Below the pieces are notes generated by a model that did no database searches, was not told where the DNA came from, and saw nothing but the letters and a program-made list of their open reading frames with translations. This document shows positions 1 to 64,000 of a DNA stretch of 64,000 nt, in pieces. Location of the stretch: contig CALANA010000103.1 in the NCBI GenBank assembly GCA_937925925.1, positions 1 through 64,000 of the forward strand. Reading direction: 5' to 3'. Source of the stretch: an uncultured Chloroflexales bacterium. Its GTDB lineage: Bacteria; Chloroflexota; Chloroflexia; Chloroflexales; Chloroflexaceae. Every line of letters begins with the position of its first letter. Positions within the stretch are counted from its first letter, which is position 1. The position numbers and the translations under genes were made by a program.

Positions 1-988
1 CCAGCATCTCGATATAGCGCGGCATGCCCCGCCGCCGATTGCCGCGCTCGCTCAATTCGCCAAACTCCAGGTCGGGTGCAATCAGGTCAAACAACTCCTG
101 GCCCAGCCCGGTGCGTACCAGCAGCCACTGCCAGCCCAGCCGTGCGCCCATATAGCCAACCGTCAGATCGGCCAGTGTATTGGGGTAATCAAAGCACGAC
201 AGGCAGGCCGAGGGGAACACGTTTTGCAGCTTGTCCATCGGAAAGTCAATAAAGTTGACACGCTCTATCCTGTCATCAGTATGGCGCATCCACAGGCTAA
301 AATCCTGCATAAACTCGTAGTGTACAATCGTCTCTGGCGAGCGTGACACGAGGTGCAAAAAATGCTGCAAATCAGGATAGGTAACATTGTCGCTGCACGG
401 AATCCCGATGACATAAAGTTGCTCCAGACCCAACTCTTGCTCCACGGCGCGCAGCATATGTACCTGACAACCAGTGCCAATAAAGGCCAGGCGTTTGAGG
501 CCACTGCTACGCACCTGATCGAGCAGACGCAAATTGGGGGCAAGGCAGGGCTTGTTTCCCGCACTGGCACGCACTTCGTCCGGAGTACGTGCCAGCATTG
601 GCTGTGGCGCAAAGCGCGTGCCGGGCACTGCTCCGGTTGTGATCACCGCCTCTACCCGGCCCTCCTCGATCAAGCGTGCTGCCAGCGAAGTGACAATGCC
701 TGACCACTGCGCATGCGCTGGTGGCTGCCGCATCCGCGCCGCATACATCGCACGGTAGATACCAAACAGCAACTCATCGACTCCCTGCCGTGTGCGCCCG
801 TGCAGCCGCTGCTCAATGTCGCTTACCTGATTCTGCACGAACACACAGGATCTGGGCATCAGTGGTCGCAGGCTGCTATCGCACAGGCCACAATCGCTGC
901 ACAACCTGGGCCGCCCCTTGAGCCGTTCATCCTGACTCAGCAGCGTTATTTCATGCAGTCCCTTGGCGGGGCCTTCTTCGATCAGCAT
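1..988 (-). CDS. bciB: Coenzyme F420 hydrogenase/dehydrogenase beta-subunit family protein, probably 3,8-divinyl (proto)chlorophyllide 8-vinyl reductase BciB (partial, runs off the window edge)
   Basis: Manual reverse-strand translation (absent from the ORF track because truncated): MLIEEGPAKGLHEITLLSQDERLKGRPRLCSDCGLCD...FIGTGCQVHMLRAVE...YVIGIPCSDNVTYPDL...FPSACLSCFDYPNTLA; Cys motifs typical of the FrhB family; adjacent to hem/bch genes; AGGAAAG upstream of the ATG. Confidence 0.72.
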   Translation of the reverse strand, partial: MLIEEGPAKGLHEITLLSQDERLKGRPRLCSDCGLCDSSLRPLMPRSCVFVQNQVSDIEQRLHGRTRQGVDELLFGIYRAMYAARMRQPPAHAQWSGIVTSLAARLIEEGRVEAVITTGAVPGTRFAPQPMLARTPDEVRASAGNKPCLAPNLRLLDQVRSSGLKRLAFIGTGCQVHMLRAVEQELGLEQLYVIGIPCSDNVTYPDLQHFLHLVSRSPETIVHYEFMQDFSLWMRHTDDRIERVNFIDFPMDKLQNVFPSACLSCFDYPNTLADLTVGYMGARLGWQWLLVRTGLGQELFDLIAPDLEFGELSERGNRRRGMPRYIEML

Positions 989-1085
989 TGCTTCTTTCCT
1001 ATTCGTCGTTGCAAAAACGTTGTCAGTTGTATCTCAAAAGGGGCGTTGCATGCAACACTCCTTCTGCCTGGAGGATGGTCATACC

Positions 1086-1109
1086 CTCCCATCACATCAG
1101 TGGTGGGAG
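1086..1109. terminator. Hairpin downstream of hemL (possible terminator)
   Basis: CTCCCATCAC-ATCA-GTGGTGGGAG, 10-bp arms with one T/G wobble, between hemL stop and the bciB-like start. Confidence 0.35.
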
Positions 1110-1164
1110 CGACATCAAAATAGCCTCGATATTCCCTGCGATGTACACCCCTAAGACTGCCGTT

Positions 1165-2466
1165 CTAGCGCACCAACGCCAGCGCTTCCCGCGCTGCAGC
1201 CAGTGTTTGTTTCACCTCATCATCAGTATGGGCCGCACTCAAGAAGCCAGCCTCAAACTGTGAGGGTGCAAAATAGACGCCACGCTCAAGCATGGCCCAG
1301 AAGAAGCGCGCATATCGCTCTGTGTCGGCAAACTGGCGGGCGGTGGTGTAATTCATGATATGCTGCCCTTGTTCACGCAAGAAGTAAAAACCAAACATCG
1401 TCCCGACATGCCCGACTTGCAACGGCACACCGAGTTCCTGCGCCAGTGTGCGCATGCCTTCCGCCAGCGTTGTGGTATGGGTGGTCATCTGATCAAACAA
1501 CCCCTCGCTCTGGATCTGCTGGAGCGTGACCTGCCCGGCGAGCATCGCCAGTGGATTACCAGAGAGCGTCCCGGCCTGATACATCGGGCCGGCGGGCGCA
1601 ACCAGTTGCATCATCTCACGTTTACCGGCATAGGCACCAACGGGCAAGCCGCCGCCAATCACTTTGCCCAGACAGGTCAGATCGGCATCGATGCCCCATA
1701 ACGCCTGCGCTCCACCCGGCGATGCCCGAAAGCCGGTCATCACTTCATCAAGAATAAGCAGCGCTCCATACCGCCGCGTCACATCACGCAACCCTTGTAA
1801 AAAGCCCGACTCGGGCAACACAAAGCCCATATTCGCCGCAATCGGCTCCACAATCACGGCTGCAATATCGTCATGCGCAGCAAACAGGGTCTCGACACCT
1901 TCCTGGTCATTGTACTCGGCCACCAGCGTACTGGCGGTGGTAGTAGCCGGTACACCGGGGCTGTCGGGTAGGCCCAGCGTCGCCACGCCACTACCAGCCT
2001 GCACCAGCAACATATCGGCATGACCATGGTAACAACCGCTAAACTTGATAATTTTGTTGCGCCCGGTGTAGGCCCGCGCCAGGCGCAACGCGCTCATGGT
2101 TGCCTCGGTACCACTATTGACAAAGCGTACCTGCTCCACACTGGGCACCATGGCGATGACCAGTTCTGCCAGTTGCGTCTCCAGCAGCGTAGGTGCGCCA
2201 AAACTGGTACCCAGGCGGGCCTGCCAGGTCAATGCCTCGACGACGGCTGGATAGGCATGCCCCAGAATCAATGGCCCCCAGGAGAGGACATAATCAATAT
2301 ACCGATTGCCGTCCACATCCCAGATATAAGCTCCGGCTCCCCGTTCGATAAACAGCGGCGTGCCACCTACCCCCCGAAAGGCGCGCACGGGCGAGTTGAC
2401 CCCGCCGGGCAGCACCTGTTGGGCTGCCGCGAACAACTCCGTTGAACGAGTATAATTAGTGGTCAT
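1165..2466 (-). CDS. hemL: Glutamate-1-semialdehyde 2,1-aminomutase
   Basis: 433 aa; [61 protein letters not shown]. Confidence 0.97.
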
Positions 2467-2518
2467 AACACTTTCTCTCCAGCCCCTGCTTCTACGGGGA
2501 CAAGTCTGGCGACAGGAC

Positions 2519-2642
2519 GAGTTCAGGCTTGAGCCTTGACAGCTCGCCGCTCATTTGGAGAAGTCGGGTGATGGCGAACTGGCAACAGGATGAGTTCAGG
2601 CTTGAGCCTTGACAGAGCGTTACCAGGCTCAAGCCTGAACTC
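2519..2642. repeat. Repeat GAGTTCAGGCTTGAGCCT in direct (x2) and inverted (x1) copies; the last two form a hairpin
   Basis: Copies at 2519-2536 and 2592-2609; perfect 18-bp inverted copy AGGCTCAAGCCTGAACTC at 2625-2642; 15-nt loop. Confidence 0.9.
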
Positions 2643-2809
2643 CATGTCTACAACGACAACGGGCTTGCTAGCAGCGATCATTCATCACTCATACCTGATG
2701 GTGCAGTACAGGTCGCAGGTTGCAGGCAGGATATGGCAGATGGTACTCATCACTCGCATTGTGTTCTACCTGTTCTTTTGCTGTTGCAAGAACGTTCAGC
2801 ATTCAACCT

Positions 2810-3844
<1,035 letters not shown>

Positions 3845-3928
3845 CTTATCTCCATAGTCAAGGGGAGACAGGGTGCAGCATACTGATGCCCGTCCCCTAT
3901 GATCTGTTCCCTATTACCGGCCCATCAC

Positions 3929-4939
3929 TCACCGCAACCAGTGTACGACATCTTTGGCAAAATACGTAATGATCATATCGGCCCCGGCACGACGGATGGC
4001 AAAGAGGCTTTCCATGGCCACACGCTGTTCGTCAAGCCAACCTTGTGCGGCGGCGGCCTTGATCATACTGTATTCCCCGCTGACCTGGTATGCCGCCAGT
4101 GGGCGGTCAAACCGGTCACGCAGACGTTGCACAATATCCAGATAGGGCAACGCTGGTTTGACCATCAGAATATCGGCTCCCTCTGCCACATCCAACTCTA
4201 CCTCTTTGATCGCCTCGCGGGTGTTGGCTGGATCCATCTGATACTGACTGCGGTCGCCAAAACTGGGCGGACTCTCGGCTGCATCGCGGAATGGGCCATA
4301 GAAGCCGCTGGCGAACTTGGCGGCATAGCTCATAATGGCCGTGTGTGTGTATCCGGCGCTGTCTAATTCCTGCCGAATCGCTCCGACCATGCCATCAATC
4401 ATCCCCGATGGGGCGATGATATCTGCGCCAGCCTCGGCGTGTACGACCGATGCCCGACCAAGCAACTCCAGAGTTTCATCATTCAGGAGATAATGTTCGG
4501 GCAACTGTGGGTTATAAAGGGGCGAGTCTAGCGTATTGATCAGCCCACAATGTCCGTGATCGGTGTACTCGCAGAAACACATATCGGAAATAACCACCAG
4601 TTCCGGCACGGCGGCTTTAATAGCGCGGATAGCCTGGGGAATAATACCATCTGGCGCGTAATTTTCGCTGCCCACGGCATCCTTCTGATGCGGAATACCA
4701 AACAACAGCACGGCGGGAATTCCCATTTCGGCCAGAGTCTCGGCCTCGCGCACGGCGGTATCTACCGAAAACTGGGCATGTCCAGGCATTGAAGCAATTG
4801 GACGCTGCACACCCTGGCCAGGGCGAATAAACAGCGTCGCAATCAGATTATCGACACTGAGCGTTGTCTCACGCACCATGCGGCGTATATTGGCGTTGAG
4901 ACGTAAACGGCGTGGGCGTAGCACCGGGAAACTACTCAT
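3929..4939 (-). CDS. hemB: Delta-aminolevulinic acid dehydratase (porphobilinogen synthase)
   Basis: [56 protein letters not shown]; start moved to the internal Met preceded by AAAGGAGGG (ORF track start 5044 looks overextended). Confidence 0.95.
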
Positions 4940-5053
4940 AATCCCTCCTTTATTGTAACATTGGAACGTTTCTGCATTTCTGCCATTCCATACGTATCTG
5001 CTCATGCCGGCGCATCGATACGAGGCCAGCGCTGATCCATGCACAGAAACGGG

Positions 5054-5920
5054 CTAACGTTCCAACGTATGCACATATTCTACCAGTGCTTCCAGCAATC
5101 CCGCTTCGGTAAAGCTCCGGGCGACAATGGTGGGGGTCAGGCCGACTGCCTGAGCTGCCTCGGCGGTAATCGGGCCAATACAAGCAATCAGTACCTGATG
5201 GGCGGCGGATAAGGCCGCAGGGCCAATCCGATCAACAAAATACCGCACGGTTGAGCCACTGGTAAAGGTAATAACATCAACCTGGCCCTGCGCCAACAAC
5301 GCGGGCAAATCGACCCCGCCACGGGCGGGAACGGTACGATAGACCACCACCCGCTCAACGAGCGCCCCGCCAGCACGCAGCATTTCCTCCAGTTTAGGGC
5401 GCGCCAGATCTGCGTTCGCCAGCAGAATGCGTTGTCCTTGCAGCCCCTGATGTGGCGCTCTATCAGGGGCAGTGAGTGCTTCTGCCAGCGCCTCGGCCAC
5501 AAATTTCTCCGGTACCAGCGCCGGCGATAGACCCAGTGCTTCTGTACAGGCAGCCGCTGTTGCCGGCCCGACCGTTGCAATGCGCAGCCGGGGTATTGCT
5601 GCTGCTGGCGCTGGCCCGGTCAGCATTGCCAGACGCTCCTGAACTGCTTGCACCGCCGTAACACTGGTTAGTACCAGCCAGTCATACGCTCCGGCCAGCA
5701 AGCGTTGTAAGGCTGCATCAACCAGGCCCCAATCTTCGGGGGGAGCGAACATGATCGTCGGATAGACGATTGGTTCAGCCCCCAGCGTACGCAGTTGATC
5801 TGCCAGGCCATCGGCGCGGTCTTCCGAGCGTGTAACCACCACCCGCCATCCCTGCAAGGGACGGGATGGATCGGCGGATGGTGGATTCTGTTCAGATAGC
5901 GGTGTGCGATCCGCACTCAT
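5054..5920 (-). CDS. hemD: Uroporphyrinogen-III synthase
   Basis: 288 aa; GWRVVVTRSEDRADGLADQLRTLGAEPIVYPTI; DVITFTSGSTVRYFVDRIG; 4-bp ATGA overlap with hemC. Confidence 0.92.
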   Translation of the reverse strand: MSADRTPLSEQNPPSADPSRPLQGWRVVVTRSEDRADGLADQLRTLGAEPIVYPTIMFAPPEDWGLVDAALQRLLAGAYDWLVLTSVTAVQAVQERLAMLTGPAPAAAIPRLRIATVGPATAAACTEALGLSPALVPEKFVAEALAEALTAPDRAPHQGLQGQRILLANADLARPKLEEMLRAGGALVERVVVYRTVPARGGVDLPALLAQGQVDVITFTSGSTVRYFVDRIGPAALSAAHQVLIACIGPITAEAAQAVGLTPTIVARSFTEAGLLEALVEYVHTLER

Positions 5921-6927
5921 GATTCACCTGTGTCAGCATGGAGAGCCACGGTGCGCAGGTCGGTCAGTATATCGGCTGCACCCCGTTCCAGCAACTCCTC
6001 CGCTAGTGCCGTTCCCACTTGTTCCGGCGTGCTGGCCGGCCCTACGCGCATACCACGTACGATCTGCTGCCCATCCAATGATCCGACTAAACCGTGCAAC
6101 TGACAAACTGACGTGGTTTGACCAGCATGGCTCTGCTCTTCCAGTTGGGCATAGGCCGCGATCGGCACCTGGCAGCCACCCTCCAGCCGTCGAAGGAAAG
6201 CCCGCTCGGCCAGTGTTGCCACCCGGGTCGCATGATCATCAAGCACGCCCAGCAACGCCAGTGTCGCTGCATCATCGGCGCGGGCCTCGATTGCCAGCGT
6301 TCCCTGGGCCACCGCTGGCAGCATCACCGTTGGTGGCAGTGGCGAATGACTGCGCACACTGAGGCCCAGTCGCCGCAATCCGGCAGCGGCCAGGATAATG
6401 GCATCATACTGGCCCTCATCCAGTTTGCGTAATCGGGTATCGACATTCCCGCGCACGTCTAAAATCCGTAGATCGGGACGCACCGCTCGTAACTGGCAGG
6501 CGCGACGCAGGCTGCTGGTGCCGACCGTTGCATGTAATGGCAAGCGATCCAGCGGATTCGCTTCGACGACTGCCATGGTCTCTGGGCTTTGTGTTGGGAA
6601 TACCAACACATCACGTGGATCAACTCGTTGCGGAAAGGCTGCCAGCAGTAACCCCTCGGGTAGCTGGGAGGGCATATCTTTGCAGCTATGCACCGCCAGA
6701 TCGATCTCCCCGGCCAGCAACGCTGTCTCGATCTCCTTAACAAACAAACCCTTGTCACCCACAGCCGAGAGGGCGACATCGAGAATCTGGTCGCCTTTGG
6801 TGGTAATAATCCGTAGCTCAACGTCCAGATCCGAGTGAATAGCACGTAACAGCGCTGCAATTTGCTCGGACTGGGTGAGCGCCAGCTTACTGCCGCGGGT
6901 ACCAAGCACCAGTACTTGCTTAGACAT
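5917..6927 (-). CDS. hemC: Hydroxymethylbilane synthase (porphobilinogen deaminase)
   Basis: [81 protein letters not shown]; start at MSKQVLVLG, slightly overlapping the hemA 3' end. Confidence 0.95.
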
Positions 6928-8317
6928 CACATGTCTCTGTTTCTCGGACGCGCTCACGACGATCCATAATCATCGGAACCATCATCTCTTCCAAATCTTC
7001 TACATTGAGATCAAACAGATCACACAGCATCGCCGCGTAATGCGGTCCATCACCATTCGCTGCCGCGTGCTTCATCCGCACCGTGGGCGAATGCAACAGC
7101 TTATTGACCAGGCTCCGGCTGAGAGCCTCGATCACGTGCCACTGTTCCGATGAGAGCGAGTCGAGCTGTCGTTGGGCACGCTTCAGTTCATTGGTACGCA
7201 GTTCCTCTGCATGCTGACGCAGGCGGGAGAGAGCCGGGAGCGCTTCACGAGTGGTGAGCCATTCGTGGAATGTATTCACCTCCTGCTGGACAATCTTTCG
7301 CGCCGCATGCACTGCTGCCGTGCGCCGCTCCAGCGTACTATTGACCACGGCCTGCAGGTCATCCACTGTAAACAGATAGACGCCAGGTACCTCCGACACG
7401 TCTGAGTCAATATCACGGGGAACCGCCAGATCGATCAACAATATTTCATTTGAGGCAGGAATGCCGTTGAGTTCAAGGGCTAACTCTTGCTGCGCGGCCC
7501 GAGTCTGGAGCGCGGCTACCACATGTTCACGATGGATGACGGTTACCGGTGCTGATGTAGAACTGATCACAATATCGGCCTGCGCCATTGCATCTGTCAG
7601 TTCTTCATAGCAAAAGTTACGTGCCCCATAGCGTTCGGCCAGCGCCAGGCCGTTGGCCAGGGTACGATTGACAATCATCAGATCGCGTGCCCCGTTTGCC
7701 AGTAGATTTTGTGCCGCCAGTTCACTGACCTGACCACTGCCTACCAGTAGGACCCGCCGTCCTTCCAGACTTCCCAGATGCTGACGTGCCAGTTCCACTC
7801 CGGCCTGAGACACACTGGCTGCGCCCTGACCCACCTGGGTCTCGTGGCGTACCCGCTTGCCAGTGATAATCGCCTGCCGAAAGAGCCGCGACAATATTGG
7901 CCCGATACTCCCAGTTTGTTGCGCAACCTCGTGTGCATTGCGCACCTGCCCCTGAATTTGCGCCTCACCCAGCACAATCGAGTTCAGACCAGCGGCGGTT
8001 TCACATAAATGTTGTGTAGCTTCTTTCCCAGTATAGAAGAACAATGAGGAAACGAATTGCTCCTCTGGCACCCCATGAAACTCAGAAAGAAAGTGAATAA
8101 TGTTCCGTGCAGTGCCCGCATCAGCGGTTACACCATAAATCTCCACCCGATTACACGTGGAGACAATCACCGCCTCTGCCAGGAGCGGCCGTGTGCCATT
8201 GTGCCGCCTGGTGAGCTGCAGCAGTGCAGCAGGTAGATCAGCAGGATTAAAAGCCAGACGTTCGCGAACCTCGACCGGCGCTGTCGTGTGGTCAAGCCCG
8301 ACTACGCACAGATTCAT
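6920..8317 (-). CDS. hemA: Glutamyl-tRNA reductase
   Basis: 465 aa; [65 protein letters not shown]. Confidence 0.96.
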
Positions 8318-8747
8318 AACGTGTCCTCCCTCCTACAAAAACAGCCGCACCTGCTTTCAACAATGAAATCGACTGCCCAGATGGTCGTTGTAGGAACTAT
8401 TGTAAGCAATGCCAGAAATAGCGATTGAAACATGATCAAGTAAAACCTATACAAATCTATGCATTGTGCAATGTAGCACTACCTTCATGAACTGTCAAAA
8501 AAACCGGAGCGTAGACCTGTTGCCTTGTAACATCGTGCAGACATGTCTGTCTGCGTCTGAACTGTTTGGAATGCACCATTCAGTGCTATGCATCTTCGAT
8601 AGAAACCCCTACCAGTTCCCCATAGTCGGTTGCAAAAGACAGCCTGCGGTAGGGGAGACATACTTCCTCCCGTGCCACAGGCTGATTATCAGCGCGGTCA
8701 TTGCCACTGTGCTGCCTATGCACCTGATCATACACCTTCATCCTGTC

Positions 8748-11700
8748 TTACCATACCTCTTGTTCAGTCAGTGGGGCTTCGGTTTTCGGCTGCGATCCAC
8801 CCACACCCTCGATCCGATCTTCCAGGTCATCATAAATATCGCGCAGGGCCGCCAGCGTTGCTTCATCGGCTTCCCAGAACCCGCGACTATGGGCCTCCAG
8901 CAAGCGTCGCGCAACGGCGGCAGTGGCATGTGGGTTGAGTTGTGCCATCCGCTCGCGCATGGCCGCATCCAGGAGAAAAGTCTCGGTCACACCCTGATAC
9001 ACCCAGCCTTCCACGGCGGAAGCGGTGGCGCTCCAGCCATAGGTGTTGCTGACCCGCGCTTCAATCTCATGCACGCCCTCGTAGCCATGGGCCAGCATCC
9101 CCTCATACCATTTGGGGTTCAACAACTTGGCCCGTGTTTCCAGGCGCACCATCTGCTCCAGCGAACTGAGCCGCCCCGTCGTCCCAATCGCATCGGCCAC
9201 CAGTACAGTCGGTCGCTGACCGCGTAACATTTCAACGCTCTTGGTTACCCCACCCAGATACTCGTAATAGTGGTCAATATCGCTAATACCCAACTCAAAG
9301 CCATCAACATTCTGAAACGTTGCTGTCACCGTGCCCAGCGCACGTTCCATCACCGGGCGGGCATCATGCCACTGACCGTTGGCGCGAAAGGTAAAGCTCT
9401 TGCGGCTCAAAAAGGTCTCACTCAGTTCTTGCTCTTGCTCCCAGGTGCTGCTCTCGACCAGGTGATTGACGTTGGCCCCATAGCTGCCGGGAGCATTGGA
9501 AAAGATGCGCGCCGCCGCCTCGTCCAGGTCAATATTGAGCGCATCAGCCTGCTCCAGCACATGCTTGCGCACAAAATTCTGTTCCAGCGGTTCATCGGCG
9601 TGCGCGGCCAGTTGCACCGCCCGATCCAGCAACGCCATCTGGTGGCGCAACAGGTCGCGGAAAATGCCACTCACGGTTACCACGACATCAATGCGCGGGC
9701 GGCCTAGCTCGGCGAGCGGGATGAGCGCGACATCGGCAACCTTGCCCAGTTCGTCCAGTGTCACCCGTGCGCCAAGTAACGCCAGCACCTGCGCCACACC
9801 CTCACCATCACTTTTGAGATTATCGGTGCCCCACAGTACCAGCGCCACCGTCTCCGGCCAGTCGCCCTGCTCGCGTCGCAGGCGGTGCAGCATCTCGGTC
9901 ACCAGGCGGCTCCCTACGTCCTGCGCAACCGCACTGGGTATATGGAAGGGATCAAGCCCGTGGAGGTTGCGCCCGGTTGGCACCACTGCGGGATTACGCA
10001 CCACATCATTGCCCGGCGAAGGGGGAATATACACGCCGCGCAACGCCTGCAGCAAGCTATCTAGCTCCTGATTGGCGACCAGACGCTGCAACAGATCGGC
10101 CAGAAAACCCCAGAGCGGTGTCAGCGTGTGGGGGGGAATGTGGGCTGCTTGCTGCAAATAGGTATCAACAACCACCTCACGCTCGTGCGGCGCTGCCGTT
10201 ACGAAGCGCTGCAACGCCTGGCGGCTGATCGTCTCAATCTGCTCCCACTGTTCCTGTGCGGTCTGATCCTGGTTCAACCGGGTGCGGATGCGCTCATAGT
10301 CCCAGTTCAGACCCCGGGCGATCACCTGGGGCAGTGACGGCAGCATCGTCGCCTGCCCCTGTTCGGCAGCAGGACGGGCAAAGGTTGCCACCAGCGTAAG
10401 AACATCGACTAACTCGCTACTAGTAGGCGGCGCATCTAACACATGCAACCCGACCGGGATCATACGCTGCTCCACCTGGATCAACTCCTGTGCCAGAGCC
10501 GTCACATACTGTTCATCGGTGGCGGCTGCATCTTGCGGTTCACAGAAGGGTTGTTCTGGCTGCAACTCGAGTTTTTCGGCCTGAGTACGAATGTCGGTGA
10601 GTAGTTCGGCAGAAGGGCGCTGACGATAGCTGTCAATGCTGTCTTTCAGCAGGCGTAGCCCTTTGTATAGACCGGCGTGCTGCAAGGGCGGCACGAGATA
10701 GCTTACCAGCGTGGCGGCACTGCGTCGTTTCGCAATCGTGCCCTCGCTGGGATTGTTGACGCAATAGTAGTATATGTTGGGCAACCTGCCCAGCAATCGC
10801 GTCGGCCAGCAATTGCTGCTCAGGCCCGCCTGCTTGCCTGGCATAAACTCGAGCGCCCCGTGCGTTCCAAAATGCAGCACAGCATGCGCCCCAAACACGT
10901 GTTCAATCCAGGTATAGAAGGCCGCAAAGCCATGATGCGGCGTGGCATCCTTCGCCATCAGCAGGCGAAAGGGATCACGCTCATAGCCAAAACTGGGCTG
11001 AATGCCCACAAAGATATTGCCAAACTGCCGCCCCAGAATATGAAACTGCTTGCCATCGGTTAACAACTCACCCGGTGCCTGGCCCCAGAACGGCTCGATC
11101 TGGGCATAAGCCGGAAAGAGCCGCCGATAGTCATCAACCGGCAACCGTGCCCCAACATTGCCATCAGTGCCATAGACGAGGGCATTGCCTTCAACCACTG
11201 CCTGGCGGAGCGCGTCGGCACTGGCAGGCAGATCGACCGCATAACCATCGGCCTGTAATCCTTGCAGGAGCCGGTAGAGGCTGGCAAAGACATCGAGATA
11301 AGCGGCGGTGCCGGCATTGCCCAGGTTGGGCGGGAAATTAAAGAGGACAATGGCGATTTTTTTCTGCGCATTATCGGTGCGGTAGAGTGTCACCCGGCGA
11401 GCAATCCGTTCTGCGGCCAGTTCGATCTGCTCTGGCACCACGGCAAATGCATCACTGCCGGTGCTGGCTCCACCGATAACCAGCGGCTCCGTTGCGCCAT
11501 CGAGTTCCGGGAGCGCCACATTCAGCGCCAGTTGGATTGGTGCCAGGCCGGTGGGATCGGTTTGCCATTCTTCCACGCGCTGAAAAACCAGCGGGATCAG
11601 ATCGAGAAAACCAATGCCCAATCTTGTCAGCGCCTGCACCGCTTCGTCTGGACGACAGGCGGCAGGGCCACCAACGAGCGAAAAGCCAGTGGTGTTCACC

Positions 11701-12728
11701 AGCAGATCAATCGTTGCGGCACGGGCCTGTGGTTGGGGTGCGGTCGCTCGTTGTGGCTTGCGTCCATGTGCTGCCCGTTCGTCGGTCATAAAGAACCGCT
11801 CGATGGCCGGACGGAGATCAAGCCCGGCGCTGTAAGCAACTTGGGCTTCAATCCCTCGTGCCTCAAGTGCCCGCACCAGCGCGTCAATATGGGTTGTATT
11901 GCCACTGAGTGCCACAGAACGCAGTGTCAACAGGCCCACCGTTCCAACCGTGGACTGTGAACCGGCAGAGGCAGACGATTGCGCCCCATTCTGGCTGCTG
12001 CGTTTCTGCGCCACAACCCGTGTGCGCTTTCCTGGCTTTGCCTGTGCGCGTCGCCACTGCTGATAGCTCGTCAGATCCGCAAAGGGCGCAGGCGCATCGG
12101 GGTGAAACAGCGCCGTATCGGGATAGGTCAATGGATCGCGTATGGATAGCCGATCTTTGTAGCCCGGTACATAGCGGACGATCAGCAGACATAGCATACG
12201 GTACAGATTCTCACTGGAACTGTTTAACCAGTACTGGTGAACGGCAATATAGGTGTGCAAATCACGTGCTTTGCCAGGGATATGTTTGAGCAGTTTGCTG
12301 AGACTGCGTACAAGCGCCAGTTGGCGCTGGCCCTCCCTATGCCCGCCCATGGGCCGCAGGCGACGCATCCACTGGCGTAGCATGCCGCCATCTGCTGCAT
12401 CGGATTGGGGTTTCAGCATAAATTTGCCAAGCCGGGTGCAGTGGATCAGGCTCGGATTGCTGGTAATCACACACACCGGACAGGATGCCTGTTGTAATAG
12501 TGGCTCCAGGCGGCGGACATAGTCTGCGCCAAAGATCATCGAGCCGAAAACAAAATCGGCATTGTCCAGATCACGGCTCAGGCGTTGCCAATCTGCATCA
12601 TGCTGCAATGCTGGTGCCGTGTAGAGGCTCACACCCAGCCTGATGTCATCGTCCTGTTGCAGACGCTCGACGGCAGTGCGCAGGGCGACGGCCTGGTTGC
12701 CTTCCATTGTAATAAACACAAATCGCAT
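8748..12728 (-). CDS. bchH: Magnesium chelatase subunit H
   Basis: 1326 aa; CobN/BchH family: VLHFGTHGALEFMPGKQAGLSSNCWPTRLLGRLPNIYYYCVNNPSEGTIAKRRS; beside hem genes. Confidence 0.92.
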   Translation of the reverse strand: MRFVFITMEGNQAVALRTAVERLQQDDDIRLGVSLYTAPALQHDADWQRLSRDLDNADFVFGSMIFGADYVRRLEPLLQQASCPVCVITSNPSLIHCTRLGKFMLKPQSDAADGGMLRQWMRRLRPMGGHREGQRQLALVRSLSKLLKHIPGKARDLHTYIAVHQYWLNSSSENLYRMLCLLIVRYVPGYKDRLSIRDPLTYPDTALFHPDAPAPFADLTSYQQWRRAQAKPGKRTRVVAQKRSSQNGAQSSASAGSQSTVGTVGLLTLRSVALSGNTTHIDALVRALEARGIEAQVAYSAGLDLRPAIERFFMTDERAAHGRKPQRATAPQPQARAATIDLLVNTTGFSLVGGPAACRPDEAVQALTRLGIGFLDLIPLVFQRVEEWQTDPTGLAPIQLALNVALPELDGATEPLVIGGASTGSDAFAVVPEQIELAAERIARRVTLYRTDNAQKKIAIVLFNFPPNLGNAGTAAYLDVFASLYRLLQGLQADGYAVDLPASADALRQAVVEGNALVYGTDGNVGARLPVDDYRRLFPAYAQIEPFWGQAPGELLTDGKQFHILGRQFGNIFVGIQPSFGYERDPFRLLMAKDATPHHGFAAFYTWIEHVFGAHAVLHFGTHGALEFMPGKQAGLSSNCWPTRLLGRLPNIYYYCVNNPSEGTIAKRRSAATLVSYLVPPLQHAGLYKGLRLLKDSIDSYRQRPSAELLTDIRTQAEKLELQPEQPFCEPQDAAATDEQYVTALAQELIQVEQRMIPVGLHVLDAPPTSSELVDVLTLVATFARPAAEQGQATMLPSLPQVIARGLNWDYERIRTRLNQDQTAQEQWEQIETISRQALQRFVTAAPHEREVVVDTYLQQAAHIPPHTLTPLWGFLADLLQRLVANQELDSLLQALRGVYIPPSPGNDVVRNPAVVPTGRNLHGLDPFHIPSAVAQDVGSRLVTEMLHRLRREQGDWPETVALVLWGTDNLKSDGEGVAQVLALLGARVTLDELGKVADVALIPLAELGRPRIDVVVTVSGIFRDLLRHQMALLDRAVQLAAHADEPLEQNFVRKHVLEQADALNIDLDEAAARIFSNAPGSYGANVNHLVESSTWEQEQELSETFLSRKSFTFRANGQWHDARPVMERALGTVTATFQNVDGFELGISDIDHYYEYLGGVTKSVEMLRGQRPTVLVADAIGTTGRLSSLEQMVRLETRAKLLNPKWYEGMLAHGYEGVHEIEARVSNTYGWSATASAVEGWVYQGVTETFLLDAAMRERMAQLNPHATAAVARRLLEAHSRGFWEADEATLAALRDIYDDLEDRIEGVGGSQPKTEAPLTEQEVW

Positions 12729-12892
12729 AGTCGTTATTACTCAGTTAACGCTACCAGACGCAGAGACGCAGACACAAACATGCGAGGATGCGAACACAGC
12801 ACCTCGCGTCTGCGCTTCGTCGCCTCTGTGCATTCCTTGCAGTGCATTCTGTTTTAGATAAAGCTGCATACTACATTGGTAGCAGAGAATTG

Positions 12893-13233
12893 TATGAGAG
12901 TCAAGATCTACAAACTATATGCAATAATTGTGCAAGAGTTTAAAAACCTTGATCGAGCTGACTGCAGTCACGTAAACAGCGGTCAGCCACCCCAAGATTA
13001 TGTAGTGAGAAATCGAAACTACATAACCAGATAGTATAATGATGGAGGGTTCAACTACTTTCATCAGCGTGACATTTCTTCTACAATATTCCTATCAGAC
13101 AATGCTATGAGAGTCAAGATCTACAAACAGTGTGCAAGAGCCGTGCAATTTGTTTATAATGAAAGAAAGGTGATTGTGAAGGCATGAATTTTCTCAAATC
13201 GAGGTCAAAAATGTAGTACTAAATCGTAACTAC
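12893..13233. promoter_or_regulatory. Degenerate ~213-bp duplication with conserved islands between bchH and phhB
   Basis: TATGAGAGTCAAGATCTACAAAC exact at 12893-12915 and 13106-13128; ATGTAGTGAGAAATCGAAACTAC (13000-13022) vs ATGTAGTACTAAATCGTAACTAC (13211-13233); same order and near-identical spacing. Confidence 0.6.
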
Positions 13234-13269
13234 GATTGGAATTTTTATGATAGGATACAAAGAAGGGCG

Positions 13270-13460
13270 GAGGCGAGGAAGCGAGGAAGCGAGGAAGCGA
13301 GGAGGCGAGGAGGCGAGGAGGCGAGGAAGCGAGGGAGCGAGGAAGTGAGGAAGCGAGGAAGCGAGGAGGCGAGGAAGCGAGGAGGCGAGGAGGCGAGGAA
13401 GCGAGGGAGCGAGGAAGTGAGGAAGCGAGGAAGCGAGGAGGCGAGGAAGCGAGGAGGCGA
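13270..13460. repeat. 8-bp tandem repeat array (GCGAGGAA/GCGAGGAG variants) with a 72-bp higher-order period
   Basis: Continuous (gcgagga[ag])n; the variant block gagggagcgaggaagtgagg recurs at 13331 and 13403, 72 bp apart. Confidence 0.95.
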
Positions 13461-13490
13461 CAGTCTGTACCCTGTAGAAAAGGAGAACAT

Positions 13491-13838
13491 ATGATGAGTG
13501 AGTCACTTTCTCAACAAACGTGTGTGGCCTGCCGCAAAGATGCTCCCAGGATCACCGAGCAGGAAATCGCAGAACTGCATCCACAGATACCGGATTGGAA
13601 AATTGTCGAACGGGATGGTATCCAGCGTCTGGAACGGGTCTTTACCTGCCAAAACTTTAGCGCCGCGCTGGATTTGACCAATCGCATTGGAGCCATTGCC
13701 GAGGCAGAGGGGCACCACCCGGCGCTCTTAACCGAATGGGGCCGGGTTACGGTCACGTGGTGGACGCATAAGATCAGGGGCTTGCATCGTAATGATTTTA
13801 TTATGGCGGCCAAAACTGACGCAATTTATGGACAATAG
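13491..13838 (+). CDS. phhB: 4a-hydroxytetrahydrobiopterin dehydratase (pterin-4a-carbinolamine dehydratase family)
   Basis: 115 aa; [90 protein letters not shown]. Confidence 0.93.
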
Positions 13839-13847
13839 GCCCGGGAC

Positions 13848-14399
13848 ATGCTGAGCGCTTTCAGTGGAGCAACCCGCACAACCGCGCCCTATCATATTGG
13901 CATTACCGGGCACCGCAACCTGGGCAATGCTGCCACCTTTCGCTTTGTGACTCGATCCTTGCATACACTGCTTGCTGATGCGCAGCACAGGCACACGGAG
14001 GGCATCGTGGCCCTGTTTGGCATGGCGGAGGGAACGGATACGCTGTTTGCGCAGATCGCCCTGAATTTGAACATCCCGCTCATTGCCGTTATTCCCTATG
14101 CAGGTTTTATTGATGACTTTCCAACTGGTTCGCTACGCCAGCAGTATCAACATCTGGTAACACGCTGCGAGATGGTATATACGCTTCCGTTTGCCACCCG
14201 CTCGGACGAGGCGTACATGGCGGCGGGGTGCTGGTTGGCCGATCACAGCGATCTCCTGCTGGCCGTCTGGAACGGGCAACCAGCGGCGGGCAGGGGTGGT
14301 ACAGGTGACGTGGTGGCCTATACGCAGCGTATTGGACGTCCGATCATTCATATTCACACTGTTGAGCATACGCTTCGATCCCTGCCATATGCGGGCTGA
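13848..14399 (+). CDS. Rossmann-like protein, SLOG/DUF1273-like
   Basis: 183 aa; HIGITGHRNLGN..., GMAEGTDTLFAQIALNLNIPLIAVIPYAGF, DLLLAVWNGQPAAGRGGTGDVVAYTQRIGRPIIHI; starts 10 bp after phhB. Confidence 0.6.
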   Translation: MLSAFSGATRTTAPYHIGITGHRNLGNAATFRFVTRSLHTLLADAQHRHTEGIVALFGMAEGTDTLFAQIALNLNIPLIAVIPYAGFIDDFPTGSLRQQYQHLVTRCEMVYTLPFATRSDEAYMAAGCWLADHSDLLLAVWNGQPAAGRGGTGDVVAYTQRIGRPIIHIHTVEHTLRSLPYAG

Positions 14400-14752
14400 C
14401 ATTCGTTGACTGAGCAACGTAGTGGTGCGACCACTTTAATGTTCTTATACCAGTGTGACTGCTCCCTTCCACCTCTTTTCGACCCCCTTGCCTTCCCCGA
14501 TCAGAGGGGTGGGGGGCAGGTTCACAAGTGTAGATTTTTTGCGCAGAAGTCAGCTTTGCTGCATCAGGACGGCAAAAAAAGCGATGACGATAGCAGGGAC
14601 GTTCTGCCCCATCCCAATGCGATGTAATTAAAAAACCTACATTTGAGAGATACTGCTGGTTTCTTCTCGATAGGCGATGTACGGTTCCACTCCCTCTGCG
14701 CTCTTGCTCTGGTGCGTCTTTGCGTTCAAAAAAGAGGACATTCGAGCCGGCC

Positions 14753-16543
14753 TTAGCGCTGATGCCACAAATACACCGGCTCTGGCCCGATCGTCAGCGA
14801 AAAGCGGCCATCCTGCGCACTCATGGTTCGCTCGGCTCCGTCGCGTTGTACCAGACGCCCACTGGTGGCAGTGGTGGTAAAGCCAACGCGGGTGGTTGGC
14901 GGTGACCAGAGAATATCCAGCGCCGCTTCACCGCGCTGCAAACGCAGATCGTATACTTCGCGGCCATGGATTGTGGTCAGATTGTCAAGATAAATCGTAC
15001 CGCGCCCTATCGACTCGTCGGTGACATCATCCAACACCAGGGCCACCAGGCTGGCCGGAAAATCAACACGCAGATTACCGTTGCCCGCAATCCGGTTTGC
15101 TGGATGCACCGCAACGCCAATCGGGGCCGAAATAAAGTGCCACTCTGGAGCGCCTACCGCGCCCAGCGTAAATTGCAGGAGTTCGCCCTCTGCATCGCGA
15201 ATCCAGGCACGCACCAGGTGACCACTTCCATCACCATAGACCCAGATCCCCAGCGCATACGGCTCTCCCGGTAGCGGCACCGGTTGCACCCGCTCGAACA
15301 CGACATAATCATTTTCAGGCGTGCTAAAGTTATACACAATCTGGGCACTACCCGTGCCCGTATGCACATGCTTTTCACTGGCCTGTAGCCGTCCATTGGG
15401 TTGACTAATGCGCCGCCATTCACCCAGTACATCAAAGTCCAGCACAACGGTGGTGTCAAACAGATCACGTCGTTCCACAAATGTTGCCCCCTGTAGCTGA
15501 CGGTTGAGCGTACGCAAGGCGGCAAAAGCGGGCTTACGCACATGATCACGATAGTCGGTGCGCCCCTGTCCATATTCAAACAGACCATAGGGATTGCCCG
15601 GATCATCCTTGAAGCTATACCAGAAGGTGCGCTCGACCCCGGCTTCCCACAACAGCAGCAGCGAGCGTACCAGATAACTGGCCTGCATCTGCGCATCGGT
15701 TAACCCCTGGCGATCGCGATCCCCTGGCCCACTGGCCCAACCTAGCTCCGTCACCCAGATTGGTTTGGGGCCAAACTGATTCCCCAGCGCTCGCGCCATG
15801 TCAACCGAGGCCACCAGGTTGCCGTCTTCGGGGCCATAGGGATCGACATAGGGATGGATAGCAATAATGTCAAAGCTGTGCCAGGCACCCTGGGCTGCCA
15901 CCGCCCGCGCAAAGGAGACATCGAAGGGATTAAAGCCACCAATCGCCACCTGTGCATTGGGGATAATCTCCTTGATAATTTGACTGGAACGGATCAACAG
16001 ATCCGCATAAGCCACCGGGTCGGGTTGGGGCCGCCAGAACACAGCATTATCCGGCTCGTTCCAGATTTCCCAGTGATGAATATAGCGCCGGTAGCGCGTC
16101 ACCACCGCCCGCACATAATCCAGAAAAAGATCATGGTCTGGTGCATAGTACGAAACATCGTGCGGATTATCATGGGGATACGGTGTTGCCCAGCCGACCG
16201 ATGGCCCTAATACACCCAGGATCTTAATATCCCGTTGCAAGAGTGCGCGCATGGCAGCATCGGTGAACGTCCAGTCCCACACATCAGGCGCGGGCTGCAC
16301 GCGATGCCAGTGAAAGTCTTCCCGTACCCACGACACACCCAACTCAACCACTAGATCGGCCAGATCATCCATCGTGGTTGGGTCAGGATAGCGCGTGGCG
16401 AGATGCGAATTCAGGCCAAAGGCAGCCGGGCCAACCGGCCCGGCACTGTAGGCGGTGGGGATGGGCAAGGGGTGGGTGATCAGCTCAGATGCGGTCAGCA
16501 CCAGCAGGAGCATGACGAAGAGCAACAGGGAACGACGTGGCAT
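14753..16543 (-). CDS. Secreted glycoside hydrolase, GH-A clan TIM barrel (GH5/GH39-like), with C-terminal beta-rich region
   Basis: Signal peptide MPRRSLLLFVMLLLVLTASE; HHWEIWNEPDNAVFW and PIWVTELGWASGPG (candidate acid/base and nucleophile Glu); start trimmed from 16777 because the upstream 78 codons look noncoding. Confidence 0.75.
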   Translation of the reverse strand: MPRRSLLLFVMLLLVLTASELITHPLPIPTAYSAGPVGPAAFGLNSHLATRYPDPTTMDDLADLVVELGVSWVREDFHWHRVQPAPDVWDWTFTDAAMRALLQRDIKILGVLGPSVGWATPYPHDNPHDVSYYAPDHDLFLDYVRAVVTRYRRYIHHWEIWNEPDNAVFWRPQPDPVAYADLLIRSSQIIKEIIPNAQVAIGGFNPFDVSFARAVAAQGAWHSFDIIAIHPYVDPYGPEDGNLVASVDMARALGNQFGPKPIWVTELGWASGPGDRDRQGLTDAQMQASYLVRSLLLLWEAGVERTFWYSFKDDPGNPYGLFEYGQGRTDYRDHVRKPAFAALRTLNRQLQGATFVERRDLFDTTVVLDFDVLGEWRRISQPNGRLQASEKHVHTGTGSAQIVYNFSTPENDYVVFERVQPVPLPGEPYALGIWVYGDGSGHLVRAWIRDAEGELLQFTLGAVGAPEWHFISAPIGVAVHPANRIAGNGNLRVDFPASLVALVLDDVTDESIGRGTIYLDNLTTIHGREVYDLRLQRGEAALDILWSPPTTRVGFTTTATSGRLVQRDGAERTMSAQDGRFSLTIGPEPVYLWHQR

Positions 16544-16937
16544 GAGCGTACCTCGCTTTGGGAATTTCAAAATATAGCAATCAGGACAGAGGGTTAAAAA
16601 AACCGTCAGTAGTACGAACGTAGACCAGAACAGTTGTAGGATCTGGATAACGTGCAGCGACAGCAAGCGCAACACCGCAATAAACAAGCGGGTAGCAATA
16701 GGCTTGTCTAGCGTGGTCAGCCTACATTGTCGTGTCTGCTCGACCTGCGCTTCCTTTCGTGCCATAAGCAGCAACACGGTCGCAGAGACCGAAGAACATG
16801 AACACTATCAGATTACAGCCATACCTCACCCTTCCCCGCGATCATTATACGGCATCTTGCGCTCAATGGCGAATAGGGGGGACGTGTTCTCGTTGCTCCT
16901 GGGAACACGGATCGCTTGCCCACGCATGCCTGACCGC

Positions 16938-17690
16938 TCACGCCCGCTCGCCAAAAATGGCCCGCCCCACGCGCACCAGGGTCGCCCCTTCCTCAATCGC
17001 CACCTCAAAATCATCGGTCATGCCCATCGAAAGCTGTGACCACTCCGCCTGTGGCCAGCGGGCAGCCAGATGATCCCGCAACTCGCGGAGGGCGCGAAAC
17101 ACGGGACGCGCCGCCTCCGGGTCTGGCTGCCAGGGCGCAATCGTCATCAGTCCCTGCACGCGCAGATAGGGCAGGGCCACAATGCGCTCCACGTTGGCCA
17201 GGAAGTACGGTAACCCAGCGTGATTCTGCACCCCGCCAGGCAGATCAAAGCCCTCTTTGGTCGCCTCGCCACTGACGTTGATCTGAAGCAACACGTTCAA
17301 GCGCGAATGTTCAGGTGTGGCCGCTATGTCCGCTACACGCTGTTCATAGTGTCGATTCAGCGTCTCCGCCAGGCGCAGGCTGTCAACGGTATGCAGCAGA
17401 TCAAACATGCCGATCGCTGCTTTCGCCTTGTTGCGCTGGAGGTGTCCGATCATGTGCCAGGTCAGGTCGGGTCGTTGGGCATGCAGTGCGGAAATTTTGG
17501 GTTCCGCTTCCTGCAAACGGCTCTCACCCAGGTGAACAACACCGGCAGCAATGGCCTGCTGCAGCACCTCCAGCGGATGCGTCTTAGTAACGGCTACCAG
17601 CGTTATCTGGTGTGGGTCGCGGCCCGCACGTTGTGCTGCGGCCACGATGCGTTCCTGTACTATCTGCACCCGTGTTGCAATTTGGTTCAC
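16938..17690 (-). CDS. YggS-family pyridoxal phosphate-binding protein (PLPBP)
   Basis: 250 aa; [88 protein letters not shown]. Confidence 0.93.
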
Positions 17691-17708
17691 ACTGTTACCT
17701 TACATCAC

Positions 17709-17832
17709 CAGGACGTACGCAGTGATCTGGTCACCTCGCCTTTTCGCCGGAGTTTACCCCGTTCAACTGCGCTCAGGGCAAGCTCGGAGCGTAGTCGAAG
17801 GAACGTTGGTTCACGCGACGGCGTAAGTCCTG
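17709..17832. mobile_element. MITE-like TIR element, family 1 (short form)
   Basis: Ends CAGGACGTACGC / GCGTAAGTCCTG; internal near-palindrome TTCAACTGCGCTC...GAGCGTAGTCGAA; shares TTCGCCGGAGTTTACCC with other copies. Confidence 0.7.
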
Positions 17833-17838
17833 ATCATA

Positions 17839-18411
17839 TCAATCGGTTGCCACCACCAGCACCTGCTCCAGTGGCGGATCAGGCGGTAAATTGATCGTCA
17901 GACGCAACCCACGCCCTTCCGGGAGCGGTACGGTCAAATCCAGAGGGGTACTCTGGCCCGGCCCAAGCGGCACACTGGCTGTGTCTGCCGAGGTATACGA
18001 AGTGCCAGTGTTATCCTGCAATTCAAAGGCACGGATTGGCACCGTTACTGCTGTTGACCCAACATTCGTTACCTGTCCCTGTATTTGCACACCCGCAGCC
18101 ACCCGCCGAATATGACGTATCTCCACTCGCACGCGCTGGTTTTGCGCTACAGGTGTCAGCGCAGGTGCAGGCTGACCACGGCGCATAATTTGCTGCATCT
18201 CGTCTACACGACGCTGAATGTCGGGGGCAAGGTTAACCATATCAAGCTGGGGCAGCGTGATACCTGGTACAGCCGGTTGGGCCGCAAAATGCCGCTGGAG
18301 CGCCGTCTCATTCGTTGTAAAGCGGCCACGCGTACTGAGCAGGATCAAACCAAGCCCTAGCACTAGCCCCCATATCCAGACCGGTATGTGTTGTCGTGTA
18401 TTTCGTAACAT
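17839..18411 (-). CDS. Hypothetical membrane-anchored protein with DUF4352/FxLYD-like domain
   Basis: 190 aa; N-terminal TM VWIWGLVLGLGLILLS; VQIQGQVTNVGSTAVTVPIRAFELQDNTGTSYTSADTASVPLGPGQSTPLDLTVPLPEG. Confidence 0.55.
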   Translation of the reverse strand: MLRNTRQHIPVWIWGLVLGLGLILLSTRGRFTTNETALQRHFAAQPAVPGITLPQLDMVNLAPDIQRRVDEMQQIMRRGQPAPALTPVAQNQRVRVEIRHIRRVAAGVQIQGQVTNVGSTAVTVPIRAFELQDNTGTSYTSADTASVPLGPGQSTPLDLTVPLPEGRGLRLTINLPPDPPLEQVLVVATD

Positions 18412-18801
18412 AGATCTCTATTGTACAGAGAGAACCGGTGACATGCAACCAGGATGTCACGATGATAACCTGTTGCAAAGCTTGACAAACCCTTAACAAT
18501 CTATTACACTGACGCATCACACAATCTGACCTCATGACAGGCATTGGTGACATGCTGCATTGCGGCGATCATAACTCTGGCAAGGAGTCACTCCTGGCCG
18601 TTATTGATATTTGCTTCATCAAGAATGTCTGGTGCAGGAAGGGGGTGATACGAGCGATCTTCAGTCTTTAGAAGGTACAGAGCTTGAGCAGCGAGGTTCT
18701 GTGCCAGGGTTAGCTCCCCGCATTATCTCAACTTACGTGAACTGTAGCTGCAACTTTATGCAGATAAATCAAGACCGTTGTCAGAAAGGAGTCGTTCGAG
18801 T

Positions 18802-20151
18802 ATGAAGCGACTAGTGAGTTTGCTAACACTGCTCGTCATGATGCTGGGGTTCATTGCCGCCTGCGGGCAACAGCCTGTTGCGCAAGAACCAACCCCAACT
18901 GTTGTTGAGCTAACAGAAGAACCTGCTACAGAGGAGCCAGCTCCTGCTACTCCTACCGAGGAACCTCAAGAGACCGAGGAACCTCAAGAGACCGAGGAAC
19001 CCGAAGACGTTACTCCACCGACGGGCGATTTCGAGGGTTTGATTAAGATCGCTACCCAGAGTCCGCTCTCTGGCCCCCAGGCCGCGATTGGCCTTGGTAT
19101 TCGGAATGGGGCTGAGCTAGGAGTCGAGCAACTGACCGAGCCGCTCACCAGCCTGGGTTTCACGGTTGAGTTAGCACCGTTCGATGACCAGGCGCAGGCC
19201 GAGGTTGGGACAGCGAACGCCAACAATATCGCTTCTGATCCCGACATCCTGTGTGTTAATGGGCACTTGAACTCAGGCGTGGCCCTGGCCGCATTGCCAA
19301 CCTACAGAAACGCCAGCGTGCCTATGGTTTCACCAGCCAACACTAATCCGAACATTACTGAGGGTGGTTATGAGGTTGCCTTCCGAATTGTCGGTCGGGA
19401 TGATGTACAGGGTGCAGTGGCCGAGCAATTTGCACGCGAGGAACTGGGTATCCAGAGTGTGTTTATTATTCATGACCAGACGGACTACGGCCAGGGCGTG
19501 GCCGAGTTCTTCCGCCAGAACGCTGAGGCAAATGGTATCACCGTTCTGGGCTTCGAGGGTACCCAGGAACAGTCGCAGTTTGACTCGATCCTGACGCCGA
19601 TTTTGCCCCAAAACCCAGATCTCATCTTCTTTGGCGGCATCTACAGTCAGGCTGGTCCGTTGTTTGATCAAGCACGACGTGCGGGTATTACGGCTCAATT
19701 CATGGGGCCGGATGGCCTGGATAATGCAGAACTGGTGACGCTGGCGGGCGAAGCGGTGGCCGATATGTACTATACTTCGGTGGCCGCACCGGTCAGTCAG
19801 TTCCCAGCCGCAGCGCAGTTTGCGCAGGATTATCAGTCGCGCTTCAACACTCCAGCTCCGCCGTTCTCGGCCCAGGCCTATGATGTAGTGGGCATCTGCG
19901 TCCAGGCAATTGCCCAGGCGGCGGTGGATGCGGGCGGTAAGCCTACCCGTGAGCAGGTGGTGGAAGCACTGCGCAACCTGGATCCTTATGAGGGTATCAC
20001 TGGTACCTATGAGTTCAACGACATTGGTGACCCGACTGAGGCGACCTACTTTGTATTGCAGGTAAACTACGATCCCGACAACCCCGAAGAAGGTTGGAAT
20101 GAGAATGCGGTCGTCAAACGTCTGACCATCGCTCCACCTGAATCGGAATAG
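18802..20151 (+). CDS. livK: Branched-chain amino acid ABC transporter, substrate-binding lipoprotein
   Basis: Lipobox LGFIAACG; acidic/Pro-rich linker; IKIATQSPLSGPQAAIGLGIRNGAELGVEQL; AAAG GAG RBS before ATG 18802. Confidence 0.88.
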   Translation: MKRLVSLLTLLVMMLGFIAACGQQPVAQEPTPTVVELTEEPATEEPAPATPTEEPQETEEPQETEEPEDVTPPTGDFEGLIKIATQSPLSGPQAAIGLGIRNGAELGVEQLTEPLTSLGFTVELAPFDDQAQAEVGTANANNIASDPDILCVNGHLNSGVALAALPTYRNASVPMVSPANTNPNITEGGYEVAFRIVGRDDVQGAVAEQFAREELGIQSVFIIHDQTDYGQGVAEFFRQNAEANGITVLGFEGTQEQSQFDSILTPILPQNPDLIFFGGIYSQAGPLFDQARRAGITAQFMGPDGLDNAELVTLAGEAVADMYYTSVAAPVSQFPAAAQFAQDYQSRFNTPAPPFSAQAYDVVGICVQAIAQAAVDAGGKPTREQVVEALRNLDPYEGITGTYEFNDIGDPTEATYFVLQVNYDPDNPEEGWNENAVVKRLTIAPPESE

Positions 20152-20183
20152 TGAATCAGTGACGATTGCAGAGCGCTAAGTCT

Positions 20184-20215
20184 GTGAGTGGGGGCAGATC
20201 ACTGCCCCCACTCAC
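20184..20215. terminator. Strong hairpin between livK and livH (terminator/attenuator or mRNA-stabilising stem)
   Basis: GTGAGTGGGGGCAG-ATCA-CTGCCCCCACTCAC, perfect 14-bp arms, 4-nt loop. Confidence 0.8.
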
Positions 20216-20327
20216 TTCAATCACTTTACCTTCTGCAGTCTTTCAAGACATAATATTCTTGACTTAATAAATTACGAAAACTATTATTGTATCGAATTGT
20301 AATTGTAAAAGAATGCGGATGTGACGT

Positions 20328-21509
20328 ATGGTTGTGCAAGCAACGACTGGTTCAGGTCATCTTGTCGGGCAGCGATCGATTAAAACCATTCTCCTTGAGA
20401 TTTTTGGCCCCTTGCTCCAGGTCTTGATGTTTGTTCTGGGTAGTGCCACAATCCTCAGTTTGATCGTTATTTTGTTCGCCTTTGTGTTGCGCGGATCACG
20501 CACCGATATTGATCTTCTGCAAGGAACGCTCATTATCCTGCCCCAGGTGATTATTGATGGCATGGTACGCGGGTTTTTGTTTGCAACCATCGCACTGGGC
20601 TACACCATGGTCTATGGTGTACTGGAGTTTATCAACTTTGCACACGGAGAGATTTTCATGGTCGGTGCGTTTGTGGGGGCTGGATTTGGATTGAGTCTCG
20701 CCCAGCAACGCATGCTGGCCGACTTTCCACCGTTGTTATTTGTGGTTCTGGCGATATTGCTCGGTATGATCGTGAGCGGAGTACTGGCAATGCTGACCGA
20801 GCGCATCGCCTATCGTCCGCTCCGCAATGCGCCGCGCCTGGTGCCTTTAATTTCGGCGATTGGCATGTCGCTGTTTTTGCAAGATCTGGTGCGTATGATT
20901 GCGCTTGCCACTGGCATGGGGTTCAATGTCCGGTTTCAAACGCCGCCGCTAGGCGGATCCTTGCCGCTGGGTCAGATCCCGATTGGCGGTGATCGCTTTG
21001 CCTCATTTAGTATTGATAGCCGCGCCTTGATTTTTATTGTCGCCGCCATTATCATGTTAATCGGTCTGAATTATCTGATTAATGTCACCAGGCTGGGCAA
21101 GGCTATCCGTGCGGTAGCTCAGGATCGAGCAACGGCTAGTCTGATGGGCATTAACGTCAACCGCATTATTGCGCTGACTTTCCTGATCGGCGGGGCGCTC
21201 GGTGGGGCGGCGGGAGTCTTGTTTGGGATTCGCGTCGGTACCATCAATCCTTACGTCGGCTTTTTGCCCGGTTTAAAGGCATTCACCGCTGCGGTGCTAG
21301 GTGGCATTGGCAATATCACCGGGGCTATGGTCGGTGGGATTGTACTGGGGTTTCTGGAGGCGTTTGTAGCCTCCTATCTCTCGCTGTTTACCCGTGGGCA
21401 ATTTGCGGGTGCAAATTATGCCGATATTGCTGCTTTTAGTATCTTGATCCTCATTCTCATCTTTCGTCCCTCCGGTTTGCTTGGTGAGGCAACGACGCAA
21501 AAGGTGTAA
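20328..21509 (+). CDS. livH: Branched-chain amino acid ABC transporter permease
   Basis: 393 aa; IALGYTMVYGVLEFINFAHGEIFMVGAF; FTAAVLGGIGNITGAMVGG. Confidence 0.92.
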   Translation: MVVQATTGSGHLVGQRSIKTILLEIFGPLLQVLMFVLGSATILSLIVILFAFVLRGSRTDIDLLQGTLIILPQVIIDGMVRGFLFATIALGYTMVYGVLEFINFAHGEIFMVGAFVGAGFGLSLAQQRMLADFPPLLFVVLAILLGMIVSGVLAMLTERIAYRPLRNAPRLVPLISAIGMSLFLQDLVRMIALATGMGFNVRFQTPPLGGSLPLGQIPIGGDRFASFSIDSRALIFIVAAIIMLIGLNYLINVTRLGKAIRAVAQDRATASLMGINVNRIIALTFLIGGALGGAAGVLFGIRVGTINPYVGFLPGLKAFTAAVLGGIGNITGAMVGGIVLGFLEAFVASYLSLFTRGQFAGANYADIAAFSILILILIFRPSGLLGEATTQKV

Positions 21510-21514
21510 CTGTT

Positions 21515-22876
21515 ATGGCACAGACAAATCCGCAGTCCAGCCTCCAGGTTGGTACCTGGGATCAACTCAAAACCCGGCTTAATCGCGGCATCTGGCCCTA
21601 TCTCTTGATTACCACTTATTCCCTGGTGGTTACGCTCCTTCTGTTTCGTAACCCGTCCACTAGCCGTAACACCGATATTTTGTTTGTGTTATTTCTGGGC
21701 ATCATGCTGCTGACCTACAAGATGGCACTGCGGCCAGAATTCAAATTGGCGATCGCAGCCCTGTTTCTTGGCATCGGTTTGCCCTATTTTGGTACACTCA
21801 ATCCATTTTACATGGACATTGCCACGATGGTAGGAATCTTTGTTGTGCTGGCGTTAGGCTTGAATGTCACCGTGGGTTTTGTCGGCTTGCTTGACCTGGG
21901 GTATATTGCGTTCTATGCCGCCGGGGCCTATCTATGGGCTATTTTCAGTACGCGACAGGCGCAAAATATTTTTCCGGGACTGGCCCACCTTTTTCCGGTA
22001 CCTCCATCCTGGTTTTTCATTTTTATGCTGCTGGCGCTGGTTGTTGGCGCGTGTATGGGCCTGTTGCTCGGTTCGCCAGTGCTACGGCTACGGGGCGACT
22101 ACCTGGCGATTGTCACGCTCGGCTTTGGGGAGGTTATTCGTGTGCTGGCAACCAATCTCGATCGCCCGGTCAACATCACCAATGGTGCCCAGGGTATCCG
22201 CGATATTGGACGCCCACCGTTGTTTTTTGAACCCTGGGTACGAGAGATGGGCGTTGATCTCAGTCAGGGCCAGTTATATCAACTCTTCTTTTATTTTCTG
22301 GTCTTGCTTGTCCTCGGCTTTATGATCATGGTCGTCTATCGGTTGAGCAACTCACGGATTGGGCGCGCCTGGACAGCCATTCGTGAAGATGAGACGGCGG
22401 CGATTGCAATGGGTGTGCCGCTCGTGCGGATGAAGCTTACCGCTTTTGCGGTCGGTGCCTCTTTTGCGGCGGTGATGGGTACAATCTTTGCCGCCAAGCA
22501 GTTATTTATCAATCCACCGACTTTTGATTTGCTGCGTTCAATCAATGTTCTGTCGATGGTCATTCTGGGTGGCATGGGCAGCATTCCTGGCGTCATTCTG
22601 GGAGCTACGCTCGTTACACTTCTCAACTTGCAGTTGCTGCCACGTCTGGCACGTGAACTGAGTGTGCTGCAAATCCCTTCACAGTTTGATCCAACTCAGT
22701 ATCAACGTATGTTGTTTGGCTTATTGCTCATTTTAATGACCATCTTCCGCCCTGCAGGTATTCTACCCGAAGATCGCCGCCGCCAGGAACTCGAGGGCAA
22801 TGCCATTGATGTGCCAGCGGAGATCGAGCAATCACCACCCCAGGCAACCGAACCCGATGTGGGTATGAAATCGTGA
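21515..22876 (+). CDS. livM: Branched-chain amino acid ABC transporter permease
   Basis: 453 aa; ALGLNVTVGFVGLLDLGYIAFYAAGAY; LRLRGDYLAIVTLGFGEVIRV; SINVLSMVILGGMGSIPG. Confidence 0.92.
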   Translation: MAQTNPQSSLQVGTWDQLKTRLNRGIWPYLLITTYSLVVTLLLFRNPSTSRNTDILFVLFLGIMLLTYKMALRPEFKLAIAALFLGIGLPYFGTLNPFYMDIATMVGIFVVLALGLNVTVGFVGLLDLGYIAFYAAGAYLWAIFSTRQAQNIFPGLAHLFPVPPSWFFIFMLLALVVGACMGLLLGSPVLRLRGDYLAIVTLGFGEVIRVLATNLDRPVNITNGAQGIRDIGRPPLFFEPWVREMGVDLSQGQLYQLFFYFLVLLVLGFMIMVVYRLSNSRIGRAWTAIREDETAAIAMGVPLVRMKLTAFAVGASFAAVMGTIFAAKQLFINPPTFDLLRSINVLSMVILGGMGSIPGVILGATLVTLLNLQLLPRLARELSVLQIPSQFDPTQYQRMLFGLLLILMTIFRPAGILPEDRRRQELEGNAIDVPAEIEQSPPQATEPDVGMKS

Positions 22877-23751
22877 GGAAACCAAACGTGGCACTACTCC
22901 AGGCAAAAAACGTTACGAAACAATTTGGGGGGCTGCTGGCCGTTAATGATGTGACCTTGACCATTGACCGCGGCAGTATCGTCAGTGTGATTGGGCCGAA
23001 TGGTGCCGGGAAGACAACGTTTTTCAATGTATTAACCGGTATTTATAAACCTGATAAGGGCAGTATTACCTTTAATGGTCAGTCCTTGCTCAATCTGCGT
23101 TCGGATCAGATTACTGCCTGTGGTATTACACGCACGTTCCAAAATATTCGCCTGTTCAATAATATGACGGTGCTGGAAAATGTGCTGGTGGGGATGCACT
23201 CACGGTTACACGCCCCCATGTGGAACATTATATTCCGCACCCCCACTATGCGCCAGGAAGAACGTCAGGCGCGGCAGAAGGCCCGCGAGTTACTGCACTT
23301 TGTGGGGCTGGACGACAAGCGCGATGATCTGGCAAAAAATCTGCCGTATGGTGATCAACGCCGACTGGAAATTGCCCGGGCGCTGGCCTCTGAGCCAAAA
23401 ATGGTGCTATTGGATGAGCCAACCGCTGGTATGAATCCCCACGAGACGGCTAGTGCGACGCGCTTGATCCAGCGTCTGCGCGATGATATGGGTGTGACCG
23501 TCGTGCTGATTGAACACGACATGAAGGTCGTGATGAGTATTTCGGAGCGCATCAGCGTTTTAGACTATGGGATCAAGATTGCCGAAGGTACGCCCGATGA
23601 TATTCGGGCTAACCCACGGGTGATCGAGGCCTATCTGGGCAAAGGTGCGACACAGGAATCCGAGGCTACGCATCAGGATCCAGAAATTACGACGCAGGAA
23701 GCGGAAGTTCACACAACGCCCGAAGTTCGTCGTCAGAAGCCAGCGTTATAG
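22873..23751 (+). CDS. livG: Branched-chain amino acid ABC transporter ATP-binding protein
   Basis: 292 aa; Walker A GPNGAGKTTFFN; LPYGDQRRLEIARALASEPKMVLLDEPTAGMNP; the GTG at 22888 may be the true start. Confidence 0.92.
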   Translation: MRKPNVALLQAKNVTKQFGGLLAVNDVTLTIDRGSIVSVIGPNGAGKTTFFNVLTGIYKPDKGSITFNGQSLLNLRSDQITACGITRTFQNIRLFNNMTVLENVLVGMHSRLHAPMWNIIFRTPTMRQEERQARQKARELLHFVGLDDKRDDLAKNLPYGDQRRLEIARALASEPKMVLLDEPTAGMNPHETASATRLIQRLRDDMGVTVVLIEHDMKVVMSISERISVLDYGIKIAEGTPDDIRANPRVIEAYLGKGATQESEATHQDPEITTQEAEVHTTPEVRRQKPAL

Positions 23752-23775
23752 CGTTGTCAGATCGAAGGAAGTGTC

Positions 23776-24492
23776 ATGGCCCTCCTCGAGTTAACCAATG
23801 TGCATACCTACTATGGACAGATCCACGCGCTCAAAGGGATCTCATTGACAGTTGATCAGGGTGAAATCGTTACCCTGATTGGCTCGAATGGGGCCGGCAA
23901 GAGTACGACCTTGCGTACCATTTCGGGCTTGCTGACGCCGCGCCAGGGACAGGTGACGCTGGCAGGCAGGCGTATTGATCGTGTACCACCACACACTATT
24001 GTCAATCTGGGCATCTCGCAGTCGCCGGAAGGACGGCGTATTTTTCCGCGCCTGACGGTATTGGAAAACCTCGAAATGGGTGCCTACATCCACAGTACGC
24101 ACAGCCCGGAGTTTCGGGCTGATCTGGATCGGGTGATGACGCTGTTTCCGCGCCTGCGTGAGCGGGTCAAGCAGAAAGGTGGGACGTTGTCCGGTGGCGA
24201 GCAGCAGATGCTGGCGATTGGACGCGCACTTATGGCTCGCCCAAAGGTGTTGCTGCTTGATGAGCCGAGTATGGGACTGGCACCGGTGATTGTGGAGCAA
24301 ATCTTTGATATTATCAAGGACATTAACCAGCAGGGCACGACCATCCTGCTCGTGGAGCAAAATGCGTTAATGGCACTGGCGATTGCCCATCGTGGGTATG
24401 TCCTCCAGTCGGGGAAGATTGTACTCGAAGATACTGCTGCTTCCCTCCAGTCAAACGAGATGGTACAGAAGGCGTACCTGGGCCTGGATTAA
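23776..24492 (+). CDS. livF: Branched-chain amino acid ABC transporter ATP-binding protein
   Basis: 238 aa; Walker A GSNGAGKSTTLR; LSGGEQQMLAIGRALMARPKVLLLDEPSMGLAP. Confidence 0.94.
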   Translation: MALLELTNVHTYYGQIHALKGISLTVDQGEIVTLIGSNGAGKSTTLRTISGLLTPRQGQVTLAGRRIDRVPPHTIVNLGISQSPEGRRIFPRLTVLENLEMGAYIHSTHSPEFRADLDRVMTLFPRLRERVKQKGGTLSGGEQQMLAIGRALMARPKVLLLDEPSMGLAPVIVEQIFDIIKDINQQGTTILLVEQNALMALAIAHRGYVLQSGKIVLEDTAASLQSNEMVQKAYLGLD

Positions 24493-24580
24493 TCTAACGG
24501 AGCGCTGCCCAGGCTAAGCCTCGCCTCCAATACCTGGGATAGGACTCCTATATGGATTAGACCTGAAGTGAGTGTCCATC

Positions 24581-25408
24581 ATGCCATCACCATTTCCTGG
24601 CATGGATCCATATCTCGAAGGTGCTTTGTGGCCGGATGTCCATCAGCGGTTGGCAACTGCGGTGAGTAGCCAGCTTACTCCGTATCTACGACCGCGGTAT
24701 GTCGCCCGTCTGGCGCTGACAACCTTTTACGATGAAACGCCCGAAAGTGAAATTGGGATTATGTACCCGGATGGAGAAGTTTTGCGTCGGAAACAGCCGA
24801 TTGTTGCGGAACCATACGAATCGCAGGCGAACCAGGTGGCCGCGATGGCACCACCTATTACCCCGGCGCTCATTGTGCCCTTGCTCCAGTTGGAAGTGCG
24901 TATGGTTACGGTTGAGATACGTGATAGTAGTAATAATCAACTGGTAACAAGCATCGAGGTACTGTCACCAGCGAACAAGCGCGAACCTGATCTCACCCAG
25001 TTTCGCCAGAAGCGCATGCGTCTGCGTGCAGCGCATGTTCACCTGCTGGAGATCGATCTTATCCGGCGAGGCGAGCGTCCAATCCGCTTGCCAGTAGGTA
25101 TGTCCACCATAACGATGGGTCAAGTAGCCTATCTGGTGACATTGGCACGGGCCGGCGCTGATACGGTTGAAGCCTGGCCGATCTCGCTTAATGCGCAGTT
25201 GCCTGTCGTGGCGGTGCTGTTACGCCCACCCGACGCGGACGTTCCGCTGGATCTGGCGCAGGCGCTGGCAACCATCTATGATGAAGCGGCTTACGATCAC
25301 TCGATTGACTACTGCCAATCCCCACCGCCACCTGACCTGGATGACGCAACCGCCGCCTGGATGCATGACCTGCTCAAGCGCTTTCGCCAGGGTGAGGTGC
25401 AACCGTAA
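24581..25408 (+). CDS. DUF4058 family protein
   Basis: MPSPFPGMDPYLEGALWPDVHQRLATAVSSQLTPYLRPRYVARL; VTSIEVLSPANKR. Confidence 0.8.
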   Translation: MPSPFPGMDPYLEGALWPDVHQRLATAVSSQLTPYLRPRYVARLALTTFYDETPESEIGIMYPDGEVLRRKQPIVAEPYESQANQVAAMAPPITPALIVPLLQLEVRMVTVEIRDSSNNQLVTSIEVLSPANKREPDLTQFRQKRMRLRAAHVHLLEIDLIRRGERPIRLPVGMSTITMGQVAYLVTLARAGADTVEAWPISLNAQLPVVAVLLRPPDADVPLDLAQALATIYDEAAYDHSIDYCQSPPPPDLDDATAAWMHDLLKRFRQGEVQP

Positions 25409-25618
25409 TGCTACCACGTATCGCTACCGATGCGTTTCTCGTACATGGCATTTAACATTGTCACCAGCAGAGAGGGCCATTTCCAGGCAATGCCCGCCCT
25501 GGTCATGAGCAGTTAGTTTTGCCGCAGCGTTGCAACGAGTGTTAGAACAAGCCAACGTATTAACGTGCCAACGTAAGGACGCAGCGACATAGCGGTCATG
25601 TGATAAGGAGAAGGGCGT

Positions 25619-25701
25619 CGGAAACGACGAAAGTCGTTACTATACGGCTCGCTGTTTCACACCGCGCATCTAGAAAAGACGGAAACGACGAAAGTCGTCA
25701 C
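25619..25701. repeat. Paired short repeat CGGAAACGACGAAAGTCGT[TC]AC
   Basis: Copies at 25619-25640 and 25680-25701; reverse-complement copies at 63502 and 63532. Confidence 0.8.
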
Positions 25702-25740
25702 GACATGCCGCATCGCCTCGCGTCTCATCGCCTCCTCACC

Positions 25741-28290
25741 TCACACTTCCACCTCGCGGGGCACGCGGGGCAAGATCGTGGTGACGACTTCGTAGTTGAT
25801 GGTGCCGAGCCAGGCGGCTACATCATCAGCGGTGATGCGTTCGTCGCCCTGGGTACCAATCAGTACCACCGGATCACCGCGCTTGACGGGGCCTACCTCG
25901 GTGACATCAATGAGCGCGTAGTCCATGCAAATGCGCCCAATAATTGGGGCGCGACGACCGCGCACCAGCACCTCGCGCCACGGTGGTGCGCGGCGCAGGC
26001 CATCGGCATAACCAACCGGTATGGTGCCAATGTGCGAGGGACGGCGGGTCACAAACGTGCCGCCATACGAGAGCGGGGTGTTGGCTGGCAGCGTCTTGAC
26101 CTGGGCGATCTCGCTGTAAAACGACAGCGCTGGTCGAAAATGGGCTGGGAGCGGTGTTTCGGCGGATGGATTGAGGCCATAGCAGGCAATGCCAGGACGT
26201 ACCATGTCAAAGCGAGCGGCGGGAAAGCGGAGCAGGGCGGCGCTGTTGGCGGCGTGAACCAGCGGCGGGCGTAGTCCCATCGCTGTAATCTCCGACAGCA
26301 TGGCCTGAAAGCGTGTGAGTTGCCGTTGGGCAAACGTCTCATCAGCACTATCGGCGGTGGCAAAGTGGGTATACAGTCCTTCCACATACAGGCGCTGATA
26401 GTCACGCTCATGTTCGTTGTGAGTAGCCAGCGTCTGCAAAAACATCCCTACCCGATCAGGCGGTAACCCCAGGCGGGACATGCCGGTATCGACTTTGACA
26501 TGCACGCGTACCTCGCGCTCCAGCGCTCGCGCTGCATCAACCAGCGCCTGCACTACATCCAGGTCAAACACGGTACAGGTAACTCCCAGCGCAACAGCCT
26601 CATGTGCTTGCCAGGGTGGAGTATAGCCCAGTACCAGGATCGGCGCGGTAATATCGGCTTCGCGTAACGCACGTGCTTCGCTTAACGTTGCCACGGCCAG
26701 CGCCGCTGCGCCGCTGGACAAAGCAGTACGCGCTACGCGCACAGCACCATGGCCATAGGCATCAGCCTTCAGTACCATTAGTAACGGCACGTTTGCCAGG
26801 GCTTGCAAGCGTCGGACATTATTGGCAATCGCATCCAGATCAATCTGTACCCATGTGGGTCGATCGGGGGCACCAATGCGCACTGTGCGCCAGGTTGACT
26901 CCTGACGTACGAGAACCTGGGTAGCCTCAACCGTCGGTGCTAACAGGCCAGCCGAGATACGCTCCATGCGTTCTCTGGCGCTGCCCTTCACCAGAATGAG
27001 ATCGCCCTCTCCGATATCGGACGGTAATGCCTGGAGCGCTGCCGCTGCCGTGTGTACCACACTGGTTGGCAATAGTGGTTGCAGCCGGCGTGCAGCTTGC
27101 ACGATTTTCAGCGCCGAGTCGCCTTTACAGATCAGTCGATCGGCCATTGAGCCGGCCAGGGTACCAATTTCGGCATAGGCAGTTTCAGGATGGGCACCAG
27201 GATCGCTTAAGCCGCCCAGGATGACGATGCGGCGGCGAGCTGGTAATGTTACCAGTGTGCGCAATGCGGCGCGTAACGAAGGCAGGGATGCATTAAAGGT
27301 ATCATCAATTAAAGTGGCACCATTCAGTGCAGGCAAGGGGCGCAAGCGGCCTTCGGCCACCTCAACCTGGGCCAGTCGCTCGGCGGCTTCATGCAAGGAC
27401 ATCCCGCAGATCAGCGCTACGCCGACAGCAGCGAGTGCAATCGAGACGGCTGGTTCGCCAAGCAATGGAATGAACGCCGCTACCGACTCATCACGCCAGT
27501 GAATACGAAAGCGCGTGCCCTCAAGTGCGAACTGAATGGCACTGACGCGCAGATCGCAGTTGGCACTGTGCCCAAAGGTCATCACCCGTGCGGCTGTATG
27601 CTGGCGCATCGCTCGTACATACGAGTCATCACCATTGAGGATAGCCCAGCCGTCAGCCGGTAGCGCTTCCACCAGTGCCCCATATTCACGTGCCACGCCT
27701 GCCAGTGACTGAAACGCCCGGAGATGAACGCTGCCCACATTTGTCACTATCGCTACTCGTGGCGGGAAAAGGTGTGCCAGTTGCTGAATTTCGCCAAATT
27801 GATCGCTGCCATACTCTAGCACCGCATAACGGTGATCATCAGCTAGACGCGCCAGAGCGATCGGGAGACCTAGCAAAGAATTAAAACTCTGGCGACTCTT
27901 GAACGTTGGCCCCAATACCCGCAGCAAGGTGGCAATCGCTCGCTTGGTTGATGTTTTGCCCACGCTGCCGGTTACACCGATCACGAATGGTGCCACCTGT
28001 TGCAGCCGATGCGCTGCCCAGCGTTGCACCAGTTGTTGCGCGTCATCGGTCAGAACAATCGTGGCATCTTCGGCACTACCCGGTGCCCAGGTGCAAACGA
28101 CCCCGGTTGCGCCAGCAGCCAGCGCAGCCGAGATATAGTCGTGCCCATCACCACGGGGAGTACGTAGAGCCAGGAATAGTTCGCTGGGACGGGTCAGGCG
28201 CGAGTCATAGGCAAAGTCGGTAAACCGTTGCCCCTGGGCTTCGCCATGCAACCGCCCGCCGACAGCTAGTAGATCTTCAAGAAATATCAT
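25741..28290 (-). CDS. Bifunctional UDP-N-acetylmuramoyl-tripeptide:D-Ala-D-Ala ligase (MurF) / alanine racemase (Alr)
   Basis: 849 aa; MurF half with VIGVTGSVGKTSTKRA; Alr half PTWVQIDLDAIANNVRRLQ...LMVLKADAYGHGAVRVA...GRICMDYALIDVT. Confidence 0.93.
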   Translation of the reverse strand: MIFLEDLLAVGGRLHGEAQGQRFTDFAYDSRLTRPSELFLALRTPRGDGHDYISAALAAGATGVVCTWAPGSAEDATIVLTDDAQQLVQRWAAHRLQQVAPFVIGVTGSVGKTSTKRAIATLLRVLGPTFKSRQSFNSLLGLPIALARLADDHRYAVLEYGSDQFGEIQQLAHLFPPRVAIVTNVGSVHLRAFQSLAGVAREYGALVEALPADGWAILNGDDSYVRAMRQHTAARVMTFGHSANCDLRVSAIQFALEGTRFRIHWRDESVAAFIPLLGEPAVSIALAAVGVALICGMSLHEAAERLAQVEVAEGRLRPLPALNGATLIDDTFNASLPSLRAALRTLVTLPARRRIVILGGLSDPGAHPETAYAEIGTLAGSMADRLICKGDSALKIVQAARRLQPLLPTSVVHTAAAALQALPSDIGEGDLILVKGSARERMERISAGLLAPTVEATQVLVRQESTWRTVRIGAPDRPTWVQIDLDAIANNVRRLQALANVPLLMVLKADAYGHGAVRVARTALSSGAAALAVATLSEARALREADITAPILVLGYTPPWQAHEAVALGVTCTVFDLDVVQALVDAARALEREVRVHVKVDTGMSRLGLPPDRVGMFLQTLATHNEHERDYQRLYVEGLYTHFATADSADETFAQRQLTRFQAMLSEITAMGLRPPLVHAANSAALLRFPAARFDMVRPGIACYGLNPSAETPLPAHFRPALSFYSEIAQVKTLPANTPLSYGGTFVTRRPSHIGTIPVGYADGLRRAPPWREVLVRGRRAPIIGRICMDYALIDVTEVGPVKRGDPVVLIGTQGDERITADDVAAWLGTINYEVVTTILPRVPREVEV

Positions 28291-28516
28291 AGTTGCATAT
28301 GATTACAGACCTGCTATAGATAGCGCATCAGCAGCAAATATCGCTGCTGGGTCAAGTATACCATGTCTTGCTTACGATTGGCGATAGAACTCTCTGGTTC
28401 TTTTAAGCATTGGACGTATGTGATCGCTCAAGCACGGGCGATCGGCAGCGTAGGTACGAGCAGCCGCAAACGAAAAGGCCATCTAATCATACTACCGCGT
28501 GACTCGTATGAATGAC

Positions 28517-28765
28517 ACGAGTTACACGGTCACTCGTCGCTCCCGTCTTTTTCGCCGGAGTTTACCCCTTCGACTACGCTCAGAGCTTGCCCTGAGCGCA
28601 GTCGAACGGGGCCGGCTCTGAGCGAAGCTGAACGGGGTAGAGCGGTACCTGGTCTGTTTTTCACCTCAAATTTTCGTCTATGGCGAAAATTTGAGGTGAA
28701 AAAAGCGTTTCTTCTACGCTGCCGCAGGCGAAAACGGTCGGCAGATGACCCACCGTGTAACTCGT
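28517..28765. mobile_element. MITE-like TIR element, family 1 (long form with hairpin)
   Basis: 14-bp perfect TIRs ACGAGTTACACGGT/ACCGTGTAACTCGT; hairpin 28657-28703 with 20-bp perfect arms; 43 bp identical to the 29595 copy. Confidence 0.75.
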
Positions 28766-28774
28766 ATTCATGAT

Positions 28775-28926
28775 AGGACTTACGTGGTGAGCGTCCATAA
28801 CGGCGAGCGACCCGGTCAATCTCGATCGTCTGCTGACGCTGGCATGGTCTATTCGTGCAATTGTGGCTCTATTCGTAGACGGTTGACCTGACGTGTTGCC
28901 CATCTTTATTGTCATCGCGTAAGTCC
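28775..28926. mobile_element. Second family-1-like unit abutting the previous element
   Basis: Ends AGGACTTACGTGG / CGCGTAAGTCC. Confidence 0.4.
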
Positions 28927-28932
28927 CATTAC

Positions 28933-29430
28933 TTATTGGCGGCGTGGTAGGCGGCTGGTCTCACCTTCATAGGCACCATCAGTGGCTGACCATGGCTGTT
29001 CATCGGCATGTTGATCCAGGTGAGCAGCCTGATACACAGCCGCAGGTGCGCCCGGCTCAATCGGAACGCGGACGATCTCGAAATCGCCAAAGACCGTGAT
29101 AATATGCACCTGGATGCGTACCGGAGCCGTGGCAAAATTCTCGGTAATATAGTTTGTGCCGGTTTGTTCTTCGTCGCCCGTGCGTAGATTCTCGACCTCG
29201 ACATCGCCAAAGAGCGAAAAGCCTGTGATTTGAAACCCTACACTCTCAGGAAAGCGTAGCTTGACATCGCCAAAGAAGGTCGTCAAATGCATCTGATGAT
29301 CGCCCGGTTCGAGCGCGGTACGGGTATAGTCAACTTTGAGATCACCAAAAATCGAGATGACATCTGCATCGTCCAGACGAGGGAAACGGTTGATCAGTTT
29401 AATATCTTGAAAAATAGCTAAACGGGTCAT
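28933..29430 (-). CDS. LiaF-like / cell-wall-active antibiotics response domain protein
   Basis: Repeated SIFGDLKVDY, TTFFGDVKLRF, SLFGDVEVE, TVFGDFEIVRV; start at MTRLAIFQDIK preceded by AAGGAGA. Confidence 0.65.
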   Translation of the reverse strand: MTRLAIFQDIKLINRFPRLDDADVISIFGDLKVDYTRTALEPGDHQMHLTTFFGDVKLRFPESVGFQITGFSLFGDVEVENLRTGDEEQTGTNYITENFATAPVRIQVHIITVFGDFEIVRVPIEPGAPAAVYQAAHLDQHADEQPWSATDGAYEGETSRLPRRQ

Positions 29431-29594
29431 AACTTTCTCCTTACCTAGTTTATCAGGTTCGCTATACGTAGGACGCACCCGGTAGGTATGAAGTTGCAGG
29501 CTGTTCCATGCCGTTACAAGCTTAGCGCCGCTGCATCCAGGACACCGACCGTGCTATCCGTTACTTCTTCTTTTATATAGCAATCTTACATCAG

Positions 29595-29842
29595 CAGGAC
29601 TTGCGCAGTCGCGTGAACCAACGTTCCTTCGACTACGCTCAGAGCTTGCCCTGAGCGCAGTCGAACGGGACAAGCTTTTTCGCCGGAGTTTACCCTGAGC
29701 GAAGCCGAATGGGGCAGCATGGAAGGGACTCTTTTTTCCGCCACATTTTCGCCATAGGCGAAAATGTGGCGGAAAAAGAAGACAACGTACCGTTCTGCCG
29801 CATGTGAAAAGGCGAGGTGACCATACCACCGCGTAAGTCCTG
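29595..29842. mobile_element. MITE-like TIR element, family 1 (long form with hairpin)
   Basis: Ends CAGGACTTGCGC / GCGTAAGTCCTG; perfect 21-bp-arm hairpin TTTTTCCGCCACATTTTCGCC-ATA-GGCGAAAATGTGGCGGAAAAA at 29733-29777. Confidence 0.75.
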
Positions 29843-29880
29843 TACAATAGACTTGCTATACAGCATATTCCGGCGCTTTG

Positions 29881-32800
29881 TTATACCACCACTTCGCGTA
29901 TCGGCGGACGCACCTTCAAGTCAGTATGCAACGGTACATGGTTCGCATGAATACGCTGATACAGGCGCTCGGTGTCTTCGCGGCGACACAATTCACTACC
30001 GGGTGTCATCACCGCCGCTGCTCCGGCTGCGATGCCGAAGGAAGCGGCATCATTTATCGACATCCCACGGGCCAGACCCAGTACAATACCAGCCACCATG
30101 CTGTCACCAGCGCCAACTTTGCTCTTGATTGGCACCGTGGGTGCCCGTAGACGTTGACAACCATCGTGTGTCACCAGCAACGCCCCGGCTGCACCCAGCG
30201 AGACCAGTACCACCTCGCAGCTACCGCGCTGGATCAGGCTGCGCGCAAACGTCTCTTGCTGTTCTTCATCTTCCAGCGGGCGCTCGGCCAGTGTATTCAA
30301 TTCACGCAGGTTGGGCTTGATCAGGAAGACTTTTTCGCGCAATGCTCGCCGCAAGGCTATCCCGGATGTATCCAGGATGACACGTGCCCCTCGATCACGC
30401 GCAATGCGGGTAATATGGGCATAGAGATCATCAGGCACACCCGGCGGCAGACTGCCACTGATAACCAGGTAGTCCGGGTGCGGATCAAGCGCGGCTAGAT
30501 CGTCCAGGCAGCGTTGCCATTCGGCCTTCGCCAGGGTCGGGCCAGGCATATTGAAGCGATACTGCTGTCCGGTCGACTCTTCCAGCACGGTCATACTCTG
30601 GCGCGTCTCACCCACAATTGGTTCGGGGCGATGATGCATGTTTTCCTGATCCAACAGGCGTTGCAGCATTTCACCATGGATGCCACCGCTGAAGTACACC
30701 GCCAGTGTATCGCCACCGAGATTACGGATTGCCCGCGAAACATTGATGCCTCCACCACCCGGCTCATAATGCGGCGGGCCACAGCGCAGCTTATGTTCGG
30801 CCAGCACATGCTCTACGGTTGTAGTGGTATCAATCGCCGGATTCAAGGTCAGCGTAACAATGGTTGGCAACCGCTCGCGCCCGTTCCCAGGATCAGAGCC
30901 GGTTTGTTGCGACAGGTGGTGCAGTGGCTGGCGTGCCGGCTGACCCGTGGCTTTCTTTGTTTGCATCTCGTGTGTTACTGGCTTTGCCGTTGTTTCTTCC
31001 GAACGTACAAAGAATTTAAAGATCTCCATCACGATCAAGATTGTTGCGGCTGCTAGCGCCAGGTAGCCAAACTCAGTCAGTGTCACTGGCTGTATATCCA
31101 GCACGGTTTGCATAAAAGGCAACCACATTGCGGCCAGGTGGATACCCAGCGCAGCGATCACGCCCAGCACCAGGAACCGGTTGCGCTGAATTGGTACCCG
31201 GAACGCTGATCGGTATTCGGAGCGACAGTTAAAGACATGGTAGTTCTGGAACAACACCATCAGCAGGAGTACCAGGTTGCGGGCGGCACTTTCTTCCCAC
31301 CCCGCATTGTTCAACCAGTACCATAGTCCAATTGTCCCGCCAAACATGACCAGCGCCGACAGAAGCGTCTGCCGGATCATCAGCGAGTTGAAAATTCCCT
31401 GAGACGGTGGGCGGGGTGGGCGATCCATCGTTTCCGGTTCGCCACCTTCAAATGCCAGCGCTACGCCCTGAATACCGTTCGTCACCAGGTTTAACCACAA
31501 GATCTGCACTGCGAGCAACGGCAAGGGCAAACCAATCACAATTGCCACCAGGAATAACAAGATTTCGGCCGCACCAGTGGAGACTAGCAGGTAGATCACC
31601 TTACGCACATTATCATAGGCATAGCGACCCTCGGTAATACCTGCGACAATCGAGGCAAAATTATCATCGGTGACAATAATCTCAGCCGTATCTTTGGCGA
31701 CATCGGTACCTGAACCCATTGCTACACCGATGTTTGCTGCTCGTAGCGCGGGCGCATCGTTCACGCCATCGCCGGTAACGGCCACAAAGTGGCCTGCATC
31801 ACCGAGCGCTTCGACAATATGCAGCTTCTGGAGCGGTGCGACCCGCGCAAAAACCCGTACATCACGCACGCGCCGAGCAAACTCCGGGTCTTCTGGATCA
31901 GGGAGATCGCGTCCGACTACTACATCATCACGAGTGCGGGCAATGCCCAGGTCACGAGCAATTGCCAGTGCCGTTGCTGGATGATCGCCGGTAATCATAG
32001 CCACCTCAACTCCGGCATGCTTGCATGTATCCACCGCCTCTTTTGCTTCCGGGCGCAGCGGGTCGATCATGCCCACCAGTCCTAGTAACGTCAGCGGCGG
32101 CAAGGTGTCTTCGTCAAAGTCATCATCCGCAGGCAGTTGCCCATTCAATTCACCTTCGGCCACAGCGATGACACGGTAGCCTTCTTCCGCCAGTTTGTAG
32201 GATTGCTGCTCAATCGCCTCGGCATCGATCTCCACCGGGCCATCGTCACTCAGCATCGTCTGACAGAACGAGAGTATGCGTTCGGCGGCACCCTTGATCG
32301 CCACCCGGTTGCTACCTTCTGCCTCATACATGACAGCAGCAAACTGGCGCTCGGACTCGAAGGGGATTTCGCGTATGATGGTAGTCTCATTACGTAGTGT
32401 CGGTACATCAAAGCCAGCCTTATAGCCCAGTGCGAGAAAGGCAACATCCACCGCGTCACCCGAGTGGTTCCACTCCCCGTTTTCATGGCGCAATCGAGCT
32501 TCATTACACAGCACACCAGCTTTCGCAATCGCCGTCAGATGTTCGTTTACAGCATCGATATTGCTATCATCAGCGCTGCTGATCTCGCCATCGCCGTTAT
32601 AGCCTTCACCCGATATGTTAAACCGCGCCCCCGACGGTAGCGCAACCGCCCGCGCAGTCTGCTTGTTGACGGTGAGGGTGCCCGTTTTGTCGCTGGCAAT
32701 CAGTGTACAACTGCCCAACGCCTCCACCGCTGGCATCTTACGCACAATCACACCACGTCTGGCCATGCGATTAACGGCCAGCGAGAGCGCAACGGTCATG

Positions 32801-33726
32801 GCGACGGGCAATCCTTCGGGGATCGATGATACAGCCAGAGCCACAGCCAGGAAGAAGACTTCGTCGAAGGGGGTTCCCTGCGACAGTGCGATCACCACCA
32901 GCAGCGTGGCCGCACCGATCACCACATAGCTAACGTACTGGACAAAGCGTTCCATACGAATGACCAGCGGTGGCTTCCGGGTCTCACCACTGGTTGTTGC
33001 CTCAGCAATCGAGCCAATCTCGGTGTTCAAACCGGTTCCTACCACCATTCCGGTGCCGCGTCCCGACATGACGGTCGAGCCAGCATAGGCCATGTTGACC
33101 CGATCGCCAACCGATAGCGTCTCGTCTTCTAGCACATCGGTCTGTTTATCGCGTGCAACGGACTCGCCGGTAAGGAACGACTCATCGACCGCCAGATTTT
33201 GCACCGCCAGCATGCGCATATCGGCTGGAACACGGTCGCCCGATTCCAGCAGTACCACGTCGCCAGGAACAATTTCCTCCGAGTCAACTTCGCACGTATC
33301 GCCGTCGCGCTTGACTCTGGCGGTAATCTTGAGCAAGCTCTGCAAGGCAGCCGCGTTCTGTTCGGCACGCCATTCTTGATAGGCACCCAGAGCAGCATTG
33401 ATGAAGATCACCACAAAGATAAAAATGGCATCGGTTACTTCACCAATGATGATCGATATCACACCAGCGACTATCAGGATGTAAATCAGCGGACTTATAA
33501 ACTGGTGCAAGATAATTTTGAAGAGCGTGGGGCGTTCCTGCTCTGGTAGTGTATTGCGGCCATATTCTTCCTGTCGCTGTGCAACATCTTCGTTGCTCAA
33601 TCCTTTATCATTCGCACGCAAGCGTTCAAACACGGTTTCTGAGGTAAAGGTATGCCATGGTATCATGCGCTGATCGTTGGGCTGTCCACTATGGTCTGTC
33701 TTTTGTTGCACAGGTTTTTGACTCAC
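29881..33726 (-). CDS. Fusion protein: P-type (Ca2+/H+-type, P2/P3-like) ATPase + PfkB-family phosphofructokinase-like domain
   Basis: Single 1281-aa ORF; ATPase ASDKTGTLTVNKQ, TGDGVNDAPALRAANIGVAMG; C-terminus IVTLTLNPAIDTTTTVEHV...GGGGINVSRAIRNLGG...VGAGDSMVAGIVLGLARG (FruK/LacC-like). Confidence 0.92.
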   Translation of the reverse strand: MSQKPVQQKTDHSGQPNDQRMIPWHTFTSETVFERLRANDKGLSNEDVAQRQEEYGRNTLPEQERPTLFKIILHQFISPLIYILIVAGVISIIIGEVTDAIFIFVVIFINAALGAYQEWRAEQNAAALQSLLKITARVKRDGDTCEVDSEEIVPGDVVLLESGDRVPADMRMLAVQNLAVDESFLTGESVARDKQTDVLEDETLSVGDRVNMAYAGSTVMSGRGTGMVVGTGLNTEIGSIAEATTSGETRKPPLVIRMERFVQYVSYVVIGAATLLVVIALSQGTPFDEVFFLAVALAVSSIPEGLPVAMTVALSLAVNRMARRGVIVRKMPAVEALGSCTLIASDKTGTLTVNKQTARAVALPSGARFNISGEGYNGDGEISSADDSNIDAVNEHLTAIAKAGVLCNEARLRHENGEWNHSGDAVDVAFLALGYKAGFDVPTLRNETTIIREIPFESERQFAAVMYEAEGSNRVAIKGAAERILSFCQTMLSDDGPVEIDAEAIEQQSYKLAEEGYRVIAVAEGELNGQLPADDDFDEDTLPPLTLLGLVGMIDPLRPEAKEAVDTCKHAGVEVAMITGDHPATALAIARDLGIARTRDDVVVGRDLPDPEDPEFARRVRDVRVFARVAPLQKLHIVEALGDAGHFVAVTGDGVNDAPALRAANIGVAMGSGTDVAKDTAEIIVTDDNFASIVAGITEGRYAYDNVRKVIYLLVSTGAAEILLFLVAIVIGLPLPLLAVQILWLNLVTNGIQGVALAFEGGEPETMDRPPRPPSQGIFNSLMIRQTLLSALVMFGGTIGLWYWLNNAGWEESAARNLVLLLMVLFQNYHVFNCRSEYRSAFRVPIQRNRFLVLGVIAALGIHLAAMWLPFMQTVLDIQPVTLTEFGYLALAAATILIVMEIFKFFVRSEETTAKPVTHEMQTKKATGQPARQPLHHLSQQTGSDPGNGRERLPTIVTLTLNPAIDTTTTVEHVLAEHKLRCGPPHYEPGGGGINVSRAIRNLGGDTLAVYFSGGIHGEMLQRLLDQENMHHRPEPIVGETRQSMTVLEESTGQQYRFNMPGPTLAKAEWQRCLDDLAALDPHPDYLVISGSLPPGVPDDLYAHITRIARDRGARVILDTSGIALRRALREKVFLIKPNLRELNTLAERPLEDEEQQETFARSLIQRGSCEVVLVSLGAAGALLVTHDGCQRLRAPTVPIKSKVGAGDSMVAGIVLGLARGMSINDAASFGIAAGAAAVMTPGSELCRREDTERLYQRIHANHVPLHTDLKVRPPIREVVV

Positions 33727-33875
33727 GTTATTGCCTCACATTTCCTTCATTTTTTATCTCGTTATGACTATACAAAATGCCAGATTCACCGATCGCTATA
33801 AGGAAGAGGGAATAGCACAGCCATCCCATAGTCAGTTCTCACACACTATGAGCCGGTTGAGGTCTTGCTAAGACT

Positions 33876-34025
33876 ACAACGAGACCTCCCCTGGAAGCAG
33901 ACTTCGTGGGGCGAGAGTTTCCCACAAAATCCCCTGTCTGGTGCGGCGCGGCTTCGCCGCACGGGATAGGGAACATGTGCGGGGCCGCAGGCCCGCACAT
34001 CCCCGCCGAGACGAAGTCTCGTTGT
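33876..34025. mobile_element. TIR/hairpin element, family 2
   Basis: ACAACGAGAC...GTCTCGTTGT ends; internal GTGCGGCG-cggctt-CGCCGCAC and TGTGCGGGGCCGCAGGCCCGCACA stems; related copy near 52351. Confidence 0.6.
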
Positions 34026-34470
34026 CGCACGAACGCAGAGTATACAGATAGGATGCCCATATACCGGGCGGTATTCGCATCAACGCCAACATTGGGCATC
34101 GCTGTCATTGGTTGGAGTATTGGATATTGTTTCCGCCAGGAAGGTACGTTGCGCAAATCCGTCAAACGTTGGCCCGATCTGGCTTTCTTTCAATGCCACC
34201 AGTGCTGCGCATACCGGGTACCGCATGGTACACAAAACCGCCATAATCCTGGATCGCCTGCCGCCCCTGTGCTACGTCACCGCTGGCAATAATCTGGACA
34301 GGTTCGTCCTGCAGTGTCACCATCCCACACGCGCCAGTAGCAACTGCTGTGCGCCCTTCAGCCCCTTGCCCGGTCGCCACCATCCCACACGCGGCCAGGA
34401 GCAACCCACTGTTATAACTGGTGATCAAGATCGTTCGTATTTGTATATGCAATCTATATGCCATGCCATG
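34026..34470 (-). pseudogene. Degenerate cytochrome c (class I)-like lipoprotein gene
   Basis: Three-frame match to a cyt c pattern: LLLAACG...SGDVAQGRQAIQDYGGFVYHAVPG (CxxCH lost), then IGPTFDGFAQRTFLAETISNTPTN in a second frame, then AMPNVGVDANTARYMGILSVYS in a third. Confidence 0.55.
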
Positions 34471-34698
34471 CATAACGTTCCCTGAAGCCGTCATCTGTCA
34501 GCCGTCATTGTGATGCGGTACATTGCGAGTACGTACAACAGGTGTTTCCTACCACTATCCCGCCGTCACACCCTCTTTCCATAACCTCACTTTCGCAGTG
34601 GCAAGCTTTGCGTTACAATAGAGTTTTGTCGCCCAACGCTTTCAGCGTTAGGTACTCAATATCTAGAGTTCAGCTTTCTTTCCAACAGGAGTTCAGTT

Positions 34699-35502
34699 TT
34701 GATAAAACCCATCATTGGCATCCCCTGCGCCACCCTCCTCGACAAAGACTGGTGCCCGCCTATCCTCGGGCATCGTCAAAGCTATATTGACGCCATCGTG
34801 CAGGCCGGCGGAGTGCCGCTGCTCCTTCCGCTGGTGGCACAGGAAGATGTTTTACGCATGTTCTACGAGGGCATCGATGGCCTGCTGCTGGCTGGTGGCG
34901 GTGATGTAGAGCCGCATCACTATGGTGAGGTACCACATCCCCGTCTGGGGACACTTGAACCACTGCGCGATGTGGTCGAACTGCCGCTGACCCGCTGGGC
35001 TGCCGCCGACGGCAAGCCGATCCTGGCGATCTGTCGCGGTATCCAGGTGCTAAATGTGGCGCTGGGCGGTACGCTTTACCAGGACATTCCGGCTCAGATC
35101 AATACCGACATCTGTCATGAGCGTTCGTATGAGTTGCAAGACTGGACATACATGGCGCATCCGGTGTACCTCGAACCCGACTCGCGCCTGGCGGCCCTAC
35201 TCGGCACGTCTGAACTCTTGACTAATTCACTGCACCACCAGGCCATCAAGGATCTGGCGCCGGATCTGCGCGTGGTGGGGCGGGCACCGGATGGCGTGAT
35301 TGAGGCAGTTGAGAGTATTAACGGCCAGTTTATGCTGGGCGTGCAGTGTCACCCTGAAGCAGTGCAGGCCACATTCGATCCGCGCTGGAGCGCCATGTTT
35401 GCCAGCTTTGTAGCCCATTGCACGACGTTTCGGTCGTACTTAAGTTCGTCCCTTCGTAGTCCGTTCTTCCGAGGCGCGGTGCGCCCGTTGAGTGTCCGGT
35501 AG
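34699..35502 (+). CDS. Gamma-glutamyl-gamma-aminobutyrate hydrolase family (peptidase C26, PuuD-like)
   Basis: 267 aa; GLLLAGGGDVEPHHYGE, KPILAICRGIQVLNVALGGTLYQDI, GVQCHPEA. Confidence 0.9.
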   Translation: MIKPIIGIPCATLLDKDWCPPILGHRQSYIDAIVQAGGVPLLLPLVAQEDVLRMFYEGIDGLLLAGGGDVEPHHYGEVPHPRLGTLEPLRDVVELPLTRWAAADGKPILAICRGIQVLNVALGGTLYQDIPAQINTDICHERSYELQDWTYMAHPVYLEPDSRLAALLGTSELLTNSLHHQAIKDLAPDLRVVGRAPDGVIEAVESINGQFMLGVQCHPEAVQATFDPRWSAMFASFVAHCTTFRSYLSSSLRSPFFRGAVRPLSVR

Positions 35503-35836
35503 ATGGTGAAGGTGAACAAGACGCGAGAAGGACGCTCATTTTTTAACGTAAAGACGCAAAGGCAGCAGCGTTGACACGTTAGTACTTTGGCTTGTGCTAA
35601 CGTGCTGACGTCCGAATGCAAAACCGTACCGTATAGCGCGAACGTTCTATGTGTACAGGCGTTCTGTGGCCTATCGTCCGTGGGAATGGCCTGGTACCCT
35701 GATGTGCGACAGCTTATAAAAGACACGAAGGACACACAGCTCCCTGATAGTTTAGGATCTCTGATGCTTGTTCAGGATTACGCTATGTCTGCTCGTTTAA
35801 GGCCAGATTTTTGTCAGTCCTAATCAGGATACTGCT

Positions 35837-36574
35837 ATGCATCTAACGCACCCGACCTTTATTGGTATTCCATGTTTGCATATTGTTCACGACTTCTACG
35901 GTTCGATCATTGGTAGCTTCAGTAGTTGTATTCAGGCAATTGAAGCGGCCGGGGCCATTCCCAACCTGATCCATCTTACCCATAATCGAACGGTACTGCG
36001 TGCGCACTATGAGCGCTGTCAGGGTGTACTGCTCGTTGGTGGTAGCGATGTTGACCCGGCCAGCTATGGCGAGGAGCCGCACCCGGCGTTGGGGCCAACC
36101 GACCCGCTGCAAGATGTGCTTGAGTTGCAGTTAATTGCCTGGGCGCGGGCCGATGGCAAGCCGCTGCTGGCGATCTGTCGCGGCATACAGATCTTGAATG
36201 TGGCGCTAGGTGGTACGCTCTATCAGGATGTGTCAGACCAGATCGCGGGAGCGCTGAACCACACTGAGTCCGCCACGCACTCGCACTGGCACCACCTGGC
36301 GCACCCGATCACGCTCACGCCCGACTCCTGGCTGGCCGAGCAACTTGGGACAACACAGATCGCGGTCAACACCGTGCATCACCAGGCGCTTAAAACGGTT
36401 GCGCCCGGCCTGCGTGTGGTGGCACACGCGCCCGATGGCGTGATCGAGGCCGTTGAGGGCATTGATACCCAGTTTGTAGTCGGCGTGCAATTCCACCCGG
36501 AGACGCTGTGGGATGTCGTTGATCTGCGCTGGCAGCGGGTGTTTGCCGAGTTCGTGCGTGCTTGTCGTCAATAA
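35837..36574 (+). CDS. Gamma-glutamyl-gamma-aminobutyrate hydrolase family (peptidase C26, PuuD-like), paralogue
   Basis: 245 aa; GVLLVGGSDVDPASYGEEPHPALGPTDPLQD, KPLLAICRGIQILNVALGGTLYQDV, GVQFHPET. Confidence 0.9.
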   Translation: MHLTHPTFIGIPCLHIVHDFYGSIIGSFSSCIQAIEAAGAIPNLIHLTHNRTVLRAHYERCQGVLLVGGSDVDPASYGEEPHPALGPTDPLQDVLELQLIAWARADGKPLLAICRGIQILNVALGGTLYQDVSDQIAGALNHTESATHSHWHHLAHPITLTPDSWLAEQLGTTQIAVNTVHHQALKTVAPGLRVVAHAPDGVIEAVEGIDTQFVVGVQFHPETLWDVVDLRWQRVFAEFVRACRQ

Positions 36575-36584
36575 CGAACAATAG

Positions 36585-36977
36585 TCAATGACACGACTTA
36601 CGCGATAGGTTACTCTACACGTGTATTTTGCCAGCCTACCGGCACCGCTGCACAGCAGGCTGGTGTCAGCGTAGCAGGGGGTCGTTTTCCCTCTCAATAT
36701 TCGCCCATAGGGCCCATGTTGGTGGAAAGAAAGGGAACGCACCGCTCTGTCAAAGACCAAAACCAGAAAGTAATGGACGACCGCGTGACTTGTATCTAGG
36801 ATTTACGCGGTCGTGTAAAACAGATGTCTTTTTCGCCTGTGGCAAGGTGGAAATACCCCTTTTTTCACCCCAAAATTTCGACATAGGCGAATTTTGGGGT
36901 GAAAAACAGACCAGGTATCGCTCTGCCGAAGGTGGAAAGATGAGGTAACGATACGACTGTCTAACTCCTGTCATTGA
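36585..36977. mobile_element. Composite of family-1 TIR elements (two abutting units), inverted relative to the 28517 copy
   Basis: Outer TCAATGACACGACTTACGCG / ...AACTCCTGTCATTGA; internal ACGACCGCGT...ACGCGGTCGT junction; hairpin TTTTTCACCCCAAAATTTCG..CGAATTTTGGGGTGAAAAA at 36861-36906. Confidence 0.6.
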
Positions 36978-36981
36978 TGAG

Positions 36982-37761
36982 GTGCTAACAGTGATTGGTT
37001 TCTATGATTCTGGTCTGGGCGGACTATCAGTGATGCAGGCTGTACATCAGTTATTGCCACAGCACAACCTCTATTATCTGGCCGATACCGCCTTTTGTCC
37101 ATATGGGCCGCGTTCAACCGAGGAAGTGCGGGAGCGGGCGCTGGCCTGCGCCTACTGGCTGGTGGCTCGTGGCGCACATCTGGTGGTGGTAGCCTGTAAC
37201 ACCGCTTCCTCGGCGGCGCTGGAGGTACTGCGGGCCGAACTTTCGGTACCGATCGTGGGTATGGAACCTGGCATTAAGCCCGCCATTCAGTCCACGCGGG
37301 TGGGGCGAGTGGGCGTACTGGCGACCGGCGGTACGCTGTCCGGGGCACGTTTTGCGCGGCTGGTCGAGCGTTTTGCCAGCGAGGTGCAGGTGCAGACCGT
37401 GCCATGTCACGGCCTGGTCGAACGGATCGAAGCGGGTGATCTGCATGGCCCACAGACGCAGCAGTTGTTGCAGCACTACCTGACACCGCTGCTGGAACAA
37501 GGTGTGGATACGATTGTCCTCGGCTGTACCCACTATCCATTCCTACGTCCGCTGCTCGTTGAGTTGCTCAAGCCCGATGTCACGCTCATTGACACCGGCC
37601 CGGCAGTGGCACAGCAGGTGGCGCGGGTGGCGGCTATGACCGGATTGGTACCAGATGTGGGCCGGGTGTGCGCCGCCACAACTGGTGATCCGGCCAGTGT
37701 TGCCCCGGTGTTTGCGCATCTCTGGGGGGAGGTACTGTCACTGGAGCATGCAGATTGCTGA
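36982..37761 (+). CDS. murI: Glutamate racemase
   Basis: 259 aa; IGFYDSGLGGLSVMQAVHQLLP, YLADTAFCPYGPRS, VACNTASSAAL, IVLGCTHYPFLRPLL. Confidence 0.95.
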   Translation: MLTVIGFYDSGLGGLSVMQAVHQLLPQHNLYYLADTAFCPYGPRSTEEVRERALACAYWLVARGAHLVVVACNTASSAALEVLRAELSVPIVGMEPGIKPAIQSTRVGRVGVLATGGTLSGARFARLVERFASEVQVQTVPCHGLVERIEAGDLHGPQTQQLLQHYLTPLLEQGVDTIVLGCTHYPFLRPLLVELLKPDVTLIDTGPAVAQQVARVAAMTGLVPDVGRVCAATTGDPASVAPVFAHLWGEVLSLEHADC

Positions 37762-37874
37762 TAACTGACACAAGGTACACAGTGGTATGGTCAGTTTGCC
37801 TTTTCGCCTGTGACAGCCGGGTGCAACGGGGCAAAGCTTCTTGCGACAAGTCACCCGAACTGGTCGGCGATCGA

Positions 37875-39638
37875 TCAGGGTGCTGCCCTGTTCATGATCA
37901 ATGGCAAGAAGATAGTGTCTGGCGCGGGCACAGCGCGGCTATCATGCAACGACTGTATTGCATCCGCCCGCCCGGAACCATAGGTCATATCGAAGCCCGG
38001 TGAGCCAAGATCGACGGCGTTCTGCTGTAATAACATCCGCACACGATCTGGTGTTGCTTCTGGCTCTGCTTCGAGAATAAGGGCTGCCAGCGCCGCCACA
38101 TGGGGAGCCGCTGCCGATGTACCACAGAATGTCTGAAAGCCAGGCACGCTGGTACGTACACAATCGGTGGCGACCAGGTCGGGCTTGGCTCGCGTCTCGG
38201 GCAAAGGATGGCTGATCGTCACTGGCCCACGTGAGCTATACGGTTGGATGCGTGTAGGATCGTGAACCGGCACCGCGCCGATGGTCAGCACGCCGCGTAC
38301 CGCCGGATGTCCAAAAATACTATCAGCGTTGGTGACATATTCAGCGCTACTCTCGGTAATAAAAAACATTTCAATCAACGGCGTGGTACCACTGTTGAGT
38401 ATGATAGCATCGACCACCAGATCTACCTGCTGTACCCGACCTGTCTGGTTTGTGTAGAGCGGCGTAATCTCCAGTGGACGGCGGGTCAGGCGTTGACGTT
38501 CGGTGGCAGATGCCAACTCGGTGTCACCCTCAAGCAGATAAAGATTCAGATCATCCTCTGCCGCACCAAAGGGATTATCCCATTGCAGCACCACGCGGAT
38601 GGTCTGGCCTGGTTGCAATGTAAAACGCTGCGTGGTGTCATCTGGCGCAAACTGGTGGAGGCACTGGCGTTTGACGCCGGTCGGGCAGCCAGCAGGCAGG
38701 TTGAGCAGTGCCTGGTAGTGCCGCTGGGCATCGTTGCCAGCCGACGAGATAAAGACCACGCCCGCATCAATCGCCTGTTGCACACGCATGCTAATGATAC
38801 CGTCTTCAAAAAACGGTTCATTCAGATAGCCCACATCATCCACAATTACATCGGCATGAAACTCGTGTTGCAGAAAGTCGATAGCCCCCACAAAGCCGGT
38901 AATGCCCTGTATGCCACTGGAAAAGCCCAGGATCGCACCCGGTGCCAGGTCGTGAATGATTTCCAGCATCGCCCGCCCTTCATTTTCCATACCCCGCCGG
39001 CGTGGATCGACAATGATGCAACTGGCGGTATCAGGTGCTAGCTCAGTCGGACAGTCAGGTGGCAGGTCGCCGGTACTTTGCCCAGATGCCAGCGTATCCA
39101 CGCCATTTGAGATTACCCCCACCCGCACTCCAGTCCCGGATAGCCCGAATTCACGTCGCACTTCATCTGCTCGTAATACACTATCGCCCTGCGATGTGAC
39201 AGAGCCAGTGCGGATCAGGGGCGTCACCAGCGGGTCGATGTAGATTACCATGGGGAGCGCAGCCAGAGCAGCGAGTTGATCGGGATACGGCCAGGCGCTG
39301 ATCAGCGGGAAAGCTTCTGAGTAATCACCGACACGAATACCCAGACCGGCGATCTCCACCGCAGCGGTGGTGGTTGATCCGCTGATACGCACCTCAACAC
39401 CAATCTCTCCCTCTGCACTGATTTGAATGCTGCCTGGTAAAGATAGGGTAGGTAGCTGGAGTTGACTGCCACCTTGCTGTAAGCTTGCGGCGGACCGCAA
39501 TACGTGAGAACTGATGCGCTCGTGCGGATTAATAGGATCGTGTGAGGATTGGACCGATGTAGTTGTACGTAGTATAAAAATAGCTATGATCAATAATCGG
39601 GACAGGTAGTGGTAACACAGGATAGAACGGAATAGCAT
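37875..39638 (-). CDS. Subtilase-family (S8) serine protease, secreted
   Basis: 587 aa; LSGTGVRVGVISNGVDTLA, GTSAAAPHVAALAALILEAEP. Confidence 0.88.
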   Translation of the reverse strand: MLFRSILCYHYLSRLLIIAIFILRTTTSVQSSHDPINPHERISSHVLRSAASLQQGGSQLQLPTLSLPGSIQISAEGEIGVEVRISGSTTTAAVEIAGLGIRVGDYSEAFPLISAWPYPDQLAALAALPMVIYIDPLVTPLIRTGSVTSQGDSVLRADEVRREFGLSGTGVRVGVISNGVDTLASGQSTGDLPPDCPTELAPDTASCIIVDPRRRGMENEGRAMLEIIHDLAPGAILGFSSGIQGITGFVGAIDFLQHEFHADVIVDDVGYLNEPFFEDGIISMRVQQAIDAGVVFISSAGNDAQRHYQALLNLPAGCPTGVKRQCLHQFAPDDTTQRFTLQPGQTIRVVLQWDNPFGAAEDDLNLYLLEGDTELASATERQRLTRRPLEITPLYTNQTGRVQQVDLVVDAIILNSGTTPLIEMFFITESSAEYVTNADSIFGHPAVRGVLTIGAVPVHDPTRIQPYSSRGPVTISHPLPETRAKPDLVATDCVRTSVPGFQTFCGTSAAAPHVAALAALILEAEPEATPDRVRMLLQQNAVDLGSPGFDMTYGSGRADAIQSLHDSRAVPAPDTIFLPLIMNRAAP

Positions 39639-39833
39639 AGAACACGCCTCCGAATGCTGTGTATGGTATATCAGGTCTCAACCCGGCAGGAGGTTTGAGG
39701 AAGGGTAGGTATTCCACTCTCGACTCGCGCTACTGCACTCTGCATGCGTATGTCATTGTATTATGCAAGCGGTGCATCCTGTCGGTAATGAGTGAGCCGA
39801 GAGGTTCTTGCTCCCTGTTCATTCGACTATTGG

Positions 39834-39863
39834 TAGGGATCGACGCTCTTGCGTCAATCCCTA
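39834..39863. terminator. Hairpin downstream of the VanW-family gene
   Basis: TAGGGATCGACGC-TCTT-GCGTCAATCCCTA, 13-bp arms with one mismatch. Confidence 0.45.
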
Positions 39864-39878
39864 TCGATTAGCAGTCAT

Positions 39879-42098
39879 TTATTCGCCGGGCGCAGGTTCG
39901 GGTGGTGCGGGCGCAGGTTCAGGTGGCGCGGGCATTGGTTCAGGTTCCAGTTCAGGCGGTACTGGCGCGGGTGCTGGCTGCACTTCAGGCGGTGTCGGTG
40001 GCGCTTCGGGCGGTGCTGGTGGTGCTTCAGGCGGTGCTGGTGGTGCTTCAGGCGGTGTAGTTTCCGTCTGTGATGGTTCTTCACGCGTTGGAGCTGGTGC
40101 GGGTCGTGCGCCAGGCATATCAAGTGGATGCACCTCAAAGATGTTCGGCCATGGCTTGAAACGAGTCAGAAACGTTTCCCGATGGATCTCGGTACCATTC
40201 TCCTTAATGATGCGCGTAAATGTAATATCCATCCCGCCACGAGCGGTATCCGACTGGCGTCGTGAGCCACGGGGACGACTGGGATCGGGCACAAAGACTG
40301 GTTGCGTTGGTGCGGGGATGCGATTAGAGATCACCGGCCCTTCTAGTTCGACCGTGCGATTCGTCTTTGTCCCATAAATCGCAATCTCGGCCAGTGCCCG
40401 TGCAGTATCGACGTTCGTCTGAATGAGTAGCCAGTTGCCGGTGTCATTCAGGAATTTTAGATCGGCTCCCCCTGGCCCGGTGTAGATTGTCGCGTCCATA
40501 CCAGGACCATCGCCATATTCGCCAAAGCCGTATCGATCATACCAGTTGATATAGAAGGAATGTCCATGCCGCTCGGTAATTGGCAAACCGGCCCAGAATG
40601 CGGCCCGAAACATGGTGGTTGAATTCTGGCAGATTCCACCGCCCCACTCCAACTGCGTGCGATTCTGAACAATGGCATAGCCCTCAACAAAACCATTTGC
40701 CGCATTGATCTGTCCAATTGCCCGATTAAAGGAAAATTCCTCACCAGGTGCTACCAGAATACCGTGGAGCAGATTCATCCCGGCCTGAATATTGGTAATG
40801 CGATAGGCCGCCGAACCACTAAAGTCACTCTGACCCACCACCAGCAGATCGGGAATACGTATCTGCCCAATATTGGCACGCGTAATGGCCGGTGGTGCTG
40901 TATGGAAGGGCAACTCAATCACGCGATTGGCTGTGGGTAACGCAGCCAGTATCATCCGCTCGGCCCGCGCCTGGTTGAGCTGGCGACCGGTTTCACCCTC
41001 GCGGATAATCTTTAAGTTGCCACCGTTCCAATCGACACGTGGATTAGCACTGGAGCTACCGACAACTGCCGCAATCGTTTGTAAACGTGTACGCAGTTGT
41101 TCCTGATCCAGATTAATGACCAGTTGATCACCGGTTCCATCAGTGGCAGGCTGACGCTCGATCTGGATCATCTCTGCCAGGTCTTTCTCACTCCATTCCC
41201 ACTCACGGTTGTTGACTTGCAATAGGAGAGGCCCTTGCAGCCAGGCGCGAATTTCACGCTGTGCTGCTGCCACAGCATCATTGCTCAGGGCAGGAGTGAG
41301 CTGGCGTGTTCGGAGTACAATCGTATGAGGTTCCAGGCGCTGCAGCGCAGCCGTAATGTCATCGATGGTATCCTGAACCAGCACCTGTCGTCCAGGTATA
41401 CTCGGTGTTGTTTTCACATAGGTACCTTGCAGAACTAGGTGAGCATCAACGGCGGGTTTGTTGATTTCCGCTGAGCGCTCCAGCAGATAACGTTGCATCT
41501 GCGTTTGATCGATAGTCAGGTGCAACGGTAAATCGAGGCCGCGCTCCCTGATAGCAGCAACCTGGCGCAAATTGGTGATAAATCCGGAGCGACGACCGAC
41601 TGCCAGTGCTTCTTGCACTGATTGTTCGATGGCGACGTGTACTCCTAGCTCGACTGCGGTAGGCGTCCATACCTGGTCGCCGTACATAAGCGTAACCGGC
41701 TGTTGTGCAAAAAGCTCATATCGTTCGCGTAGCAACTCACTGGCAGCAGCGCTATTCATCTGACCAACTGGGATGCCACTGATCGAAACATTGGGATAAA
41801 TATGCCCGGCGAAGGTCTGATCAAGATAGTACAGCATTCCGCCAGCACTCAGTATGAGTGCGAGAACGATGACCATAAACGTGTGCCATACCCGTCGTCC
41901 CTGACTGCACGGTGGGTGCGCTTCAGGCGTTGTGGGCGGGTGGCTTTGTTCCACATCACTTGTCGACTGCCGTTCTCCGGCCCATTCTACAGGTTCCGAA
42001 AGTGAACTGGTCTTATAAGACTGGCCTCCAGTGAGGGGGCCTACTAATCCAGATCGTTGCCATTCTTCAACCGACACCGGTGCCTCCTGGAAATACAT
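39879..42098 (-). CDS. VanW family protein with peptidoglycan-binding-like domains, N-terminal TM and Pro/Glu-rich C-terminus
   Basis: 739 aa; TM FMVIVLALILSAGGMLYYL; LHGILVAPGEEFSFNRAIGQINAANGFVEGYAIVQNRTQLEWGGGICQNSTTMFRAAFWAGLPITERHGHSFYINWY; (PPEAPPA)n tail. Confidence 0.9.
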   Translation of the reverse strand: MYFQEAPVSVEEWQRSGLVGPLTGGQSYKTSSLSEPVEWAGERQSTSDVEQSHPPTTPEAHPPCSQGRRVWHTFMVIVLALILSAGGMLYYLDQTFAGHIYPNVSISGIPVGQMNSAAASELLRERYELFAQQPVTLMYGDQVWTPTAVELGVHVAIEQSVQEALAVGRRSGFITNLRQVAAIRERGLDLPLHLTIDQTQMQRYLLERSAEINKPAVDAHLVLQGTYVKTTPSIPGRQVLVQDTIDDITAALQRLEPHTIVLRTRQLTPALSNDAVAAAQREIRAWLQGPLLLQVNNREWEWSEKDLAEMIQIERQPATDGTGDQLVINLDQEQLRTRLQTIAAVVGSSSANPRVDWNGGNLKIIREGETGRQLNQARAERMILAALPTANRVIELPFHTAPPAITRANIGQIRIPDLLVVGQSDFSGSAAYRITNIQAGMNLLHGILVAPGEEFSFNRAIGQINAANGFVEGYAIVQNRTQLEWGGGICQNSTTMFRAAFWAGLPITERHGHSFYINWYDRYGFGEYGDGPGMDATIYTGPGGADLKFLNDTGNWLLIQTNVDTARALAEIAIYGTKTNRTVELEGPVISNRIPAPTQPVFVPDPSRPRGSRRQSDTARGGMDITFTRIIKENGTEIHRETFLTRFKPWPNIFEVHPLDMPGARPAPAPTREEPSQTETTPPEAPPAPPEAPPAPPEAPPTPPEVQPAPAPVPPELEPEPMPAPPEPAPAPPEPAPGE

Positions 42099-42259
42099 AG
42101 ATGACAGTATGCGCTGTGTTCACTATAACCTACGGCTTCAACGCTTGTCAATGAGGATCAGGTGAAAAAATACGTGTATTTTTTCACAATCACCAGGTGT
42201 GGTACGATGAACATCTCTATACGGCGTTTAGACAGGATAGTGCGGTGAAACGATGATAG

Positions 42260-42679
42260 TCAGACAGATAGCGATTTGCTTTCCTCGTCTTCCACCATTG
42301 TTTCGATCAATTCGATCACACTTCCAGCTAATTGAGGATGCTGGTGTAAGAGTTCAATAGCGAGCAGCAGGTCTGAGCCAGCACTATATGGACTTTCTGC
42401 GATTGATTGCTGTGGCGGTGTTGATGGAAGTTGCTCATACAGGATTGGTTCGGTGTCGGGCAGCAATGTGGCTGGATTGATATGCAACAGTCGTGCAATG
42501 ATCAGCAATGTCGTAATATCGAGGCTGCGTTCGCCGCGTTCCCACCGCGATACGGTGACGCGCTTGACTCCTAGTGCATGTCCTAACTCTGCCTGTGTGA
42601 TTCCGCTCCGTAAGCGAGCCTGTTGGAGCGCCTGTCCTATGTGCTGGCTGATGGTGGCATTCGGGGTCGTTTTACTCAC
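42260..42679 (-). CDS. XRE-family helix-turn-helix regulator
   Basis: 139 aa; IGQALQQARLRSGITQAELGHALGVKRVTVSRWERGERSLDITTLLIIARLLHI; GTGA overlap with the upstream gene. Confidence 0.9.
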   Translation of the reverse strand: MSKTTPNATISQHIGQALQQARLRSGITQAELGHALGVKRVTVSRWERGERSLDITTLLIIARLLHINPATLLPDTEPILYEQLPSTPPQQSIAESPYSAGSDLLLAIELLHQHPQLAGSVIELIETMVEDEESKSLSV

Positions 42680-43524
42680 AGCAACCGCTCCTGTAATGGA
42701 GGTAGCGCATCCGGATCATCTGGGAGAAGTTCTGCAGCCCGATTTCGTAGCCATGTCAGGGCGTCTTCATAGCGTCCAGTGGGCAGCATAGCATATTTGG
42801 GAGTTTGCAGATCGGCACAAAACCGACCAAAGAGCCGGGGAAAGATGGATTGCCCCGTTTTTTGTTGATAGCGGGTTGCCAGCCGCTGGATGCCCTTTTT
42901 AATGATCTCGGCCTGGGCAGCACTGATCGTGGTGTGGCTGGCAATATGTTGCTGAAGTTCGTCGACCAGGGTTTCAAGGTGTGTCATCCGCTGATCATGT
43001 CCCGTTAGTTCTTCCGCGACAGACTGCTGGGCGCTCAGGAGGGTTTCCCGTGTGATCCGCAATTCTTGCAACAGACGTGATTGTTGCTTACGGAGTGTGG
43101 CGACAAGCGAGCATTCATTATTGGTAGTATTATCGGGTGTTGCTGGCAGTGCCGCGCCATACAGCGCATCCAGCACATGCACCAGTTCACGCTGGTAGCT
43201 TACGAGTTTTTCACGAACGGCTTCTCCTACCTGGGCCGGATTGATGGTTGCGAGCCAGAAGGGAATATAGGTATGCAAGATAGCGAGCATTGGCCGCAAC
43301 TGGTTGCCATCAGGAATACGCACGACTCGTAGTCCTTCACTCAGTACCGGGTGATTGCGCAACTGGTGCGCCTGATGATCGGGTTCTATACCAATGGCCT
43401 GCGAGACTAATCGTGTCGGTACTGCAACTCCTTCCGGGAGAATAACGGTACGCAACTGATCGCCATGAAAAACAATTTCTTCGTAGCTGCTGCGTGGCAC
43501 CAATCCAAAATCATCTTGCGTCAT
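42676..43524 (-). CDS. Phage antirepressor N-terminal domain (P22_AR_N-like) protein
   Basis: 282 aa; IVFHGDQLRTVILPEGVAVPTRLVSQAIGIEPDHQAHQLRNHPVLSEGLRVVRIPDGNQLRPMLAILHTYIPFWLATINPAQVGEAVREKLVSYQRELVHVLDALYG. Confidence 0.75.
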   Translation of the reverse strand: MTQDDFGLVPRSSYEEIVFHGDQLRTVILPEGVAVPTRLVSQAIGIEPDHQAHQLRNHPVLSEGLRVVRIPDGNQLRPMLAILHTYIPFWLATINPAQVGEAVREKLVSYQRELVHVLDALYGAALPATPDNTTNNECSLVATLRKQQSRLLQELRITRETLLSAQQSVAEELTGHDQRMTHLETLVDELQQHIASHTTISAAQAEIIKKGIQRLATRYQQKTGQSIFPRLFGRFCADLQTPKYAMLPTGRYEDALTWLRNRAAELLPDDPDALPPLQERLL

Positions 43525-43548
43525 AGAGCCACCTTTCGATCAATTGTG

Positions 43549-43684
43549 TCATTGACAGGAGTTACGCGGTAGTATAGTTAGCTAAACTTTGCGCCTTCAG
43601 CAGCGGGAAAAACAGAAAACGTACTACTTTGCCGAATGCGAAAAAGACGCTTTGTTTGAATGACCGCGTACGTCCTGTCATTGA
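43549..43684. mobile_element. MITE-like family-1 short element (43556-43677) flanked by TCATTGA direct repeats
   Basis: CAGGAGTTACGCGGT / ACCGCGTACGTCCTG ends; TCATTGA at 43549-43555 and 43678-43684. Confidence 0.7.
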
Positions 43685-43703
43685 CGGAACGAGAGCGGAA
43701 CAT

Positions 43704-43861
43704 GATACCATTATGGTATCACAGCTCCAGGGAACTTGCCCCGGCAGGGATACCGTTATGGTATCATAGGTGCTACCATTGTGCAATGACTACGACAGCG
43801 ATACCATTATGGTATCACAGCTCTGGGGAGTTACCCCTGGCAGAGATACCATAACGGTATC
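43704..43861. promoter_or_regulatory. Array of four 17-bp palindromes GATACC[AG]T[TA]A[TC]GGTATC
   Basis: 43704-43720, 43749-43765, 43800-43816, 43845-43861; spacings 45/51/45; two ~62-bp palindrome-spacer-palindrome units. Confidence 0.85.
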
Positions 43862-43936
43862 ATGCGGCCATTGCGTTGGTCAAATCCTATATGTGCAGCC
43901 AGTTGCTCTATCTGAGATCTTCAAAATGACAGGTAC

Positions 43937-45526
43937 TTACAGGCGTGTACCACCATAGATCGCCACAGCACCAAAACTAGCGACACTGATCGTTGCCTGC
44001 CCGTTCGTGTCTACGACAATCGGTGTGCCAGAGCAGGTATGGTTTGCCGGATCATAATCATAGCTAATAATGTCGCAGTAGTTCCCCGACGCTAGACCAG
44101 TCTGAAAAGTACGGTGCAAAGGATTGTCCTCGCGGTTGATCACCACAAAACCCAGGTTACCGCGGCTAAAAGCGATCTGATTATGGCCATTATCCCACCA
44201 GTTGTCGACCGACCAGGCAGCGTTGGTGTAGTTACGGAAGGCCACCATGTTGCTGATCGGTCGCCAGCGATGTTCGCATACCCACCCGCTCCCTGGCGTC
44301 TGGTTGAAACAGTCGGGATTGTCGCTGTGTATAGGATAGACTGGTGTGGTATTACCGTTGGCGTCGGAAGGTGGGCCAGCATCCGTACCGGCAGTGGTGC
44401 TGGTATCGAAGGCGTAGCTCGACATGATCGAAGGATAGCCATAAGGCCAGGCCAGCATAAAGATATGGGCTAGATCGTTGAGTGCGCCGTGCTGATAGCT
44501 CATGTAGGCACCGCTGCCGCCGTGTCCGCGTTGGGAGTCATGGTTATTGGTAAATACCACCGCTTTGTCGCTCGGTAGCAAACCCCACGCTTCGCCAAAG
44601 GTGCGTAGTTCAGCAATCTTTTCATGACCGCCAGGGTAGGTTGCGTTCAGGAATTTTTTACTCAGTTTATCCTGGTATGTAAATTCGGTAATATCGGCCT
44701 GTCCGTCACCTACATAAAAATAGTCACTGGCATGCACGGCTTCGCCACCATGATCAATGATTTCCAGGAAATAGTAGGGATTGGGTTCAACCGCAGCATT
44801 GACCCGTGCTATAATTGCTTCTACATCGATCGGGTTGATATGCTTGACTGCATCGATCCGAAAGCCGCGTACCCCTATCTGCACCAATTCGATCAGGTAG
44901 TTGGCGATTGTGGTACGCACATATTCGCTGCCAGTATCAAGATCAGCCAGCCCGACCAGTTCACAAGTTTGCACTTGCCAGGCATCGTGATAGGTGGTAA
45001 TGTTGTGGCGACAACGGCTGAAGTCGTGATCAGCGTAGATACCGGGGTAATTATATTTGGTATAGGGCGAGTTGTTACTGCCATAGAAGTAGGTGCCGTC
45101 AAAGCCCGTTCCGTTGCCGCCCGTCATATGATTAATCACTGTATCGACATAAATGTCAACGCCCACTTTGCGGCAGCGTGTAACCATGTCCTCGAATTCA
45201 GACCGGGTGCCGCTGCGACTCTGGTCGATACGATAGCTCACCGGTTGATAGCGTTGCCACCAGGGATAATTACCATCACTCTGCTGGATCAGCGCGTGTT
45301 CGTTAGGAGGCGAAACCTGCACGGCGGCAAAGCCCTGCGGCCCCAGGTAGTTTTCACATTCCCTGGCAATGTCGGGCCATGTCCATTCAAACAGATGCAC
45401 AAATACCGTGCGCGGTGTTGTGTGGGTCAACATTGGGGTATGAGCGGCAGGCATATCGAGGGCCAGCAAACCAGCTATCCACCCGATCATGATCCAGCGT
45501 AGCCATAAATGGTATAGTCGGTGCAT
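43937..45526 (-). CDS. Secreted alpha-amylase (GH13)
   Basis: 529 aa; VFVHLFEWTWPDIARECENYLGPQGFAAVQVSPPNEHA, GFRIDAVKHI, FTNNHDSQRGHG. Confidence 0.94.
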   Translation of the reverse strand: MHRLYHLWLRWIMIGWIAGLLALDMPAAHTPMLTHTTPRTVFVHLFEWTWPDIARECENYLGPQGFAAVQVSPPNEHALIQQSDGNYPWWQRYQPVSYRIDQSRSGTRSEFEDMVTRCRKVGVDIYVDTVINHMTGGNGTGFDGTYFYGSNNSPYTKYNYPGIYADHDFSRCRHNITTYHDAWQVQTCELVGLADLDTGSEYVRTTIANYLIELVQIGVRGFRIDAVKHINPIDVEAIIARVNAAVEPNPYYFLEIIDHGGEAVHASDYFYVGDGQADITEFTYQDKLSKKFLNATYPGGHEKIAELRTFGEAWGLLPSDKAVVFTNNHDSQRGHGGSGAYMSYQHGALNDLAHIFMLAWPYGYPSIMSSYAFDTSTTAGTDAGPPSDANGNTTPVYPIHSDNPDCFNQTPGSGWVCEHRWRPISNMVAFRNYTNAAWSVDNWWDNGHNQIAFSRGNLGFVVINREDNPLHRTFQTGLASGNYCDIISYDYDPANHTCSGTPIVVDTNGQATISVASFGAVAIYGGTRL

Positions 45527-45944
45527 ATTTTGTTCTTTCCGGCTCCGTCACGAATACCGGTGTCGTGCGTGCTGCCCGCAATCTGTGTATCAACGGTGAT
45601 GACATATCGGTACCCTGTTCCGGTTCTGCCGTGAATGGGACGAAGGTTGATACGTAACTGGTCACACATATGGGAACATGCCCCCTGGAAGCGCGGACGG
45701 GACGTCCTCCATCGCACATGCGCGGGCAAGATGCCTGCGCTCCCAGGAGAAAAGTGAACATGTCCGTTGACTCACACTCGCTCTATCGAGAATTGTTAGT
45801 TACAATAGATAACTGTACCGAGATGTTACACCGCTGTCAAGCACTACACGCCACCTGTTCAGAATGATTTCTAGGAACTACAGATGAACACCGATACGCA
45901 CTATTAGTGTGTAGGTATATCTGTGAACTTGTAAACTGTAACCG

Positions 45945-47987
45945 ATGTCAGAAACTGCATGTACGATTAGTCTTGGAAAACAAACCACGGCGCAATCACC
46001 GCCTTGCGATCTCTGGCCAGGTGATGTGCTGGCACAACGCTACCGGTTAGATACATTGCTCGGCTGGGGTGGGCAGGCCGTTGTGTTTCAGGCTACCGAT
46101 CTCCAGGCACAACAACAAGCTGCCGGAGCACTAGTGGCAGTCAAAATGGTGCGCAATGATCTGCCCCCGGATGCCTGCCAGGAGGCAATTGCGGTCTTGC
46201 GCTGGGAGGCTTACTTGCTGCGCAAGTTGCAGCATTCGGCTCTGCCGCGCCCGTTACGTCTCTCCCATACGCCGGGTTTAACCTGGTTGGTGCGTGAGTT
46301 GATACCCGGTACCTCGCTGGCCGAATTGGTAACGCGTGGCCCGTGCGATCCACGCCAGGTACAACGCTGGGCGGTACAACTCTGTGATATTCTAACCTAC
46401 CTGCACACCCAATCACCACCAGTTATCTGTGGTGACATCAAGCCTTCCAATCTGGTATTGCGACCTGACGGTTCCCTGGCTTTGATCGATCTCGGCGCGG
46501 CGTGGACGCGCACCCGGCATCCACCGAAGCGTGCCCGTCTGCGCCATGGGACTCCCGGCTATGCATCGCCGGAGCAGCTTGGCAACCAGGAGAGCGATGA
46601 ACGTAGCGACCTGTTCAGCCTGGCGGCAACTTGCTATGAACTGCTGACGGGCGATGATCCCACCCAGGCACCGCTCCAATTTGATCTACAGCGTCTGAAC
46701 CTGGCCGCGCCCGGTGTTGCACCGGCGTTGCGTTGGGCGCTCACGCTGGATGTAAATCGGCGGGCACCGACTGCGGCTGCTCTGCGTTCCGCGCTGACTT
46801 TGCCCCTGACCCCCACTCCGCTCGTACTGGATCAGGGTATATCGTTGCTGCACCAGCGTGATCTGTTACAGGTGGCGGCGCAACATCCGCACCTCCTGGA
46901 ACAGGCGTTGGGCAATGGTACGCTTGAACTGTGGTTGGTACAGCATCCAGATCGGGTGTTGGGCAAGTTACTGCACGACTGGCGTGCGGTCTGTCGCACC
47001 GCCTCGGTTCGCCAGCGTCCACTGGATGTGTTTTTAACCGCTTTGGCCCCGTCCGATGGTAGCCCACAGCTACAGGTGTATCCGGATCGTATTCAGTTTG
47101 GATTGATTCCCCTGCGCCAGTGGCGGAACTGGAGTGATCCTCAGCGCGTAACGATCTACAATCGTGCAGCGCATCCGCTTCGGTGGGAATTGGATTGCCC
47201 TACGCAGCGGGCAGCCGAGGTACGGGTACTGGTCGATGGTTGTCCTGTTCGCAAACATAGCGGTGTGATTTTGTCGGGCAACAGTACTGAACTGTGGCTG
47301 GTGGCTGCTGGACAGACGGGCACACACCAGGGCGTTGTTACCCTGCGTTGCGGTGTGTATAGCATCCCGATACGGTGGGAGGGAACTGGCTGGGCGCTAC
47401 TGCCTATTGGCCCGCGTCTCGTGGCACGCCTGGCGGAGGTGGATCTTGCGCAACCCGATCTCGTGCCAATGCTGGAGACGTTGATGCAGCAGGGACGGCT
47501 CCAGCGCTGGCTACGGGCGCAAGGTGAGCGGGCGCTGGCAACTGCGTTAGCCGCTGCCATGCGTCGCTCTCCACCAGATCCACTGACGTTGCGCTTGATG
47601 GTGGCGCAGGTGCTGCATCGTCTGGCTCCACAGCGCTTTCCCTGGCTGCGTCTGCATGGTACCGATCCAGTCGATCTACGGGTTGCCGCTGGAGATCGGG
47701 CTACATATACGCTAGAGGTGGAGAATCTGAGTGAACATCCCTATCGTCTGGCATGGAGCAGTCCCTGTGAATGGCTACGGTTCAAGGACGCGGTCAGCAC
47801 GTTGTCATCCTATGGGCGCAGCCGCTGCATGCTGATACTGACACCACCAGTTTCGATGCCAGTGGGAGCGCAACAGGTTAGTCTGCGGCTTCAGGCTGGC
47901 GATCTGCAACTACCTATCACCTTTGCCGTCCATATCACCGCCGCAAGCTGGGTTGAGCGTGTCATGCGCTGGTTTTTTGAGCATTAA
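45945..47987 (+). CDS. Serine/threonine protein kinase with C-terminal non-kinase region
   Basis: 680 aa; YRLDTLLGWGGQAVVFQATD, VAVKMV, VICGDIKPSNLVLRPDGSLALIDLGAAWT, GTPGYASPEQL. Confidence 0.9.
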   Translation: MSETACTISLGKQTTAQSPPCDLWPGDVLAQRYRLDTLLGWGGQAVVFQATDLQAQQQAAGALVAVKMVRNDLPPDACQEAIAVLRWEAYLLRKLQHSALPRPLRLSHTPGLTWLVRELIPGTSLAELVTRGPCDPRQVQRWAVQLCDILTYLHTQSPPVICGDIKPSNLVLRPDGSLALIDLGAAWTRTRHPPKRARLRHGTPGYASPEQLGNQESDERSDLFSLAATCYELLTGDDPTQAPLQFDLQRLNLAAPGVAPALRWALTLDVNRRAPTAAALRSALTLPLTPTPLVLDQGISLLHQRDLLQVAAQHPHLLEQALGNGTLELWLVQHPDRVLGKLLHDWRAVCRTASVRQRPLDVFLTALAPSDGSPQLQVYPDRIQFGLIPLRQWRNWSDPQRVTIYNRAAHPLRWELDCPTQRAAEVRVLVDGCPVRKHSGVILSGNSTELWLVAAGQTGTHQGVVTLRCGVYSIPIRWEGTGWALLPIGPRLVARLAEVDLAQPDLVPMLETLMQQGRLQRWLRAQGERALATALAAAMRRSPPDPLTLRLMVAQVLHRLAPQRFPWLRLHGTDPVDLRVAAGDRATYTLEVENLSEHPYRLAWSSPCEWLRFKDAVSTLSSYGRSRCMLILTPPVSMPVGAQQVSLRLQAGDLQLPITFAVHITAASWVERVMRWFFEH

Positions 47988-47991
47988 CGCC

Positions 47992-48576
47992 ATGGGTGAA
48001 CCGTCCCTATCTCTGACCCCACCGCCAGAGCCAACAGCCTGGCGACGCTGGCAACGTCCGCTGCTGGTTGGTACACTGTTGACCATCGTTAATGTCTTGC
48101 TCTACCTGCTCCTGACGCCGGCCTGGCTCGAACAACTGGGACACTGGGGCTACGCTGGTGCCTTTGTAGTGGCTGCGATTGCCAATGCCACTGTGATTGT
48201 GCCCGTGCCCTACTTTCCGCTTATTGCGCGGATGGGACAGGTTTTCGATCCCGTGGGGATCATTCTGGCTGCAGCGGCTGGTTCAGCCGTAGGTGAGTCG
48301 ATTGCCTTCTTTGTGGGCCGTGCTGGACAGGCAACAGTTGTTGATACCCGTTTGTATCGCTGGTTGCAGCGTCAGTTGTGTCATCCCTGGCGAGCGGCAC
48401 TGGTATTGTTTCTCCTGGCTGCACCGCCTAACCCGGCTTTTGATGTGGCAGGTCTGCTGGCAGGAGCATTAGGATTGCCACTCCGGGTGTTTCTGCTGGC
48501 TGTTTTTCTGGGACGTATTCTGCGTATGACCCTGTTTGTGCTGGTGGGGATCCGCATTGAACATATTATTTCGTAA
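47992..48576 (+). CDS. VTT-domain (DedA/SNARE-associated) membrane protein
   Basis: GHWGYAGAFVVAAIANATVIVPVPYFPLIARMGQVFDPVGIILAAAAGSAVGESIAFFVGRAG; start moved to MGEPS. Confidence 0.75.
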   Translation: MGEPSLSLTPPPEPTAWRRWQRPLLVGTLLTIVNVLLYLLLTPAWLEQLGHWGYAGAFVVAAIANATVIVPVPYFPLIARMGQVFDPVGIILAAAAGSAVGESIAFFVGRAGQATVVDTRLYRWLQRQLCHPWRAALVLFLLAAPPNPAFDVAGLLAGALGLPLRVFLLAVFLGRILRMTLFVLVGIRIEHIIS

Positions 48577-48688
48577 GTGCTGCCAGGAAGCGTACTAAGG
48601 GTACGTGTTCATTTTGATGTTGTTTACCAGCATCGTTGGCATGGTCAATTGTCACCTTGTGTGCAATAGGAATCGAGACTTATACCTC

Positions 48689-49510
48689 TCAGCGTACTTG
48701 CTGCAAAAACCGTTCAATGTCATGCCAGAACACATCCCAATCTGGAGGGCAATCGTTGTGTCCACAGGCATAGGTAATCAACTCGCCGTTTTGCGCCGCC
48801 TCAGCCAGTGCCACGCCATGGTGATAGGGAATGAGCGTGTCGTGCTTGCCGTGAACAACCAGTACCGGGCCAGAATAGGCATGGACTACCGCCAGATTAT
48901 CGAACGGATCTTGTACCAGAAATCCTGGGGCGAGAAATTGTGCGGCGAAAGCCTGCACATTGGTAAATGCCGACATCAGGATTAATGCGGCTACCGGGCG
49001 CTCGGCTGCCAGGGCACACACCGCACCGCCACCCAGTGAACGACCCATAGCGATGATCCGCGCTACATCAACATCCGAACGTGTCAACAGCATGTCATAG
49101 GCGGCCACAAATCCTTCGGTAATACTCGTCTGGGTTGGCGCTCCATCTGAACGTCCATACCCTGGATACTCGACCAGCAGAACGCCGATACCCATCCGTT
49201 GCAATGGTTGTAGCTCTTCGGGCCAGAAGTCAATCAACTCGGCATTGCCATGTGCAAAAATCACAACGGGAGATGGTTGGGTCTGACCGGAAAAAAGGGG
49301 TGATAAAAACCAGGTTTCGATTTGTCCAAACGAGGTGTCAACCCAGATCGATTCCACACCGGGTACCAACTCTGCCCCTTCTGGTGGGGCTGCAATCTGA
49401 GTACCAGGAAACAAAAATTGACGTTGCAACATAAACAAAACTCCATAATAGAGCAGAAAGCCTAGCGCTAATCCACCAATCCTCTTGATTACGATGCTGT
49501 TGCTGTTCAT
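48689..49510 (-). CDS. Alpha/beta hydrolase
   Basis: VVIFAHGNAELIDFWPEELQPLQRMGIGVLLVEYPGYGRSDG, AMGRSLGGGAV, VVHGKHDTLIPYHHG. Confidence 0.88.
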   Translation of the reverse strand: MNSNSIVIKRIGGLALGFLLYYGVLFMLQRQFLFPGTQIAAPPEGAELVPGVESIWVDTSFGQIETWFLSPLFSGQTQPSPVVIFAHGNAELIDFWPEELQPLQRMGIGVLLVEYPGYGRSDGAPTQTSITEGFVAAYDMLLTRSDVDVARIIAMGRSLGGGAVCALAAERPVAALILMSAFTNVQAFAAQFLAPGFLVQDPFDNLAVVHAYSGPVLVVHGKHDTLIPYHHGVALAEAAQNGELITYACGHNDCPPDWDVFWHDIERFLQQVR

Positions 49511-49656
49511 TATGTCATAGTGTACCACACCAGCGAGGTATCAGTCTATTGCCCAACTGCTGCTGGTCATAGATTGGTAATACCTGAATGGTATAATCAG
49601 CATCAATATTGTTGAAGCTCGTGTCTGTCTGGAGTACCAGAAGAGTACATTCTGAA

Positions 49657-49790
49657 GCTGATAGGGTAACCGTTCAGGTGGGGTGGTCAGGAGGGGCGTT
49701 GCCCCTCCTGGAGTCTCAAGGTTTTGCGGGGGCCGCAGGCCCCCGCGCCCCCGCCGGCGCAGGTACCACCTGAACGGTTACGCTGATAGG
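49657..49790. mobile_element. 116-bp MITE-like element (49666-49781) with 16-bp perfect TIRs and 9-bp direct flanking repeats
   Basis: GTAACCGTTCAGGTGG / CCACCTGAACGGTTAC; GCTGATAGG at 49657-49665 and 49782-49790; two internal perfect hairpins. Confidence 0.85.
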
Positions 49791-49808
49791 TATGGCAACT
49801 AGAGCAAT

Positions 49809-51164
49809 GTGCAGAAAGATATCACGGCTATGCAATCTGAGAATGCACCAGAACAACCCCAACGTCGCTGGAAGTTACTGTTGGCCTTGATTATGATCAT
49901 CGTCGCCAGTTGCATTATGTTACGCCTGGTGATCATGATCATGATCTACAACAATGTGTCTACGTCTGAGCAAGCGTCAGTTGCGTTCGCCACTGCCACG
50001 CCAAGCGTAGGTAGCACACCAACTGGAGTTGCCAGATCCGGGCCAGTAACACAGCCAGTTCGTCCATCTCGTAGTGGAAAGCCGAGTGATCGCACAGGCT
50101 GGGATTTGATCACCGAAACCGCTGCTGCTGCTACTGCCACCGCTGCCGCGATGACGGTTATCCCGGCGCACGATTCGCTAGTAGTTGAGCCAGCAGTCAT
50201 TGCCGATAAAGCGCCCACACCAGTTGGCTCACGCCCAACCACCAGTCGCCAGAATCCAGATGCATTGGGAACAGAAATCCGCCTTGATGACTGGGCAGTG
50301 GTCATTACCGATGTGCAACGCGGCGAAGCAGCGGTGCAGCTTGTAGCCGAGACCAATCCGTTTAATCCACCACCTGAAGCGGGCTATACCTATCTGATCG
50401 CCACTCTGCAGCTTACCAACGTTTCAACCGACCCTGAAGCTCGCAGTGCTGCCTTTGCTCTGAATCTGCGTGTTACGGGTCAGCGCAATATCCTGTACAG
50501 CCGTGCCAGAGTTGTGCCGCCGACACCACTTGAACGCGATCTGTTTCCTGGTGGCACCCAGGTAGGCCAGATTGTGTTTAGTATCCCGGTTGATGAGACC
50601 AATCTGATGTTTTGTGTCCAGGAAATAGCTGTCTTTCACCAGTGTGCTGCCTTTGTCGCCATCGATCCTGGTGCAACACTGGTGCCAGATCAGGGCCTGG
50701 CTGCAATTGAGCCGAATCAAGCTGGTAGTCAGCGTACTGCGCCGGCACCCATGGGGGAACTGGTTATTACCAATGATTGGGAACTGGTCGTTACTGATGT
50801 CCTACGGGGCGCTGCGGCTCTTGAGTTGGTGCAGGCCGCCAACACTTTTAATACATCACCGGACGCAGGCATGGAATATGTGGCAGTTAAGCTGCGCGCC
50901 CGGCTGATCAACAGCCAGCGCCCGGACGAAGTACGGTCGATCGACCAGTTGTTTTTGAACATCACTGGTGAACAAAACGTCGTTTATGAGCGCCCGCTGG
51001 TGGTGGCACCTATGCCCATCTTTGAGGCCCATCTCTTTCCGGGTGGAAGCATCGAGGGCTGGGAAGTGTTTCAGGTTGCTAACGGTGAGCAACAGTTGAT
51101 GCTGGTGTTTGAACCACCATTGGCGCTATTTGCACGCGATACACGGTTCCTGTCACTGGAATAG
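49809..51164 (+). CDS. Membrane-anchored protein with two DUF4352-like domains
   Basis: 451 aa; TM LLLALIMIIVASCIMLRLVIMIMIY; repeats DWAVVITDVQRGEAAVQLVAETNPFNPPPEAGYTYL and DWELVVTDVLRGAAALELVQAANTFNTSPDAGMEYV. Confidence 0.65.
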   Translation: MQKDITAMQSENAPEQPQRRWKLLLALIMIIVASCIMLRLVIMIMIYNNVSTSEQASVAFATATPSVGSTPTGVARSGPVTQPVRPSRSGKPSDRTGWDLITETAAAATATAAAMTVIPAHDSLVVEPAVIADKAPTPVGSRPTTSRQNPDALGTEIRLDDWAVVITDVQRGEAAVQLVAETNPFNPPPEAGYTYLIATLQLTNVSTDPEARSAAFALNLRVTGQRNILYSRARVVPPTPLERDLFPGGTQVGQIVFSIPVDETNLMFCVQEIAVFHQCAAFVAIDPGATLVPDQGLAAIEPNQAGSQRTAPAPMGELVITNDWELVVTDVLRGAAALELVQAANTFNTSPDAGMEYVAVKLRARLINSQRPDEVRSIDQLFLNITGEQNVVYERPLVVAPMPIFEAHLFPGGSIEGWEVFQVANGEQQLMLVFEPPLALFARDTRFLSLE

Positions 51165-51273
51165 GCGATAGCATATGGGGCTAACAAAATGGTCATTTTG
51201 CAACTTTGTCGGGGACGCTGACCGTCTTATCCCTAAATATATCAGATCAGTGTCGCGTCAGGAGTTATAAACT

Positions 51274-52293
51274 ATGCGCCTTCTTTCCACTGTAGTCCAC
51301 CGTCTATTGCTGATAGTAACGCTACTCTATGGGTTGAGTGTCGGATTGCTAGCCTTGCTCTGGCATAGTGAAATCCGGTATCGTTGGTGGTTGGAACTGC
51401 CTAATATTTTTGCACCGTATCTATTCTTGCCTTTACTGCTGTTGATTCCCCTGGCAATGCTGCTTCCTTCAAGGTTTTTTCGTGGCACCGTTCTCGGTAT
51501 CGTCATCGCCTTTGTAATCGTGTGTGGCCCGTGGCTCGTACCATCGGTAACAAATGCGCCGCCAGAAGGTGAGCAACTGCGCGTATTAACTTTTAATGTC
51601 CTGTATACGAATCAGCAGACCGACGCTATCATCGAAACCTTACGCATGCACGATGCCGATGTGATCGGATTTCAGGAACTGACCTTGCCGGTTGCCAGTG
51701 TGATTGAACAAGAACTGGGACATGTATATCCTTATCGTTTATTTGAGCCTCCATCGGGTAAGTGGGATATAGGCATCATGAGCCGTTACCCGATCATCGC
51801 TGTTGAACCAGCAAAAGGGCAACGCTGGCAGCAGGTGCGCCTGGATGTTGAGGGTCAGCCAGTGACCTTCATCAATGTACATCTCTCCCAACCACGCATG
51901 GAACTGCGCGATCTGCCCATTGTGCGTAAACCAGTCATCATTCGCAACTACAACACCGATTCCCGTACGCAGGGGATACTGCAGTTGCTTGAGATTGTTG
52001 ATGCAGTGCAGGAACCACTGATTATGCTGGGTGATTTTAATCTGAGTGATCGTGAACAAGCCTATGCTCTGTTTGCGCATCGCCTGCACGATGCGCATGC
52101 TCACACAGCCTGGGGGTTGGGTACAACCTTTCCGACACAACAGGTTCGCATCGGGCCGGTTCCCATTCCTTTTCCACTGGTGCGGATTGACTACGTGTGG
52201 AGCGGCAATGGAGTTGTACCCATCGCCAGTTCAACCAGGTGCGACAGCGCGGGGTCGGATCACTGTCTGATTGTAGCTGATCTGTCGCTCTGA
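51274..52293 (+). CDS. Endonuclease/exonuclease/phosphatase-family protein, membrane-anchored
   Basis: 339 aa; N-terminal TMs; LRVLTFNVLYTNQQTDAIIETLRMHDADVIGFQEL, LIMLGDFNLSDREQAY, RIDYVW, GSDHCLIVADLSL. Confidence 0.9.
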   Translation: MRLLSTVVHRLLLIVTLLYGLSVGLLALLWHSEIRYRWWLELPNIFAPYLFLPLLLLIPLAMLLPSRFFRGTVLGIVIAFVIVCGPWLVPSVTNAPPEGEQLRVLTFNVLYTNQQTDAIIETLRMHDADVIGFQELTLPVASVIEQELGHVYPYRLFEPPSGKWDIGIMSRYPIIAVEPAKGQRWQQVRLDVEGQPVTFINVHLSQPRMELRDLPIVRKPVIIRNYNTDSRTQGILQLLEIVDAVQEPLIMLGDFNLSDREQAYALFAHRLHDAHAHTAWGLGTTFPTQQVRIGPVPIPFPLVRIDYVWSGNGVVPIASSTRCDSAGSDHCLIVADLSL

Positions 52294-52310
52294 TACCAAT
52301 GTGACTTCGC

Positions 52311-52528
52311 CCTTCCGCATCCGTTGGTTCGTCTTCCGCTTGCGCGTACGACAACGAGCCTTCCCCTGGAACGAGATTGCGCGGGGTGCAACTCTACCAA
52401 AATCCCCTTGCTGGTGCGGTACGGCTTCGCCGCGCTGCACCAGCAAAGTACCATATGTGCGGGGCCGCAGGCCCCCGCACCCTCGACGCAGTCTCATTGG
52501 AGTACAAATGTTAAGAACATGCGGAAGG
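52311..52528. mobile_element. Family-2 TIR/hairpin element, possibly nested
   Basis: Outer CCTTCCGCAT (52311-52320) / ATGCGGAAGG (52519-52528); inner ACAACGAG...CAAAATCCCC..GGCTTCGCCGC..TGTGCGGGGCCGCAGGCC shared with the 33876 element. Confidence 0.5.
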
Positions 52529-52618
52529 TTTATGTCGAAACGGTATGATACGATGGGCAGTGTTGGGGGGCAGTTTTTGGCCTGATGTTTTCTTTGTGTC
52601 GTGAAAGTCAAGGAAAGA

Positions 52619-52664
52619 AAAGAGCGCGGAGCAGAAAGACCTTGCCCTCTGCTCCGCGCTCTTT
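52619..52664 (-). terminator. Terminator of propionyl-CoA synthase gene
   Basis: AAAGAGCGCGGAGCAGA-12 nt-TCTGCTCCGCGCTCTTT, perfect 17-bp arms; on minus strand followed by TTCTTTCC. Confidence 0.85.
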
Positions 52665-52692
52665 ATTCCGTAATGCTTGCTCTAGAACCTCG

Positions 52693-55600
52693 CTAATGCT
52701 CCGATGCTAACATTTGCATCTGCTCGGCCCAGGCTTCGTAGAGTTCGTCCTTTGTCTTCAGGCCAGCGCGTGGCAGCGCGTGATTCACGACATAGGTCGC
52801 TCCGGCGTGCCGGTTCTCCCACATCGCCTGGTGCGCTTCGGGTAATTCAGTCCAATCCACCAGCAACGGTTCTGTTACCTCCAGCAATCCGGCGCTGATC
52901 TCGTCATTCAGCTTGACGATCTCGTAGGCGTTGGACAGGTGTGTCCCCCAGATGTTGGCAGTCGGCATATAAATCCGGCGCTGGCGCATCCAGATCTGGG
53001 GTGCAAAGAACGAATAGCGCTGCATGCCCAGATCTTCATAGTAGATAATCCGGCCTACAAAGGGCTTGATCAGCATGGCACTGACCGCCAGTGCATCATG
53101 CCCGGCCCGCTCGATGATCAAGTCAGGATAGCCACGTGGATTATCGGCGCTGCGTAGATACGCCCCCACCGCTTGACCGAGCGGCTTGAAGGTCAGGTCA
53201 TTAAACTGTCGTACCGCTTCCTTAAACTCTCTCAACTGAGTACGTGGATCAGGCAGGGCTGGCATTGTATCTGGCCATTCAAACTCATCGCCAAAGCGCC
53301 GCTTTAACTCCTCAATGCTCACCACACCCTTGAGTGCAGCTCCAAAGCCCAGGCTAAGCACAAACTCGCGCTGAGCATCGGTGTAGGTGACAACGACGAT
53401 GCGTGCCCCAGAAACACGAGCGGCTTCGATCGCCTCCAACCCCGCGCCATCCATCAAGGGATAGGTGCTGCGATGCTTGTGCGTCGGATCGCGATCAAGA
53501 CCGTAATAGATCATCACCGCTTCACCAGCGCGCAGATTGGCACGGTTAAGCATCTCACTGGGACTGGCTGCCCCTGGTTTGCCCAGGAACGTGAAGTGAT
53601 AGCCACTACTGGCACCATAGAAAGCCAGAGTCGGAATAAATCCTCCCCGTGGTTCGCCCAGCAACTGGAAGCTCCGTGGGAATGAGACCTCACCAGCATG
53701 CGACAGCGCATAGTCAGCCAGATGCCCACCATTCTGGGCCCGGAAGTCATCGAGCAGCGGATGTCCAGCCGCTTCCCAGACTTCCCACTGGTTGGGGTCT
53801 TCGGGAACACGCGTAAAGATGCCCGCATAGCGCGGATCCTTGCGGTTAATCACCCCGACTGCACCTGCTTCACGCACCACATCGGCGCGGGCCTTGCTGC
53901 TGACCATACCGGTGACGTACAGCCCGTTGCGTGCCGAAGATTTGACCGCATCCATACCGGTACCTGTTGCCGCACCTTCAATGAAGATGCGTCGCCCACC
54001 CTGAACCTTCAGTGTGGTGAACAGAGCACGATAGACCGTACCCAGGTTTAGAATGTAGCTACCGGCCGCTTCCAGCGTCAGGTCAGGTGGTAGTGGGAGA
54101 CACTGCGGTGCCTGGGCCAGCATAAACTGCTCGTGTGAGGCATCCGGTGTCTGATAACCTTGGATCACAAAGTCAGCGGCCATCGGATCCAGCCCCTGCA
54201 TCGGTGAGAGCAGATCACTCTGCCCGGAGTAGATCGTCACCAGATCGCCGACCTTGAGACGGCCTTCACGCCGGACTTCTTCACCCATAGCCGCGATCAA
54301 ACCAATGCCACCGCTACCCGTTACGTGCCAGTCACGGTCGTGGTCATCAAAGAGCGATACCGGCACACCCGTGATAGCCCAGATATCATTGAAGTTGACT
54401 TCGCTGGCCAGCATGTAGAGCAACACCTGGTTGGCATTGGGTCGCTCGACTGGAATGATGATCTCTTTTTCAACCTCAATCGGGTCGCCATGCAGTGCGG
54501 CGCCTGTCACTTCATCCCGCACGGCGGCCCAGGCATATTGCGCGACAGGAATCGGTGTTACGCCTGGGAAGAAAGGTGAGCCAATCGGTAACAAATAGCC
54601 CTCATCGATCAAATGCTGCTCTTCTTCCTTCGTCAGCGAGATCCGGCGACGTGTAGGCAGCGGGGCACTCTTCTTGTCCATAAAGTCCTGAATACCCTTC
54701 TTGCCACCCTGTGGATCAACCACTGCCTCGGCAAACAGCCGTGCTTCGCGCTCCAGACCCTGGACAAGACCGTGCATAAAGCCATAACGAATTGCCTCAA
54801 TGATGCGGTCAATCGTCTTGCGCCGTCCTGCTGTCTCCGATTGCTGCACAATACGTTCAATCAGCGGGTGTTTGAGAGCCATGCTCAGGTATTCATCAAC
54901 AAACTGCGGTTGTGGTTTTTCCCACTCAGCCGTCAGCACCTTACGTTTCTGATATCCTTCGGCCAGACCAGGCCACAGGCCATCTTCGGCACTGGGATAG
55001 TGGAATGCTGAGAAGAAAGCGCGGGGATCATCATGGCCGTTGATCGCAGTTTGACCATTGGTTCCCGCTGGCGCACTCACCATAGTCTGGTCACTCTCGG
55101 TCTTTGTCAGCACATAATCACGCACCATCCTGGTTGCCAGCGATAGTGAATCATGATTACCGTGTGCTACCATATCCACCAGACCCACTTCATAGGCGCG
55201 GTCGGCAGTAATGCTGCGCCCACCCATAATCATCATCAACGCTTTGAGCAAACCGGCTTCACCGCGGCGCGAGAAAAGCAGGCGTGGTAGGCGCTGGGTA
55301 CCGCCATAGCCCGGTATGAGACGCAGGTTGATTTCTGGTTGACCAAATTCGGCATGTGTATCGGCAATGCGATAATGACAGGCCATTGCAAACTCCAGGC
55401 CACCACCAAGAGCTACGCCATTAATCGCTGCAATACAAGGCTTGTCCATGCGCTCAATCTTGCGGAAGGCTAGATGCGCATTGTTGGGCAGCGCCATTGC
55501 ATCTTCGACCGTATGGATCTCTTCCAGCATCTGGCGAATATCGGCACCAGCCACAAAGCTCTTGGCTCCCTCGCCGGTAAAGATCAAGGCAGCTACGTCT

Positions 55601-58326
55601 GTGCGGCGAGCCAGGTGATCGAGCAGCGTATTCAGTTCATCCAGCGAACGCTCATTGAGCGCGTTGACCGGCGGATTAGTGACCGTGACAATCGCCATTT
55701 TGTCTGTAGCCGTAACGCGGTGATATTCAATACGGAAGTAGCGATAGCGCTCGAAGATCTGTTGTTCCTCGGCCAGTTTTTGCTGGCGTTTCCAGGCATC
55801 AATCTTGTGCGCAATTTCCTCAAGCACCTCAGGGTTGCGCAGCGTTGTCGTATCACCTAGTGGCTCATCGAGTACCATATTACGCAGGAAGCGGCGCATA
55901 TACTTGCCACTGCGTGTTTCGGGGAAGGCGCTGACCTCGATATAGTCTTCAGGTACAGCTACTGCACCCTTCTCGTTGCGCACCAGTTCCGTCAGGCGGC
56001 GGCGATCCTCGCTGCTGAGTTTGCGCCCACCCGTGGTCAAAATAAAGGCTAACGGGGTGAGACCCTTCTCACGATGTGGCGCACCGACCACAATACAGTT
56101 TCCGACTGGCGAGTCGGCCACAATCTGCTTGTCACGGAGAATAGCGCCCTCAATCTCTTCAGTGCCCATGCGGTGCCCGCTGACATTAATCACGTCATCG
56201 CTACGTCCGTGCAGTGTAAAGCTGCCATCAGCGTACTTCATCGCAAAGTCACCCTGAATATAACCCCACTCACCGTTTGGCCCGCGCCGCCAGTAGGTCT
56301 GCACAAAGCGCTCAGCGTCACCCTTCCAGTTCGGCGCATAACCATGGCCTTCGAGCTTGAAGTTCGCCACATCACCCCAGATCGTGCGCGCCAGATAGGG
56401 GTAAGGTGCAGTAATGACGATCTCCCCTTTTTCTTCATTCTCGGCCACACGATACCTCGTCGTCTGGGTATCAGCGCTGGTTTCAGCAACCCAGACATCG
56501 CCAACCACCCATGGCAGTGGGTAGGTATGCGCATCGGGGCGTAGCGGGTAGTCATCGTTGCCATAAAAATGTGTCCAGACAATGCCGCCATGTTCGGTGG
56601 CCCAGTAGGAGTTAATGTATTGCGGACTCATTAATTCCATTCCAAACTGCTGGACAGCAGGGCTAACCGGCTCGGCGCAGAAGGTACAAACACGTAGGGT
56701 GGACATGTCGTAGGCTTGTACGTCGGCCACATTCTGCGGGTCAGTCATCACTGACTTCAAGAAGGTGACACCAGCCTTGAAGATCTGTACCCCGTAGCGC
56801 TCAATGATGCTCGCAAAGCGCCCGGCGCTGGGAAACACTGGCGAACCTTCCGTCACGATACCGGTACAACGAGAGGCCATTGTAGCCGTAAGTAGATAAC
56901 TCTGGCCCGTAATCCAGCCCGGATCGGCTACCACAAAGATGACATCACCCGGCTCGTAGTCGAAGCTAACACGCATCGTATGTACCAGGCTGGCAACATA
57001 CCCACCATGCACGTGTACCACGCCCTTGGGTTTGCCCGTGCTGCCGCTGGTGTAGATAATGAACATTGGGAACTCAGCATCGAGCGGATCACAGGTACTG
57101 GTGGCATACACAGCCTTAATAAACTGTTCCGTTGGGAGCGCCAGCAATTCCTGCTCCGTTTCGACATTGATGCCCGCTGCCTGCGCGTTCGCCAGCACCT
57201 TCTCGGTCGCCGCTGCGATCAACTCGTGGCTCCAACGATCACGCTCAGGACGCCACAGAATGTCGTGGCCGGTGTGGCGCACAACAACCACGGTATCGAC
57301 CCGTGACGGTGCTGCGACCAGCGCCTGGGCGATAGAGGTACGCACATGTGACTGTGAGGCCGCATCCAGGTTCGATAGTTGATCGAGCGCACGCCCCACT
57401 CCTCGCATCACATCGCTACGTTCAACGGTAATATCATCACGAATCGCCTCATTTACGCTGGTCTGAATCAAATAGCGCTGGTGAGCATTCAATGTTCCAC
57501 CAAGGGTTTCGAGGGTCTGATGAACAATCTCTTGCGCAGTTTCAACAGGAATAAATTTATCAAGAGCAGGATCGGTATAGGCTTCTTTGAATTCTACAAC
57601 CTGGGCATTACGATAACTGCCATCGCTGGTGATCACCACTCGCGCACCGGCATTGTGGATACGGTCACTCAAGGTTTTGTCGCTAAACCCACCAAAAACC
57701 GAGGTATAAATAATGCCCAGACGCTTGGCTGCTTGCGTGTAGTAAATTTGCTCCATAATATTGGGCATATTCAGAGCAATACGATCGCCCCGCTTTAACC
57801 CGAGATCAAGCAGCACCTGCGCGGCCTTGACCACCTCAAGCAACAGTCGCTTGCGGGTAATAGCAAAGCTCACCACCGGGCCACCGCGTCCATCGTTCAG
57901 CGAGGAGTCCCAACGATCACCTTCAAAATAATAGGCAATCTCATCGCCATAGCCGAGCATAACATGGCGATCAACTTCGTTAAAACAAGCATTGGTTAAC
58001 CCGCCTTCAAACCAGCGATAAAAGGGCGGATTATCATCGTTCAAGGCCCGTTGCCAGGGTGCATGATTGGCATCATAGGCTACCTCAACCGTAGCGCCCG
58101 TAGCCGCGTCCAGGCCTGTCCAGCGTTGCTGTGTCTCATCCCAGGTGATCCAGGCTTTTAGGGATGGGTCATACCAGTGGATCGTGCTGCGGGCAATGGC
58201 ACCATGGAAAGCGCCAGGATTGTCCAGAACGGCCTTGCGCTGAACTTCCCAATCGGTGCGGGTCAGAATCGGGTTGCTACGAGGCTCACGTCGGGGAAGA
58301 TGCGCAATAGTTGGGGCTTCGATCAT
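52693..58326 (-). CDS. pcs: Propionyl-CoA synthase (trifunctional: 3-hydroxypropionyl-CoA ligase / dehydratase / acrylyl-CoA reductase)
   Basis: 1877-aa ORF; ACS-like FIIYTSGSTGKPKGVVHVHGGY; enoyl-CoA hydratase-like AAINGVALGGGLEFAMACHYRIADTHAEFGQPEINLRLIPGYGGTQRLPR; C-terminal MDR/crotonyl-CoA reductase-like region. Confidence 0.96.
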   Translation of the reverse strand: MIEAPTIAHLPRREPRSNPILTRTDWEVQRKAVLDNPGAFHGAIARSTIHWYDPSLKAWITWDETQQRWTGLDAATGATVEVAYDANHAPWQRALNDDNPPFYRWFEGGLTNACFNEVDRHVMLGYGDEIAYYFEGDRWDSSLNDGRGGPVVSFAITRKRLLLEVVKAAQVLLDLGLKRGDRIALNMPNIMEQIYYTQAAKRLGIIYTSVFGGFSDKTLSDRIHNAGARVVITSDGSYRNAQVVEFKEAYTDPALDKFIPVETAQEIVHQTLETLGGTLNAHQRYLIQTSVNEAIRDDITVERSDVMRGVGRALDQLSNLDAASQSHVRTSIAQALVAAPSRVDTVVVVRHTGHDILWRPERDRWSHELIAAATEKVLANAQAAGINVETEQELLALPTEQFIKAVYATSTCDPLDAEFPMFIIYTSGSTGKPKGVVHVHGGYVASLVHTMRVSFDYEPGDVIFVVADPGWITGQSYLLTATMASRCTGIVTEGSPVFPSAGRFASIIERYGVQIFKAGVTFLKSVMTDPQNVADVQAYDMSTLRVCTFCAEPVSPAVQQFGMELMSPQYINSYWATEHGGIVWTHFYGNDDYPLRPDAHTYPLPWVVGDVWVAETSADTQTTRYRVAENEEKGEIVITAPYPYLARTIWGDVANFKLEGHGYAPNWKGDAERFVQTYWRRGPNGEWGYIQGDFAMKYADGSFTLHGRSDDVINVSGHRMGTEEIEGAILRDKQIVADSPVGNCIVVGAPHREKGLTPLAFILTTGGRKLSSEDRRRLTELVRNEKGAVAVPEDYIEVSAFPETRSGKYMRRFLRNMVLDEPLGDTTTLRNPEVLEEIAHKIDAWKRQQKLAEEQQIFERYRYFRIEYHRVTATDKMAIVTVTNPPVNALNERSLDELNTLLDHLARRTDVAALIFTGEGAKSFVAGADIRQMLEEIHTVEDAMALPNNAHLAFRKIERMDKPCIAAINGVALGGGLEFAMACHYRIADTHAEFGQPEINLRLIPGYGGTQRLPRLLFSRRGEAGLLKALMMIMGGRSITADRAYEVGLVDMVAHGNHDSLSLATRMVRDYVLTKTESDQTMVSAPAGTNGQTAINGHDDPRAFFSAFHYPSAEDGLWPGLAEGYQKRKVLTAEWEKPQPQFVDEYLSMALKHPLIERIVQQSETAGRRKTIDRIIEAIRYGFMHGLVQGLEREARLFAEAVVDPQGGKKGIQDFMDKKSAPLPTRRRISLTKEEEQHLIDEGYLLPIGSPFFPGVTPIPVAQYAWAAVRDEVTGAALHGDPIEVEKEIIIPVERPNANQVLLYMLASEVNFNDIWAITGVPVSLFDDHDRDWHVTGSGGIGLIAAMGEEVRREGRLKVGDLVTIYSGQSDLLSPMQGLDPMAADFVIQGYQTPDASHEQFMLAQAPQCLPLPPDLTLEAAGSYILNLGTVYRALFTTLKVQGGRRIFIEGAATGTGMDAVKSSARNGLYVTGMVSSKARADVVREAGAVGVINRKDPRYAGIFTRVPEDPNQWEVWEAAGHPLLDDFRAQNGGHLADYALSHAGEVSFPRSFQLLGEPRGGFIPTLAFYGASSGYHFTFLGKPGAASPSEMLNRANLRAGEAVMIYYGLDRDPTHKHRSTYPLMDGAGLEAIEAARVSGARIVVVTYTDAQREFVLSLGFGAALKGVVSIEELKRRFGDEFEWPDTMPALPDPRTQLREFKEAVRQFNDLTFKPLGQAVGAYLRSADNPRGYPDLIIERAGHDALAVSAMLIKPFVGRIIYYEDLGMQRYSFFAPQIWMRQRRIYMPTANIWGTHLSNAYEIVKLNDEISAGLLEVTEPLLVDWTELPEAHQAMWENRHAGATYVVNHALPRAGLKTKDELYEAWAEQMQMLASEH

Positions 58327-58597
58327 CTCTTAACCTCCTGCTCTTTTCATACTGCGTACTGTTTTGTCTTTGTCATTACCAAACCCAGACCAGGGATATA
58401 TGCATGCATCTACCCGCTGGTCATCACTAACTGTCTGCTGGAGTCCATTTGAGTTGCGACAGATAGAACATTCTTCGGGGAATACGCATAGGATAACGGA
58501 GAGTACGTCTGGTGTCAAGGCGACAAGGGTACAGTTGAACAGGCTTTGTCACCTACCTGTTTGGATAGTACCTACTCCTATGGTTAGATCTGAACCG

Positions 58598-59989
58598 TTA
58601 CTGCATTTCCAGCACCAGTTGAGCCAGGTAGAGACTCATATCCCAGGGATTGGCGCTCTGTAGATTACTCAGCATGATGATCGTCAGGTGTTCATCAGGA
58701 TAGCGCACGATGTAATTGGAGAAGCCGTTGATCATGCCAGTATGGCTCACTGTGCGCTGCCCATTGTGGTTGCTGATGCGCCAGCCATAGCCATAGCCGT
58801 TCAGGTCAGGCGTAAACATTTCATCCCGTAGTGTGGCTGGCAGGAGTTGCTCCGTATAGAGTGCCTGATCCCAGCGATACAAATCCTCGACCGTCGAATA
58901 CAAACCGCCTGCCGCATCCAGGGTCGAGGAGTCAATAAATGGAGCCAGTATGCCGATGCTGGTATAGCCTGACGCCTGATCGGGCTGAATCCACTCGTGG
59001 TTGTGATCATAGCCCGTGTTGACCATGTCCAGCGGCACGAAAATGTTGGATTGCAGAAAGATCTCATAGGGTTGCCCAGAAACACGCTCGATAATCAACC
59101 CCAGCAAGACATACCCAGAATTGCTGTAGCTATACAAAGTTCCCGGTTCAAACAACAGCGGCAGATGTTTGAACCGGTCAATTACATTGTCACGTGTTGT
59201 GCGCAACATCTCTGTCTGTTCAAAGTCGACAAAATCGGTATAGTTTGGAATGCCAGCACTATGATTTAACAGATGCCGGATCGTCACTGGTTCCCAGTGC
59301 GCCGGACAATCAGGCACATACCGACAGATCGAGTCGTGGATGGAGAGTTGACCATGGGCATGCAGCATCAATATCGCCACCGCTGTAAAAGGCTTGGTCA
59401 ACGAGGCCAGGCGCATACGAGTCTGTGGTGTGTTGGCAACCTGTGTCTCCCAATCTGCCATACCATAGCCCTTGCTGATCACCACCTTGCCCTGATGCGC
59501 TACCAGAATCGCACCGCTGAACAGATTGTCCGCCACCTGATCCTGCATATACGCATCAATGATCGAACTCAGACCGATCGGCGGCACCGGTCGATCCTGC
59601 TGCACAACGAGCGTATCAGGCACACCTGTTGGTTCCGGTTGTATCGTCGCGGCTATAGTAACGCCGTGCAGCGGTGTGGTTGCAGTCTTTGTGGAGAGCC
59701 AGGGCGTTGTTGTCGGCAGGCGAGCCAGTACCGTTGGTACTTCCTGTTGTGGTAGTATAGCTCCCACGGGGATCGATGATTGCCACAATGATGGACGTAT
59801 GGGGGGACTGTGGCAAGCTCGTACCAGTATCAACACTGCAAAGACCAGGATTAAACCCATCTGGCTTAACACAATACGTCGGTGTGGTACCGACCTGACA
59901 GGGCGGCTTAACGGTGGTAAACGACGAGTGCTGGCGAGTGGTCGGCGAATCAGCTTTTCGGGTGGGCGGTGGCGGTGATACATGCCCAT
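58598..59989 (-). CDS. Beta-lactamase-family serine hydrolase (class C/PBP-like), membrane-anchored
   Basis: 463 aa; TM LILVFAVLILVRA; RLASLTKPFTAVAILMLHAHGQLSIHDSICRYVP; TIRHLLNHSAGIPNYTDF; YSYSNSGYVLLGLIIERVSG. Confidence 0.92.
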   Translation of the reverse strand: MGMYHRHRPPEKLIRRPLASTRRLPPLSRPVRSVPHRRIVLSQMGLILVFAVLILVRACHSPPIRPSLWQSSIPVGAILPQQEVPTVLARLPTTTPWLSTKTATTPLHGVTIAATIQPEPTGVPDTLVVQQDRPVPPIGLSSIIDAYMQDQVADNLFSGAILVAHQGKVVISKGYGMADWETQVANTPQTRMRLASLTKPFTAVAILMLHAHGQLSIHDSICRYVPDCPAHWEPVTIRHLLNHSAGIPNYTDFVDFEQTEMLRTTRDNVIDRFKHLPLLFEPGTLYSYSNSGYVLLGLIIERVSGQPYEIFLQSNIFVPLDMVNTGYDHNHEWIQPDQASGYTSIGILAPFIDSSTLDAAGGLYSTVEDLYRWDQALYTEQLLPATLRDEMFTPDLNGYGYGWRISNHNGQRTVSHTGMINGFSNYIVRYPDEHLTIIMLSNLQSANPWDMSLYLAQLVLEMQ

Positions 59990-60422
59990 CTCTACTTTCA
60001 GGATGGCAAGGACGGCAAAATCGCCGAACCGATCAATGCCAGCAGTAGAATGCCTACAATAATATAACTTATCACTTTACGTCTCTGCTTACGCTTCACC
60101 TGATTCTCCACAACCTTCCATGGACAATGCGTCGTTGCGACGCTATACACCGTGGTTATGATGCTATACGAGGATATCTGGCATAGTATAGCATGTGACC
60201 CTATGACCGACAAGTGTGCAACAATGCCGTGAGGAAGCAATGCTGGGAATAGTGTACGACGGGCGGTACGTGTCAAGCACCGCAGAGAAGACTGGTTGGT
60301 GCAAAGGCTCAGACACGCGAAGAACGTCTGAACGCTCAATCTCCCGATGCCCGAAAGCACTAACAGATGTGCTATAATTCTGTGGGATAGGCATGCTATT
60401 CGATAGGGTTAGGAGAGTGCAT

Positions 60423-62912
60423 ATGGCGACTGGAGGCAGTCGCAAAAAATCAACCAGTAGCCGCAAAACCACCAGCACACGCACCCCGGCGCGTAAGACG
60501 ACGCGGAAAAGCACCGCCAACACGCCGAGTCCGTTGTTTGAGTTGTCGTTGCGCCCGGAGCATCAGCGCGAGTTGTTTGCCCTGGCGTTAATGACGCTTG
60601 GCCTGGGCACGCTGCTCTTTTTTGTCACCGGCACCACTGGTGGTATCGGCAGCGTGTACGTGCTGGCGGTACAGCAGGCATTTGGGCGCGGGGCGCTGAT
60701 CGTTCCCCTGGTGCTGGGCGGCCTGGGAATCGCTATTCTCATCCAGGAGCGTATGCGTGACACGCAGTTTACCGGTGCAGCGGTGATCGGTACGGTGCTG
60801 GTGCTGGGCATGTTGCTGGCAGTGCTGGAGTTTCCGGCACACACGATTGCGCCTGAAGAGCGTGGGGATGAGGGTGGTGGCTTGATCGGCTATACACTCG
60901 TGAATCTGCTCGACAGCGCGGTCGGACGCCCGGTGGCGATGCTGATTGTCATCGTACTCATGCTGGCGGGCATTATGCTGACCTTTAACCTCACTCTGCA
61001 TGAATTGCTGGTAGCCAGTGGTGCCTGGCTTCGGGGCTTCTGGGCCGTGCTCTGGGGTGGCCCGCGTGCGGCTGAACCACCGCGCTCACCCCTTTTGCTG
61101 CCTGATAACCAGCACGAGCCGACACCGTTCACGCTGCCGCCGGGTGCAACCGATGATATTGTCCCTACGCCGATTGCTGCCCGGCCTACCCGTGCCAGCC
61201 TCTTCCAACGCACGTCCAGTACACAACTACCAACCACCATAGAGCCGTCTGCAACATCAATAGTTGAATCAGCAGCCGCAACGTCTAAAGCAGTTATAGT
61301 ACCACCAGAAAAGCGCAAGAAACCGCGCAGTGCAGCGGCAAAGGCGGTGACAGCGACAGCAGAAACCAGCACGGACACCCCGGCCCAGGCGTCTTTTGAG
61401 GACATGGAACGCCCAGCCCTGCATCGTGCCTGGCCTTTGCCCAGTTTGGAATTGCTCGATATGCCGGTTGAAGGCGGCATCACCGACGAAGAGCGGCGGC
61501 ATCGTGCCCGACTTATTGAAGAAACGCTGGCGAGCTTTAAGGTTGAGGTGCGAGTGATCGGCGTCAATACTGGCCCGGCCGTGACCCAGTTTGAATTGCA
61601 ACCAGCGGTGGGAGTCAAGGTTAGCAAGATTACGACATTGGAAAAGGATCTGGCGCTGGCGCTGGCGGCACAGTCGATCCGTATTGAAGCTCCAATTCCC
61701 GGTAAAGCGGTGGTCGGGATCGAGATCCCCAACTCGGCCATCTCGCTCGTGAGTATGCGCGAGGTAATTGATAGTGAGGAGTTTGAGCATCATCGTGGCA
61801 AGCTGAAGCTGCTGCTGGGCAAAGACGTGAGTGGCCTGCCAGTTATTGCCGATATGACGCGCATGCCCCACCTGCTGGTGGCGGGCAGCACCGGGAGCGG
61901 CAAGTCGGTGGCGGTTAATGCCTTCCTGTGTGGCCTGCTCCTCAAACACTCGCCCGAAGAATTACGGCTGATCATGGTCGATCCGAAAATGGTCGAGCTC
62001 ATCGTCTACAATCGTATTCCTCACCTGCTGTCGCCAGTAGTGACAGAGCTAGAGCGCGTGGTGCCAACGCTCAAGTGGGCCACTCGTGAAATGGAGCGCC
62101 GCTACAAGGTTTTTGCACGCCATGGTTGTCGTAACCTGGAAAGCTACAAACAGCTCGCTCGCCGACGTGCCGATCTGGAGCCGATGCCCTATATTCTAAT
62201 TGTGATCGACGAACTGGCCGACCTGATGATGATGGCCCCTGATGAAGTTGAGACCCAGATCTGTCGTCTGGCGCAGATGGCGCGGGCGACGGGGATTCAT
62301 CTCATTATTGCCACGCAGCGTCCTTCAGTGGACGTGATTACGGGGCTGATCAAGGCGAATTTCCCTTCACGAATTGCGTTTGCGGTTACGTCGCAGGTGG
62401 ACAGCCGCGTCATTCTGGACACACCAGGAGCCGAACAACTGTTAGGTCGAGGTGATATGCTCTATATGGCAGCGGATGCGGCCAAACTGGTACGTATTCA
62501 GGGCACGTTTGTTGCTGATCGGGAAGTCGAGCAGATTGTCACCTTCTGGCGTAATGCCACCCCACCTCCGCCGACTCCCACGCCGTCAGTGGCAGCCAGT
62601 GCGGCATCAACGGCAGACCAACCGGTCGCTGCAACAGACGGCGAATCAGCAACGGCTGTAGAAGAGCCTTTCGTTGCAGAATTCACGCCACCAGCCACAT
62701 TTCTGAGTGCAGAAGAGCAAGATGAGTTATTCCCCCAGGCACTAGAACTGGTCAAACAGCATCGACGTGCTTCAGCTTCACTGTTGCAACGCCGGTTGCG
62801 TATTGGCTATAGCAAAGCGGCACAACTGATCGATCTGCTCGAACAACAGGGTGTGGTTGGCCCCCCTGAAGGCGGTCGCTCGCGAGAAGTCCTTCAACAG
62901 GAGGGTTCGTAG
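60423..62912 (+). CDS. ftsK: DNA translocase FtsK/SpoIIIE
   Basis: Multiple TM segments; Walker A VAGSTGSGKSVAVNAFLCGLL; VIDELADLMMMAPDEVE; C-terminal gamma domain RRASASLLQRRLRIGYSKAAQLIDLLEQQGVVGPPEGGRSREVL. Confidence 0.95.
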   Translation: MATGGSRKKSTSSRKTTSTRTPARKTTRKSTANTPSPLFELSLRPEHQRELFALALMTLGLGTLLFFVTGTTGGIGSVYVLAVQQAFGRGALIVPLVLGGLGIAILIQERMRDTQFTGAAVIGTVLVLGMLLAVLEFPAHTIAPEERGDEGGGLIGYTLVNLLDSAVGRPVAMLIVIVLMLAGIMLTFNLTLHELLVASGAWLRGFWAVLWGGPRAAEPPRSPLLLPDNQHEPTPFTLPPGATDDIVPTPIAARPTRASLFQRTSSTQLPTTIEPSATSIVESAAATSKAVIVPPEKRKKPRSAAAKAVTATAETSTDTPAQASFEDMERPALHRAWPLPSLELLDMPVEGGITDEERRHRARLIEETLASFKVEVRVIGVNTGPAVTQFELQPAVGVKVSKITTLEKDLALALAAQSIRIEAPIPGKAVVGIEIPNSAISLVSMREVIDSEEFEHHRGKLKLLLGKDVSGLPVIADMTRMPHLLVAGSTGSGKSVAVNAFLCGLLLKHSPEELRLIMVDPKMVELIVYNRIPHLLSPVVTELERVVPTLKWATREMERRYKVFARHGCRNLESYKQLARRRADLEPMPYILIVIDELADLMMMAPDEVETQICRLAQMARATGIHLIIATQRPSVDVITGLIKANFPSRIAFAVTSQVDSRVILDTPGAEQLLGRGDMLYMAADAAKLVRIQGTFVADREVEQIVTFWRNATPPPPTPTPSVAASAASTADQPVAATDGESATAVEEPFVAEFTPPATFLSAEEQDELFPQALELVKQHRRASASLLQRRLRIGYSKAAQLIDLLEQQGVVGPPEGGRSREVLQQEGS

Positions 62913-63184
62913 TGCAAGCGTGTACAAATAGGGATGTAAGAGTATCGATTTCGGTTGATCTAGCGCCTGGTATCTCTTCAGCGCATCTGCGGTAGCTCTG
63001 TTGCCGCACTCCAAACAAGCCGCATTCACTGGATTCCCTCAACAAAAAAAGCGCGTAGAACGTCATATGTGAACCACTGATCGTAGATTATCATTTCAAT
63101 GGTTGGCGATCCATTACCCGGTATGCACACCCTGAAACATGCTAGCGTTTCAACGCTATTAAAGAATAGAGAGAGGAAAAAACC

Positions 63185-63469
63185 ATGGCTATTGAAACCT
63201 TTCGGGAGAAAGTACATGCCATATTGCAAGATATGCTCAATGAGTCAGCAGAGGTTGACCAGCAAGAGTTGCTCAATGCATACGCGAATGTGCTGACCCA
63301 GTTGCATGCCGATGAAGCACATCGCCTGTTGACCGAGGTGATCAACGATGCCCGCACGCGCCTGGATGCACGCCTGTCACCTGATCCGTTGCGCCAGACG
63401 ATCGCTACCATGCAGACGACGGTGCAAGATCTGTGGCGTTCCTTGTGGAATGAAGAGCCTGGTCGCTAG
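63185..63469 (+). CDS. Conserved hypothetical small helical protein
   Basis: 94 aa MAIETFREKVHAILQDMLNESAEVDQQELLNAYANVLTQLHADEAHRLLTEVINDARTRL; preceded by AGAGAGGAAAA. Confidence 0.55.
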   Translation: MAIETFREKVHAILQDMLNESAEVDQQELLNAYANVLTQLHADEAHRLLTEVINDARTRLDARLSPDPLRQTIATMQTTVQDLWRSLWNEEPGR

Positions 63470-63501
63470 TGGTTGACCACCGTGATGGTGAAGGATACGT
63501 C

Positions 63502-63551
63502 GTAACGACTTTCGTCATTCCTGAAGCTGGAGTAACGACTTTCGTCGTTAC
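63502..63551. repeat. Paired short palindromic repeat GTAACGACTTTCGTC[GA]TT[AC]C
   Basis: Copies at 63502 and 63532 (GTAACGAC-TTTC-GTCGTTAC); reverse-complement pair at 25619/25680. Confidence 0.8.
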
Positions 63552-63780
63552 TCTATGCTCTGCATATTCAGTGTGGCTGGTCGCCAGGGCGATGATGAGC
63601 TTTGCTATGATGCACCACAGAAGTACGAGGGACACGGAATGTAAACAATAAGATGAGCATCTCCGTGTCCTCGGTATTCTGGTAGTATCAGGATTACTGG
63701 AATTGTCGACGCGCGTGACTACGACCTGATACACACTCATCGCTTGCTTTGAACTATGCCAGTACAAAAACCAATGAGAC

Positions 63781-64000
63781 TTAACCATACAACAGCGTCT
63801 GCCAGTCAAGTGTATCAACCACCGTGCGCAGTATATGGTCATCATCAACGATGTGAAACGTGAGATTGAGAAACACCTGCTCGGCCAGGGTACGTGTCAG
63901 TTCGAGTGGAATAACGGTATCATGCTGGCCGTGGTAGATCGTGACTGGCACGTTAACTGGCGGTGGTGGGGTTATGGCAAAGGGTGGTCGTGTGAGTGCC
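63781..64000 (-). CDS. Alpha/beta hydrolase (partial, C-terminus only; runs off the window edge)
   Basis: Manual translation: ALTRPPFAITPPPPVNVPVTIYHGQHDTVIPLELTRTLAEQVFLNLTFHIVDDDHILRTVVDTLDWQTLLYG*; YHGQHDTVIP with downstream DDDH. Confidence 0.7.
   Translation of the reverse strand, partial: ALTRPPFAITPPPPVNVPVTIYHGQHDTVIPLELTRTLAEQVFLNLTFHIVDDDHILRTVVDTLDWQTLLYG

Follow-up and report, generated by a model that had tools for sequence, protein, structure and literature searches.

What is the role of four regularly spaced palindromes that lie between an amylase gene and a two-gene operon encoding a P22_AR-like antirepressor (AR) and an XRE-family regulator? They occur in a 64,000-nucleotide stretch of a contig from an uncultured Chloroflexales bacterium (the window; all coordinates refer to it). 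As judged from comparative sequence analysis, the array most likely serves the AR-XRE operon as its autoregulatory operator, putatively bound by XRE, with probable feedback from AR and with half-sites private to each copy of the operon. We favor this reading, with a probability of roughly 0.77, because the same geometry recurs at homologous operons and because the position of the promoter relative to the operators is shared. The features of the locus, in the order of transcription of the operon, are:

43845–43861, minus strand: operator 1, farthest from the AR gene; sequence GATACCGTTATGGTATC
43800–43816, minus strand: operator 2; the predicted -35 element follows 7 bp downstream of its end
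43763–43792, minus strand: predicted sigma-70 promoter with -35 TAGTCA (43792–43787), an 18-bp spacer, and -10 TATGAT (43768–43763); 9 of 12 positions match
43749–43765, minus strand: operator 3, with the probable transcription start inside it and a 3-bp overlap with the -10 element
43704–43720, minus strand: operator 4, downstream of the predicted transcription start
43548–43685, no strand assigned: MITE-like element of 138 bp with 23-bp terminal inverted repeats, between the array and the AR gene
42676–43524, minus strand: AR gene (282 amino acids; P22_AR_N domain; phrog_524, anti-repressor Ant)
42260–42679, minus strand: XRE gene (139 amino acids; HTH_3), which overlaps the AR stop codon by 4 bp

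The window contains four exact matches to GATACCNNNNNGGTATC (GATACC-N5-GGTATC), all within 43704–43861 and with start-to-start distances of 45, 51, and 45 bp, just as the initial annotation had described them. If up to two mismatches are allowed, there are eight matches, as compared to 1.65 expected, and none of 100 shuffled sequences reached eight. When all 6-bp half-sites and spacers were searched without bias, the window scored 12, and 20 shuffles gave at most 4. The array is built from two diverged units, which had been put at about 62 bp and which we delimit as 64 bp (43704–43767 and 43800–43863; 83% identical to each other). The location that had been proposed, upstream of the P22_AR-like/XRE operon and downstream of the amylase gene, also holds: the array lies 75 bp 3' of the stop codon of the amylase gene and covers the region 179–337 bp 5' of the start codon of AR. 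Each of the two spacers between paired operators (43721–43748 and 43817–43844) contains a weak inverted repeat.

Dispersal of the motif as a repeat had been raised as a way in which the operator reading could fail, and a genome-wide search found exact sites at the array only. There are no others in the 5.2-Mb genome, which rules out a transposable repeat. With up to two mismatches, the rest of the genome has 212 matches, which is near the background (181 in a reversed control). Nor did we find a tandem pair of GATACC-N5-GGTATC sites in the 399 other Chloroflexota genomes that we searched. Exact sites are similarly confined to their own array in the genomes of two relatives (4/4 sites in the window genome, 5/5 in G074, and 4/4 in G053), and the lack of further exact sites in these three genomes argues against a regulon.

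AR matches P22_AR_N (7.3e-17) and the antirepressor family phrog_524 (4.7e-22), and XRE matches HTH_3 (7.6e-15). A structure model of XRE has a helix-turn-helix domain followed by two C-terminal helices, and its best fold matches are C.BclI, P22 c2, and ImmR; for AR, the structure search of the PDB gave no confident match. We can set aside a defense system, as AR has no PADLOC match and XRE matches only generic helix-turn-helix models. AR likewise has no close relatives among the viral and plasmid matches found, which were all distant (about 22%–37% identity).

We identified about 20 homologous P22_AR + XRE operons, nearly all of them in Chloroflexales genomes. (Two of the records are named Scytonema and Gracilibacteria; these may be misassigned contigs.) In nearly all of the readable loci, the XRE gene directly follows the AR gene, with an overlap of 1–4 bp, and nearly every homologue with readable upstream DNA is preceded by two to five palindromes. 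These share a C-N5-G center but have varying half-sites:

TGTGTC: L054
TGTGGC: L052 and L056
GGTTCC: L053
CGTTCC: L058
GTTACC or ATTACC: L050
GGGGCC: L063
GTAGCC or GTAACC (GTARCC): L048
TGTGAC: L055
GTGCC or GTGAC: L046, L047, and L060 to L062
GTACC: L051 and L108
GATCC: L059

The spacing is far more regular: 26 of the 48 intervals between operators are exactly 43 bp, and another 10 are 50–52 bp. Conservation of the array beside orthologous loci, a check that had been suggested, thus holds for its geometry but not for the half-site sequence, which changes from locus to locus. The exceptions are truncated or partial copies (L064 has one site and L065 has none), and the upstream sequence of L049 was too short to read an array. 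The duplicated operator pair of the window has a counterpart in L054, and the arrangement of two operators on either side of the promoter is also seen in L058 (43/60/43). As for the details of individual arrays, the spacers of L054 hold ACGGTAGGTACCGT. The operators of L048, L060, L061, and L062 are quasi-palindromic and directional; the site closest to the promoter is the only inverted one in L061 and L062. Four distant AR homologues (L027, L028, L029, and L133) have different, G-rich inverted repeats directly before the AR match (for example, three copies of GGGGGTGTGCGGTCTCACACCCC), which are possibly a second class of operator.

The promoter has a consistent place in these arrays. In the window, it is predicted within the 51-bp interval between operators 2 and 3, so that palindromic operators flank and overlap it: the -35 element starts 7 bp past operator 2, and operator 3 and the -10 element have 3 bp in common. 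This frame (7/-3) is also found in L052, L053, L054, and L056, and L048 is nearly identical (7/-2). More generally, when the 420 bp upstream are scanned, the best sigma-70-like promoter of every array is next to an operator or between two of them, and it usually falls within the long interval. Most relatives have TTGACA as their -35 element, and that of the window (TAGTCA) is a weaker one. TAGTCA-N18-TATGAT was also recovered by an independent search. This layout of a predicted promoter and its operators is as would be expected for repression by occlusion.

Could the array instead be a centromere-like partition site? In this case, XRE (or AR) would bind the centromere, repress its own promoter, and work with ParA. 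Plasmid partition loci (ParR/parC) offer a precedent, with iterons that flank a promoter. Furthermore, a ParA gene follows the XRE gene in L113 (where the two overlap), L107, L108, L103, and L105, and L103 also has DnaB and ParB. On the other hand, that ParB gives L103 a partition protein of its own; the window operon includes no ParA or ParM ATPase; and no ParA adjoins at least L098, L111, L112, L114, and L115, of which L098, L111, L114, and L115 have kept their arrays. The genes around the window copy are of the chromosomal type rather than from a phage or mobile element, which also argues against partitioning. Overall, we consider a partition site to be unlikely.

The surroundings do bear on where the module comes from. 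The AR-XRE operons of L103, L107, L108, L109, and L113 adjoin DnaB, ParA, ParB, and large proteins without a Pfam match, and these regions are apparently Chloroflexales mobile replicons. Because some relatives lie beside such genes, the module belongs at least in part to mobile replicons. In a genome of the same genus as the window (G001), the MurI-S8-VanW block is present but no AR-XRE operon adjoins VanW, so the copy looks to have been either acquired in the window genome or lost in G001.

A second alternative is that the sites are bound by AR or by an unrelated regulator. P22_AR/Bro-type proteins can bind DNA, and covariation between the recognition helix of XRE and the operator, which would tie the sites to XRE, is moderate overall and weak after redundancy is removed (Mantel r = 0.37, p = 0.01 across 16 loci; not significant, p = 0.15, across 12 distinct helices). 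When the second residue of the recognition helix is an aspartate, position 4 of the half-site is a G in five of six helix classes, versus one of six for other residues; we view the covariation as suggestive only. However, the AR homologues are 40%–55% identical to the window's AR and are conserved over their whole length, with 39 invariant columns, while the half-sites are completely different, which makes AR a poor candidate for reading the sequence. The XRE homologues are far more divergent (just 26%–36% identical to the window's XRE). No gene besides AR and XRE is constantly linked to the arrays, and a binder other than XRE seems improbable. AR is conserved, whereas XRE diverges as the sites do, and no other sequence-reading protein is constantly linked to them; this genomic context makes XRE a well-supported, if unproven, candidate for the binder. 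A multi-operator array for a dimeric regulator, with the neighboring XRE protein as the candidate, had been the initial annotation's proposal, and given the recurrent geometry, the changed half-sites, and the bracketed promoter, it is still the best reading.

If each XRE protein reads its own sites, then copies that share a cell may be insulated from each other. In genomes with two to four copies of the operon, the same operator type was never seen twice, as compared to 2.0 expected (P = 0.048, with types that were grouped after seeing the data). Such private specificity resembles the heteroimmunity of phages.

One way in which the window differs from its relatives is the distance from the array to the AR gene. 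The last operator starts at -196 relative to the aligned AR start, versus -36 to -95 in most relatives. If the 138-bp MITE-like element is taken out, then operator 4 would start at about -58, which is within this range, so the unusual distance is due to the insertion and not to design. The arms of the element's terminal inverted repeats are 87% complementary, and another 57 partial matches in the genome (not counting the query itself) show that it belongs to a dispersed family. We found an inward pair of these terminal repeats in 12 of the 30 loci that we read, including 43548–43685. A longer MITE-like relative lies at about 36585–36977 of the window (the terminal inverted repeats of the family begin with GTCAWTGACAGGA); inside it, upstream of the MurI gene, 36861–36906 forms a perfect 17-bp inverted repeat, TTTTTCACCCCAAAATT, with a 12-bp loop.

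The leader RNA is predicted to fold strongly (z = -4.4), each site could form a 7-bp hairpin, and sites 3 and 4 may be transcribed, yet it is very improbable that the palindromes, placed between the amylase and AR genes, function at the RNA level as hairpins or terminators: the strong fold stems largely from the MITE arms, most sites in the relatives are upstream of the promoter, the same sequence (not pairing alone) is repeated within an array, and a terminator or known RNA was set aside, as we found neither a terminator-like site nor an Rfam match that passes the gathering score.

If the AR-XRE operon regulates itself through the array, then dimers of the 139-amino-acid XRE repressor would bind each 17-bp site. 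RNA polymerase would be kept out when sites 2 and 3, which flank and partly cover the promoter within the 51-bp interval, are occupied, and the outer sites 1 and 4 would add affinity or cooperativity. AR, made from the same transcript, probably acts on XRE as phage antirepressors act on their targets and would determine which state a feedback switch is in. Each copy of the operon would have evolved its own half-site, which would prevent cross-regulation within one cell, as with phage immunity specificities. Surrounded by chromosomal genes, the window copy is an orphan, with a MITE that landed in its leader. The array is real and in all likelihood functional; we infer binding and repression by XRE from context, and the action of AR on XRE from phage precedents.

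The closest known systems are phage immunity regions. As in P22 (c2 and Ant) and lambda, several palindromic operators surround a promoter, XRE has the fold of P22 c2, and its partner is Ant-like (phrog_524). Unlike in those phages, AR and XRE appear to be co-transcribed from the array promoter, no phage genes adjoin the window locus, and the operators are 43–51 bp apart instead of the roughly 20–25 bp of P22/lambda-type operators. The C proteins of restriction-modification systems (C.BclI and C.AhdI) are the closest fold matches to XRE and are autoregulating XRE dimers at paired operators, but here there are no restriction-modification genes and the arrays have up to five sites with 43-bp spacing. 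Makarova 2009 (PMC2701414) described Xre-Bro antirepressor pairs as resembling toxin-antitoxin modules; these are also two-gene modules of an XRE protein and an antirepressor, but the available portion of that account does not describe an operator array or its diversification. The Gifsy phages have heteroimmune repressors with different operators that are inactivated by antirepressors (Lemire 2011, PMC3121763), but the Gifsy antirepressors are small, LexA-controlled, and encoded outside the immunity region. The stoperators of cluster A mycobacteriophages, in the parts of the reports available to us, are also numerous, with immune specificities that diverge between relatives, but they are asymmetric, dispersed across the genome, and bound by a monomeric repressor (PMC6550527, PMC9283540), whereas here the sites form one array. 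Overall, the proposed mechanism belongs with phage-type immunity control, which is known, and the new part is a fixed array geometry with diversified half-sites.

About 18 loci with a constant layout and roughly a dozen half-sites amount to a natural experiment on the divergence of repressor specificity under a preserved promoter geometry. These loci also offer candidate orthogonal repressor-operator pairs from the Chloroflexales, a group with, to our knowledge, few characterized regulators of mobile elements. More tentatively, the pairs of repressor and operator in the Chloroflexales may form a fast-diversifying family whose array geometry is fixed and whose members are insulated from one another. 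Operator change would then be driven by selection against cross-talk between co-resident copies, and the array may also serve its carrier elements as a site of incompatibility or partition.
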